Positions 1 through 46,050 of a DNA stretch of 46,050 bases are shown in pieces. Numbering within the stretch: the stretch's first letter is position 1; each line of letters begins with the position of its first letter. The stretch covers positions 1 to 46,050 of the forward strand of contig JALFXV010000013.1 in NCBI GenBank assembly GCA_022786545.1, read 5' to 3'. The position numbers and the translations under genes were made by a program. Origin of the DNA: Selenomonadaceae bacterium. Its GTDB lineage: Bacteria > Bacillota > Negativicutes > Selenomonadales > Selenomonadaceae. The notes beneath the pieces are model-generated. The model made no database searches and was not told the DNA's origin. It saw only the letters and a list, made by a program, of their open reading frames with translations.

Positions 1-1
1 T

Positions 2-175
2 CCTGAGCGTTATGGCAAATGGAATACAGTCTACAAATGCTTTGCAAAATGGCAGAAGCATGGAATTTTCGAGAAAATATTCCATGAACTCAGAATTGAG
101 GCCGACCTGCAAGATATCAGCATAGACAGCACTTCTTGTAAAGCGCACCAGCATAGTGCTGGTGCAAAAAAATGA
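2..175 (+). pseudogene. Truncated IS5-family transposase (orfA-type) fragment
   Basis: The window opens inside a reading frame of 57 codons that ends at a TGA at 173-175. It contains RYGKWNTVYKCFAKW and, near its end, SIDSTSCKAHQHSAGAKK. These resemble the region around the first catalytic Asp of IS5-type DDE transposases (consensus IDST..AHQHAAGA). The frame stops just after a run of seven A residues (165-172). In the IS427 subgroup of IS5, an A-run of this kind is where orfA frameshifts into orfB, so the stop itself may be natural. No orfB-like sequence follows in any frame, however: the downstream bases give only short unrelated peptides. The element is therefore cut short on the right. 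Its left part lies outside the window. Confidence 0.7.
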
Positions 176-277
176 CTATTCATCTGTTATACATTAATCA
201 ACACGCCATAAACTCATTATATATCAGGATTGGGTTACGCGATTTTTATTTTTTCCAAAAGTTGTAAAGTGCTGTAA

Positions 278-675
278 ATGTATATAGTGTTATTGAATGA
301 TGAAGATGCAAACATTGTGCTTCTAATATTGGGAGACCTTGATGAATTGACACGAAACTCCATTTTGGAATTTAGCAATATGATAAATGTTCATTTAGCT
401 AGAAATTATGCTATGGTCAGGAAAGGAGCTGAAGATATCATGGGTGGCAAGATTTTGGAATACGAGGAGCTGAAGATATTATGGGTGGCAAGATTTTGGA
501 ATATGAGGCAAAGACTATTTATCAGAATGGCCAGCGCGTGGGACGCGAGGAAAAAGAGAATTCTATGATTATCAGTATGTTAAAAAACAAGCTTAGCCTG
601 GAGCAGATTGTGGCCATAACTGGTTTGACGATGGAGAAGATTGTCAGCATAGGCAGGCAAGCAGCTGTGCTTTGA
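278..675 (+). pseudogene. Broken C-terminal fragment of an Rpn/PD-(D/E)XK-type transposase-nuclease family gene
   Basis: Two overlapping frames together make one degraded gene. The first frame (278-568) contains YAMVRKGAEDIMGGKILEYE, then becomes nonsense after a 41-bp duplication. The sense reading continues in another frame from about 481 to the stop at 673-675, ending in LSLEQIVAITGLTMEKIVSIGRQAAV. This charged linker followed by a small helix-turn-helix-like tail (LEQIVAITGLTMEKI) resembles the C-terminal tail of Rpn-family recombination-promoting nuclease/transposase proteins. The nuclease domain with its PD-(D/E)XK residues is absent. No ribosome binding site precedes 278. The family assignment rests on the tail only. 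The truncation and frameshift are directly visible. Confidence 0.55.
426..507 (+). repeat. 41-bp tandem duplication inside the Rpn-like fragment
   Basis: Two adjacent 41-bp units (426-466 and 467-507), each starting GAGCTGAAGATAT, differ at only two positions. Because 41 is not a multiple of three, the duplication shifts the reading frame and breaks the gene. The same segment occurs once, undisturbed, in the downstream copy at about 724-764. Confidence 0.92.
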
Positions 676-703
676 TAAAGTGTTGGTTTTCTTCAACCGG
701 GAT

Positions 704-944
704 TTATGCTATGGTCAGGAAAGGAGCTGAAGATATCATGGGTGGCAAGATTTTGGAATATGAGGCAAAGACTATATTTCAGGATGGCTGGCGTGAGGGA
801 TATAAACAAGGACTTGCGGAAATTCGCGAGGAAATTATAACACATATGCTGCATGATGGCATGAATATAGAGACGGTTGCTAGAATTGTCAAGATGACAG
901 CTGAGCAGGTCATGGCAATCGGCAAGCAAGCGGCAGTGTTGTGA
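704..944 (+). pseudogene. Second copy of the Rpn-like C-terminal fragment
   Basis: This repeats the tail of the preceding fragment: YAMVRKGAEDIMGGKILEYE, then AKTIFQDGWREGYKQGLAEI and a helix-turn-helix-like end (NIETVARIVKMTAEQVMAIG) finishing with KQAAVL, parallel to RQAAVL in the first copy. The DNA is almost identical to 406-462 over about 57 bp and then diverges, so the two copies look like a gene family or an old tandem duplication rather than a very recent one. An ATG at 713 lies inside the conserved repeat but has no convincing ribosome binding site. The nuclease domain is missing, so a functional product is unlikely. A terminator-like hairpin follows at 951-982. Confidence 0.5.
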
Positions 945-950
945 GCAGCA

Positions 951-988
951 GGTCATTCAGATGCTATTGTCTGGGTGGAGCCTTACTC
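951..988 (+). terminator. Terminator-like hairpin after the Rpn-like remnant
   Basis: Left arm 951-962 (GGTCATTCAGAT) pairs with 969-982 through several G-U pairs and a two-base bulge, around the loop GCTATT. A short TTACT follows, so the U-tract is poor. The sequence is clearly related to the hairpin at 3083-3112. The two keep pairing despite base changes, which suggests the structure matters. Confidence 0.45.
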
Positions 989-1038
989 TAGACTAGCGCA
1001 TCAGAGATAGATAAAATGGGCGGTTGAGGTGAATGAAT

Positions 1039-3075
1039 ATGTCTGGGATGGAAGCATTTTGGTATGGGTGGCAGCAAGATTTGAGGTTGGCAATAGTGCC
1101 ACCGATTATATGTGCTGTGTTTAGGTTTTTGTTTATATATATAAATGGGCCACGCAGGTTGGGCGAGTGGGACAGGGGAACGCTGAAAAAATGTTTTTCT
1201 TATGGCTTTTGGTGGGGGATGGATATAAATTCCCGCTATTATCTGCTCAGCCTGATAGCAGCTACTTTGCCGGGGGTGTTTTTCTCTGCCTGGTATGAGG
1301 CGGGGCCGGCAGTCAGATTGCTGTGGTTCAGCTTGTACATGCTGATTATTTATATAGCGTTTATTGGTAAAATGCTATTTTTTTATCACTTTCATGATAT
1401 TTACAACAGAAATATCTGGCTGGGGAAAAATGCGGATAAAAAGAATTTGCTGGATATTTTTTTCAACCAAAATCATGGTGTGTTAATTTTATTTAGTTTT
1501 GTGCCTTATATATTTTTTAGTATATGTCTTGGCCTTGGTATACAGGAAATCCCCTTGCTTCCCTTTTTGTCCTTTGAAAACACCATAGTGCAATATAGCT
1601 TTAATGTTTTTATTTTTCTGTTTTCCATAGCCTTGTATTATTGGTTTAATTTTGGCGGCACTTTTCGCCATAGATTGAAGCCTGAGTGGGATGAGGTTCC
1701 GCCGGAGGTCAAAAATGATGTGTTTTTGGGCAAGGCAACAGTTGATGATTTGGTAGCGCTAAAAATACTTTGGCGCAATCCTCTGCCGCCGTGCATGCAG
1801 AAGGATGAGCCGGAGATCCTGGGGGATATAAAGGCATTTTTCCCTGATTTTACGGGAAGTGCAGGGGAAAATCCATTGGCACTTTGCAGGCGCAAGGCGG
1901 AGGGGGAAAGAATAAAGAAGCCTGGCCATATATTTGTCATTTTGGAGGAAAGCCATTGTCAGCTGTTATATGATAAGTCCTATGATATGCTGAATGTGGC
2001 GAAATACACAAAAAAATTGCGCGGGGAAAATCATGCTGTGGTGCTGGATAATTTTCAGCCCGGCGGCATGATATCCCAGACATCCCTGAGCAGTTTTTTG
2101 CTGGGTATCTATGATTGCGATATAGAGCTGAACGAAAATGTGGATATCTGGAATTGCAATCTGGCGGGTATTCCCACGAATTTTGCCGGGCAGCTGAAAA
2201 AGCTTGGCTACAAGACCCATTTCTGGTATGGAGGGGGCCTGAACTGGGGCAGCCTGGTGCATTTCCTGCCGGCAGTGGGGTTTGATGTGTGCGCCGGAGG
2301 CCCGGAGTTTTGCCCGGCCGGTTCGCCACAGACCTGGCTTGGTGTGTACGACCATATTTTTTTGCAGCAGCTGTCAGAAAAGATCAAGGCGGAGGCTGCA
2401 GATATGCCGGAGCTTCATTTCATATACACAACGTCCAATCATGGGCCATACAATATTCCTTATGAGGATTATGGCATCCATGAGCAGGATGCCGTGCAGC
2501 TGCCTTTGGGCAGCCTCAAAACCGGCGATATGGATATGAGGCGGTTTACCGGAATCCTGTATGCCGACCGGGCTGTAGCGGATTTTGTTCACGATATGCG
2601 GGAGGCATATCCGGACAGCTTATTTGTCCTGACAGGTGATCATGCTTCGGCAGTGGCACCATTTGATAAAGGTATTTTGCCGCGTAGTGACTCGTTATTG
2701 CGGGAGCGTATTTTGACATCCTTTTCCATGCACCACCCTGATTTGCATGGCGGCATGTTTGGTGACACCATTTTGGGAGAACACATGAATATTTTGCCTA
2801 CGCTGATTGAGCTGATAGCGCCAAAAGGCTTTGAATATTACAGCCTCAAGGGCTCCCTGTTTGACAATATAGAGCATGTGGTGACGCCGTATAGCTGGAT
2901 GGATAGCACCTGCATAGGGTATTACAATGACAATATATACCAGCAGCTGGGAGAATCCACGGAAAATACTGATATGAATTCTGGTGATATGCAGTATGAA
3001 GCTGAGCGGGATATGCTGATTGGCATAACCAACTGGCTGGTGAAGCACCCGGGGCTTTTCCTGAAAAATACGTAG
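1039..3075 (+). CDS. LTA synthase-like membrane sulfatase-fold protein
   Basis: A 678-residue protein. About 220 N-terminal residues contain several hydrophobic membrane segments, followed by a large extracytoplasmic sulfatase/alkaline-phosphatase-fold domain. The expected catalytic landmarks are visible: a metal-ligand Glu in VILEESHC (about 303), the nucleophile Thr in SQTSLSSFLLG (about 348), and the metal-binding Asp-His in LTGDHAS (534-535). Proteins of this family transfer phosphoglycerol or phosphoethanolamine from lipids to surface polymers. In a diderm without obvious lipoteichoic acid synthesis, the acceptor could be lipid A, an LPS core sugar or a periplasmic glycan; this is inference. 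ATG 1039 is preferred over ATG 1033 because GAGGT (1026-1030) is eight bases from 1039 and only two from 1033. A weak promoter candidate, TAGACT-17 bp-TAAAAT (989-1017), precedes it. Confidence 0.82.
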   Translation: MSGMEAFWYGWQQDLRLAIVPPIICAVFRFLFIYINGPRRLGEWDRGTLKKCFSYGFWWGMDINSRYYLLSLIAATLPGVFFSAWYEAGPAVRLLWFSLYMLIIYIAFIGKMLFFYHFHDIYNRNIWLGKNADKKNLLDIFFNQNHGVLILFSFVPYIFFSICLGLGIQEIPLLPFLSFENTIVQYSFNVFIFLFSIALYYWFNFGGTFRHRLKPEWDEVPPEVKNDVFLGKATVDDLVALKILWRNPLPPCMQKDEPEILGDIKAFFPDFTGSAGENPLALCRRKAEGERIKKPGHIFVILEESHCQLLYDKSYDMLNVAKYTKKLRGENHAVVLDNFQPGGMISQTSLSSFLLGIYDCDIELNENVDIWNCNLAGIPTNFAGQLKKLGYKTHFWYGGGLNWGSLVHFLPAVGFDVCAGGPEFCPAGSPQTWLGVYDHIFLQQLSEKIKAEAADMPELHFIYTTSNHGPYNIPYEDYGIHEQDAVQLPLGSLKTGDMDMRRFTGILYADRAVADFVHDMREAYPDSLFVLTGDHASAVAPFDKGILPRSDSLLRERILTSFSMHHPDLHGGMFGDTILGEHMNILPTLIELIAPKGFEYYSLKGSLFDNIEHVVTPYSWMDSTCIGYYNDNIYQQLGESTENTDMNSGDMQYEAERDMLIGITNWLVKHPGLFLKNT

Positions 3076-3082
3076 AGCATGG

Positions 3083-3118
3083 GGCCATTCAGATGTTGTT
3101 ATCTGGATGGCCTTGATT
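3083..3118 (+). terminator. Hairpin terminator after the sulfatase-fold gene
   Basis: A 12-bp stem (3083-3094 with 3101-3112, one T-G pair) closes the loop GTTGTT eight bases after the stop codon and is followed by TTGATTTAT. The U-tract is imperfect, so termination efficiency is uncertain. It is related in sequence to the hairpin at 951-982. Confidence 0.65.
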
Positions 3119-3197
3119 TATATCGGGCAGGAAGGGGATGCTATGCTATACAACGTTGAATTTTTAATCTGTTTTTCATAAACGATAATTATATTTG

Positions 3198-3206
3198 TGA
3201 TATAAT
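3198..3206 (+). promoter_or_regulatory. Extended -10 promoter for the tamB gene
   Basis: TG-A-TATAAT at 3198-3206 is a perfect extended -10 element. No good -35 hexamer lies 17 bp upstream, which is common for extended -10 promoters. It sits 34 bases before the chosen tamB start and after the upstream terminator-like hairpin. Confidence 0.65.
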
Positions 3207-3240
3207 GATATAAAATGTGATCTGTGGAGGCGATGAGGGG

Positions 3241-6200
3241 ATGACACATAAAGTTTGGAAGCTGGCAGGCGGAGCGGTTGGCGTTCTTTGCCTCATTTTT
3301 GTGTGCCTGTGGGGGCTGGTGTCATCTCAGTCCTTTATGTCTATGGCGGCGGAGCAGGCAGGTGCTATGGCGGCAGAGGCATTGGATACCCGCATCAGCC
3401 TCGGAAGCGTTGAGATAAAGTCCTGGCGGGAGCTGCAGGTGGCGGATATAGATGTATATGACAAGCGGCAGCAGCTTCTTGCCCATGCGGATGAGGCGGT
3501 TATCAGGCTGAGCCCTCTGGCTATGCTGAAGAAATCACCCTCTGAGGGCATAAGTTCCATCGATATAAATCGTGCCGATGTGACGCTTGTGCAGCGGGAG
3601 GATGGCACCTGGAACTTTGCGGATCTCATCAGTGAGGAAAAGAGCGATACAAGGTTTACGGCAAAGATAAATGTATCGGATTCAACACTCCGCAGCCGGT
3701 ACAACAATCAGGATATTGTGCTGGAGCATGTAAACGGTTATGCTGACCTGGCAAGCTACCCAGCAGTCAGCCTGAAGGCTTCCTGCGAGAACAATGGGGC
3801 TTCGGCGCAGCTTTCTGCCACTATTGATACTGCTGACGGGGCAAGGCAGACCTTTCAGCTGTCCTTGCAGGATGCAGAGCTGGCGAATTATGTGCCGTAT
3901 CTTCCGGCAGGCACCATTCCTGAGGATGTGCTGGAGGATATTTCCGGCAGGCTGGAAAGCTTGCAGCTTGCCGGAGAACGGGTGGGCACACAGCTTTATT
4001 ATAACGGCCAGGCGGAGCTGGCTGATGGCAGCTTCGTTTTGCTGGGGGAAAACAAGGTGGAAAAGGCAAAAGCCCTCGTTACCTTCAATGAAAGAGAATC
4101 CCTGGTGTTTGCCAGTGCGGAAACCCAGGGGCAGCAGGCTGCCGTCCACGGCAGGATTAGCATGAATGACGGCAGGCCCTTGCTGGATTTGACGGCATCC
4201 TCTGAAAGTTTTGACCCCCATGCTATATTCAGGGATATTCCTTATGAGGGCGCCATGAAGTTTACGGCCCGCATTACAGGGGAGGCAGCTGCTCCCCGGG
4301 TGGATGCTGATATCCAGGTGGCCTCTGGCAGCCTGCAGCAGGTGGCTTTCCAGGATTTGTCGGCCAGTGTTTCCTATGGGGACAGCCTGGTGGTGATCAA
4401 TAAGGCTGAGGCCCATCTGGCAGGGGGTGCGGTTTCCCTGGCCGGCAGCTTTCATGCCAAAACCTATGATTTTACCGGCAGTGCCGGGCTTGCTGGGGTA
4501 TCAGCAGGTGAGCTGGCAGCCCTGGCGGATAATGCCGGCCATACCGGCGGCATGGCGGATCTTGCCTCCTTGTCAGGCAGCATTTCAGGCGATATTTCCT
4601 TTGCCGGGAACGCCAACGATCTGGGCGGCATCAGGCTGTTTGGCAGCCTCAGGGACAGCAGCCTCAGCTATCAGGGGCTGGTGGTCAGCGACCTGGCAGG
4701 TTCCGTGGCCAAGCAGGGGGATAAAGTTACAGTGGATTACCTCAGCTGCAGGCTGCCGGGTAATGGCAGCTTAGGCGTGGAGGGGAGCCTTGTTCTGGGG
4801 CAGAGGGTGGATTTTGCCTTTTATGGCTCCAATGTTGATTTGTCCCTGCTGAGCAATCTGGTGCCGAAGGCGCCAATCTCAGGTTTTCTGGATATAAAGG
4901 GCACCCTGGCAGGTGATATCAGCAATCCGGTTGTCCGTGCCGAGTATGCTGCCCGTGACGGCAGTATTTACCACCAGCCTTTTGACAGGCTGCACGGCTC
5001 GGCAGGAGGAAGCCTCCGGGGCGTGAAGATTAATGATTTTGTCATGGAGCAGGGTGAGAAGACCAAGTGGTACGCCAAGGGCGTCATGGGCTTCCTGGGG
5101 GACAAGGGGATTAATATGCGTGTTGATACTGTCAGTGCCCGCATGGAGGATATCATGCAGGCCATAGACCCTGAGCAGCCGCTGACCGGTAATGTGGACA
5201 ATGTCATCACGATTACCGGCTCCCTGAAAAATCCTGATATTACCGGCTATGTGCATTTTTATCAGGGCAGCTACAATGGCATTTTCATTAACGGCATGGA
5301 TGGCGACTATTTTGTCAAGGATGGAACCGTTACCTTGCAGGATTTTCATGTGTTTACCCCGTGGCTGGATGTGGATTTCAATGGCACCATTGACCCGGAG
5401 TCCAGGCTGGATTTGCTGGCAAAGGTACACGAGATTGACCTGAGCCGCTATAACAAGCAGCTGCCTATGCCTTTGCAGGGAAGGGCCCAGTTCAGCGGCA
5501 GGCTGACCGGCACTGTCGGCAGCCCGTTGTTCGAGGGCAGGCTGTCTGCCCGGGATTTGTCTGTCAACGGGCAGGCAGTAACGGATGTAGGGGGCATTGT
5601 CCAGTACAGTGACGGCTTTGTGTTCTTCAAGGATATGTCCTGCCGTCAGAATAATGGCCTCTATAGATTCAATGGTAATGTAAATATAAGCAATAAGCGC
5701 ATCCGGGGCAGGCTGGATGTGGACAAGGGCGATATTCACAGCCTGGTTTCGGCTGCCGGGCTGCCGGATAACGGCATTAATGGCACCGTTACAGGAAACG
5801 CCGTCCTGGGCGGCACCCTGAACCAGCCGGAGGTGAAGCTGGACGCCTTTGTTACAGACGGCTCTCTGGGGAGGTATGCCTTGAATGATGTGACAGTGGA
5901 TGCCGCGCTGGACAACAGGAAAATTTTTGTCAATGATTTTAGCGGCAGCGAGGGGGAAATAGGCAGGTTCAGCCTGAAGGGCACGCTGGATTTGGATGGA
6001 GACATCCAGATGCATGCGTCCTTGCAATCTGTGGATGTGGGGGCATTTGCAGAGGCTGCCGGTGCCAGGAGGCGGATTGGCGGTACCCTGAATACGGAAT
6101 TTGATGTGACAGGCACCTGTGCGGCTCCTGTGGCTGATATCCCTGTAGACATAAAAAATTTGCAGGTGGAGAGCACCCTGCTGGACAGCCTGGAGGGAAA

Positions 6201-7656
6201 TCTCAGGCTGGATGGCAGCAGGGTAAATATCCGCCAGCTGGCTGCCAGCAAGAGCTACAACGGCAAAGCTTATGTTCTGACTGCTGCCGGAGAGGTTCCT
6301 TTTGCCGCCCTGCGCGATACTATGCCGACAGAGAGCAATCAGTTTGATGTGACTTTCTCCCTGGATGATGCGGATTTGAGCCTGCTGCCGACTATTTCCC
6401 AGTATATTGACTGGGCGGTAGGCCCTACAGACGGCAGGCTCCGGCTGCAGGGGACAGCGGCAAGGCCGTATATTACCGGCAGCATGACCGTGGATAATGG
6501 TGCCTTTAAGTTCCGTAATGTGGTAAAGCCGGTGACGGACTTCAACATGCGGGTGGTCTTTACGGGCAGCACCATCACCTTGGAAAGGTGCGGCGGCAAT
6601 ATGGGCAGAGGCAGCTTTGCCTCCAGCGGCTTTGTGCATCTGGATGGCATGGTGCCTGATGACTATAGCGTGGATATGGCACTGGATGAGCTGGAGGTGG
6701 AAAGCCCTGTGTTCAAAGGGCCGGTGACAGCAAAGATAAATGTGCAGAAGGATGTGCTGAACCTGCCGGGAGGGGAAGCCAGGGATATGCCTAAGGTATC
6801 CGGGCAGCTGTTTTTGGACAATGTCCTGATTTCCCTGCCTGACGAGCTGCCTGAGTCCTCGGATGACATGCCGCTGGCCGGTATGGATTTCAGCCTGGAA
6901 CTGGGCAAGAATGTGCGCTTCCTCAGCTCGTCCCTGGGTGATTTGCGGCTGGCTGGCAGTGCCTATTTTGGCGGCACAACCCTGATGCCGAATACCTCCG
7001 GTTCCATCTATGTGAAGAAGGGCACCCTCAGCTACCTGAAAACCAATTTCAAGGTGTATGAGGGCTCCATGACCTTCGGGCAGGCGGGCACCCTGATGCC
7101 TAAGCTGGTGCTGAAGGCGGGGACGAAGATAAATAAAACCAGCGTGTTCCTGTCCCTGAACGGGCCGCTGAACAGGATGAAGTTCCGGCTCATGTCCAAT
7201 CCAAAGATGGCGGAGGCGGATATCATCCAGCTGCTGACCCTCCGCAGCGATTATTACAACCGGGACAAGAGCGATGGCAGCAGGTTTGCCTCCATGCTGA
7301 ATATCGGCCTGCAGATGACGATTCTGTCCGAGGTGGAGGCCGCCATGCGCAACGTGCTGAACCTGGATGTGCTGACGATTGAGCGGGATACCATTGATGG
7401 CAGCAAAAATCTCGGCAGCAGCACGGACGGCAGCAGTGCAGAAAAAAATCGTGACAATAACGACTATGAGGTGTACAATATCACATTGGGTAAGAATATT
7501 TCTGACAAGGCACTGCTGAAGTACACCCAGAGCGTGACTACCAATGATTACAGCTACGGCATTGATTATGAGCTGTCCGACAGGGTGAACCTCACCTACA
7601 AGCGTGACCAGGACAATGATTATTACGCAGGCGTGGAGGCGCGCTTTACTTTCTGA
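3241..7656 (+). CDS. tamB: TamB/DUF490 translocation and assembly module protein
   Basis: A 1471-residue protein with one N-terminal membrane anchor (about residues 5-28, GGAVGVLCLIFVCLWGLV), a very long beta-rich body with repeated G-x-x patterns, and a C-terminal TamB (DUF490) domain that includes ADIIQLLTLRSDYYNRDKS and ends in a beta-strand pattern closing on Phe (VEARFTF). TamB-type proteins are thought to bridge the inner and outer membranes through a hydrophobic groove and to carry phospholipids or help insert outer-membrane proteins. In diderm Firmicutes they occur next to bamA, as here. ATG 3241 is preferred to a GTG at 3217 because GGAGG (3226-3230) lies ten bases before it. The length is in the usual range for the family. 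No TamA is in the window, so BamA is the likely partner. Confidence 0.9.
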   Translation: MTHKVWKLAGGAVGVLCLIFVCLWGLVSSQSFMSMAAEQAGAMAAEALDTRISLGSVEIKSWRELQVADIDVYDKRQQLLAHADEAVIRLSPLAMLKKSPSEGISSIDINRADVTLVQREDGTWNFADLISEEKSDTRFTAKINVSDSTLRSRYNNQDIVLEHVNGYADLASYPAVSLKASCENNGASAQLSATIDTADGARQTFQLSLQDAELANYVPYLPAGTIPEDVLEDISGRLESLQLAGERVGTQLYYNGQAELADGSFVLLGENKVEKAKALVTFNERESLVFASAETQGQQAAVHGRISMNDGRPLLDLTASSESFDPHAIFRDIPYEGAMKFTARITGEAAAPRVDADIQVASGSLQQVAFQDLSASVSYGDSLVVINKAEAHLAGGAVSLAGSFHAKTYDFTGSAGLAGVSAGELAALADNAGHTGGMADLASLSGSISGDISFAGNANDLGGIRLFGSLRDSSLSYQGLVVSDLAGSVAKQGDKVTVDYLSCRLPGNGSLGVEGSLVLGQRVDFAFYGSNVDLSLLSNLVPKAPISGFLDIKGTLAGDISNPVVRAEYAARDGSIYHQPFDRLHGSAGGSLRGVKINDFVMEQGEKTKWYAKGVMGFLGDKGINMRVDTVSARMEDIMQAIDPEQPLTGNVDNVITITGSLKNPDITGYVHFYQGSYNGIFINGMDGDYFVKDGTVTLQDFHVFTPWLDVDFNGTIDPESRLDLLAKVHEIDLSRYNKQLPMPLQGRAQFSGRLTGTVGSPLFEGRLSARDLSVNGQAVTDVGGIVQYSDGFVFFKDMSCRQNNGLYRFNGNVNISNKRIRGRLDVDKGDIHSLVSAAGLPDNGINGTVTGNAVLGGTLNQPEVKLDAFVTDGSLGRYALNDVTVDAALDNRKIFVNDFSGSEGEIGRFSLKGTLDLDGDIQMHASLQSVDVGAFAEAAGARRRIGGTLNTEFDVTGTCAAPVADIPVDIKNLQVESTLLDSLEGNLRLDGSRVNIRQLAASKSYNGKAYVLTAAGEVPFAALRDTMPTESNQFDVTFSLDDADLSLLPTISQYIDWAVGPTDGRLRLQGTAARPYITGSMTVDNGAFKFRNVVKPVTDFNMRVVFTGSTITLERCGGNMGRGSFASSGFVHLDGMVPDDYSVDMALDELEVESPVFKGPVTAKINVQKDVLNLPGGEARDMPKVSGQLFLDNVLISLPDELPESSDDMPLAGMDFSLELGKNVRFLSSSLGDLRLAGSAYFGGTTLMPNTSGSIYVKKGTLSYLKTNFKVYEGSMTFGQAGTLMPKLVLKAGTKINKTSVFLSLNGPLNRMKFRLMSNPKMAEADIIQLLTLRSDYYNRDKSDGSRFASMLNIGLQMTILSEVEAAMRNVLNLDVLTIERDTIDGSKNLGSSTDGSSAEKNRDNNDYEVYNITLGKNISDKALLKYTQSVTTNDYSYGIDYELSDRVNLTYKRDQDNDYYAGVEARFTF

Positions 7657-7727
7657 CAGGCCGTATTGACCTGCCGGGGCCAGATGGAATTTGGATGAGT
7701 TTTTGGAGTGTTTTAGGAGGTACTTAG

Positions 7728-8360
7728 GTGCAGCTGGATAAATACCTTGCAGAACTGAATAAAATCCAGCTGCTGGAGTATCAGGAGGAGCAGGCATTGT
7801 GGCATGCCTACAAGGACTGCGGCAGCCAGCAGGCCAGAAAAAGGCTGATTGAGTCATATCAGCCCCTGGTGTTCAAGGCTGCTGCTCCCTTCCGCGGCCT
7901 GGATAACCTGATGGATGTGCTGCAGGAGGGCACCGTGGGGCTGATTGAGGCGGTAGAAGGCTTTGATTACAATCGGGGGGTGGCCTTCAGCCTGTTTGCT
8001 GCTTATCGCATCAAGGGGCGCATGTACAATTTTCTCAAGAAGGAAGGCCGTGCCGATGTGGCCTGCCTGGAAAGCGGCGGCAGCGAGCAGCTTTCCAGGC
8101 TGGAGCTTCTGGCGGATACAGGCACGGCTGTGGCGGAGCAGGTGGAACTGCAGGAGGCTTCCAGCCAGCTGCAGTCGGCTATGAGCCGCCTGCCTGAAAG
8201 GGAGCAGATGGTGCTTGAGCAGATATACGTCAGGTGCCATGAGGTTTCCGAGGTGGCGGAGCAGATGAATCTGAGCACCTCGTACATATATAGGCTCCAG
8301 AAAAGCGGTGTCCGCCGTGTACGGGGGATGCTGTCCAGATTTATGCATAATTGGAAATAA
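7728..8360 (+). CDS. Sigma-70 family RNA polymerase sigma factor in the outer-membrane cluster
   Basis: A 210-residue sigma factor starting at GTG, with AGGAGG seven bases upstream. Residues about 25-105 form sigma region 2: LIESYQPLVFKAA, then DLLQEG-like MDVLQEGTVGLIEAVEGFD, then a -10 recognition stretch FSLFAAYRIKGRMYNFLKK. Residues about 145-205 form region 4, with LPEREQMVLEQIY and a helix-turn-helix VSEVAEQMNLSTSYIYRLQ. The length and the absence of regions 1 and 3 suggest an alternative factor rather than the housekeeping sigma; it is too divergent to name. It sits 71 bp after tamB and ahead of a single-pass membrane protein and bamA. By position it may control envelope genes, with the next gene as a possible membrane-bound regulator; this is inference. 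Confidence 0.85.
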   Translation: MQLDKYLAELNKIQLLEYQEEQALWHAYKDCGSQQARKRLIESYQPLVFKAAAPFRGLDNLMDVLQEGTVGLIEAVEGFDYNRGVAFSLFAAYRIKGRMYNFLKKEGRADVACLESGGSEQLSRLELLADTGTAVAEQVELQEASSQLQSAMSRLPEREQMVLEQIYVRCHEVSEVAEQMNLSTSYIYRLQKSGVRRVRGMLSRFMHNWK

Positions 8361-8410
8361 GGCGTATTTGGCAGGATGAGCGAGAAAAATTGTCGGAATT
8401 GCCGTTTTTT

Positions 8411-8434
8411 GGCTGTATTTTGCAAAAAATAGCC
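8411..8434 (+). other. Palindromic hairpin between sigma gene and membrane-protein gene
   Basis: GGCTGTATTTTGC-AAAAAATAGCC folds into a nearly perfect stem centred on TTTTGCAAAA. No T-run follows, so it is not a standard terminator. It could be an attenuator, an mRNA stability element or an operator. A second small palindrome, GTGGA-N5-TCCAC, lies at about 8456-8470. Confidence 0.35.
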
Positions 8435-8497
8435 AGCAGGGGAGAGCCTGTTTTTGTGGAGTATATCCACAAGTAATTTTTTAGGAGAAGCGATAGT

Positions 8498-9061
8498 ATG
8501 GATAAGCATAAGAAAGTGCGAAATCATATAGCTGCTGCTAAAGGCTGGCTCAATCAGGCGGAGGAGTCCCTGGAGCGGGAAAACGATATCCGGGGGGACC
8601 TGAACCTGATGCTGGCGCAGGCTGAATTGCGAAGTGCTCAGGAAAAGCAGCCTCAGAAGCGCTGGCTGCTCTGGGGCAGGCACCTGCTGCCCCTGGCGGT
8701 TGCGCTCTGCGTGGCTGCCGGGTATGTGGCGTACCTGCGGCCTGTGCCGAGCCTTCCTGCTCCGCCGCCAGTGCCTGCCGCTGCTGAAATGGCTGCGGAA
8801 TCAGGTGTGAATGGCAGCGGCGTGGCTGCCGGGCAGCCTATGGCTGGCGATGGTGGCAAGGGGGCTATGCCTGCCGCTGCCGGGGGGCCTGTGGCTGATG
8901 TTTCGCCGTCTGGCCGGGAGGCCCTGCTGCCGCAGGAGGCAGCAGGCACTGTACCTGACATGGCAGGACAGGCGGAAAAGCCTGCTTCGCACCAGGCGGA
9001 TGTGCCCGGGGTGGAAATGCAGCAGCTGATGCAGGCGGCAGGAAATGTTTTGCGTGAATAG
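8498..9061 (+). CDS. Single-pass membrane protein of unknown function next to sigma factor
   Basis: A 187-residue protein preceded by AGGAG (spacing about nine). The first 60 residues are highly charged and probably helical (KGWLNQAEESLERE, LNLMLAQAELRSAQEK). A single membrane segment follows at about residues 66-84 (LLPLAVALCVAAGYVAYL), then a low-complexity Pro/Ala/Gly-rich region. The C-terminal end, MQQLMQAAGNVLRE, may be a short helix. No enzyme motif or Cys/His metal site is present. The predicted topology, a cytoplasmic helical head, one membrane pass and a flexible periplasmic tail, is what membrane-bound anti-sigma factors often show, and its neighbour is a sigma factor. I do not recognise the family, so the anti-sigma idea is a hypothesis from topology and position only. 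Confidence 0.7.
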   Translation: MDKHKKVRNHIAAAKGWLNQAEESLERENDIRGDLNLMLAQAELRSAQEKQPQKRWLLWGRHLLPLAVALCVAAGYVAYLRPVPSLPAPPPVPAAAEMAAESGVNGSGVAAGQPMAGDGGKGAMPAAAGGPVADVSPSGREALLPQEAAGTVPDMAGQAEKPASHQADVPGVEMQQLMQAAGNVLRE

Positions 9062-9127
9062 GCTGATAATAAATCTTTCAGCTTTTATTTATAAATTAGT
9101 TATAGAATTATGTGGGAGGTATTATCC

Positions 9128-11065
9128 TTGAAGAGAAGTGAGTATAAGTATTTGGCATGTGCAGTGGCACTGTCATTGAGCATCGGTGCCGGCGGCCAGA
9201 CAGCTTTTGCTGCTGTGGATGGCAGTGCAGCTCCTGTTGGTTTTGGCATGGATTTGAATGCCGGCAAGAGCAACATGATCAATATGCCGGCCTTGACGGA
9301 GGGCAAGGGGACCCTGGAACTGCCTGATGAGGCGGCTGCCGCTCAGGCAGAGGTAAAGGAGGCTGCTCCTACCCGCAACACTGTCTGGGAGGAGTCCAAG
9401 CCTGCCGAGGAAGAGGTAATCAAGTCCATTGAAGCGATTGAGGGCAATACCATCGTGGATATAAGGTATGAGGGCGTCAGCGAGGATGTCCTGGGCACTG
9501 TAAAGCTGGCTCAGGTTTCCAAGCCGGGGGATATCTGCTCCGGCGGGCTTTTGGCGGATGATGCCAGCAGCCTGTATGCTACCGGCTATTTTTATGATAT
9601 ATATCCTACTTTTGAAACTGTGCCGGAGGGGGTTATTGTTACCTATCATCTGTTTGAGACGCCGGTTATTTCCAGCATTGAGCTGAATGGCAATACCGAT
9701 ATCGAGCCGACCGGCAAGCTTCTGGGCAAGATGCAGCTCCGTGAGGGTGACAGGCTGAACCGCCTGGCCCTGAAGGAGGATGTACGTGCGATCCAGAAGC
9801 AGTACATCAAGGATGGCTACATCATGGCGAAGATTCGCGACATGGAGGTAGGGGATGATGGCAAGCTGGTCATCAAGATAAATGAGGGTATTCTTGAGGG
9901 CTTCAAAATCAAGGGCCTGAAGAAGACCAAGGAAAGGGTTGTGCTGCGGGAGCTGCGCCCTAAGGTAGGCAAGCCGCTGAACAAGAACGAGGTAGTGCGC
10001 AGCTATCAGCGCCTGACCAATCTGGATTTCTTTGAGTCAGTGGATGTGAAGCCCATCGCCGGTGTGGAGCCAAATGCCTGTGTGCTGGAGATTGATGTGA
10101 CCGAAAAGAATACCGGCGTCTTTGGCATCGGTGCAGGCTACAGCAGCGCTGACGGCTTTGTGGGCATGATCAGCCTGGGTGACCGCAATTTCCGTGGTAC
10201 AGGTGATTCTGTAAATGTCACTGTTTCCAAGAGCAGCACTGATTCCAGTGCCAAGGGCTTTATTTTCTCCTACCGCCGCCCGTGGCTGGACAAGAAGGAG
10301 ACTGCCGGCAGCTTCAAGATTTACAATCGTACTTTTGAGTATAACGAGTATGACGCGAACGGGGATTTTGTGGAGGAGTTCATGAGAAAGAACGTGGGCT
10401 TTGACATCGGCGTTTCCCGTCCGCAGAGCGAGTACACCAGTAATGCCATTACCTTCCGCAACAAGGATGACAGGTATGAGAAGTATAAGAGCGGTACTGA
10501 CAGAAGCGGCTGGGAGGAATGGAAGAAGGATAACTTCGGCCTGACCCGTTCCATGCTGTTCCAGCATATTACCGATACCCGTGACAATTATATCTATCCT
10601 ACCGAGGGCTACAAGTCTGTCCTGGGCTATGAATATGCCGGCCTGGGAGGCGATTTCAAATACCACAAGTTTACCATTGATGGCTCCACCTTCCGCAAAG
10701 TAGGCCGCAATCAGGTGCTGGTATTCCACGGCAGCTACGGCCATGCCACCAGCAACCTGCCGACTGTTTCCAAGTTCATGCTGGGCGGCCAGGATACCAT
10801 CCGCGGCTACCGCGATGATATGTTCCGGGGCAACAGCATGGCGCTGGGCAATATCGAGTTCCGCTTCCCGCTGTCCAAGAACTTCAAGGCGGCATTGTTT
10901 ACTGATTTCGGTTCTGCCTGGGACCACGGCTGGAAGCCTTCTAAGCCTCACGGCAGCTATGGCGTGGGCGTGATGCTGGATTCCCCTCTGGGCCTTATCC
11001 GTGTGGATGTGGGCCACGGCACCCAGGGCAACCGGGTTCACTTTAACGTAGGCGGCACCTTCTGA
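9128..11065 (+). CDS. bamA: BamA outer-membrane protein assembly factor (Omp85)
   Basis: A 645-residue protein with a signal peptide (ACAVALSLSIGAGG..., likely cut after TAFAA), a polar linker of about 90 residues, and about three POTRA domains (starting near NTIVDIRYEGV, PVISSIELNGN and LEGFKIKGLKK). A 16-strand-type Omp85 barrel follows, with the conserved loop-6 motif as DTIRGYRDD and a C-terminal strand ending in Phe (VHFNVGGTF). BamA folds beta-barrel proteins into the outer membrane. It is shorter than the proteobacterial protein, which has five POTRAs. The start chosen is TTG 9128: GGGAGG (9113-9118) sits correctly before it, whereas ATG 9110 would place that site inside the gene. Its stop overlaps the next start by one base, so the two are probably translationally coupled. 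Confidence 0.93.
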   Translation: MKRSEYKYLACAVALSLSIGAGGQTAFAAVDGSAAPVGFGMDLNAGKSNMINMPALTEGKGTLELPDEAAAAQAEVKEAAPTRNTVWEESKPAEEEVIKSIEAIEGNTIVDIRYEGVSEDVLGTVKLAQVSKPGDICSGGLLADDASSLYATGYFYDIYPTFETVPEGVIVTYHLFETPVISSIELNGNTDIEPTGKLLGKMQLREGDRLNRLALKEDVRAIQKQYIKDGYIMAKIRDMEVGDDGKLVIKINEGILEGFKIKGLKKTKERVVLRELRPKVGKPLNKNEVVRSYQRLTNLDFFESVDVKPIAGVEPNACVLEIDVTEKNTGVFGIGAGYSSADGFVGMISLGDRNFRGTGDSVNVTVSKSSTDSSAKGFIFSYRRPWLDKKETAGSFKIYNRTFEYNEYDANGDFVEEFMRKNVGFDIGVSRPQSEYTSNAITFRNKDDRYEKYKSGTDRSGWEEWKKDNFGLTRSMLFQHITDTRDNYIYPTEGYKSVLGYEYAGLGGDFKYHKFTIDGSTFRKVGRNQVLVFHGSYGHATSNLPTVSKFMLGGQDTIRGYRDDMFRGNSMALGNIEFRFPLSKNFKAALFTDFGSAWDHGWKPSKPHGSYGVGVMLDSPLGLIRVDVGHGTQGNRVHFNVGGTF

Positions 11066-12393
11066 TGCCGGGAAGGTGGCCTGTGCTCCTGCTGGGCATG
11101 TTTTGCCTGGCGGCAGTCAGCATCAGCTGCTGCCTTTGCCTGCCGCCTGCTGCCTGTGCCGGGCAGGCAGCATTGGTGGAGCGGGCGGAGGTGCAGGTGC
11201 GGGCGGAGAAAAACCTGCCTGGGCCTGTGCGGCAGCGCATGGAAAAAAGCGTGGCTGCTATTGCCGGGCAGCTGCTGGAGGGCAGGAAGCTGGCCGAGGT
11301 CAGCCGGGACAGGGCGGATTATGAAAGCATCATTCAGCAGGTGTTTGACAAGGTGCTGGTGGGATATACAGTCAGCCGGGTAGTGATAGCCGTACAGGAG
11401 GAGCCGGGTGTGGCCAGGGTGCAGGTATTCCTGGTGCCCTGGCAGGATGTCATCCAAAGGGTGCAGGTGGCTGTGTCCGTGGAGGGCATGCCGGAATGTG
11501 CGGAAACTATGCTGCAGCAGGATGTGGCGGGCATGGAAGATGTGTTCAGCTCAAGCCTGCTGGGCCTGCCGGTAGCGGCAGCGGACTGGTCCCACGGGCT
11601 TTTAAAGAAGCAGGTGACGGCTTTCTTACAGGAAAGGGCACCTGAGTTCAAGGCTGACTTTGATGTGCAGGTGGCTGCGGATACCCGCGTCAATGTGGTG
11701 CTCTATCCCCTGCTGCCAGTGGTTCGTACCGTGGATCTCAGCATGCGGTCCGATACCATCCTCAATGCCGGGCTTCTGGCGAAGCGGCAGCAGATGCAGT
11801 CGGCGGTAGATGGCATGATCGGCCTGCCGGTGCATTTTGTTGAACGGCACAGGCAGGCGTTTGAGGGCTATCTGGCCGATGTGCTGAATGAGGATGCTGA
11901 TTGCCGCAAGTGGTCGGTTACTACGCAGGTGGCATTGGCTCCTGGGGAGAAGCTGAAGGTCATGAGCCGTTCTGATTCTGATATCTACAGAGTCAGGCTG
12001 GAGGGCTGGGCTGATGCAGGCAATAGCTGGGGCAACCAGCAGGATACCAGCCTGAAGGCAAGGCTGCATCTGGGCAGGATGCTGTCAGAGCGCAGCGAGC
12101 TTTTTTCCCAGCTGGACTTTTATCCCCAGTCAGTGAAGTGGGACTGGGATGTAGGGTTCAGGTATGCCTTGCCGTCAGGTGCTTCTGCCGGGGTGAGGTA
12201 CGATTTGCGCAATGATTATTTCAAGCTGGATGTGGTCCAGCCAGTCAGCCGCAAGTGGCTCCTCAGGTATGAATACCGTGACAGGGAGCACCACAGCGAG
12301 TTTGGCATACGCTACAAGCTGCATGATTTTCTCAGCCTGGAGTATGCTGCGGACTCCCATAGCAGCTGGCTGAGATTTATCGGCTATTTTTAG
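11065..12393 (+). CDS. Uncharacterised outer-membrane protein with POTRA-like and barrel-like parts
   Basis: A 442-residue protein whose ATG shares its A with the bamA TGA. An N-terminal signal sequence (WPVLLLGMFCLAAVSISCC) probably ends at ACA before GQAALV. Residues about 35-290 are mixed alpha/beta with repeated beta-alpha-alpha-beta patterns that could be POTRA-like. The last 130 or so residues alternate polar and hydrophobic residues as in outer-membrane strands (VRLEGWADAGNSW, AGVRYDLRNDYFKLDVV, WLLRYEYRDREH), and the protein ends ...SSWLRFIGYF, a good BAM signal with terminal Phe. That barrel section is too short for 16 strands and suggests about 8-10. I recognise no named family. By coupling to bamA it may be a BAM accessory or a small Omp85 relative; this is inference. 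Confidence 0.7.
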   Translation: MPGRWPVLLLGMFCLAAVSISCCLCLPPAACAGQAALVERAEVQVRAEKNLPGPVRQRMEKSVAAIAGQLLEGRKLAEVSRDRADYESIIQQVFDKVLVGYTVSRVVIAVQEEPGVARVQVFLVPWQDVIQRVQVAVSVEGMPECAETMLQQDVAGMEDVFSSSLLGLPVAAADWSHGLLKKQVTAFLQERAPEFKADFDVQVAADTRVNVVLYPLLPVVRTVDLSMRSDTILNAGLLAKRQQMQSAVDGMIGLPVHFVERHRQAFEGYLADVLNEDADCRKWSVTTQVALAPGEKLKVMSRSDSDIYRVRLEGWADAGNSWGNQQDTSLKARLHLGRMLSERSELFSQLDFYPQSVKWDWDVGFRYALPSGASAGVRYDLRNDYFKLDVVQPVSRKWLLRYEYRDREHHSEFGIRYKLHDFLSLEYAADSHSSWLRFIGYF

Positions 12394-12403
12394 TCATGTT
12401 CGG

Positions 12404-12432
12404 TTGAAGGAAAAATAAGAGTTTGCTATAAT
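12404..12432 (+). promoter_or_regulatory. Strong sigma-70-type promoter for first ompH gene
   Basis: -35 TTGAAG (12404-12409), a 17-bp spacer, and -10 TATAAT (12427-12432) with an upstream TG (12424-12425). This combines a good -35, optimal spacing and an extended -10, making it one of the two best promoters in the window. Confidence 0.85.
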
Positions 12433-12438
12433 GTAGTT

Positions 12439-12496
12439 GCCTTTTAATAAAAGTTAGTAAAAGGCGGATGCATTTGTAATATTTTACATTGTAAAA
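12439..12496 (+). promoter_or_regulatory. Structured 5' leader of the first ompH gene
   Basis: Two hairpins lie between promoter and ribosome binding site: GCCTTTT (12439-12445) with AAAAGGC (12459-12465), and TTTTAC-ATT-GTAAAA (about 12482-12496). The second directly abuts the GAAGGAG ribosome binding site. They could stabilise the mRNA, regulate translation or bind a small RNA. No T-run follows either, so they are not terminators. Confidence 0.5.
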
Positions 12497-12511
12497 GAAG
12501 GAGAAAGAAAA

Positions 12512-12976
12512 ATGGTTCAGTTAAAGAAAGCTCAGGTTAAAATTGTCAGTGTTCTGATTGCGTTGGTATTTGTAGGCAGCGTGGTTGCTCTGGCACTCAC
12601 CCAGTCTGGTACGGGTGTTGCTTCCGCAGCGGCTTCTTCCAATGTGGGCGTGGTGGATTACCGCCAGTTTACTTCCCTGAAGATTTTTACTGATGCAGAG
12701 GCGGAGATGCAGAAGGCTTTGGAGCAGGCACGTCAGGATTTCAACGAGAAGTCTGCCAATATGAGCGATGAGGAGAAGCAGCAGTATTACCAGCAGACTA
12801 TGGAGCGCCTGCAGCAGCAGAACATTGATTTGATGGAGCCTGTCAACAAGCAGGTTGAGGACGCTGTAAAGGCTGTAGCTGAGGCCAAGGGGCTCAGCGT
12901 GGTTCTCCACAAGGAGACTGTTGTTTACGGCGGTACTGATATAACCCAGGACGTTATCAAGAAGCTGTCCAAGTAA
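12512..12976 (+). CDS. OmpH/Skp-family periplasmic chaperone, copy 1
   Basis: A 154-residue protein with a signal sequence or anchor (IVSVLIALVFVGSVVALAL, possible cleavage near ASA in VASAAASS), then an OmpH (Skp) domain. The body begins with the short strand NVGVVDYRQF and continues into a long helical hairpin rich in Gln, Glu and Met (QKALEQARQDFNEK, EEKQQYYQQTMERLQQQN). It ends with beta strands (LSVVLHKETVVYGGTDITQD) that form the trimer core in Skp. Skp-like proteins hold unfolded outer-membrane proteins in the periplasm for BamA. It has its own strong promoter and a terminator-like hairpin behind it, so it is probably made as an abundant single-gene transcript. It is the closest in size to classical Skp of the three copies here. 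Confidence 0.85.
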   Translation: MVQLKKAQVKIVSVLIALVFVGSVVALALTQSGTGVASAAASSNVGVVDYRQFTSLKIFTDAEAEMQKALEQARQDFNEKSANMSDEEKQQYYQQTMERLQQQNIDLMEPVNKQVEDAVKAVAEAKGLSVVLHKETVVYGGTDITQDVIKKLSK

Positions 12977-13001
12977 TTTTGCAAATTGTATAGCTGACAG
13001 C

Positions 13002-13035
13002 AGTACCGAGCTCCCTTTGGCGCTCGGTACTTTCA
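13002..13035 (+). terminator. Hairpin terminator after first ompH gene
   Basis: A perfect 10-bp stem AGTACCGAGC (13002-13011) / GCTCGGTACT (13022-13031) with a 10-base loop, 25 bases after the stop codon, followed only by TTC. The stem is strong and the U-tract weak, so it may work as a partial terminator or 3' stabiliser between the ompH copies. Confidence 0.6.
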
Positions 13036-13087
13036 TGATGTTCATGTATGGGGGCTGCACCAGGAATGTCCGGCAGGAGGCGGTTTT

Positions 13088-14158
13088 ATGGCAGCGGAGC
13101 AGGAAAGCAGCCGTCAGGCTGACAAACAAATAAGCGCAGGCAGGAAAGTGCTTGCCGGGGCTGCCCTGGTGCTGGCCCTTGCCTGCGGCCTTGCTTTTTA
13201 TTTTTGGTCCGGGAGCCAGCAGGAGATAGCCCCGGCGGAAGACAAGCCGGTTATCGGCGTGCTGGATTTGCAGCAGGCGGCAAAGGAGCATCCTGACTAC
13301 GGCAGGTTGCTGGCCCTGCGGCAGGAGATTGGCAGCCTGGAGGCAGAGCTGTCCCTGGCGCAGATGCAGGCGGAACTGCCTGTGGCAAAGCCTGATGAAA
13401 CGCTGTTCCAGGAGGCGGCGGAGCAGAAGCAGCGGCTGGAGGCTATCAGGCGGCACTCTCAGCTGGTGGAGGAACTCAATGCCCTGGCTGAAAGGAAAAG
13501 ACAGGAGCTGAAGCCTCAGCTGGAGGAGGAGCGCAGCCGGGTGAGCCAGCCCTATCTGAACGAGGTGCTGAACCTGCGGCTGAAGATTGACAGTGCCGAT
13601 GTGCTGGGGCTTACCAAGGAGCAGGTGCAGGAGATACTGGACAGGATTGATGCCTTGCAGAAGGAGCGCAGTGCTGCCCTGGATAAGCTGAATGAGGAGC
13701 AGGAGGCGCGCTTCCGGGCACTGATGGAGCAGGAGGCGGCAGGGCCCTTGGCGGCTTTGCGGCAGCTGGAGGCTGAGGAACGTCAGCTGGCCCAGCAGCA
13801 GGAACTGGAAAAGGGCATGGCAGCCCAGGAACGCAACACTGAGGCCATGCAGCAGGCCTTGGCGCCGGTGCAGGAGAAAATCAATCAAGGGAAAAAGCGC
13901 ACCCTGCTGGAAGCGAAGAAAATCCAGCTGCAGCAGCTGCAGGACAAGATTTATGGCGATATTGCCGGTCTGGCGGCAAAGCTTGCCGTCATGCACGGCC
14001 TGACGCTGATTTTGTCCAGCCCTGCTGACAGCCTGCGGGGGCTGGATTATGAGAATATGCAGCCCGGCGTGTGGCAGCCTGATTTGCTGCCGGTGGTGAA
14101 TGTGAACACGATGGATTTGACAGATGAGATGCTGCGGGAGATGAAGGTACTGCAGTGA
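13088..14158 (+). CDS. Large membrane-anchored OmpH/Skp-like coiled-coil protein, copy 2
   Basis: A 356-residue protein with AGGAGG seven bases before its ATG. A short cytoplasmic head is followed by one membrane segment (about residues 20-40, AGAALVLALACGLAFYFW). The periplasmic part starts with an OmpH-type strand, VIGVLDLQQAAKEHPDY. It continues with about 220 residues of almost unbroken charged helix (ELSLAQMQAELPV, ELKPQLEEERSRV, EEQEARFRALMEQEAAG), and ends with GLTLILSSPADSLRGLDYEN, comparable to the final strands of OmpH. It is more than twice the length of Skp and keeps an uncleaved-looking anchor. It could be a tethered holdase or a structural spacer between the membranes. The family link is supported by both ends and by its position between two other OmpH copies. 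Confidence 0.72.
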   Translation: MAAEQESSRQADKQISAGRKVLAGAALVLALACGLAFYFWSGSQQEIAPAEDKPVIGVLDLQQAAKEHPDYGRLLALRQEIGSLEAELSLAQMQAELPVAKPDETLFQEAAEQKQRLEAIRRHSQLVEELNALAERKRQELKPQLEEERSRVSQPYLNEVLNLRLKIDSADVLGLTKEQVQEILDRIDALQKERSAALDKLNEEQEARFRALMEQEAAGPLAALRQLEAEERQLAQQQELEKGMAAQERNTEAMQQALAPVQEKINQGKKRTLLEAKKIQLQQLQDKIYGDIAGLAAKLAVMHGLTLILSSPADSLRGLDYENMQPGVWQPDLLPVVNVNTMDLTDEMLREMKVLQ

Positions 14159-14179
14159 TTTTGGAAAGAGGCTTTTTAT

Positions 14180-14623
14180 ATGAAGAATAAGAAAAGGATT
14201 ACGGCTGCTTTGATGTCTGTGCTCTGTGCGGCGGCCCTGTTTGCAGGCTGCGGCAAGGTGAATGTGGGCTATGTGGACCAGAACCGCATACAGAGCGAGG
14301 CACCGCAGATAAAGGCTTCCGTTGAGGAAATGCAGGCCAAGATGACGGAGGTGCAGCAGGAAGCCGAGCAGAAATTCCAGGAGGCAAGTGCCAGCGGCGC
14401 TTCTGAGGAGGATATGCAGAAGCTGCAGCAGCAGATGCAGATGAAGGCTGCCGGTGTGCAGCAGCAGTATGCTATCCAGATTAAGGCAAAGGTGGATGCC
14501 GCTATGGACGATATTGTCAAGGCAAAGAAGCTGGATACCGTGGTAAACAGCAACGGCAAGGACGGCGTGGTTGTCAGCGGCGGTGTTGATATTACGGAGG
14601 ATGTCATTCAGAAGCTGCAATAA
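14180..14623 (+). CDS. OmpH/Skp-family lipoprotein, copy 3
   Basis: A 147-residue protein with a lipoprotein signal: charged KNKKR start, hydrophobic stretch, and lipobox LFAGC, so Cys at about residue 23 would be lipidated. The mature part has the OmpH opening strand VNVGYVDQNRIQ. Long helices follow (EEMQAKMTEVQQEAEQKFQE, KLQQQMQMKAAGVQQ), then closing strands (LDTVVNSNGKDGVVVSGGVD) ending VITEDVIQKLQ, very similar to the end of copy 1 (DITQDVIKKLSK). It follows copy 2 by 21 bp and precedes lpxD by 27 bp, so it joins the chaperone genes to the lipid A genes in one likely transcript. A lipid-anchored holdase close to BamA is the natural guess. Confidence 0.85.
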   Translation: MKNKKRITAALMSVLCAAALFAGCGKVNVGYVDQNRIQSEAPQIKASVEEMQAKMTEVQQEAEQKFQEASASGASEEDMQKLQQQMQMKAAGVQQQYAIQIKAKVDAAMDDIVKAKKLDTVVNSNGKDGVVVSGGVDITEDVIQKLQ

Positions 14624-14650
14624 GCTCTGGGGGCTAGAGGTGATTTTTGT

Positions 14651-15685
14651 ATGATTATGACATTACAGGAGATTGCTGCCAGGGTAAACGGGCAGCTGCA
14701 GGGGGATGCTGGTATTGAAATCAGCGGCGTGAACAACATCAGCGGTGCCCAGCCGGGGGATATCACCTTTGCGGATGAAAATCATGTGGCAGAGGCTTCA
14801 GGCTGCCGGGCAGGGGCGGTGCTGCTGCCCAAGTCTGTGGCAGAGGCCCAGAAGGATTTTCCGCTGCCGGTGATTTTTGTGGAGGATACCAGGGCGGCAT
14901 TTGCTATTTTGCTGATGGCGTTTACGCCGTCTATTGTCCATGAGCAGGGTGTCAGCCCTGAGGCGCATATCGGCAAGGATGTAAAAATTGGTGAGCGTGT
15001 GACCATCATGCCGATGGCTTTTGTGGATGATTATGCTGTTATCGGTGACGGGGTTACCCTTTATCCTCATACCTATATCGGCCAGTATGCGGAGATTGGC
15101 AGTGATTCCATAATTTATTCCAGTGCAACCATCCGCGAGCACTGCAAGGTGGGAGCCAGGGTGATTGTGCACAGCTCTGCCGTTATCGGAGCAGACGGCT
15201 TTGGCTTTACCACCAAGGACGGCGTGCATACCAAGGTACCGCAGGTGGGCAACGTGGTTCTTGAGGATGATGTGGAGATTGGCGCCCATGCCGGTATAGA
15301 CCGCGCCACTATCGGCTCCACTGTCATTGGCAGGGGAACCAAGATTGACAATCTGGTGCATATCGGCCATAACTGCCAGATTGGCCCGGGCAACCTGATT
15401 GTGGCCCAGACAGGCATTTCCGGTTCCACTACTTCCGGGCCTAATGTTACCTTCGGCGGTCAGACCGGCACGGTGGGGCATATCACCATTGGGGGCAATT
15501 CTGTCTTTGCTGCCCGCAGCGGCATTATCGGCAATACCCCTGAGGGCGTGTTCTATGCAGGGTTCCCGGCAAGGCCCCATCAGGAGTGGCTGAGGATGCA
15601 GGCGCATCTGCAGAAGATTACGGATATGGCAAAGAAGGTCAAGCAGCTGGAGAAGAAGCTGGCGGCTTTAGAAAAAAAGGAATAA
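14651..15685 (+). CDS. lpxD: UDP-3-O-acylglucosamine N-acyltransferase
   Basis: A 344-residue LpxD, which adds the N-linked 3-hydroxyacyl chain in the third step of lipid A synthesis. An N-terminal uridine-binding domain (about 1-100, with [12 protein letters not shown]) is followed by a left-handed beta-helix of hexapeptide repeats ([13 protein letters not shown]..., [20 protein letters not shown]) and a C-terminal helix pair ([21 protein letters not shown]). The catalytic His region is [14 protein letters not shown] 14651 is ten bases after AGAGG. A second ATG at 14657 would leave 16 bases. Length matches the family. A pair of hairpins after the gene closes this transcript. Confidence 0.96.
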
Positions 15686-15694
15686 TAGCAATGG

Positions 15695-15733
15695 AATAAT
15701 GGCTGATACGGCAAAGCCGTATCAGCCATTATT
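15695..15733 (+). terminator. 18-bp perfect hairpin after lpxD
   Basis: AATAATGGCTGATACGGC (15695-15712) pairs completely with 15716-15733 around an AAA loop. Only ATTTC follows. The stem starts ten bases after the lpxD stop. It may act with the T-rich terminator immediately downstream or as a 3' stabiliser. Confidence 0.7.
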
Positions 15734-15743
15734 ATTTCATGTT

Positions 15744-15769
15744 ATACTCCTATAGGAGTATTTTTTTTT
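15744..15769 (+). terminator. Rho-independent terminator
   Basis: ATACTCC-TATA-GGAGTAT (15744-15761) followed by an unbroken run of T to 15769. The stem is short and the U-tract excellent. Together with the 18-bp hairpin upstream it forms a double stop between lpxD and the acyltransferase gene. The T-run is also the only sequence at -35 distance from TAAAAT (15784-15789), a weak promoter candidate for the next gene. Confidence 0.85.
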
Positions 15770-15826
15770 GCCTGAAAATAGTGTAAAATAGGAGTAGTGA
15801 TTTTGCAAGTACTAGGGGTTGATGAG

Positions 15827-16702
15827 ATGTACTGGTTTTTGAAGGTGCTGAGCTGGCTGGCCTGCCGCTTTTCTATGGATACTTGCCTTAGGATGGGGGA
15901 TTTTCTGGGCAGGCTGACCTGGTACGGTGTGCCGGGCAAGAGGAAGAAAATGGGCATTGACAACGTGATGCGCTGCCTGGGGACGGATGAGCAGGAGGCG
16001 GAAAGGATTGTCAAGGCATCCTGGGTGCAGTTCGGCCCCATGATTATGGAGGTGCTGCGCTATCCCGAGCTGATTAAGGAAGGGCGCATGCAGCAGCATG
16101 TTTCCATCGAAGGGCTGGAATATTTGCAGGAGGCTATCAGGCAAGGTCAGGGCGGCATTATTGCCACCAATCACAGCGACAGCTGGGAAATCATGGGAGC
16201 AGCCCTGGCTCAGTACGGGGTGCCGCTGGTGGGGGTGGCCAAGAAGCAGAAGAACCACCAGGCGGATAGGTTCATCATCGAATACCGGGAACTGTCCGGC
16301 ATGCACATTACCTACAGCTCCGATGTCCGGGAGATGTTCAAGATGATTAAGGAGGGGTGGATGATTGGCCTGATTATGGACCAGGACCCAAGCTTGCGGG
16401 ATGGCATCATCCTGGACTTTTTCGGCCGCAAGACCAACTGCGTCACCGGCCCTGCCACTTTGGCACGGTTCCAGAATGCGCCGATTTTTCCGGGGCAGAT
16501 ACGGCATCGCCCTGATGGGGGCCATCACATCACTATTTTTCCGCCTCTTTATGTGGCAAAGACCAAAAACAAGCAGGAAGATATCAAGCGCACCATGCAG
16601 CAGCTGGTGAATATTTTGGAGCAGCAGATAAGACGCTATCCTGAGGACTGGTTCTGGCTCCATGACAGGTGGAAGTCTGTACGTTCCCTGGGGTTGGATT
16701 AA
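15827..16702 (+). CDS. LpxL/HtrB-type lipid A acyltransferase, copy 1
   Basis: A 291-residue late lipid A acyltransferase of the lysophospholipid acyltransferase superfamily. The catalytic H-x4-E/D motif is visible as NHSDSWEIMG. LIMDQDPSLRDGIILDFFG corresponds to the conserved DQ region, and the C-terminal WFWLHDRWKS is typical of LpxL/LpxM. It would transfer a secondary acyl chain onto Kdo-lipid A at the inner face of the cytoplasmic membrane. ATG 15827 is chosen because AGGGG (15814-15818) lies eight bases upstream; the longer GTG start at 15797 has no such site. A second paralogue is at 28611. Which one acts first cannot be told from sequence. Confidence 0.88.
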   Translation: MYWFLKVLSWLACRFSMDTCLRMGDFLGRLTWYGVPGKRKKMGIDNVMRCLGTDEQEAERIVKASWVQFGPMIMEVLRYPELIKEGRMQQHVSIEGLEYLQEAIRQGQGGIIATNHSDSWEIMGAALAQYGVPLVGVAKKQKNHQADRFIIEYRELSGMHITYSSDVREMFKMIKEGWMIGLIMDQDPSLRDGIILDFFGRKTNCVTGPATLARFQNAPIFPGQIRHRPDGGHHITIFPPLYVAKTKNKQEDIKRTMQQLVNILEQQIRRYPEDWFWLHDRWKSVRSLGLD

Positions 16703-16708
16703 AATCAA

Positions 16709-16737
16709 GTGACATATTTACCATAATATGATAATAT
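16709..16737 (+). promoter_or_regulatory. Promoter for lpxC and the long lipid A/Kdo/Lpt operon
   Basis: -35 GTGACA (16709-16714), a 17-bp spacer, and -10 TAATAT (16732-16737) preceded by TG at 16729-16730. It lies in a 65-bp gap immediately after the acyltransferase stop and is a plausible start for the long transcript running to the lpt genes. Confidence 0.65.
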
Positions 16738-16773
16738 TAGTATGATAAGCACAAATATAAGGGAGGGATGGAT

Positions 16774-17601
16774 TTGGCATTACAGACAACGATTGCTTCT
16801 GCAGCCAGCTATAAAGGGGTGGGCCTGCATTCCGGCAAGGATGTGGTTATGGAGCTGCAGCCGGCAGAGGCCGGGACGGGCATTGTGTTCGTCAGGGCTG
16901 ATTTGCCGGGACAGCCGCAGGTGGAGGCAAAGGCGGAGAATGTGACGTCCACCATGAGGGCGACTACCATCGAGGACAATGGCATCAAGATGTTTACCAT
17001 CGAGCATCTCATGTCCGCCCTGCACGGCGCAGGCGTGGATAATGCAAGGGTGATTATTGATGCGGAGGAGCCGCCGGTGGCTGATGGCAGCAGCCGGGAG
17101 TTCTTTCAGATGATCCAGAGGGCCGGTATCAGGGAACTGTCAGAGGAACGGCATGAGCTGGTGGTTGACAGGCTCTACCGGGTAGATGACGGGGATAAGT
17201 TCGTTCTGGCACTGCCTTATGATGGCTTCCGTGTCAGCTTTACCTCCATTAACCCTCATCCCCTGATTGGCATCCAGTATGGCGATTATGAGATTACGCC
17301 GGATGTATACAGCAGGGAGGTTGCCGCGGCCAGGACTATTGCCTATGAGGCCGAGGTGGAGGCACTGCACAAGATGGGGCTGGGCCTTGGGGGCACGCTG
17401 GAAAATGTTATCGTGTACAATGATGAGGGCTGGATGAATCCCCTCCTGTACCCTGATGAGCTGGTGCGCCACAAGATTCTTGATCTGGTAGGGGATTTGC
17501 GTCTGGCCGGCATGGTCCGGGGGCATTTCGTGGCTGTCAAGTCAGGCCATGCGCTGAATACGGCTATGTCCAAGCTTTTGAAGCAGGAACTTGGCCAGTG
17601 A
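16774..17601 (+). CDS. lpxC: UDP-3-O-acyl-N-acetylglucosamine deacetylase
   Basis: A 275-residue zinc amidase catalysing the committed step of lipid A synthesis. The N-terminal signature LQTTIASAASYKGVGLHSGK is intact. Zinc ligands appear as His in TIEHLMSALHGAG and as His/Asp in VRHKILDLVGDL. The catalytic His is in SGHALN near the end. TTG 16774 is preferred: GGGAGGG (16761-16767) is directly against ATG 16768, but properly spaced for TTG 16774, and LpxC proteins usually start just before the Q-x-T-I motif. It is followed 40 bp later by fabZ, the usual partner because both enzymes compete for 3-hydroxyacyl-ACP-derived flux. Confidence 0.96.
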   Translation: MALQTTIASAASYKGVGLHSGKDVVMELQPAEAGTGIVFVRADLPGQPQVEAKAENVTSTMRATTIEDNGIKMFTIEHLMSALHGAGVDNARVIIDAEEPPVADGSSREFFQMIQRAGIRELSEERHELVVDRLYRVDDGDKFVLALPYDGFRVSFTSINPHPLIGIQYGDYEITPDVYSREVAAARTIAYEAEVEALHKMGLGLGGTLENVIVYNDEGWMNPLLYPDELVRHKILDLVGDLRLAGMVRGHFVAVKSGHALNTAMSKLLKQELGQ

Positions 17602-17641
17602 TATATGCAAAAGAAATTATAATGGAAGAAGGTTTTTTAGT

Positions 17642-18079
17642 ATGGTATTGGAAATTGATGAGATAAAGAAGATTTTGCCGCATCGTGCACCTTTTCTGCT
17701 AGTTGACCGCATTATTGAGATTGACCCGTTCAAGTCTGCTGTGGGCATTAAGAACGTAACCTATAACGAGCCCCAGTTCCACGGTCATTTCCCCCACAAG
17801 GCTATTATGCCGGGGGTGCTGATTCTGGAGGCTATGGCGCAGGTAGGCGGTATTGCCATGCTGTATCCTGAGGAGAATCGCGGCAAGATTGCCCTGTTCG
17901 GCGGCATGGACAATATCAAGTTCAAGAAGATGGTAGTACCGGGAGACCAGATGATTATGAAGGCAAACCTTCTGAAGGTGCATGGCGACTACGGCAAGCT
18001 CCATGCGGAGTCCTATGTGGATGATGTGCTGGCGGCCCAGGCTGATTTTACCTTTGCCCTGCAGAGACCGGAGGATTAA
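17642..18079 (+). CDS. fabZ: 3-hydroxyacyl-ACP dehydratase
   Basis: A 145-residue hot-dog-fold dehydratase of fatty acid elongation. The start IKKILPHRAPFLLVDRI and the active-site segment HFPHKAIMPGVLILEAMAQ (catalytic His and Glu) are both complete. It consumes 3-hydroxyacyl-ACP, which LpxA and LpxD also use, and it sits between lpxC and lpxA. ATG 17642 has GAAGG nine bases upstream and gives the usual length. A longer in-frame start at 17591 would overlap lpxC and add unrelated residues. Confidence 0.97.
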   Translation: MVLEIDEIKKILPHRAPFLLVDRIIEIDPFKSAVGIKNVTYNEPQFHGHFPHKAIMPGVLILEAMAQVGGIAMLYPEENRGKIALFGGMDNIKFKKMVVPGDQMIMKANLLKVHGDYGKLHAESYVDDVLAAQADFTFALQRPED

Positions 18080-18150
18080 GCTGAAAAAGCAAGCTAATAC
18101 AAGAAATTCTTAGTATTCCTGTAAAAACGGCTAAATACGAGGGAATATAA

Positions 18151-18181
18151 CAGTCAGCTTTTATAGGGTGGCTGGTGACTG
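18151..18181 (+). other. Hairpin in the fabZ-lpxA gap
   Basis: CAGTCA (18151-18156) pairs with TGACTG (18176-18181), with an inner AGC/GCT. The 165-bp gap between fabZ and lpxA is longer than its neighbours and otherwise shows no clear promoter. The hairpin could be an attenuator or an RNA-processing site. Evidence is limited to the inverted repeat. Confidence 0.3.
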
Positions 18182-18244
18182 TATGTAGGATATTAGGTGT
18201 ACTGACGATAAGCTGTTTCGGGGGTACTAAAGGAGTTGGGATAA

Positions 18245-19084
18245 ATGGCGGATAACTTTGATGTTACTGCAAAGATACATGATTTTGCTGTGGTGCATCC
18301 AAATGCCAAAATTGGTAAAAATGTAGAAATAGGACCTTTTACTGTTATTGGTGAAAATGTAGAAATTGACGAGGGAACTATTGTGGGGCCCAGCGTGGTG
18401 ATTACCGGCTGGACGAAGATTGGCAAGGACTGCCATATTTTCCAGGGGGCTTCCATTGGCGAGGAGCCGCAGGATTTGAAGTTTGCCGGGGAAAAGAGCT
18501 ATACGGTTATCGGCGACAGGACGAAAGTGCATGAGTTCTGTACGATTCATCGGGCTACCGGCGAGGGTGAGTATACCCGCATCGGTGATGACTGCCTCCT
18601 GATGGCTTATGTGCATGTGGCTCACAACTGCGTGCTGGGCAACAACGTCATCATGGCTAATGCAGCTATGGTGGCCGGCCATGTAGTGGTGGAGGACAGG
18701 GCGATTATCGGTGGCAAGGCCGGGGTCCACCAGTTTGTCCGCGTGGGCAAGCAGGCCATGATCAGCGGCATGTCCAGGAATATTCATGATGTGGTGCCTT
18801 ATACCATTGTAGACGGCTTTCCAGCCCGGGCCTGCGGCCTGAACAGCGTGGGCATCGCCAGGGCGGGCATCGCGCCTGCCAATCGCCGCAGCATCAAGCA
18901 GGCATACCGGCTGCTGTACCGTTCCGGGCTGCGCCTCAGCGAGGCCATTGAGGCCATTGAGCAGGACGTTGATTCCTGCCCTGAGGTAGAGCACATGCTG
19001 CAATTCCTCAGAAATGCCGACAGGGGCATCTGCCGTCCGGCAGGCCACAGCGGCGATAAGAAGAAGGACGATGCAGAGGAATAA
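18245..19084 (+). CDS. lpxA: UDP-N-acetylglucosamine O-acyltransferase
   Basis: A 279-residue LpxA, first enzyme of lipid A synthesis, transferring a 3-hydroxyacyl chain from ACP to UDP-GlcNAc. The protein is a left-handed beta-helix of hexapeptide repeats (IGKNVEIGPFTVIGENVEI), with the family segments STIHRATGEG-like CTIHRATGEGEYTRIGDDC and the catalytic His in LLMAYVHVAHNCVLGNN. The C-terminal helical domain starts near VGIARAGI. GGAG lies before ATG 18245. It is slightly longer than the E. coli enzyme because of a charged C-terminal tail (HSGDKKKDDAEE). Confidence 0.96.
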   Translation: MADNFDVTAKIHDFAVVHPNAKIGKNVEIGPFTVIGENVEIDEGTIVGPSVVITGWTKIGKDCHIFQGASIGEEPQDLKFAGEKSYTVIGDRTKVHEFCTIHRATGEGEYTRIGDDCLLMAYVHVAHNCVLGNNVIMANAAMVAGHVVVEDRAIIGGKAGVHQFVRVGKQAMISGMSRNIHDVVPYTIVDGFPARACGLNSVGIARAGIAPANRRSIKQAYRLLYRSGLRLSEAIEAIEQDVDSCPEVEHMLQFLRNADRGICRPAGHSGDKKKDDAEE

Positions 19085-19120
19085 TACACAAGCTCATTCA
19101 TTTGGAGGATGATTGCTTCT

Positions 19121-19930
19121 ATGGAAAAAATTGGATTGCTGGCAGGTGTGGGCAGGCTGCCTGTGGAGTGTGCCAGGGCGGCAAAGGCTATGGGCTACGA
19201 GGTTTATGCTGTGGGCCTGATTCCCGGCGTGGAGCCGGAGCTGAAGGAGTGCACTGCTGACTACACGGATATCAGCGTGGCGCATTTGCAGGCGATTATA
19301 GACTACCTTAAATCAAAGGGCGTAACCAAGGTTACCATGCTGGGCAAGGTGACCAAGGAGCTTCTGTACAGCGGCCAGCATGCCGCCCCTGACATGCGTA
19401 TGCTGGGGCTGATGTTTTCCTTGCCTGACCGCAAGGATGACACGCTGATGCTGGCTTTTGTCAGGGAACTGGCCAAGGACGGGCTGGAGGCATTTGACCA
19501 GACCGCCCTCATCCGCTCACTGATGCCGAAGCCGGGTGTTTTAACTAAGCGCCAGCCTACGGAGCAGGAGCTGCAGGATATGGAGTTCGGCATGAGGATG
19601 GCACGGGAGATAGGCCGCCTGGATGTGGGGCAGACTGTTGTGGTCAAGCAGCAGGCCGTTATGGCCCTGGAGGCCATCGAGGGCACTGATGCCTGTATCC
19701 GCCGGGGCGGGGAACTGGCCCGGGGCGGTGCCGTTGTGGCAAAGACTGCCAAGCCAAATCAGGACCTGCGCTTTGATGTGCCTGCTGTGGGGCTGAAAAC
19801 TATGGAAATCATGGTGGAGGTCGGCGCGAAGGCACTGGTTATCGAGGCAGGCAGGACGCTGCTGGTAGAACAGGACAAGGTTATAGCTTTGGCTGAGGCT
19901 CATGATATTGCTATTGCAGCGATGGAATAA
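19121..19930 (+). CDS. lpxI: UDP-2,3-diacylglucosamine diphosphatase, LpxI type
   Basis: A 269-residue LpxI (DUF1009), which hydrolyses UDP-2,3-diacylglucosamine to lipid X. This is the non-orthologous replacement of LpxH. The N-terminal KIGLLAGVGRLPVECARAAK and the C-terminal-domain segment GQTVVVKQQAVMALEAIEGTDACIRRGG are characteristic. ATG 19121 gives the usual start; ATG 19109 directly touches the GGAGG at 19104-19108 and is less likely. Its position between lpxA and lpxB fits the pathway. No lpxH-type calcineurin-fold gene is present in the window. Confidence 0.95.
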   Translation: MEKIGLLAGVGRLPVECARAAKAMGYEVYAVGLIPGVEPELKECTADYTDISVAHLQAIIDYLKSKGVTKVTMLGKVTKELLYSGQHAAPDMRMLGLMFSLPDRKDDTLMLAFVRELAKDGLEAFDQTALIRSLMPKPGVLTKRQPTEQELQDMEFGMRMAREIGRLDVGQTVVVKQQAVMALEAIEGTDACIRRGGELARGGAVVAKTAKPNQDLRFDVPAVGLKTMEIMVEVGAKALVIEAGRTLLVEQDKVIALAEAHDIAIAAME

Positions 19931-19998
19931 GAGACTTTGGACGCGGCGGATACGGCTCTGTATTCTCGCGTCTTTTGTGTGTTTTTTTGAGGGATTTT

Positions 19999-21150
19999 AT
20001 GAAGATAATGCTGTCAGCCGGGGAAGCATCCGGTGATTTGCACGGGGAAAGCCTTGCCCGTGCCATGCAGAAGCTGCAGCCAGGCGTTGAGCTGGTGGGC
20101 TTTGGGGGACCCAAAATGGCAGGTGCCGGTGTCCGCCTCTGTGCAGATATGCGGGAATATAGTATAATGGGCGTATGGGAGGTCATCAAGAATCTGAGGC
20201 GGATTTTTGGGCTCCTGAAAAAATTGCAGGAGTTCATGGCGGCGGAGAAGCCTGACCTGCTGGTGCTGATAGATTATCCGGATTTCAACTGGCGCCTGGC
20301 TGCCAAGGCCAAGGCCCTGGGAATACCGGTCTTTTCCTATATTCCGCCTTCGGCCTGGGCCTGGCGCAAGGGCAGGGCAAAGAAATGTGCGGCCCTGGCG
20401 GACGAGCTGGCGGCGATTTTTCCCTTTGAGCTGCCTGTGTATCAGGCGGCAGGGGCCAATATCTCCTTTCAGGGAAATCCCCTGCTGGATACGGTAAAAT
20501 CCTCTATGAGTATCGGCGAGGCACGGAATTATTTTCAGGTTTCCCAAAGGGGGGAGCCGGTGCTTTTGCTGCCTGGCAGCAGGAAGCAGGAGATAGAGAG
20601 GCTCTTTCCTGTGATGCTGGAGGCGGCGGCCCTGTTGCAGGCGGAACGCCATAGCCTGGAGTTCTTTGTGCCCATAGCTGCCGGCATCGACCAGTACATG
20701 CTGGAAAAGATGGTAGCCGGCAGGGGCGTTAATCTGTGCTTTACCCATGACAGGACATATGATTTGATGAATATCTGCAGCTTTGCTATTGCTACTTCCG
20801 GCACCGTGGTGCTGGAAGCGGCCATTATGGGACTGCCCTGCGTGGCACTGTATCGCATGGCGCCTCTGAACTATGCCATCGGCAGGCTGCTGGTGAAGAT
20901 AGACCATTTTACCCTGCCTAACATTCTGGCAGGCAGGGCAGTGCAGCGGGAGCTTTTGCAGGACCAGGTGACTGCCCAGGGGGTTTTCCAGGCGGCAAGG
21001 CGGTTTTATGCGGAGCCAGGCTACAGGGAGCAGGTTGTGTCCGGGCTGCAGGAGGCTGTAGGCAGGCTGGGGGAGCCGGGGGCTTCTGAGCGGGTAGCCG
21101 GCAGGATTTTGGCTGCAGCGAGAAAATACGGCAGGACGGGGGATGTTTGA
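19999..21150 (+). CDS. lpxB: Lipid-A-disaccharide synthase
   Basis: A 383-residue GT19 glycosyltransferase that condenses UDP-2,3-diacylglucosamine with lipid X. The N-terminal MKIMLSAGEASGDLHGE is the family signature. DLLVLIDYPDFNWRLA, YIPPSAWAWRKGRAKK, LLPGSRKQEIERLFP and ATSGTVVLEAAIMGLPCVALYR follow in the expected order. ATG 19999 (GAGGG five bases before) is chosen over an upstream start at 19975 because family members begin at this point. The last base of its TGA is the first base of the msbA ATG. A small inverted repeat (GACGCG/CGCGTC, about 19938-19973) followed by T-rich sequence precedes it and might be an attenuator. Confidence 0.95.
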   Translation: MKIMLSAGEASGDLHGESLARAMQKLQPGVELVGFGGPKMAGAGVRLCADMREYSIMGVWEVIKNLRRIFGLLKKLQEFMAAEKPDLLVLIDYPDFNWRLAAKAKALGIPVFSYIPPSAWAWRKGRAKKCAALADELAAIFPFELPVYQAAGANISFQGNPLLDTVKSSMSIGEARNYFQVSQRGEPVLLLPGSRKQEIERLFPVMLEAAALLQAERHSLEFFVPIAAGIDQYMLEKMVAGRGVNLCFTHDRTYDLMNICSFAIATSGTVVLEAAIMGLPCVALYRMAPLNYAIGRLLVKIDHFTLPNILAGRAVQRELLQDQVTAQGVFQAARRFYAEPGYREQVVSGLQEAVGRLGEPGASERVAGRILAAARKYGRTGDV

Positions 21151-22883
21151 TGAAGAATTATTTGCGCCTATTGGCTTATATAAAGCCCTATAAGAAACGG
21201 CTGGCGGCAGCAGTGGTGTGCATTGTTATGGCCGCCGGTGCCAATCTTTACCTGCCGTGGATTATCAAGGACATGATTGACGATGTGCTCATGTCCAAGG
21301 ATATGATGATGCTGAACCTGATTGCGGCGGGCATCCTGGTGGTCATGTTCACCCGTGGCGTCTTCTACTACGGGCAGAGCTATCTGGTGTCCTATGTGGG
21401 GCAGCGTGTCATCATCGATGTGCGCAGCGTGCTGTTCAGGAAGTTCCAGAAGATGCCCCTGTCCTACTACGACAGGCAGCAGACCGGCACGGTCATGAGC
21501 TATATCACCAACGATGTGTCTGCCATGCAGAGTGCCATTGTGGACAACCTCATCGAGCTGGTGACGGAGAGCTCCATCCTGATAGGCTCCCTGGCCATGA
21601 TGATTTACCTGGACTGGAAGCTGAGCCTCCTGACTCTGATGACCATTCCCCTGGTGGGCTTTGCCATGAAGATTTTCGGCCGCAAGCTGAAGCGTTCTAG
21701 CACGGTGATTCAGGAGCGGGCGGCAGAGATTACCTCCCTTTTGCAGGAAAGCATCTCCGCCATCCGGGTGGTGAAGTCCTTTGTCCGTGAAACCTACGAA
21801 ATCAGGCGGTTTGAGGAGCAGAACTGGAAGAATTTCCAGGCTGCCATGAAGAACGTGAAGCTCAGCAGCCTGCTGACGCCGACAGTGGAATTTCTGGCGG
21901 CTATTGCCGTTACCTTCATTGTCTGGTTCGGCGGCTACGAGGTGGTCAATGAGGTGATTACCGCCGGTGAGCTGGTGGCGTTCCTGACCTACGCGGTGAA
22001 CCTGGCCAACCCGGTGAAGCGCCTGTCCCGTGTCTATGCTGCTATTCAGAAGGCAATGGCGGCCGCTGACCGCGTATTTGAGGTCATGGATCTGGACGAG
22101 AAGATTACTGATGTGCCGGGAGCGAAGCCGCTGCCGCCTATCAAGGGGCAGGTGGAGTTCAAGGATATTACCTTCTCCTACAAGGAAGGCCAGCCTGCCC
22201 TGCAGCATATTTCCCTCAAGGCGGAGCCCGGGCAGATGATTGCCCTGGTGGGGCCCAGCGGCAGCGGCAAGTCCACTATTGCCAACCTGATTCCGCGGTT
22301 TTATGATGTGGACAGCGGCACCATTTCCATTGACGGCCATGATATCCGCCAGGTGACGGCGGACTCCCTCCGGGAGCAGATCGGCCTGGTGCCTCAGGAA
22401 ACCATGCTGTTCAGCACCACTGTTATGGAGAATATCCGCTATGGCAGGCTGGAGGCCACCGATGAGGAAGTGATAGAGGCAGCCAGGGCGGCCAATGCGG
22501 AGGAATTCATCAAGGATTTGCCGGAGGGGTACGATACCAGACTGGGGGAGCGGGGACTCAATCTCTCCGGCGGCCAGCGCCAGCGCCTTGCTATCGCCAG
22601 GGCGATTCTGAAGAATCCCCGGGTGCTGATTCTGGACGAGGCCACTTCGGCCCTGGATACTGAAAGCGAAAAGATTGTGCAGGATGCACTGGATAAATTG
22701 ATGGTGGGCAGGACCTCCTTCGTCATCGCCCATCGCCTTTCAACGATTTTTAATGCTGACCAGATTTTCGTGGTGGAAAACGGCCAGCTGCGTGAGCATG
22801 GCACTCACGAGGAGCTGCTGGCGGCAGGAGGTTTGTACAGCAACCTGTACAACATCCAGTTCCGTCAAAATGAAGCTATGTAA
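21150..22883 (+). CDS. msbA: Lipid A flippase, ABC transporter MsbA
   Basis: A 577-residue half-transporter: six membrane helices in the first 310 residues and an ABC ATPase domain. Walker A is GPSGSGKST, the Q-loop is VPQETMLFS, the signature is LSGGQRQR, Walker B is VLILDEATSALD, and the switch His is in IAHRLS. As a homodimer it would flip Kdo2-lipid A across the cytoplasmic membrane. The assignment to MsbA rather than another lipid or drug exporter comes from position between lpxB and waaA-lpxK. ATG 21150 overlaps the lpxB stop by one base and has GGGGG upstream. Confidence 0.92.
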   Translation: MKNYLRLLAYIKPYKKRLAAAVVCIVMAAGANLYLPWIIKDMIDDVLMSKDMMMLNLIAAGILVVMFTRGVFYYGQSYLVSYVGQRVIIDVRSVLFRKFQKMPLSYYDRQQTGTVMSYITNDVSAMQSAIVDNLIELVTESSILIGSLAMMIYLDWKLSLLTLMTIPLVGFAMKIFGRKLKRSSTVIQERAAEITSLLQESISAIRVVKSFVRETYEIRRFEEQNWKNFQAAMKNVKLSSLLTPTVEFLAAIAVTFIVWFGGYEVVNEVITAGELVAFLTYAVNLANPVKRLSRVYAAIQKAMAAADRVFEVMDLDEKITDVPGAKPLPPIKGQVEFKDITFSYKEGQPALQHISLKAEPGQMIALVGPSGSGKSTIANLIPRFYDVDSGTISIDGHDIRQVTADSLREQIGLVPQETMLFSTTVMENIRYGRLEATDEEVIEAARAANAEEFIKDLPEGYDTRLGERGLNLSGGQRQRLAIARAILKNPRVLILDEATSALDTESEKIVQDALDKLMVGRTSFVIAHRLSTIFNADQIFVVENGQLREHGTHEELLAAGGLYSNLYNIQFRQNEAM

Positions 22884-22894
22884 GGAGAAGCGTT

Positions 22895-25378
22895 ATGCGG
22901 CTATTGTATAATGTGGCAGCGGTATTGGTAGTCATTCTGATGATACCTGCCTTCTGCGTACGGGCCATCAGGGAAAAAGGCTTTGTCAACAGGATAAAGC
23001 AGCAGCTGGGCTTTTTGCCCAAGCATGCCCTGGATAAGGTTGCCCGCAAAAATTGTATATGGGTCCATGCAGCTTCCGTAGGGGAGATTGTGGCGGCGAG
23101 CCCCCTGATCAAGGAGTTTCGCCGGGAGTTTCCCAATACGCCTATCCTGGTGTCCGTGTTTACCAACAGCGGCTATGAAATGGCAAACCGCATCATCAAG
23201 GATGCGGACAGCATCATCCATTTTCCTTTTGACCTGCCCTGGCTGTCAGCACATCTTCTGTACAAGGTGCGCCCGAGGGTGTTCATGCCGGTGGAGACGG
23301 AGCTGTGGCCGAACTTTTTAAAGGCGGCCAAGGAAATGGAAATCCCTGTCATGATGGTGAACGGGCGCATCAGCGAAAAGAGCGTGTCCCGCTACCGCTA
23401 TCTGCGCAGCATCTGGTACGATATGCTGGATACCATCAAGTATTTTGCCATGCAGTCCCCGGTGGATGCGGAGAATATCCTGCGGCTGGGGGCTAACAGA
23501 GAGCTGGTGACAGTCACCGGCAATACCAAGTTCGACCAGACCTACACCGATGTCAGCAGCGGGGAAAAGCAGCAGCTCCTGAAGGAGCTGGGGCTGGCGG
23601 ATAATGACGGCATCTTTTTGGCCGGTTCCACCCACAAGGGGGAGGAGGAGCATGTGCTGGCGGCCTTTGCGGAAATACGGAAAAAACATCCCCGGGCAAA
23701 GCTTTTGATTGCTCCCCGGGCGGTGCTGAGGACGGGGCATATCCAGTCCATGTGCCAGCAGCATGGCTTTACCTCGGCTACCCGCACTCAGCTTCTGGAG
23801 CATCCCTCTGAGGGGCATGATGTAGTGCTGCTGAACACCATCGGCGAGCTGGGCAAGGTGTACAGCATCGGTGATGTGGTATTTGTAGGGGGCAGCATGA
23901 TCCCTCACGGCGGCCACAATATCCTGGAGCCTGCCGCCCACGGCAAGGCCATTATTGTGGGTGAGCACATGTTCAATTTCAAGGATACTCATGTGCTGTT
24001 TTCTCAGCGTAATGCAGTGGTGACTGTCAGGAGCCAGCAGGAGCTGGTGCAGGCGGCAGCCGGATTGTTTTCTGATGTGCAGGAACGCCGCCGCATGGAG
24101 CAGGAAACCCTGAAAATCTGCGGGGAGAACCGGGGGGCGGCAAGAAGGACGGCAGTGCTTCTCCGGGAGCTCCTGGACAGCTATGAGGCAAAGGATAAAA
24201 TCAAGGCTACGGACAAGCTGGAGAACTTCCAGACTTATTTTTTCCAGCTGATTCACGGCAAGGAGCCAAAAGGTTTCGGCATCAGGTGCTTCGTGACGCT
24301 CCTGCAGGGCTTTGCCTATGTGTACGGCATGTTGCTGAACCTGAAGCTGGCAGGCTACAACTGCGGCATTTTCAGCAAGAAGAAGCTGGATTGCTACGTA
24401 ATCAGCCTGGGCAATATCACTGTAGGGGGCACCGGCAAGACGCCGACAGCCCAGCGGCTGGCTAAGGCCATCCGGGATATGGGCTATAAGGTGGTCATCC
24501 TGAACCGGGGCTATCGGGCCAAGTGGCAGGGGGAAATTGGCGTGGTATCTGACGGCAGCCAGCTGAAGATGGATGCGGCTACCGCCGGTGACGAAGCCTT
24601 TATGCTGGCCAAGCACCTGCCCAGCGTGCCGGTGCTCATCGGGCCGGAGCGCGCCAAGACAGGCCAGTATGCGGTGGAGCATTTCGGCGCACAGGTGGCC
24701 ATCCTGGATGATGGCTATCAGCATTGGCAGCTGGAGCGTGACCTGGATGTGGTGCTGATTGATGCGGTCAATGTCTTTGGCAACGGCCATATCCTGCCCC
24801 GTGGCACCTTGCGGGAGCCTCTTTCCCATCTGGAGCGTGCCGATGTGTGCCTCCTGACCAAGGTGGATCAGGCAGAGCGGGGCTCTATCGCCTATATCAG
24901 GAACAAAATCGCCGAATACGGGCATAATCCGATTATTGCGGAGAGCATCCATCAGCCTCAGGCCTGCGTGGAGCTGTCTGAATGGGTGAAGGATATCGCC
25001 AGCGAGGGCACGCCGATTGACACCATCCGGGGCAGGAAGGTGATTGCCCTGTCCGCCATCGGCAATCCGGCTTCCTTTGAGCAGACCCTGGCCAACGCCG
25101 GGGCGGAGGTCATAGAGAGCTTCCGCTTCCCGGACCATCATGAGTATACGCCGGAGGAAATAGAGGACGCTATTGCCCAGGCCGTGCGCCAGGGGGCGGA
25201 GGCCATCGTCACTACGGAAAAGGATGCCGTCAAGCTGCCTAAGCTGAAGGAAGAGAGCAAAAAGCTGCCTATTTATGTAGTGACAGTGGAGGTTGTCATG
25301 CAGGACGGGGGCGAGGAAATCGTCAGTCTCCTCCAGGAGCGTCTTGCCGAGTATTTTAGGAGGTCAGGAGAAAAATGA
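22895..25378 (+). CDS. Fused Kdo transferase and lipid A 4'-kinase (WaaA-LpxK)
   Basis: An 827-residue bifunctional protein. Residues 1 to about 425 are WaaA/KdtA: a membrane helix, then IWVHAASVGEIVAASPLI with the catalytic Glu near 64, ETELWPNF, VTGNTKFDQ and GGSMIPHGGHNILEPAA. It attaches Kdo from CMP-Kdo to lipid IVA. Residues about 440-827 are LpxK, with the P-loop in GNITVGGTGKTPTAQRLA near 506-520 and DDGYQHWQLERDLDVVLID further on; it phosphorylates the 4' position. The reading frame is continuous across the junction, so this is a true fusion and not two adjacent genes. Such fusions are, to my knowledge, seen in other Negativicutes. The kinase acts before Kdo transfer in the standard pathway, so the fusion could channel lipid IVA. 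AGGAG precedes ATG 22895. Confidence 0.95.
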   Translation: MRLLYNVAAVLVVILMIPAFCVRAIREKGFVNRIKQQLGFLPKHALDKVARKNCIWVHAASVGEIVAASPLIKEFRREFPNTPILVSVFTNSGYEMANRIIKDADSIIHFPFDLPWLSAHLLYKVRPRVFMPVETELWPNFLKAAKEMEIPVMMVNGRISEKSVSRYRYLRSIWYDMLDTIKYFAMQSPVDAENILRLGANRELVTVTGNTKFDQTYTDVSSGEKQQLLKELGLADNDGIFLAGSTHKGEEEHVLAAFAEIRKKHPRAKLLIAPRAVLRTGHIQSMCQQHGFTSATRTQLLEHPSEGHDVVLLNTIGELGKVYSIGDVVFVGGSMIPHGGHNILEPAAHGKAIIVGEHMFNFKDTHVLFSQRNAVVTVRSQQELVQAAAGLFSDVQERRRMEQETLKICGENRGAARRTAVLLRELLDSYEAKDKIKATDKLENFQTYFFQLIHGKEPKGFGIRCFVTLLQGFAYVYGMLLNLKLAGYNCGIFSKKKLDCYVISLGNITVGGTGKTPTAQRLAKAIRDMGYKVVILNRGYRAKWQGEIGVVSDGSQLKMDAATAGDEAFMLAKHLPSVPVLIGPERAKTGQYAVEHFGAQVAILDDGYQHWQLERDLDVVLIDAVNVFGNGHILPRGTLREPLSHLERADVCLLTKVDQAERGSIAYIRNKIAEYGHNPIIAESIHQPQACVELSEWVKDIASEGTPIDTIRGRKVIALSAIGNPASFEQTLANAGAEVIESFRFPDHHEYTPEEIEDAIAQAVRQGAEAIVTTEKDAVKLPKLKEESKKLPIYVVTVEVVMQDGGEEIVSLLQERLAEYFRRSGEK

Positions 25379-26106
25379 ATACATTGTGTGTAATTCCTGC
25401 CAGATATGCGTCCACCAGGCTGCCTGGCAAGCCGCTGGCGGATATCGCGGGCAAGCCTATGATTGTCAGGGTTTATGAGCAGGCATCCAGGGCAAAGCGC
25501 CTTTCAGGGGTGATTGCGGCGGTGGATGATGAGCGCGTATACGAGGCGGTGGTTTCCCACGGCGGCAGGGCCATGATGACGGCCAAGGACCATCCTACCG
25601 GCACCGACCGGCTGGCGGAGGTGGCTGCGGCTCACCCGGAGGCGGAGCTGATTATCAACGTGCAGGGGGATGAGCCCTTGATTGAGCCGGACCTGATTGA
25701 TGCCCTGGCAGCTGCCTTTGAGGAGGAGCCGCAGCTGCAGATGGCTACGGTCAAGTCCCCCATGACGGATGAAAATGAGATGCGGAACCCCAACAACGTG
25801 AAGGTTGTGACAGATAAGGAGGGCTATGCCCTGTACTTTTCCCGTTCTCTGCTGCCATACCCACGGGAGAATACCGGCGTGACTGTCTACAAGCACATCG
25901 GCATCTACGCCTACCGGCGTGATTTTCTCCTGCAGTATGCCAGGATGGAGCCCACTGCCCTGGAGCAGACGGAGTCCCTGGAGCAGCTCAGGGCATTGGA
26001 AAATGGCTATAAAATCAAGGTTATCGCCACTGATTTCAGGTTTGTGGGCGTGGATACGCCGGAGGACCTGGCAGAGGTAAACAGATTGTACAAGGAACGC
26101 CTTTAA
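25375..26106 (+). CDS. kdsB: CMP-Kdo synthetase
   Basis: A 243-residue cytidylyltransferase that activates Kdo with CTP. The N-terminal nucleotide-binding loop CVIPARYASTRLPGKPL, the central NVQGDEPLIEPDLID and the C-terminal VDTPEDLAEV match KdsB. It overlaps the waaA-lpxK stop by four bases (ATGA), which suggests translational coupling to the enzyme that uses its product. Confidence 0.96.
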   Translation: MNTLCVIPARYASTRLPGKPLADIAGKPMIVRVYEQASRAKRLSGVIAAVDDERVYEAVVSHGGRAMMTAKDHPTGTDRLAEVAAAHPEAELIINVQGDEPLIEPDLIDALAAAFEEEPQLQMATVKSPMTDENEMRNPNNVKVVTDKEGYALYFSRSLLPYPRENTGVTVYKHIGIYAYRRDFLLQYARMEPTALEQTESLEQLRALENGYKIKVIATDFRFVGVDTPEDLAEVNRLYKERL

Positions 26107-26131
26107 CGGCTATTGGAAAGGTGGTAGAAAT

Positions 26132-26959
26132 ATGAATACTGTTCAGGTAGGGAATTTTTCGATTGGCAATGGCCAGCCGCTGGCTCTTTTGGCAGGGCCT
26201 TGCGTGCTGGAGGGGCTGGAGCGCTGCCTGCTGATTGGCCGTACTATCAAGGAGATTACCGGGCGTCTGGGGATGCCTTACGTGTTCAAGGCTTCCTTTG
26301 ACAAGGCAAATCGTTCCTCCTTCAATGGCTTCCGGGGGCCGGGGCTGAAAAAGGGACTGGAAATGCTCAGGACCATCAAGGATGAGCTGCAGGTGCCCAT
26401 TGTCACCGATGTGCACACCGAGGAGCAGATCAAGCCTGTGTCCAAGGTGGCGGATATTATCCAGATTCCTGCCTTCCTGTGCCGCCAGACCGACCTTCTG
26501 TATGCGGCTGCCCAGAGCGGCTGCGTGGTCAATGTGAAGAAGGGGCAGTTCATGGCACCGGGGGATATGCGGAACGTGGTGGACAAGCTCCATGAGGGAG
26601 GCTGCTCCCAGATTCTGCTGACGGAGCGGGGGGCTACCTTCGGCTACAACAACCTGGTGGTGGACATGCGCACCTTCCCTATCATGCGCTCCTTCGGCTA
26701 TCCTGTGGTTTTTGACGGCACCCATAGTGTGCAGCTGCCGGGGGGGGCAGGGACCTGCTCTGCCGGCAACCGGGAGTTTGTGCCGAACCTGGTCCGGGCT
26801 GCCGTAGGTGCCGGGGTGGACGCCCTCTTTATGGAAGTGCATGACAATCCTGAGGAGGCTCTCTGTGACGGGCCGAACATGGTTTATCTGGACAAGCTGG
26901 AAGACCTCCTGAAGGATGTTATTGCTATCCATGAGGTTGTCCGCAAGCATTTGAGCTGA
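26132..26959 (+). CDS. kdsA: Kdo-8-phosphate synthase, metal-dependent type
   Basis: A 275-residue DAHP-synthase-like barrel that condenses phosphoenolpyruvate with arabinose-5-phosphate. Family segments are LLAGPCVLEG, YVFKASFDKANRSS, VTDVHTEEQ and FDGTHSVQLPGG. Cys24 in AGPCVLEG occupies the position that is Asn in the metal-independent E. coli enzyme and Cys in metal-dependent ones such as that of Aquifex, so a divalent metal requirement is predicted. AAAGGTGG lies upstream of the ATG. It is the second gene of a kdsB-A-D-C run. Confidence 0.96.
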   Translation: MNTVQVGNFSIGNGQPLALLAGPCVLEGLERCLLIGRTIKEITGRLGMPYVFKASFDKANRSSFNGFRGPGLKKGLEMLRTIKDELQVPIVTDVHTEEQIKPVSKVADIIQIPAFLCRQTDLLYAAAQSGCVVNVKKGQFMAPGDMRNVVDKLHEGGCSQILLTERGATFGYNNLVVDMRTFPIMRSFGYPVVFDGTHSVQLPGGAGTCSAGNREFVPNLVRAAVGAGVDALFMEVHDNPEEALCDGPNMVYLDKLEDLLKDVIAIHEVVRKHLS

Positions 26960-26983
26960 GCGTAGTGTAAGGTGAGGGGTACG

Positions 26984-27952
26984 ATGATTAAGGATTCGGC
27001 TATTGAAACTTTGAAGATAGAGGCGGCTTCTGTTACCAGGCTGATTGAGCGGATTGATGACGAGTTTGAGGCGGCGGTAAGGTGTATTTTGGACTGCCAT
27101 GCCAGGGTGGTTGTCACCGGCATGGGCAAGTCCGGCCACATCGGCAGGAAGATTGCGGCAAGCCTTGCCAGCACCGGCACGCCGGCATTTTTCATGCATC
27201 CGGCAGAGGCTTTTCATGGGGATCTGGGCATGGTGACGGCTGATGACGTGGTAATCGCTATTTCCAACAGCGGCGAAAGCACGGAGATTGTCAATATCCT
27301 GCCCATTATCAAGCGTATCGGGGCGAAGATTATCGCCATGAGCGGCCGCCGAGAATCCGCCCTGGGCAGAAATGCGGACTTTTTCGTGGATATCGGCGTG
27401 GAGCGTGAGGCATGCCCTCTGGGGCTGGCTCCGACTGCCAGCACCACTGCCACCCTTGCTATGGGTGATGCCATTACGGTAGCACTTCTGGAAGCAAGGA
27501 ATTTTACCAAGCAGGATTTTGCCTTGTTCCATCCGGGGGGCTCCCTGGGCAGGAAGCTTTTGCTGACGGTGGAGAATGTGATGCACAGCGGTGAGGACAA
27601 TCCTGTCATTCAAAGCGGCCATACGGCTCAGGAGGCCCTGTTCATGATGACGGACAAGGGGCTGGGGGCTACCTCCGTAGTCAATGATCATGGCGAGTTT
27701 ATCGGCCTGGTGACGGATGGCGATATCCGCCGGGGCCTTGCCAGGGGCAGCCAGTTCCTGAATGAGGCCGTGGAGAATATGATGACGAAAAATCCTCAGA
27801 CCATCACCCAGGAAAAGCTGGCGGCAGAGGCCCTTTCCATCATGGAGAAGCACAAGCCACGCCCGATTACGGTGCTGCCTGTCATTGACGGGGATAATAA
27901 GCCTGTGGGCATCGTTCATCTGACTGATTTGCTGCGGCAGGGCGTTGTCTGA
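26984..27952 (+). CDS. kdsD: Arabinose-5-phosphate isomerase
   Basis: A 322-residue KpsF/GutQ-family isomerase converting ribulose-5-phosphate to arabinose-5-phosphate, the precursor for KdsA. The N-terminal SIS domain contains VVTGMGKSGHIGRKIAASL and SNSGESTEI; the C-terminal half has two CBS domains (VMHSGEDNPVIQ... and MMTKNPQTITQ...). ATG 26984 follows GAGGGG; a GTG at 26972 is possible but would lie upstream of that site. It is immediately followed by kdsC, completing the Kdo branch. Confidence 0.94.
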   Translation: MIKDSAIETLKIEAASVTRLIERIDDEFEAAVRCILDCHARVVVTGMGKSGHIGRKIAASLASTGTPAFFMHPAEAFHGDLGMVTADDVVIAISNSGESTEIVNILPIIKRIGAKIIAMSGRRESALGRNADFFVDIGVEREACPLGLAPTASTTATLAMGDAITVALLEARNFTKQDFALFHPGGSLGRKLLLTVENVMHSGEDNPVIQSGHTAQEALFMMTDKGLGATSVVNDHGEFIGLVTDGDIRRGLARGSQFLNEAVENMMTKNPQTITQEKLAAEALSIMEKHKPRPITVLPVIDGDNKPVGIVHLTDLLRQGVV

Positions 27953-27984
27953 GGCAACCGGAATATCCAAAGGAGATGTCGTAA

Positions 27985-28545
27985 ATGGAATACAGGGCAG
28001 ATGCGCTGGTGAGGGCCGCCAGAATCAAGCTGGTGGTCATGGATGTGGACGGAACACTGACTGATGGCAGGATATACATAGGCCCTGACGGGGAAGCCAT
28101 GAAGGAGTTTTCCGTCAAGGACGGCATGGGGATTTCCATGCTGCATACTGCCGGGGTGGCAACTGCCATCATCACCGGCAGGGAGTCGAAAATCGTGGAG
28201 CGCAGGGCGGCAGAGCTGAAGATAAGCCATGTATGGCAGGGCTGCCGGGACAAGCGGGATGCCTGGCAGCAGCTGAAAAATGAGCTGAAGCTGGCGGACA
28301 GGGATATTGCCTATATAGGGGATGACCTGAATGACCTGCCCCTTCTGATGCGGGCAGGGCTGGCCTGCTGCACGGCGGATGCCCAGCCGGAGGTAAAGTA
28401 CGTTTCCCATGTCATCTCGGCATGTAATGGCGGCGATGGCGCGGTTCGCGATATTGCGGAGCTGGTGCTCAAATCCCAGGGCAAGTGGCAGAACTTGGTG
28501 GATGCCTTTGCCGGCACGAAGCTGGCTCCAGCCTATGGGCAGTGA
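27985..28545 (+). CDS. kdsC: Kdo-8-phosphate phosphatase
   Basis: A 186-residue type C0 HAD phosphatase that removes phosphate from Kdo-8-P. The nucleophile motif is VMDVDGTLTDG with Asp20 and Asp22. Motif II is ITGRES, and motif III/IV is IGDDLNDLPLL. The absence of a cap domain matches tetrameric KdsC. AAGGAG precedes its ATG. It sits directly between kdsD and the second lpxL-type gene. Confidence 0.94.
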   Translation: MEYRADALVRAARIKLVVMDVDGTLTDGRIYIGPDGEAMKEFSVKDGMGISMLHTAGVATAIITGRESKIVERRAAELKISHVWQGCRDKRDAWQQLKNELKLADRDIAYIGDDLNDLPLLMRAGLACCTADAQPEVKYVSHVISACNGGDGAVRDIAELVLKSQGKWQNLVDAFAGTKLAPAYGQ

Positions 28546-28610
28546 TTTTGCCGCGGAAAACAGTGCAGGCGGCATAAATTTTCCAGCATAATTTGTTGCG
28601 GGGGAGTATA

Positions 28611-29531
28611 ATGGTATATAATTTACTTATGCTAATGAGCCGGGTGGCATGCAGGCTGCCCCATAGCTGGCTGCTGGCTATGGGCAAGGGGCTGGGCGTG
28701 CTCTATTACAGGCTCATCAAGAAGCAGCGCAATCTGGCCATCAGGCAGATGCGGGAGTCCTTGAAGATTTCCCAGGAGGAAGCAGAGAAGCTGGTGCGCC
28801 TGTCCTTTATCAACATGGGGCGCAATTTCATGGAGGTTCTCTACATGCCTGCCCTGAACAAGGAAAATTTTTCCAAGTACATTGAAATAGACCATCTGGA
28901 AATCATGGAGCAGGCCCTGGCAGAAAAGCGGGGCGTGGTGGTGCTCACCGGCCATGTGGGCAACTGGGAGTGGCTTTCCGCTTCCTTTACCATGAACGAT
29001 ATGCCGGTGACGGCTATTGCCAAGCCGCAGCCCAACATGGATTATACCCATGCCCTGGATGAGTTGCGCGCCAGCATTAATGTGGAGATTTTCTCCCGGG
29101 GCACCAGCGAGCTTTTGTCTGCTGCCAAGGCATTGAAGAAGGGCAAAATCCTTGGCTTCCTGGCAGATCAGGATGCAGGGCCGGGGGGGGCCTTTATCGA
29201 GTTTCTGGGCAAGACGGCCTCAACCCCAATGGGGGCGGCGGTGTTTGCCAAGAAGTTCAATTCGCCGGTGGTTCCGGCGTTCATCATCCGCCAGCCGGAC
29301 GGGCACCACAAGGTGGAAATCGGGGAAATCCTCCGCTATGAGGATACCGGTGACTCCGACAAGGATTTGTTTGATCTGACCTACAAGATGACAAAAATCC
29401 TGGAAAAGAAGATTTTGGACAACCCTACCCAGTGGCTGTGGTTCCAGAAACGCTGGAACACCAAGCCTGAGCAGCAGAAAATCAAGCATCACACAGTAAA
29501 GGCAGAGGTAACAGCAGATGACCAGAAATAA
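28611..29531 (+). CDS. LpxL/HtrB-type lipid A acyltransferase, copy 2
   Basis: A 306-residue lysophospholipid acyltransferase-superfamily protein, second of two in the cluster. The H-x4-E motif is GHVGNWEWLSA, FLADQDAGPGGAFIEFLG is the DQ region, and the C-terminal QWLWFQKRWNTKP is typical. ATG 28611 is preceded by GGGGGAG; an upstream TTG at 28593 would place that site inside the coding region. It differs from copy 1 throughout except at the motifs, so the two probably have different acyl or position specificity. It overlaps lptC by 14 bases. Confidence 0.88.
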   Translation: MVYNLLMLMSRVACRLPHSWLLAMGKGLGVLYYRLIKKQRNLAIRQMRESLKISQEEAEKLVRLSFINMGRNFMEVLYMPALNKENFSKYIEIDHLEIMEQALAEKRGVVVLTGHVGNWEWLSASFTMNDMPVTAIAKPQPNMDYTHALDELRASINVEIFSRGTSELLSAAKALKKGKILGFLADQDAGPGGAFIEFLGKTASTPMGAAVFAKKFNSPVVPAFIIRQPDGHHKVEIGEILRYEDTGDSDKDLFDLTYKMTKILEKKILDNPTQWLWFQKRWNTKPEQQKIKHHTVKAEVTADDQK

Positions 29532-30069
29532 AAAAATATTGATTGGCATTGTGCTGGTGCTGCTGGCTGCTATGTGTATCTGGACGGTGCAGTCCGTGCC
29601 GGACAGGATAGAGGATGCCCCTCCCTTGGAAAAGCGTGTCATGACCTATAACGGCAACACTATTACGGAGGAAAAGGATGGCAGGAAGCTGTGGGAGCTG
29701 ACTGCGGAATCTATGGAAGTGGACATCGATACCCAGGATGCGGCTATTGTCAATCTGGATGCCAAATTTTACACTGAGGATGGCAGGACCATTCACCTGA
29801 CAGCGCCCCGGGCAAACTATAAGGCAAAGGAAAAGTTCCTGACTGCCGAGGGCGGTATCAAGGGGGACAGCACCGATGGGGCTCACCTGAAATGCGATAA
29901 GGCGGAATGGCGGGCAGCCGAGGAAAAAATTGTTCTGCTGGGTAATGCGGAGCTGCAGCGGGATGCGGATACAGTCAAGGCCGCCGGGGACAGGATTGAG
30001 TCCCAGGACGGATTTAATAAGTTCAGGATTACAGGTCATGCCCATCTGGAAAAGGGGAGTAACAAATGA
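29518..30069 (+). CDS. lptC: LPS export protein LptC
   Basis: A 183-residue single-pass protein: one N-terminal membrane helix (about 5-23, ILIGIVLVLLAAMCIW) and a periplasmic beta-jellyroll domain with alternating strands (KLWELTAESMEVDID, AHLKCDKAEWRAAEEKIVLLG). LptC receives LPS from the LptB2FG transporter and passes it to LptA. Low sequence conservation is normal for this family. The identification is strengthened by the overlaps with the acyltransferase gene and with lptA. Confidence 0.88.
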   Translation: MTRNKKILIGIVLVLLAAMCIWTVQSVPDRIEDAPPLEKRVMTYNGNTITEEKDGRKLWELTAESMEVDIDTQDAAIVNLDAKFYTEDGRTIHLTAPRANYKAKEKFLTAEGGIKGDSTDGAHLKCDKAEWRAAEEKIVLLGNAELQRDADTVKAAGDRIESQDGFNKFRITGHAHLEKGSNK

Positions 30070-30761
30070 TAAAGAAAAAACATTTTGCAAGGGGGCTTGC
30101 CATCGCAGGCATTTCAACCATGCTGGCAGCAGGAACCCTGTTTGCGGCAGACGAGGCGGCTTCCCTGGATGCTGATACGGTGGAATACGATATGCAGACG
30201 GGGGTGGTGACTGCCAAGGGCGATGTGCTGATGGTTCGTGGCGATATGAAGGTCACCGGCCAGGAAGCGGAGTACAATTCCAAGACAAAGGAAGGCCGCG
30301 TGGAGGGCAACGTGATTGCCGTCCAGCCCGGCAAGAATATGCGCGTTACCTGCCACAAGCTGACCAGCGATGCCCAGCAGCACATGACCGCCAGTGGCGA
30401 TGTGCATGGCACTATGGAGGATAAGACCTTCACAGGCCCTATCGTGGAGTACTTCCAGCCTCAGGACTATGTGCTGATCAAGGAACGGGGGGTCATTACC
30501 TCTAAGGATGGCAGCTTCACCGCTGACGAGATGGAGGGCTATCTGAAGGAGGAGCACCTGATTGGCAGGGGCAACGCCCATGTCATCAGCCAGCCCAATG
30601 ATATGGAAGCCGGGGGCGACCTGCTGAATTATTATGGCCTGGACCAGGGCAAGGCAGTGCTGACGGGCAATGCCTGGGCGGTACAGTACAATAACACTTT
30701 AAAGAGCAATAAGCTGACCATAGTGCTGGCCAGGGAAGGCAAGGCAAAGGTTACCGAGTAA
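30066..30761 (+). CDS. lptA: Periplasmic LPS bridge protein LptA (OstA-like)
   Basis: A 231-residue OstA-fold protein. A signal peptide (GLAIAGISTMLAAGTLFA) is cleaved near FAA, then repeated beta strands form the jellyroll (VEYDMQTGVVTAKGDVLMVRG, AEYNSKTKEGRVEGNVIA). LptA polymers link LptC to the outer membrane. It starts within the lptC stop (ATGA). It is somewhat longer than proteobacterial LptA, by about 45 residues, and may span more of the periplasm. No LptD follows. Confidence 0.88.
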   Translation: MIKKKHFARGLAIAGISTMLAAGTLFAADEAASLDADTVEYDMQTGVVTAKGDVLMVRGDMKVTGQEAEYNSKTKEGRVEGNVIAVQPGKNMRVTCHKLTSDAQQHMTASGDVHGTMEDKTFTGPIVEYFQPQDYVLIKERGVITSKDGSFTADEMEGYLKEEHLIGRGNAHVISQPNDMEAGGDLLNYYGLDQGKAVLTGNAWAVQYNNTLKSNKLTIVLAREGKAKVTE

Positions 30762-30798
30762 GGCGGTTTAGACAGAGAAGGTTTGGAGGAATTGCCAG

Positions 30799-31518
30799 GT
30801 GCATATTGAAGTAAAAAATTTAGTCAAAACCTTTAAGCGGCGTAACGTAGTAGACGGTGTATCCCTGCGGGTGGAAAAGGGGGAGATTGTGGGGCTGCTG
30901 GGGGCAAATGGTGCCGGCAAGACCACTACCTTTTACATGATTGTAGGCCTTGAGCGGCCCAGCTCCGGGCAGGTGCTGATTTCCGATATAGACATCGGCG
31001 GCATGCCCATGTACAAGCGGGCAAGGCTGGGTATCAGCTATCTGGCCCAGGAGGCTTCGATTTTCCGCAATATGACCGTAGAGGAAAATATCATGTCCAT
31101 CCTGGAATATGTGGACATGGATGACGGGGCCAAAAAGCAGAAGATTGCCGACCTTTTGGAGGAATTTCATGTTTCCCATGTGAGGGAGCGGCTGGGCTCA
31201 GAGCTTTCCGGCGGTGAGCGCCGCCGTGTGGAGATAGCCAGATGCCTGGCTCTGGAGCCCAAGTTTATTCTGCTGGATGAGCCTTTTGCCGGCGTGGACC
31301 CTATTGCTGTGGCGGATATCCAGGGGATTATCAGCTACCTCAGGGAGAGGGGCATGGGCATCTTGATTACAGACCACAATGTGGTAGAGACCTTGCGTAT
31401 TGTGGACAGGGCATATATAATGAACGAGGGAAAGATTTTGGTAGAGGGCGATGTGGATACCGTTCTCAATGACCCGATGGCGATAAAATACTATATCGGC
31501 AACAATACTAAGTTATAG
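30799..31518 (+). CDS. lptB: LPS export ATPase LptB
   Basis: A 239-residue ABC ATPase powering LPS extraction. Walker A is GANGAGKTT, the Q-loop region [18 protein letters not shown] is characteristic of LptB, the signature is [13 protein letters not shown], Walker B is [13 protein letters not shown], and the switch His is in ITDHNV. The start is GTG 30799 with GGAGGA eight bases upstream. The gene follows lptA by 37 bp and precedes the permease gene by 11. Confidence 0.96.
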
Positions 31519-31529
31519 GGGAAGATTAC

Positions 31530-32621
31530 ATGCGGATTCGTATTCTGGACAAGTATATATTTAAAGAGGTTTTTAAGACCTTTATTTTCGGCATCTGTGC
31601 CTTTTCTGCCGTGTTTATCGGTTCCGGCACCTTGTTCCGTATTGCACAGTATATTACAGAGTATGGCGCATCTGTCACCTCTGTCATCAAGATTTTTGTA
31701 CTCAGCCTGCCGGGAGTGGTCATCTGGACCTTTCCCATGTCTATGCTGCTGGCAAGCCTCCTGACCATCGGCAGGCTGTCGGGCAACAGCGAGATTACTG
31801 CCATGAAGTCCTGCGGCATCAGCTTTTACCGCATCGCCACGCCGGCCATTGTACTGGGGGCCTTTGTCAGTGTTTTTGCGGTGGCCTTTAATGAGTATGT
31901 GGTTCCCTGGTCCAATGAGGCATACAGCAACGTGCTGGAGTATGAGATAAAGGGCAACCTTTCTCCTCAGTCCCAGGAGCATATCATCATCAAGGAAATC
32001 AAGCAGGGCAAGATTGAGAAGCTGGTGTATGCCCGTCAGTTTGTGGCGGATAGCAACACAATGGAAGGGATAGCCATGCAGTCCTTTGAGCAGGGCGAGC
32101 TGAAGCATGTGGAGAATGCGGAGTATGCCGAGTGGAAGGACAACATGTGGACCATGCACAACGGCATGATTTATGATGTGGCAGATGGCAAGAGCCAGCA
32201 CACCATGCGGTTTGATACCCAGGTGCTGCCTATCAATGAAAGCCCGCGGCAGATCGTGCAGGCTCAGAAAAAGCCTGAGGAAATGACCATGAAGGAGCTC
32301 AGCGAGCAGATTGGCATCATGAAGTCCCAGTATGTAAACACCAGCAAGCTGGAGACGGAGCTGCATCAGCGCATGACCATTCCGATGGCCAGCCTGATTT
32401 TTACGCTGGTAGGGGTGCCTCTGGGCATGCAGCCGAACCGCAACAGCTCATCTATGGGCTTTGTCATGAGCATTATCATTATATTTATCTACTATAGCCT
32501 GATGACAATGGCAGGGGCTATTGCCCAGGGTGGCATGGTCAATCCGATGCTGGCAGTATGGCTGCCGAATATCATCGGGCTTCTGGCCGGCGGTTATCTG
32601 ATGCGCCGTATGGCAAAATGA
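31530..32621 (+). CDS. LptF/LptG-family LPS export permease
   Basis: A 363-residue YjgP/YjgQ-family protein with six predicted membrane helices: three in the first 115 residues (VFKTFIFGICAFSAVFIG, LPGVVIWTFPMSMLLASLL, IVLGAFVSVFAVAFN), a periplasmic beta domain of about 150 residues, and three more after MTIPMASLIFTLVGVPLG. It would pair with LptB to lift LPS from the membrane. Proteobacteria have two such genes, lptF and lptG. Only one is present here, so it may act as a homodimer or have a partner elsewhere. Sequence alone does not tell F from G. Confidence 0.92.
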   Translation: MRIRILDKYIFKEVFKTFIFGICAFSAVFIGSGTLFRIAQYITEYGASVTSVIKIFVLSLPGVVIWTFPMSMLLASLLTIGRLSGNSEITAMKSCGISFYRIATPAIVLGAFVSVFAVAFNEYVVPWSNEAYSNVLEYEIKGNLSPQSQEHIIIKEIKQGKIEKLVYARQFVADSNTMEGIAMQSFEQGELKHVENAEYAEWKDNMWTMHNGMIYDVADGKSQHTMRFDTQVLPINESPRQIVQAQKKPEEMTMKELSEQIGIMKSQYVNTSKLETELHQRMTIPMASLIFTLVGVPLGMQPNRNSSSMGFVMSIIIIFIYYSLMTMAGAIAQGGMVNPMLAVWLPNIIGLLAGGYLMRRMAK

Positions 32622-32663
32622 GCTGTTTTGGCAGCCGGATAGAGAAAAAGAGGTGGCTCTTAT

Positions 32664-33887
32664 ATGTATGGTGTTGTGCTGATTTTTGTGCTGATAATAA
32701 CGGGGGGAGCCATTGCTTTTATTGGTGACAGGCTCGGTACCAAGGTAGGCAAGAAGAAGATGAGCATCTTCGGCCTGCGCCCCAGGCATACATCAATTTT
32801 GGTGACGATAGTGACGGGGGTGATGATTACTACCACCACATTGGGGGTAATGAGCATCATTTCCGAGAATGTGCGGACGGCGCTTTTTGGCATGGAAAAG
32901 CTGAATCAGAGCATGCAGCAGGCGAAAACAGAACTGGTGGAAGCTTCGGCACAGCTGGCTATGGCCAAGTCCGAGCAGGATAAAATCCAGTCCGAGCTGG
33001 ATGATACCAAAAAGGAACTTTCCGGGCTGGAGGAGCAGAAGAACCGGCTGGAAGTGCAGACCCAGGAATTGCAGGCTGTCAATGGCCGGCTGGAAAACGC
33101 CAATCAGCTGCTGACGGACAACAATCATGAGCTTTTGCAGAAAAGTGACAAGCTGACCCGTATCAACAATATTCTGGAGGAGGGCAACGAAAGGCTCAGC
33201 AGGAATAACGCCGAGCTTTATCAGATTAACCGGGAGCTGACCACCGGCATCCAGATTATGCGGGAAGGCTCCATCGCCTTCCAGGCCGGGGAAACCCTGG
33301 CGGGGGGCATTATTCAGGGCAAGCGCAGCATGGATGATATTCACAATGATATGGGCAGGCTCCTGGATATGGCCAGGTATACTGTCAGCCGCAAGCTGGG
33401 CAGCGAGGCCAAGGAGAACGAGAAGGATATCTGGATTTATCAGCCTGAGTTTGAGGAGGCTGCCGAGTATATTGCCGGGCACGAGGGCGAGTTCGTGGTG
33501 CGCATCGTGGCGGCAGGCAACCTGATTCAGGGGGAGGCGGTAGCCACCAATCTGCAGCTTTTTGCCAATAAGACTGTATATAAGGATGGCGATTTGCTGG
33601 TGGAGAAGAAGGTCAGCTTTAATCCTGCAAACGGTGCGGAGCTGGAGGCGGTGCTGACCAGCTTCCTGTCGGATGTAAATCACAAGGCCACATCGGATGG
33701 CATGATTCCTGATGCGGTGAACGGCTCCGTAGGCGTGGTGGATGCAGAGCAGATTTACAGCCTGATGGGGCAGCTGCAAAAGAGCAGCGGCAGTGCCATT
33801 ATCTCTGCCTTTGCTGATGGCATCACGGATATTGTAGGGCCTCTGCGCATCAAGCTGAAGCTGGCAGGGACAGGTCTTTTGCCATGA
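32664..33887 (+). CDS. DUF3084 coiled-coil membrane protein
   Basis: A 407-residue protein with two N-terminal membrane segments (YGVVLIFVLIITGGAIAFIG and SILVTIVTGVMITTTTLGVM) separated by the conserved DRLGTKVGKKKMSIFGLRPR. A coiled coil of about 100 residues (LNQSMQQAKTELVEASAQL, KKELSGLEEQKNRLEVQ) leads to a C-terminal alpha/beta domain. This matches the DUF3084 family, found in cyanobacteria and Negativicutes, whose function I do not know. It follows the LPS permease gene by 42 bp and overlaps the next gene by four bases. A role in spacing or tethering the two membranes is possible from the coiled coil and position, but is inference. Confidence 0.85.
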   Translation: MYGVVLIFVLIITGGAIAFIGDRLGTKVGKKKMSIFGLRPRHTSILVTIVTGVMITTTTLGVMSIISENVRTALFGMEKLNQSMQQAKTELVEASAQLAMAKSEQDKIQSELDDTKKELSGLEEQKNRLEVQTQELQAVNGRLENANQLLTDNNHELLQKSDKLTRINNILEEGNERLSRNNAELYQINRELTTGIQIMREGSIAFQAGETLAGGIIQGKRSMDDIHNDMGRLLDMARYTVSRKLGSEAKENEKDIWIYQPEFEEAAEYIAGHEGEFVVRIVAAGNLIQGEAVATNLQLFANKTVYKDGDLLVEKKVSFNPANGAELEAVLTSFLSDVNHKATSDGMIPDAVNGSVGVVDAEQIYSLMGQLQKSSGSAIISAFADGITDIVGPLRIKLKLAGTGLLP

Positions 33888-34288
33888 GGGGGCTGACAGC
33901 CGGGCTGGATCCCGGCAGGGACAAGTGCGGCCTGGCAGTGGTGGATGAAAAGGGAAGCTGCCTTTTTCATCAGGTGGTGCCTACGGCGGCACTTGAGCAG
34001 CACTTGCAGCAGCTTTGGGCAGAGTATGGGTTTTCGCTGCTGGTCATGGGTGACGGCACCACCAGCAAAAAGGCGGAGCAGCGTGTCAGGGCTGCCCTGC
34101 CGGAGACAGAGCTGGCCATTGTGGACGAGTACAGGACAACTGATGCGGCCAGGGAGGAATACTGGCGCATCCATCCCCCTGCCGGGTGGCGCCGCCTGGT
34201 GCCAAGGGGCATGCTGGTGCCGCCGGAGCCGGTGGATGACCTGGCGGCACTGATACTGGCGCGGCGCTATGTATTGAAGCGGCCATAG
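33884..34288 (+). CDS. RNase H-fold (RuvC/YqgF-like) protein
   Basis: A 134-residue protein starting at an ATGA overlap with the DUF3084 gene. The opening LTAGLDPGRDKCGLAVVDEKG is the first strand of an RNase H-like nuclease fold with an Asp at the catalytic position, and LLVMGDGTTSKKAEQRV and LAIVDEYRTTDAAREEY correspond to the second and third motifs. The last part VDDLAALILARRYV carries the C-terminal Asp. It resembles the family containing YqgF (pre-16S rRNA processing) and RuvC but is not clearly either. Pairing with a DUF3084 gene seems recurrent in other diderms, as far as I recall, so it may act with it. Confidence 0.65.
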   Translation: MRGLTAGLDPGRDKCGLAVVDEKGSCLFHQVVPTAALEQHLQQLWAEYGFSLLVMGDGTTSKKAEQRVRAALPETELAIVDEYRTTDAAREEYWRIHPPAGWRRLVPRGMLVPPEPVDDLAALILARRYVLKRP

Positions 34289-34329
34289 ATATTTTGCGAG
34301 GTCATGTGTTGGAAGAAGGAGATGGCTTT

Positions 34330-34788
34330 ATGTCAGAACCGCAGAAAAGGCCTGAGTGGCATGAATACTTTCTTGATATAGCAAAGGCAGTAGGCAGGCG
34401 TTCTACCTGCCTGCGCCGCCGTTATGGGGCGATTATTGTCAAAGACAAGATTATCATCAGCACCGGCTACAATGGTGCCCCCCGGGGCGAGGCAAACTGC
34501 ATTGATGTCGGCATGTGCGAGCGTGAGCGGCTGCATGTGCCAAAGGGGCAGAACTATGAGCTGTGCGTGGCAGTCCATGCGGAGCAGAACGCCATCATCA
34601 ATGGGGACCCTGACAAGATGCAGGGAGCAACGGCGTATATTGTAGGCTACAATGCAGACGGCACCCTGGCATCCGGCAAGCCCTGCCTTTTGTGCCGCCG
34701 CATGCTGAGGAATGCCATGCTGGCGAAGGTGATTTATCTGGAAACGGATGGCAGTATTGTGGAAACAACTCCGGAGGAGATTAGGTAA
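34330..34788 (+). CDS. Deoxycytidylate deaminase family protein
   Basis: A 152-residue zinc-dependent deaminase converting dCMP to dUMP for thymidylate synthesis; ComEB belongs to the same family. The zinc site is visible as HAEQNAII and PCLLCRRM, and the N-terminal RSTCLRRRYGAIIVKDKIIISTGYNG is typical of dCMP deaminases. ATG 34330 has AGGAG eight bases upstream; a longer reading from 34294 lacks this. It is unrelated to the surface pathway and is probably just co-transcribed. Confidence 0.9.
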   Translation: MSEPQKRPEWHEYFLDIAKAVGRRSTCLRRRYGAIIVKDKIIISTGYNGAPRGEANCIDVGMCERERLHVPKGQNYELCVAVHAEQNAIINGDPDKMQGATAYIVGYNADGTLASGKPCLLCRRMLRNAMLAKVIYLETDGSIVETTPEEIR

Positions 34789-34794
34789 ATTATG

Positions 34795-34823
34795 TTGACA
34801 GTTGCAGATAGCTGGGGTAAAAT
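34795..34823 (+). promoter_or_regulatory. Near-consensus sigma-70 promoter for wecA-wecB
   Basis: -35 TTGACA (34795-34800, perfect), a 17-bp spacer, and -10 TAAAAT (34818-34823, 5 of 6). It begins six bases after the deaminase stop and 29 bases separate the -10 from the wecA start. No terminator is seen in front of it. Confidence 0.88.
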
Positions 34824-34851
34824 TGGTGTTTGAGAAAGTGGGTGAAAAAAT

Positions 34852-35889
34852 ATGCCGAATTATATTTGGGCATTTTTGATTGCACTGATTGTGGCCCTGG
34901 CTGCGACACCGGGCGTGATTGTGCTGGCTGGCAAGACAGGTGCTATGGATGCGCCTGATGCCAGGAAGGTTCACAAGGGGCCTATGCCGCGGATTGGCGG
35001 CCTGGCCATTTATGTAGGCTTTATGGCAGCTGTGGCTGCTATGCTGAATTTTGGCGATTTGCCGCCGGAGGTGGCAAATGGCGTGAAGGGGCTCCTGATT
35101 GGCGGCACCCTGATTGTGCTGCTTGGCCTGATTGATGATTACAAAAATCTGCCGGCCAAGGTCAAGCTGCTGGGGCAGATTGCGGCAGCATGCGTAGTTG
35201 TTTATTTTGATGTCCGCATTGACTTCATCACGGACCCTTTTGGTGATTTTCTGTACCTGGAGTATCTGGCGGCACCTGCCACGGTGTTCTGGATTGTAGG
35301 GCTGACCAATACTGTCAATCTCATTGACGGCCTGGACGGCCTGGCAGCCGGGGTGGCGGTGATTGCCTCCATTACGATTTTCCTGGTGGCATTACAGCAG
35401 GAGGTCATGGTGGTGGCCCTGTTTACGGCAGCTTTGGCAGGCTCTGCTCTGGGCTTTTTGCGGTACAACTTCAATCCTGCCAGGATTTTCATGGGGGATA
35501 CGGGCAGCATGTTCCTGGGCTTTATTTTAGCCGGGATTTCCGTGATTGGTGCCGTGAAGTGCGCGGCAACCATCGCTTTGATTGTGCCTATCCTGGCCCT
35601 GGGGGTGCCGATTATGGACACTACCTTTGCCATTATCCGGCGTTACCGCGGCGGCGTGCCTATCTTCAAGCCTGACAAGGGGCATCTCCATCATCGCCTT
35701 TTGGATTTGGGCTTTTCCCAGAAGCAGGCGGTGCTTCTGATGTACGTTATCAGTGCGCTCCTGGGGCTTAGTGCAGTTGTTTTGAATGAGGTTTCCGGCA
35801 GCATGTCCATCGTGATTGTAGCCTGTGTGCTGCTGGTGGTGTTCATGGGAGCGAAGAAGCTAGGTATTTTCAGGTTAAAGACGAAATAA
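34852..35889 (+). CDS. Undecaprenyl-phosphate GlcNAc-1-phosphate transferase family (WecA/TagO-like)
   Basis: A 345-residue polytopic enzyme of the MraY/WecA/TagO family with about ten membrane helices. Cytoplasmic motifs are DDYKNLPAKVKLLGQ, NLIDGLDGLAAGVAVI (Asp-rich catalytic loop), NFNPARIFMGDTGSMFLG, and the His-rich PDKGHLHHRLLDLG that marks the WecA/TagO branch. It would transfer a sugar-1-phosphate, probably GlcNAc-1-P, to undecaprenyl phosphate to start a surface glycan such as O-antigen or a secondary wall polymer. The next gene makes UDP-ManNAc, so the glycan probably contains ManNAc. Confidence 0.9.
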   Translation: MPNYIWAFLIALIVALAATPGVIVLAGKTGAMDAPDARKVHKGPMPRIGGLAIYVGFMAAVAAMLNFGDLPPEVANGVKGLLIGGTLIVLLGLIDDYKNLPAKVKLLGQIAAACVVVYFDVRIDFITDPFGDFLYLEYLAAPATVFWIVGLTNTVNLIDGLDGLAAGVAVIASITIFLVALQQEVMVVALFTAALAGSALGFLRYNFNPARIFMGDTGSMFLGFILAGISVIGAVKCAATIALIVPILALGVPIMDTTFAIIRRYRGGVPIFKPDKGHLHHRLLDLGFSQKQAVLLMYVISALLGLSAVVLNEVSGSMSIVIVACVLLVVFMGAKKLGIFRLKTK

Positions 35890-35912
35890 TTCAGCGTAGA
35901 GAGGGGTTTATG

Positions 35913-37073
35913 ATGGCTAAGAAGATTAAGGTCATGACTGTGTTCGGCACCCGGCCGGAGGCAATCAAGATGGCACCTGTGGTGCTGGAGCTGGCGAAGC
36001 ATCCTGACAAGATTGTGCCTGTGGTAACTGTTACTGCCCAGCATAGGGATATGCTAGATCAGGTTCTGAATCTGTTTCAGATCAAGCCTGACCATGATTT
36101 GGATATTATGGCAGCCGGGCAGACCCTGTTTGATATTACCTCCAGGGCCATGATGGGTCTGGACAAGGTATTGCAGGAGGAGAAGCCGGATATCGTGCTG
36201 GTGCATGGTGATACTACTACTACCTTTGCCGGTGCGCTGGCGGCCTATTACCATCAGGTTTCCGTAGGCCACGTGGAGGCAGGGCTCCGCACCCACAACA
36301 AGTATTCTCCCTTCCCGGAGGAAATGAACCGCAAGCTGACCGGCTCTATTGCTGATTTGCATTTTGCCCCGACTGATACCTCGGAAAAAAATCTTTTGGG
36401 GGAGTCCGTGGACAGCGAGAGGATTTTTGTCACCGGCAATACGGTTATTGATGCCCTTCACAGGACTGTGGATGATGATTTCCAGTTTGAGGATGAGGTG
36501 TTGCAGGGGATTGACTTCAAGAATAAGCGGATTGTGCTCCTGACCACCCATCGCCGGGAAAACCTGGGTGAGCCGATGCGCCATGTGTACAGGGCTATGC
36601 GCCGCCTGGTGGATGAGTTTGAGGATGTGGAAATCGTTTTCCCTGTCCACAAGAACCCTAAGGTGCGGGAGGTAGTGCAGGAAGAACTGGGCGGTCTTGC
36701 CAAGGTGCATTTGATTGATCCGCTGGATTATGAGCCGTTTGCCAACCTGATGCACAGGTCCCATCTGATTCTGACTGACTCCGGCGGCGTGCAGGAGGAA
36801 GCACCTGCCCTGGGCAAGCCGGTATTGGTGCTCCGTGATACCACTGAGCGGCCTGAGGCGGTGGCAGCAGGCACTGTGAAGCTTATCGGCACTGATGAAA
36901 AGGTTGTCTATGATGAGGCAAAGCTTCTGCTGACTGATGGGGATGAGTATAACCGCATGTCAGAGGCATGCAACCCTTATGGGGATGGCAAGGCTTCCCA
37001 GCGCATTATTCAGGCTATCCTCTATCACTATGGACTGGCTGAGGAAAAGCCGGAGTCATTTGTGGCAAAATAA
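35913..37073 (+). CDS. wecB: UDP-N-acetylglucosamine 2-epimerase (non-hydrolysing)
   Basis: A 386-residue GT-B-fold epimerase interconverting UDP-GlcNAc and UDP-ManNAc. Key segments are TVFGTRPEAIKMAPVV, TAQHRDMLDQVL, VHGDTTTTFAGALAAYY, HVEAGLRTHNKYSPFPEE, TTHRRENLG and LTDSGGVQEEAPALGKPVLVLRDTTERPEA, all in the expected order. Two adjacent ATGs (35910, 35913) are possible; 35913 gives better spacing to AGAGGGG. It ends in a bipartite terminator at 37151-37200 and closes the wec transcript. Confidence 0.94.
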   Translation: MAKKIKVMTVFGTRPEAIKMAPVVLELAKHPDKIVPVVTVTAQHRDMLDQVLNLFQIKPDHDLDIMAAGQTLFDITSRAMMGLDKVLQEEKPDIVLVHGDTTTTFAGALAAYYHQVSVGHVEAGLRTHNKYSPFPEEMNRKLTGSIADLHFAPTDTSEKNLLGESVDSERIFVTGNTVIDALHRTVDDDFQFEDEVLQGIDFKNKRIVLLTTHRRENLGEPMRHVYRAMRRLVDEFEDVEIVFPVHKNPKVREVVQEELGGLAKVHLIDPLDYEPFANLMHRSHLILTDSGGVQEEAPALGKPVLVLRDTTERPEAVAAGTVKLIGTDEKVVYDEAKLLLTDGDEYNRMSEACNPYGDGKASQRIIQAILYHYGLAEEKPESFVAK

Positions 37074-37091
37074 AATGAAAATCTGCGTTAG

Positions 37092-37144
37092 AAACGTAAG
37101 ATATAATATAAGATAGCAATACAAGAACGTATAAGATAATATAT
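37092..37144 (+). repeat. Imperfect AT-rich direct repeat
   Basis: AACGTAAGATATAATATAAG and AACGTATAAGATAATATATG are two imperfect copies in tandem between wecB and its terminator. They contain -10-like hexamers, but a transcript from here would meet the terminator at once. They could be a regulator binding site or decayed sequence. Confidence 0.35.
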
Positions 37145-37150
37145 GTTGGA

Positions 37151-37200
37151 AATAGCTGTGCGGCAGATGTGTATGCATATCTGCTGGCACGGCTATTTTT
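37151..37200 (+). terminator. Terminator after wecB
   Basis: AATAGCTGTGCGGCAGAT (37151-37168) pairs, with small mismatches, with ATCTGCTGGCACGGCTATT (37179-37197) and is followed by TTT. The stem is long and the T-run is adjacent. The rest of the 401-bp gap between wecB and atpI (37074-37474) holds an AT-rich direct repeat, the atp promoter and a small hairpin at the atpI ribosome binding site; I see no gene in it. Confidence 0.8.
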
Positions 37201-37384
37201 GTATCAGCAGGGATTGCAAGAATTGCAGAGAGTGCAGGGAGCAGATTGTAGATTACATATTGCACGAATTTTCATCGCATATTCAACGAAATTTCAACAT
37301 TTATCCCTTTACAACAGTGAAGTAAAATTCCCATAAATTATTTTTAAAATTTATGCTTTTACAGTGTATTGTTAGCAAAATTTA

Positions 37385-37393
37385 TGGTATAAT
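37385..37393 (+). promoter_or_regulatory. Extended -10 promoter for the atp operon
   Basis: TG-G-TATAAT at 37385-37393 is a perfect extended -10. The -35 position (37365-37370, TGTATT) is poor. The region upstream is strongly A/T-rich with T- and A-tracts, resembling an UP element. It is the only good promoter between the wecB terminator and atpI. Confidence 0.75.
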
Positions 37394-37449
37394 GTCATGG
37401 TCAATGGGCTATGGTATTTGTCTGTTGATTTAAATAATATTCAAACGAT

Positions 37450-37471
37450 GACGATTTTTCGTCGGAGGAGG
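37450..37471 (+). promoter_or_regulatory. Hairpin abutting the atpI ribosome binding site
   Basis: GACGA-TTTT-TCGTC (37450-37463) lies directly against GGAGGAGG (37464-37471). The structure may limit or expose the ribosome binding site. Only the inverted repeat is seen. Confidence 0.4.
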
Positions 37472-37474
37472 AAT

Positions 37475-37855
37475 ATGAGGGAAATTTTATTGACAGGTAC
37501 CAGGCAGCTGCTGAGGGCGCTGGCGGTCTGTACCCTGCTGTGCGGAAGCACCTTGTGGGGCATGGGCAGGCCGGAGCTTTTGGGAGGCCTTGTGGCAGGC
37601 TATGTCACGGGAATGGCCTGGTATGGCGTAATGTTTGGCAGGCTGTGGCGCAGCGCGGATATGACCGTCTCCCAGGCCAAGCAGCAGGTTGTGGTGGGGG
37701 CTATTTTGCGGCTCTTGCTGATGGGTGCTGTGTTCTGGGCGGCTATTCAGGTGTCCTTCGGGCAGTTCCTGGCCACGGTGGCAGGCTTCGGCATTGTCTA
37801 CGTGCTGGGCATGGTGCTATTGATGCTGGCCAGCAGGAAGCTTTTCCGCCAATGA
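37475..37855 (+). CDS. ATP synthase subunit I (AtpI-like)
   Basis: A 126-residue protein with four hydrophobic segments (LLRALAVCTLLCGSTLW, LLGGLVAGYVTGMAWYGVMF, VVVGAILRLLLMGAVFWAAI, FLATVAGFGIVYVLGMVLLML). AtpI proteins are poorly conserved membrane proteins at the head of atp operons that help assemble the c-ring or carry ions. ATG 37475 is selected because GGAGGAGG lies just upstream; a longer in-frame start at 37397 has no ribosome binding site. The identification depends on size, hydrophobicity and position before atpB. Confidence 0.78.
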   Translation: MREILLTGTRQLLRALAVCTLLCGSTLWGMGRPELLGGLVAGYVTGMAWYGVMFGRLWRSADMTVSQAKQQVVVGAILRLLLMGAVFWAAIQVSFGQFLATVAGFGIVYVLGMVLLMLASRKLFRQ

Positions 37856-37935
37856 GAATGTCATGAAATTTCGAGGGGCGTGACAGGCGCTGCCCCGCAA
37901 GACAGCGCACTGCACCACAAAGGAGGTAGAGGTAT

Positions 37936-38607
37936 ATGCACGAAATCGGTGTTCGCGAAACAGTGCAGTTTGCCGGTCTGACCTTCAATTGGGAAACCCT
38001 GGTGATGACCTGGATTACAATGGCAATCGTTATCCTGATTGCTTTTTTGGCTTCCAGGAGTCTCAAGCTGGTGCCGACAGGTGCTCAGAATGTGGTTGAG
38101 ATGCTCATCGTCTGGCTCCGCGAGCAGGTACACAACAACCTGGGAACCAGAGGCGATTTTTTGACGCCTTTGATTGTTACCCTGTTCCTGTTCCTGGTGA
38201 TTTCCAACTGGCTGGGTCTGGTGCCTAGGATGGCATCGCCGACAAATGACCTGAACACCACACTGGGGCTTGCTCTGCTGATGGTACTCATTGTCCATGT
38301 TCTCGGCATCTACATGAAGGGAATGCACTACATCAAGCATTTCTTCCAGCCGGTAGCGCCGTTCGTGGTCATTAACGCCATTGAGGAGGTCGCAAAGCCT
38401 ATCACCCTGTCCTTCCGTCTATTCGGCAACATCATGGCAGGTGAGATTCTCATCATCATCCTGCTGAAGCTGGTGCCAATCTGGATGCCTATCCCATCCG
38501 TGGTATGGCTGGCATTCAGTATCTTTATCGGCGGAGTTCAGGCTTTCATCTTCACCAGCCTGTCCCTGGCTTACTTAGCCAATGCGGTCAAGGAAAGTGA
38601 AGAATAA
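37936..38607 (+). CDS. atpB: F-type ATP synthase subunit a
   Basis: A 223-residue membrane subunit forming the ion half-channels with the c-ring. The essential Arg is in KPITLSFRLFGNIMAGE, and the C-terminal AFSIFIGGVQAFIFTSLSLAYLANAV is typical. AAGGAGG precedes the ATG. It is the first structural gene after atpI. Confidence 0.96.
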   Translation: MHEIGVRETVQFAGLTFNWETLVMTWITMAIVILIAFLASRSLKLVPTGAQNVVEMLIVWLREQVHNNLGTRGDFLTPLIVTLFLFLVISNWLGLVPRMASPTNDLNTTLGLALLMVLIVHVLGIYMKGMHYIKHFFQPVAPFVVINAIEEVAKPITLSFRLFGNIMAGEILIIILLKLVPIWMPIPSVVWLAFSIFIGGVQAFIFTSLSLAYLANAVKESEE

Positions 38608-38658
38608 CAGTTCTTATCTTATTTATTATTCATGATTTACTAGAGGAGGATTTTTCTA

Positions 38659-38910
38659 ATGGAAAACGCAATTATGGTAGCAGCCGCTCTGCTGGGCGCA
38701 GGTATTACTATGGGTTTGGCAGCAATTGGTGCCGGTCTGGGCGATAGCCTTGTAGCAAGCAAGTTCATCGAGGGCCTGACCCGTCAGCCGGAGGCAAAGA
38801 ACGTACTGTTCACCAACACCCTGATTTCTATCGGTCTGGTAGAGTCTATGGCAATTATCGCAACCGTTATTGCCCTGATCATGCTCTTTGCAAATCCACT
38901 CATCAAATAA
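38659..38910 (+). CDS. atpE: F-type ATP synthase subunit c with two-carboxylate ion site
   Basis: An 83-residue hairpin of two membrane helices joined by the polar loop TRQPEAKN. The ion-binding Glu is Glu62 in GLVESMAII. Asp29 in IGAGLGDSL aligns with Gln32 of the Na+-type Ilyobacter c subunit, and Leu60 and Ser63 align with its Val63 and Ser66; its Thr67 position is Met64 here. A carboxylate at the first position together with the Glu recalls the two-carboxylate c-ring reported for Fusobacterium nucleatum. Sodium coupling is therefore plausible but not proven. GAGGAGG lies upstream. Confidence 0.96.
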   Translation: MENAIMVAAALLGAGITMGLAAIGAGLGDSLVASKFIEGLTRQPEAKNVLFTNTLISIGLVESMAIIATVIALIMLFANPLIK

Positions 38911-38951
38911 GAAACCTATTTGTGGTGTGATTTTTAGAGGAGGCAATAGAA

Positions 38952-39455
38952 TTGATAGATATTAATGCAACACTGGTTGCTCAGATGCTGAACTTCTTGA
39001 TTCTGGTTGTCGTTCTCCGTTTGGTTGCCTACAAGCCGATTGTAAAGATGCTGGAGGAGCGTTCTCAGCGTATTGCCGGCAGCATCAAAAAAGCTGATGA
39101 GGATGCAGCAGCTGCCGAAGCTACCCTGAAGGAGTACAAGGCACAGCTCGCCACTGCACGCACCAAGGCCCAGGAAATTATGGACAAGGCCGAGAAGCGC
39201 GCCCAGGACGAGCATGCTGAGAAAATCCAGGCGACCAATGCTGAGATTAAGCTGATGAAGGATAACGCCAAGGCGGAGATGCAGCGTGAGCGTGCCCAGG
39301 CTGTGGAGGTATTGCGGGGGCAGATGGTAGCCCTGTCAATGGCCGCAGCTCAGAAGATTGTTTCCAAGAATATGGATGCTGCTGAAAACGAGGCTCTTGT
39401 CAGCGAGTTTATCGACCAGCTGGACAAGGACAAGATTGGTGATTTGCCATGCTAA
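38952..39455 (+). CDS. atpF: F-type ATP synthase subunit b
   Basis: A 167-residue peripheral stalk subunit: one membrane helix (about 8-23, VAQMLNFLILVVVLRL) followed by a long charged helix (EERSQRIAGSIKKADEDAAAAEATLKE). It starts at TTG 38952 with AGAGGAGG eight bases upstream; no ATG is available near the family start. It overlaps atpH by seven bases. Confidence 0.93.
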   Translation: MIDINATLVAQMLNFLILVVVLRLVAYKPIVKMLEERSQRIAGSIKKADEDAAAAEATLKEYKAQLATARTKAQEIMDKAEKRAQDEHAEKIQATNAEIKLMKDNAKAEMQRERAQAVEVLRGQMVALSMAAAQKIVSKNMDAAENEALVSEFIDQLDKDKIGDLPC

Positions 39456-39991
39456 ATATACAGCTTGCCCGTAAATACGGGATGGCAATTTTTGAGATTG
39501 CCCAAGACGAAAAGAAGCTTGAGAAATACGGCAGGGAGCTGAGGGAAGTGACCGGTGCCATTTTTTCCCAGGCTGAACTGAAGGACTTCCTGACAAATCC
39601 GCAGATACAGCCCCAGGACAAGAAAGAGGTGCTTTTGAAGCTCCTCAAGTCCCAGGTTTCACCTTTGATGATGAACTTTCTGCTTCTGCTGGTTGACAAG
39701 CGCCGCATGGGGCTGCTAGAGGCCATTAACGACTGCTATCAGGAGCTGTCCAACAAGGCACAGGGTATCATCATTGCCGATGTTACCACTGCTTATGACC
39801 TGAAGGCAGAGCTGAAGGCTCGCCTGAGCAGCAAGCTGGAGTCCGTAACCGGCAAGAAGGTTGCCCTCCGCACCCACAATGATAAGTCCATTATTGGCGG
39901 CATTGTGGTAAAAATCGGTGATACCCGCATTGACGGCAGTGTGACCGGGCGCTTGCAGGCTCTCAAGGCTGAATTGATGGCAAGTAATTGA
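39449..39991 (+). CDS. atpH: F-type ATP synthase subunit delta
   Basis: A 180-residue subunit joining the peripheral stalk to the top of F1. The N-terminal six-helix domain starts QLARKYGMAIFEIAQDEKKLEKYG, and the C-terminal part has the typical DKSIIGGIVVKIGDTRIDGSVTGRLQAL. Its ATG overlaps the end of atpF, suggesting coupled translation. Confidence 0.95.
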   Translation: MLNIQLARKYGMAIFEIAQDEKKLEKYGRELREVTGAIFSQAELKDFLTNPQIQPQDKKEVLLKLLKSQVSPLMMNFLLLLVDKRRMGLLEAINDCYQELSNKAQGIIIADVTTAYDLKAELKARLSSKLESVTGKKVALRTHNDKSIIGGIVVKIGDTRIDGSVTGRLQALKAELMASN

Positions 39992-40014
39992 TAAAATTGG
40001 GGTGACAGCGAAGT

Positions 40015-41550
40015 ATGAAAATGAATCCGGAAGAAATAACTGCCATCATCAAGGATCAGATCAAGAATTATGCTGTTGATCTGAACGTTGATGAGGTTGG
40101 CACTGTTATCGAAATCGGTGACGGCATCGCCCATATCCACGGCCTGAACAAGGCTATGGCAGGTGAGCTGCTGGATTTCGGCAACAATATATATGGTCTG
40201 GTTCTCAACCTGGAGCAGGATAACGTAGGTGCCGTTATTCTCGGTGGCGAGACCGAGATCAAGGAAGGCGCCGAGGTAAAGAGAACCGGCACTATTATGC
40301 AGGTTCCAGTGGGCGAGGCCATGATTGGCCGTGTTGTAGATGCCCTGGGCCGTCCTATTGATGGCAAGGGACCTATCAACACCACCGAAACCCGTCCTGT
40401 AGAGTTCAACGCTCCTGGTATTGCAGACAGAAAGTCTGTACATGAGCCTCTGCAGACCGGTATCAAGGCACTGGATGCCCTGGTGCCAATCGGCCGCGGC
40501 CAGCGCGAGCTGATTATCGGTGACCGCGGTACCGGCAAGACCGCTATCGCAGTAGATACCATTCTGAACCAGAAGGGACAGAACTGTATCTGCATTTATG
40601 TGGCTATCGGCCAGAAGGCTTCTACCGTAGCCCGTGTCGTAAAGACTCTTGAGGATGCAGGTGCCATGGAGTATTCCATCGTGGTAGCTGCAACCGCTGC
40701 TGAGTCTGCGCCTTTGCAGTACCTGGCTCCTTATGCCGGTGTTGCCATGGCTGAGTATTTCATGTACAAGAAGAACGAGCAGGGCCAGGGCGGCCACTGC
40801 CTCTGCGTATACGATGACCTGACCAAGCATGCAGCTGCATATCGTGCTATGTCCCTGCTGCTCCGCAGGCCGCCAGGACGTGAGGCATATCCGGGCGATG
40901 TATTCTATTTGCATTCCCGTCTTTTGGAGCGTGCCGCCAAGCTGTCTGATGACCTGGGTGCAGGTTCCATTACCGCCCTGCCAATCATCGAGACTCTGGC
41001 AGGCGACCTTTCTGCCTACATTCCGACCAACGTAATTTCCATTACTGACGGTCAGATCATGCTGGAGACTGATGCTTTCTATTCCGGTATCCGTCCTGCT
41101 ATCAGCGTAGGCCTTTCCGTATCCCGTGTAGGCGGCTCTGCCCAGATCAAGGCCATGAAGCAGGTTGCAGGTACCATGCGCCTGGATTTGGCACAGTACC
41201 GCGAGCTGGCAGCCTTCTCCCAGTTTGCTTCCGATTTGGATGCAGCTACCAAGGCACAGCTGGACAAGGGTGTTCGCATGGTTGAGACCTTGAAGCAGGC
41301 CCAGTATTCCCCGATGTCCGTTGAGGACCAGGTGCTGGTAATCTTCACGGCTGTCCGTGGCTACCTCACCGATATTCCTGTGGAGAAGGTTGTTACCTTC
41401 CAGGCAGACTATATCAAGTTCATGCACAACGAGCATCCTGATATTGGTGCGAAGATTGCGGAGCAGAAGAAGCTGGATGATGCTTTGGAGGCCGCTATTT
41501 CCAAGTCTATTGAGGAATTTAAGGAAACCGTAACATATAAAATGGCATAA
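40015..41550 (+). CDS. atpA: F-type ATP synthase subunit alpha
   Basis: A 511-residue non-catalytic nucleotide-binding subunit. The P-loop is [14 protein letters not shown], preceded by [28 protein letters not shown] is the conserved C-terminal segment with the Arg finger. Length is normal. The gene follows atpH by 23 bp with a GGTGACAG-type ribosome binding site. Confidence 0.98.
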
Positions 41551-41569
41551 GGCAGCGAGGTGATTTTAT

Positions 41570-42418
41570 TTGGCTAGTTTACAGGATATACGCCGTCGTA
41601 TCAAGAGCGTAAAGAGTATTCAGCAAATCACAAATGCTATGAACATGGTAGCAACCTCCCGTTTGCGCCGCGCAAAGGAGGCGGCTGTTGCCAACAAGCC
41701 TTATGCAGATAAAATGGCACAGGTAGTATCGGATATTGCCGCCAATGCCGGGGATTTTTCACATCCGCTGCTGGAGAAGCGTACTGAGGGCAAGCGCCTC
41801 ATCCTGGTGCTGGCTTCTGACAAGGGACTGGCTGGCGCCTATGCCAGCAACGCCTTCAAGGAGGCTGTGGCACAGGTGGAGGATAAGGCCTCTACGGAGA
41901 TTGTTGCCGTAGGCCGCAAGACAGATACCTTCTTTAGGAACCGCAGCTATGATGTGGTGAAGTCCTATGCAGGCATCAGCGAGCGTCCTTCCTACGAGCA
42001 TGCCAAGGAGATTGCCCTGGATCTGATTAACCGCTTTACTGCGGGCGAGGTCAGGGAAATCTACATGGTATATACCCGTTTCGTGTCGGCTATCAGCTGC
42101 GTGCCGGAAACCGTCAAGCTCCTGCCTTTCAGCGATTTGGCAGGGGAGGGCGGCACCCATGCAGAGTACATCTATGAGCCAAGTGCCGCCGAGGTGCTGG
42201 GCTTCATGCTGCCGCAGTATCTGGTTACTACAATCTATGCCGCTCTTTTGCAGTCAGCAGCTAGCGAGCTCAGTTCCCGCATGAACGCCATGAGCAACGC
42301 TACTGACAACGCGCAGGAGCTTATCGCAAAACTTGATTTGCATTATAACAAAGTTCGTCAGGCCAACATTACCCGCGAGATTACTGAAATAGTGGGTGGT
42401 GCTGAGGCACTGAAATAA
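41570..42418 (+). CDS. atpG: F-type ATP synthase subunit gamma
   Basis: A 282-residue central shaft. The N-terminal SLQDIRRRIKSVKSIQQITNAMNMVATSRLRRAKEA and the C-terminal SELSSRMNAMSNATDNAQELI with RQANITREITEIVGGAEAL are both complete. The start is TTG 41570, with GCGAGGTG upstream; no ATG is near the conserved N-terminus. Confidence 0.97.
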   Translation: MASLQDIRRRIKSVKSIQQITNAMNMVATSRLRRAKEAAVANKPYADKMAQVVSDIAANAGDFSHPLLEKRTEGKRLILVLASDKGLAGAYASNAFKEAVAQVEDKASTEIVAVGRKTDTFFRNRSYDVVKSYAGISERPSYEHAKEIALDLINRFTAGEVREIYMVYTRFVSAISCVPETVKLLPFSDLAGEGGTHAEYIYEPSAAEVLGFMLPQYLVTTIYAALLQSAASELSSRMNAMSNATDNAQELIAKLDLHYNKVRQANITREITEIVGGAEALK

Positions 42419-43843
<1,425 letters not shown>

Positions 43844-43846
43844 TCA

Positions 43847-44275
43847 ATGGCTACTATCAAGCTAGAGATTGTATCTCCTGACAAGGTTGTTTACACAGCT
43901 GATATAAATATGCTGATTGTCCGTTCTACGGCTGGCGAGCTGGGCATCCTGCCTCATCATGCGCCGCTGGTAACAGGCCTGGTGCCTCATGCCATGCGTG
44001 TCAAGATTGGCGGTACCGAGTCCCTGATTGCCGTAGCTGGCGGCTTTATGGAGGTGCAGCCGGAGAAGATTACCGTGCTGGCTTCTGCTGCCGAGCTGCC
44101 TGTGGAGATTGACGTGCTGAGGGCCCAGAAGGCTTATGACCGTGCCAAGAAGCGCCTGGAGGAGTTCAAGAACTGTGCTTCCTCTGCTGAGTGCCCTGTG
44201 GACGGCAAGCGGGCCGAGGCTGCCCTGCACCGCGCTATGGCGCGTTTGAATGCTTCCGGCAACCCGGTTGCATAA
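43847..44275 (+). CDS. atpC: F-type ATP synthase subunit epsilon
   Basis: A 142-residue regulatory subunit: an N-terminal beta sandwich (IKLEIVSPDKVVYTADINMLIVRSTAGELGILPHHAPLV) and a C-terminal helical hairpin (AQKAYDRAKKRLEEF, AEAALHRAMARLNA). A short insert with two Cys (NCASSAEC) lies at the turn between the two helices. It begins three bases after atpD and is the last gene before the operon terminator. Confidence 0.96.
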   Translation: MATIKLEIVSPDKVVYTADINMLIVRSTAGELGILPHHAPLVTGLVPHAMRVKIGGTESLIAVAGGFMEVQPEKITVLASAAELPVEIDVLRAQKAYDRAKKRLEEFKNCASSAECPVDGKRAEAALHRAMARLNASGNPVA

Positions 44276-44338
44276 GGATACAGGCATATCGCAAGCATAT
44301 AGATTTCCTGTTTAAGGCATTTATATAGTATAGCAATT

Positions 44339-44382
44339 ATCGCAGTATGGAAGCTATGGGCTTCTGTACTGCGATTTTTTTT
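44339..44382 (+). terminator. Rho-independent terminator of the atp operon
   Basis: A 16-bp stem, ATCGCAGTATGGAAGC (44339-44354) with 44360-44375 including two T-G pairs, encloses a five-base loop and runs straight into eight T residues (44375-44382). It is the strongest terminator in the window. Confidence 0.95.
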
Positions 44383-44400
44383 GCAGGGGCTATAAAAAAC

Positions 44401-44429
44401 TTTGCATATATCGAAACAGATAGTAAAAT
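44401..44429 (+). promoter_or_regulatory. Candidate promoter for the DUF4869/ATPase pair
   Basis: -35 TTTGCA (44401-44406), a 17-bp spacer, and -10 TAAAAT (44424-44429). It lies just after the atp terminator and 56 bases before the first gene of the pair. The -35 is weak. Confidence 0.5.
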
Positions 44430-44485
44430 ATAAGGAAGCAAAGTTAAAAGTGATTTGAGTTTTCAGGCAGTATGAGGTGATGAAT

Positions 44486-44926
44486 ATGCTCAAGGTGTAC
44501 ATGGGCGGACTTGAGAATGAAATATACAATCCTGATATGTATTTTAACAATCAATATGAGGATGAGTGGATTACTGATGAATTGGCAAAAGCCATGATTG
44601 CGGATGTTGATAAATCTGTCGTCATCAGCAGTCATGTTATAGACAGCCCGGTGCTTGGGGCGATTACGCCCAAGGAATTATCCGGCGGGGTGAAAACCCT
44701 GATGCTTCTGGCATTTGATACCAGCGGAAATATTTTTAATGGCTCCGCCTGTGGGGATAATTGCGCCAAATGGATATTAAAGCTGGCAGAAGATAAGGAT
44801 ATAACCATTACCCTGCATCATGGGATGCGTTTTGGGGCAGGTCCCTTTGAGATTGAAATTCTTAATAATGGCAAGATAGTGCGCAATCGTCATGAGTGGC
44901 TGGAGAATATTTATAATTTTATCTGA
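44486..44926 (+). CDS. DUF4869 family protein
   Basis: A 146-residue soluble protein of the DUF4869 family, recognised by MLKVYMGG, the EDEWITDELAKAMIADVDKS block, VIDSPVLGAITPKELSGGVKTLML, and NGSACGDNCAKWILKLAEDKDITITLHH. A Cys pair (CGDNC) and a Trp are conserved-looking. No catalytic signature is known to me. ATG 44486 follows GAGGTG by six bases and starts at the family's usual MLKVY; longer in-frame starts at 44477/44480 are less likely. It is followed after 40 bp by a P-loop ATPase that, from memory, accompanies DUF4869 genes in other Firmicutes, so the two probably form a functional unit. The base composition looks more AT-rich than the atp genes, suggesting an accessory origin. Confidence 0.82.
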   Translation: MLKVYMGGLENEIYNPDMYFNNQYEDEWITDELAKAMIADVDKSVVISSHVIDSPVLGAITPKELSGGVKTLMLLAFDTSGNIFNGSACGDNCAKWILKLAEDKDITITLHHGMRFGAGPFEIEILNNGKIVRNRHEWLENIYNFI

Positions 44927-44966
44927 TTTGCTGGTGAACATTGCGTGGTCTATATAGGGGAAGAAA

Positions 44967-45929
44967 ATGAAAGGTCAATACAGGGTTACTATTTTCAACA
45001 AAAGATTGCGGTTTGAATTTGACATACGGCGGAATATCACTGTGGTCAGGGGAGATAGTGCCACCGGCAAAACCACTTTGATAGGAATGTTGTCAAATTA
45101 TGAGAAAAATGGCGTTGCCAGCGGCATAACTGTGAATTGTGCAAAAAAATGCGTTGTGCTGGATAGTATTCGCTGGCAGGTCAATTTGCAGTCGATTAGT
45201 GATAGTATAGTCTTTATAGATGAGGGAGAGAAATTTATTGGCAGTGATGAGTTTGCTGCCGCTGTTGGGGCATCGGATAATTATTTTGTCATTATTACCA
45301 GATACAATCTGCCTAACCTGCCATACAGTGTCCAGGAAATTTATGGCATCAGAATTTCACAGAAATATGCCGGCTTCAAGCAGATTTATAATGAATTTTA
45401 TCCGTTGTATGAGGCGGATAAACAGGAGTATAGTTCAGGTTCCGCTGTCATGGTAATCGAAGATAGCAAATCGGGCTTTGAGTTTTTTGAGGCGGTGTAT
45501 GGAAATAAATATCAGTGCGTCTCGGCTCATGGAAAATCTAACGTGTACAGGTTATTGCTGGCTTCTAGTGAGAAGGTCTGCATTGTGGTTGCTGATGGCG
45601 CAGCTTTTGGGGCGGAAATAGAAAGGATTTATCATTTGATTGAGGATGGCAGGAAGATATACCTGTTTTTACCGGAATCGTTTGAATGGCTGCTGTTAAA
45701 GGCACATTTTTCTGAAGGGAATGATGTTGCCAAGGTGCTGGAAGCCCCCGAGAACTACATTGATAGCAGGGCATACATCAGCTGGGAGCGATTTTTTACA
45801 GATTTTTTGATTCAGAAGACTGCTGGCACTTATTGGCAATATAGCAAGCAGCATATAAATCCTGTATACTTGCATGAGAAAAATTTGCCGAAAATGCTCA
45901 CTATAATTAAAAATTTCAGTTTGTCGTAG
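44967..45929 (+). CDS. P-loop ATPase with possible TOPRIM-like C-terminal half
   Basis: A 320-residue protein. Residues 1-150 form a P-loop domain: Walker A GDSATGKTT at 29-37 and Walker B SIVFIDEG at 80-87. No ABC signature is evident. After a linker, residues about 160-300 contain VMVIEDSKSGFEFFEAV with Glu165, and KVCIVVADGAAFGAEIERI with Asp210. Their order and setting after hydrophobic strands recall the Glu and DxDxxG motifs of TOPRIM domains, with the second Asp replaced by Ala. A P-loop plus TOPRIM arrangement would resemble OLD-family nucleases, but the match is by eye only. Later blocks PESFEWLLLKAHF and YISWERFFTDFLIQKTAGTYWQYSK look family-specific. It is paired with the DUF4869 gene. 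Function is unknown; database names linking such proteins to translation initiation would be unsupported by what is seen. Confidence 0.7.
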   Translation: MKGQYRVTIFNKRLRFEFDIRRNITVVRGDSATGKTTLIGMLSNYEKNGVASGITVNCAKKCVVLDSIRWQVNLQSISDSIVFIDEGEKFIGSDEFAAAVGASDNYFVIITRYNLPNLPYSVQEIYGIRISQKYAGFKQIYNEFYPLYEADKQEYSSGSAVMVIEDSKSGFEFFEAVYGNKYQCVSAHGKSNVYRLLLASSEKVCIVVADGAAFGAEIERIYHLIEDGRKIYLFLPESFEWLLLKAHFSEGNDVAKVLEAPENYIDSRAYISWERFFTDFLIQKTAGTYWQYSKQHINPVYLHEKNLPKMLTIIKNFSLS

Positions 45930-46050
45930 TGCTTGTTTGTAACTACGAGCATATACTGACTGAAATAGTTTGGTAGTTCGTGGACTCTGTTCAGACTAAA
46001 AATGGGCTGAGCGGGACAGCTACCCATAGAAAACACGCTCGCGCTCCTAG

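Follow-up and report, generated by a model that had tools for sequence, protein, structure and literature searches.

OLD proteins, Gabija and PARIS are the closest described systems to the two-gene module considered here. The OLD active site comprises E400, D455 and D457 for metal A, E404, T506 and E508 for metal B, and in addition K562; the counterparts of the T/S-x-E residues in a second OLD protein are S478 and E480. The signature motif of OLD ATPases is degenerate (PMC7049728, PMC6755086). In Gabija, ATP is reported to hold the TOPRIM domain of GajA closed, according to work cited in PMC12796447, and in PARIS the ATPase sequesters the TOPRIM effector, which is thereby kept inactive (PMC12409363). 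Both are precedents for the principle of the lock that we propose below. Our preferred reading, to which we give about an even chance of being right, is a toxin-antitoxin-like module of the OLD/PARIS kind, in which a single ABC ATPase site would be split over two proteins and the smaller one, a DUF4869 protein, would restrain the TOPRIM domain of the larger one, here called the effector.

The window, that is the whole stretch of 46,050 nt that was analysed, is one entire contig (G000:C18) of a 2.6 Mb genome, and the view stops at position 46050. The module and its borders are as follows.

44339-44375, forward strand: intrinsic terminator of the atp operon (17-pair stem, then a T run), the upstream edge of the module
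44486-44926, forward strand: DUF4869 gene (146 aa; PF16163 at 5.2e-56; AlphaFold pLDDT 96; structure matches are nearly all ABC ATPases)
44967-45929, forward strand: effector gene (320 aa; P-loop domain 1-141 fused to a predicted TOPRIM domain 156-318; AlphaFold pLDDT 89)
44381-45910, no strand: block present here and missing at the orthologous site of the relative G007 (by blastn, 43001-44380 and 45911-46050 are contiguous in L141; junction alignment)
45911-46050, no strand: dispersed repeat bordering the module, outside it (dozens of matches in each of the genomes G000, G007 and G017)

The coordinates of both open reading frames and the motif positions in the effector (GDSATGKT 29-36, SIVFIDEG 80-87, IEDSKSG 164-170, VVADGAAFG 207-215) given in an earlier note on this DNA are correct, as is its placing of the module downstream of the atp terminator, which we located at 44339-44375, and its remark that the module is AT-richer than its neighbours (GC 41.5% against 53.6% in the rest of the window). 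The note's proposal of a separate promoter did not survive, since the candidate at 44401-44429, with a 9/12 consensus match, is no better than chance, six promoter-like sites being found where 5.0 are expected. The two genes lie on the same strand with a gap of 40 nt, a plausible ribosome-binding site precedes each of them, and the DUF4869 frame has an in-frame GTG at 44477. Measured against the G017 copy, dN/dS is about 0.11 (effector) and about 0.04 (DUF4869), and these low values indicate that purifying selection maintains both. Moreover, a copy of the module with 94% identity is present in an uncultured Veillonellaceae genome. An Rfam match to mir-458 in the window was discarded, as its score is under the cut-off for that family and it is meaningless here.

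Profile searches of the effector against Pfam, NCBIfam, PHROGs and PADLOC returned weak P-loop matches only and place it in no family, and a sequence search of the PDB gave nothing useful for either protein. The AlphaFold model of the effector (mean pLDDT 89) has two domains. The first of them, residues 1-141, resembles ABC ATPases by VIA (Z 7.4-9.2), the matches including the ABC-F protein VgaA-LC (9.2), MalK (8.2) and UvrA (8.2). The motifs of the two domains, with their conservation in 70 homologues, are these.

45051-45074, forward strand: Walker A, GDSATGKT, residues 29-36 (G29, S31, G34, K35 and T36 invariant, 70/70)
45204-45227, forward strand: Walker B, SIVFIDEG, residues 80-87 (E86 70/70, D85 69/70)
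45459-45476, forward strand: TOPRIM motif 1, E165 to G170 (E165 70/70; the +4 acid position is Ser or Ala in 69/70)
45594-45611, forward strand: TOPRIM motif 2, D210-G-A-A-F-G215 (D210 70/70; the second Asp of DxD is replaced by A212 in 68/70)
45678-45686, forward strand: S238-F-E240, counterpart of the OLD T/S-x-E metal-B motif (S238, F239 and E240 70/70 each)
45846-45848, forward strand: K294, candidate counterpart of the OLD catalytic lysine K562 (70/70; 54 residues after the Glu, as from E508 to K562)

In the model the link from the preceding strand (61-64) to the Walker B strand (80-84) is only about 15 residues long, so that the effector appears to be without a signature subdomain; residues 1-141 make up the entire ATPase domain and leave no room for an inserted dimerisation arm.

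The top two Foldseek matches of the effector are the OLD nuclease 6p74 (E 2.9e-4) and GajA, and VIA aligns residues 156-318 with the C-terminal part of the B. pseudomallei OLD protein 6nk8 (Z 7.5, 137 residues aligned). The C-terminal half is therefore modelled as a TOPRIM domain of the OLD type, in agreement with the earlier note, which had recognised the TOPRIM motifs in their order, had singled out Glu165 and Asp210 for a check of conservation (both turn out invariant) and had noticed that one Asp is lost (position 212). Of the seven OLD catalytic positions, five show no variation among the 70 homologues, namely E165, D210, S238, E240 and the candidate K294. Neither metal set is complete: of the metal A residues E165 and D210 are kept and the second Asp is replaced by Ala212, and of the metal B residues S238 and E240 are kept and the +4 acid is replaced at position 169. 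With two of seven catalytic positions lost, the domain may be inactive or may perform another chemistry. The loss of the acid at 169 and of the second Asp at 212 would also suit a regulatory or housekeeping module, ATP-dependent and with a nuclease-dead TOPRIM domain, acting for example in DNA or RNA metabolism, for which the archaeal OLD protein Cran1, not a defence protein, is a precedent; against this, the remaining catalytic positions are invariant and show no drift. Its further evidence comes from the distribution of the module, where we return to it.

The partner, called uncharacterised in the earlier note, is indeed so: the protein matches PF16163 with 188.4 bits (cut-off 28.9), Pfam assigns DUF4869 no function, and a literature search found no paper naming it. 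Nearly every entry in its Foldseek list is an ABC ATPase, with PtuA and CydDC at the top, but the E-values are weak (0.05 at best), and VIA matches the protein to RecN, SMC and Rad50 at Z of only 4-5. The most conserved stretch, LSGGVKTL, forms the start of helix 67-77. Two motifs stand out among 69 homologues.

44678-44689, forward strand: LSGG signature-like motif, residues 65-68 (S66, G67 and G68 69/69, L65 67/69; paired with the ABC signature by hhalign)
44750-44764, forward strand: CGDNC, residues 89-93, at the position of the ABC D-loop (C89, G90, N92 and C93 69/69, D91 64/69)

After LSGGVKTL follow, in this order, the strand IFN in the place of Walker B, CGDNC in the place of the D-loop, at which helix 91-103 begins in the model, and LRH in the place of the H-loop. 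Walker A is absent, as there is no GxxxxGK, and so is Walker B, the corresponding place reading IFNAS; because both are missing, we call DUF4869 a half and not an ABC ATPase. When the DUF4869 profile was aligned by hhalign with 23 ABC domains encoded in the same genome, a score of 32.7 was reached, with LSGG on the signature, His112 on the H-loop and the last strands on the ABC C-terminal hairpin; the medians for shuffled profiles were 13-14, and one of 60 shuffled DUF4869 profiles reached 31.9. In a comparison with AAA_21 ATPases the motif again fell on their signature, at a low score. Judged by motifs and model, DUF4869 resembles that half of an ABC ATPase which bears the signature, and since Walker A and Walker B are found in one protein and LSGG in the other, the effector and DUF4869 appear to lack complementary parts of one such enzyme. 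No DNA-binding domain was recognised in DUF4869.

A three-gene sister class, class B, was found as weak matches in the searches of 299 Lachnospiraceae genomes. In it a DUF4869-like gene (motif LS[ST]GCKT) is accompanied by two others, one for a P-loop protein that lacks TOPRIM (about 142 codons) and one for TOPRIM by itself (about 230 codons); two gene orders occur, and by profile comparison the three correspond to the parts of the two-gene form at 2e-15 (DUF4869-like), 4e-17 (P-loop) and 2e-7 (TOPRIM). One class B protein gives a weak P-loop match to the AriA profile (0.0026). The P-loop protein reads VIDNAD, with Asn where the catalytic Glu would stand, and this replacement suggests that ATP is bound rather than turned over. 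The TOPRIM gene occurs in 26 of the 299 genomes, and each of the 14 copies with nearly full length and no stops adjoins a DUF4869-like match, as read from the search tables. Several class B TOPRIM genes were at one point taken as broken, an assignment that was rejected when tblastn found most of them full length. Strictly conserved cysteines close to the C-terminus of the class B TOPRIM proteins (C181, C186 and C187 of L259), absent from the fused effector, possibly form a metal site, and a divergent three-gene form with a TOPRIM protein of 343 aa is found at L263 2438-4382.

The H-loop and D-loop residues of DUF4869 are not conserved in class B, and the DUF4869-like proteins of this class have no match to ABC_tran (12.6). 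This last result, together with the weak structure scores of DUF4869 and the shuffled profile that nearly equals the real one, would be expected if DUF4869 were an antitoxin or regulator without ABC ancestry, its LSGG a chance match and no ATP site shared between the proteins. We regard such an origin as quite improbable, however, as two independent methods point to the same fold, the order and spacing of the motifs are right, the alignment to AAA_21 also sets the motif on the signature (at a low score), and what is missing from each protein is complementary to what is missing from the other.

The pairing of the two genes is close to complete. Relatives of the effector are encoded on 476 stretches of a species-level genome collection, and among the best 80 of these 476, which come mainly from Lachnospiraceae, Oscillospiraceae and Treponema, DUF4869 lies directly upstream of the effector at 79 of 80 loci, the exception being at a contig edge; the gap is at most 20 nt in 62 of the 68 cases measured, and seven pairs overlap. 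In the 299 Lachnospiraceae genomes every near-full-length fused effector has its DUF4869 (35/35), and so has every intact effector in the family of the window (15/15), where the gene order is sometimes reversed and the pair is still on one strand. Thus no intact effector without DUF4869 was found in these two family surveys. The reverse situation is frequent. No effector is near 11 of 59 near-full-length DUF4869 matches in Lachnospiraceae, six of which were counted as true class A orphans, the rest being contig edges, remnants or class B; another 11 intact DUF4869 genes in Lachnospiraceae adjoin a broken effector; and in the family of the window eight intact DUF4869 genes have their effector broken (five) or absent (three). 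In total, the two surveys hold 25 intact DUF4869 genes with a broken or absent effector and none of the reverse, shared ancestry being ignored in this count, and by a hand estimate that takes loss as proportional to gene length and likewise ignores shared ancestry, such a split has a chance of about 1 in 12,000. One contrary case, L092, comes from another collection and concerns one species, in which a truncated DUF4869 gene adjoins an intact effector. The co-occurrence that the earlier note had proposed to measure therefore stands in one direction, intact effectors being always accompanied in the two surveys, and fails in the other, as DUF4869 also stands alone. Among the effector remnants away from contig edges, 17 of 19 lack one or more of E165, D210, S238 and E240, and the Walker A lysine is gone in five. 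Lone DUF4869 genes with a CCDKC variant and no adjoining effector are seen at L052 414-920 (G000:C11) and L051 1453-1959 (G007:C38), where the neighbours encode an AAA_14-like ATPase, a DNA helicase-like protein and a restriction-type nuclease-like protein. Divergent two-gene forms occur at L269 3148-4705, with the gene order reversed, and at L270 57-1663, whose effector has a TEGxGSD close to the classical TOPRIM motif 1.

The observed pattern of loss would result if the TOPRIM domain were costly in the absence of DUF4869, and a toxic effector restrained by DUF4869 fits the one-sided loss best; this decay argument is limited to the two-gene form. The opposite sign of control also has to be weighed, namely an obligate two-subunit effector in which DUF4869 supplies the missing part of the ATPase and activates the TOPRIM nuclease, the whole still being an OLD-like defence enzyme. 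Pairing, the proposed split ABC site and the sister class fit an activator equally well, and an ordinary ABC signature and D-loop do complete the ATP site of the partner. Lone effectors would then be inert and should be tolerated, yet none is found intact in the surveys and lone DUF4869 genes are common, for which reason we consider an activator unlikely, though less so than the other rival readings.

The module is a patchy accessory module. Its effector gene is present in 20 of 189 genomes of the window's family, and 51 of the 299 Lachnospiraceae genomes are positive. The block missing in G007 is about 1.53 kb long and holds all of the DUF4869 gene and the effector gene short of its last few codons; gain here and loss there cannot be told apart from this comparison, and inspection of the junction by eye showed neither a terminal repeat nor a target duplication at the ends. 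The contig end at 46050 is explained by the dispersed repeat, which is at least 140 bp long, has copies at many contig ends, and outside G000, G007 and G017 matches once in G014 and nowhere in the 12 remaining genomes of the genus. For the two-gene form, no conserved third gene or fixed neighbourhood was found in the best 80 of the 476 stretches, the commonest neighbour cluster occurring at 10 of 80 loci. Genomes may carry several copies and remnants with varied neighbours. In one Blautia genome (L132 7548-15636, G190:C8), two complete modules lie about 6 kb apart together with DUF4869 fragments, an arrangement that suggests repeated capture or duplication. The pair is also seen on the conjugative plasmid pRUMAL02 of R. 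albus (L247 11556-12981), with IS66 genes downstream. Three plasmids carry relatives, and so do five 'Bacteriophage sp.' records, unannotated and derived from human faeces, and a search of IMG/VR gave no effector relative; the records and plasmids are too few to call the module phage-borne, and this label was rejected.

Among the 123 nearest neighbours there are few defence matches (two type I methylases, two Fic proteins and others), a count made without a background set. That no defence-island signal emerges from these neighbours, again read without such a set, agrees with the housekeeping module introduced above, but the patchy distribution, the site that is occupied here and empty in G007, and the several copies and remnants per genome amid varied neighbours do not, and in sum a housekeeping function seems improbable to us.

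Returning to the restrained effector as the preferred reading, the effector would supply the cis parts, Walker A and Walker B, together with the TOPRIM nuclease-like domain, and DUF4869 the trans parts, the LSGG signature and the D-loop-like segment. We infer that the two proteins form a physical complex, binding head to head with ATP sandwiched between the P-loop and LSGG, and in this ATP-bound state the TOPRIM domain would be held inactive. The trigger that frees the TOPRIM domain would be a loss of ATP, or else a signal of infection or stress that removes DUF4869; acting as a nuclease, the freed domain would then cut nucleic acid, and the resulting toxicity would stop growth. A role in defence against phages would be plausible. 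More tentatively, with somewhat less than an even chance, we propose that the module represents a new OLD-like class, in which a composite ATP site of two half-ABC proteins would serve as an ATP-operated lock on TOPRIM, existing in two- and three-gene forms and widespread in gut Clostridia, Negativicutes and Treponema. Should the site indeed be split, this would provide a working model for DUF4869, which has no known function, a new architecture of the OLD/Gabija/PARIS kind and a lock of very small size that senses ATP and acts on a TOPRIM domain.

Compared with known systems, the module has the plan of class 1 and class 2 OLD proteins (PMC7049728, PMC6755086), an ABC-type ATPase domain and then TOPRIM, and the active-site Glu, the first Asp, S/T-x-E and the Lys (K294 as candidate) stand at matching places. 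Unlike OLD proteins, the effector is shorter, with 320 aa, has no arm or dimerisation insert and no signature subdomain, has lost the second Asp and the +4 acid, and has an obligate small partner, DUF4869. Type II toxin-antitoxin pairs share with it the small upstream gene, the tight order, the lone 'antitoxin' genes and the loss of effector parts, but differ in that the effector here is an ATPase-TOPRIM protein and DUF4869 has no recognised DNA-binding domain. As for DUF4869 (PF16163) itself, the first protein is a clear member, which is here given a partner and a proposed function. The likeness to Gabija, which the earlier note had cited as an example of an OLD-type layout, holds as far as an ATPase-TOPRIM protein encoded with a partner is concerned, as in GajA/GajB, GajA being also the second Foldseek match. 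It ends at the partner, which is DUF4869 and no UvrD/PcrA/Rep-like helicase; the effector is without the inserted dimerisation domain, and it does not match the PADLOC profile of GajA. In PARIS (class 4 OLD; PMC12409363), the ABC ATPase AriA and the TOPRIM protein AriB are separate or fused, and the TOPRIM protein of class B is likewise separate. The window proteins have no match to the AriA and AriB profiles beyond weak P-loop matches, and, unlike in PARIS, the ATPase itself is apparently split into a Walker half and a signature half. The module resembles OLD, Gabija and PARIS in plan and is a member of none of them, and its closer parallel is with split PARIS/OLD rather than with Gabija.
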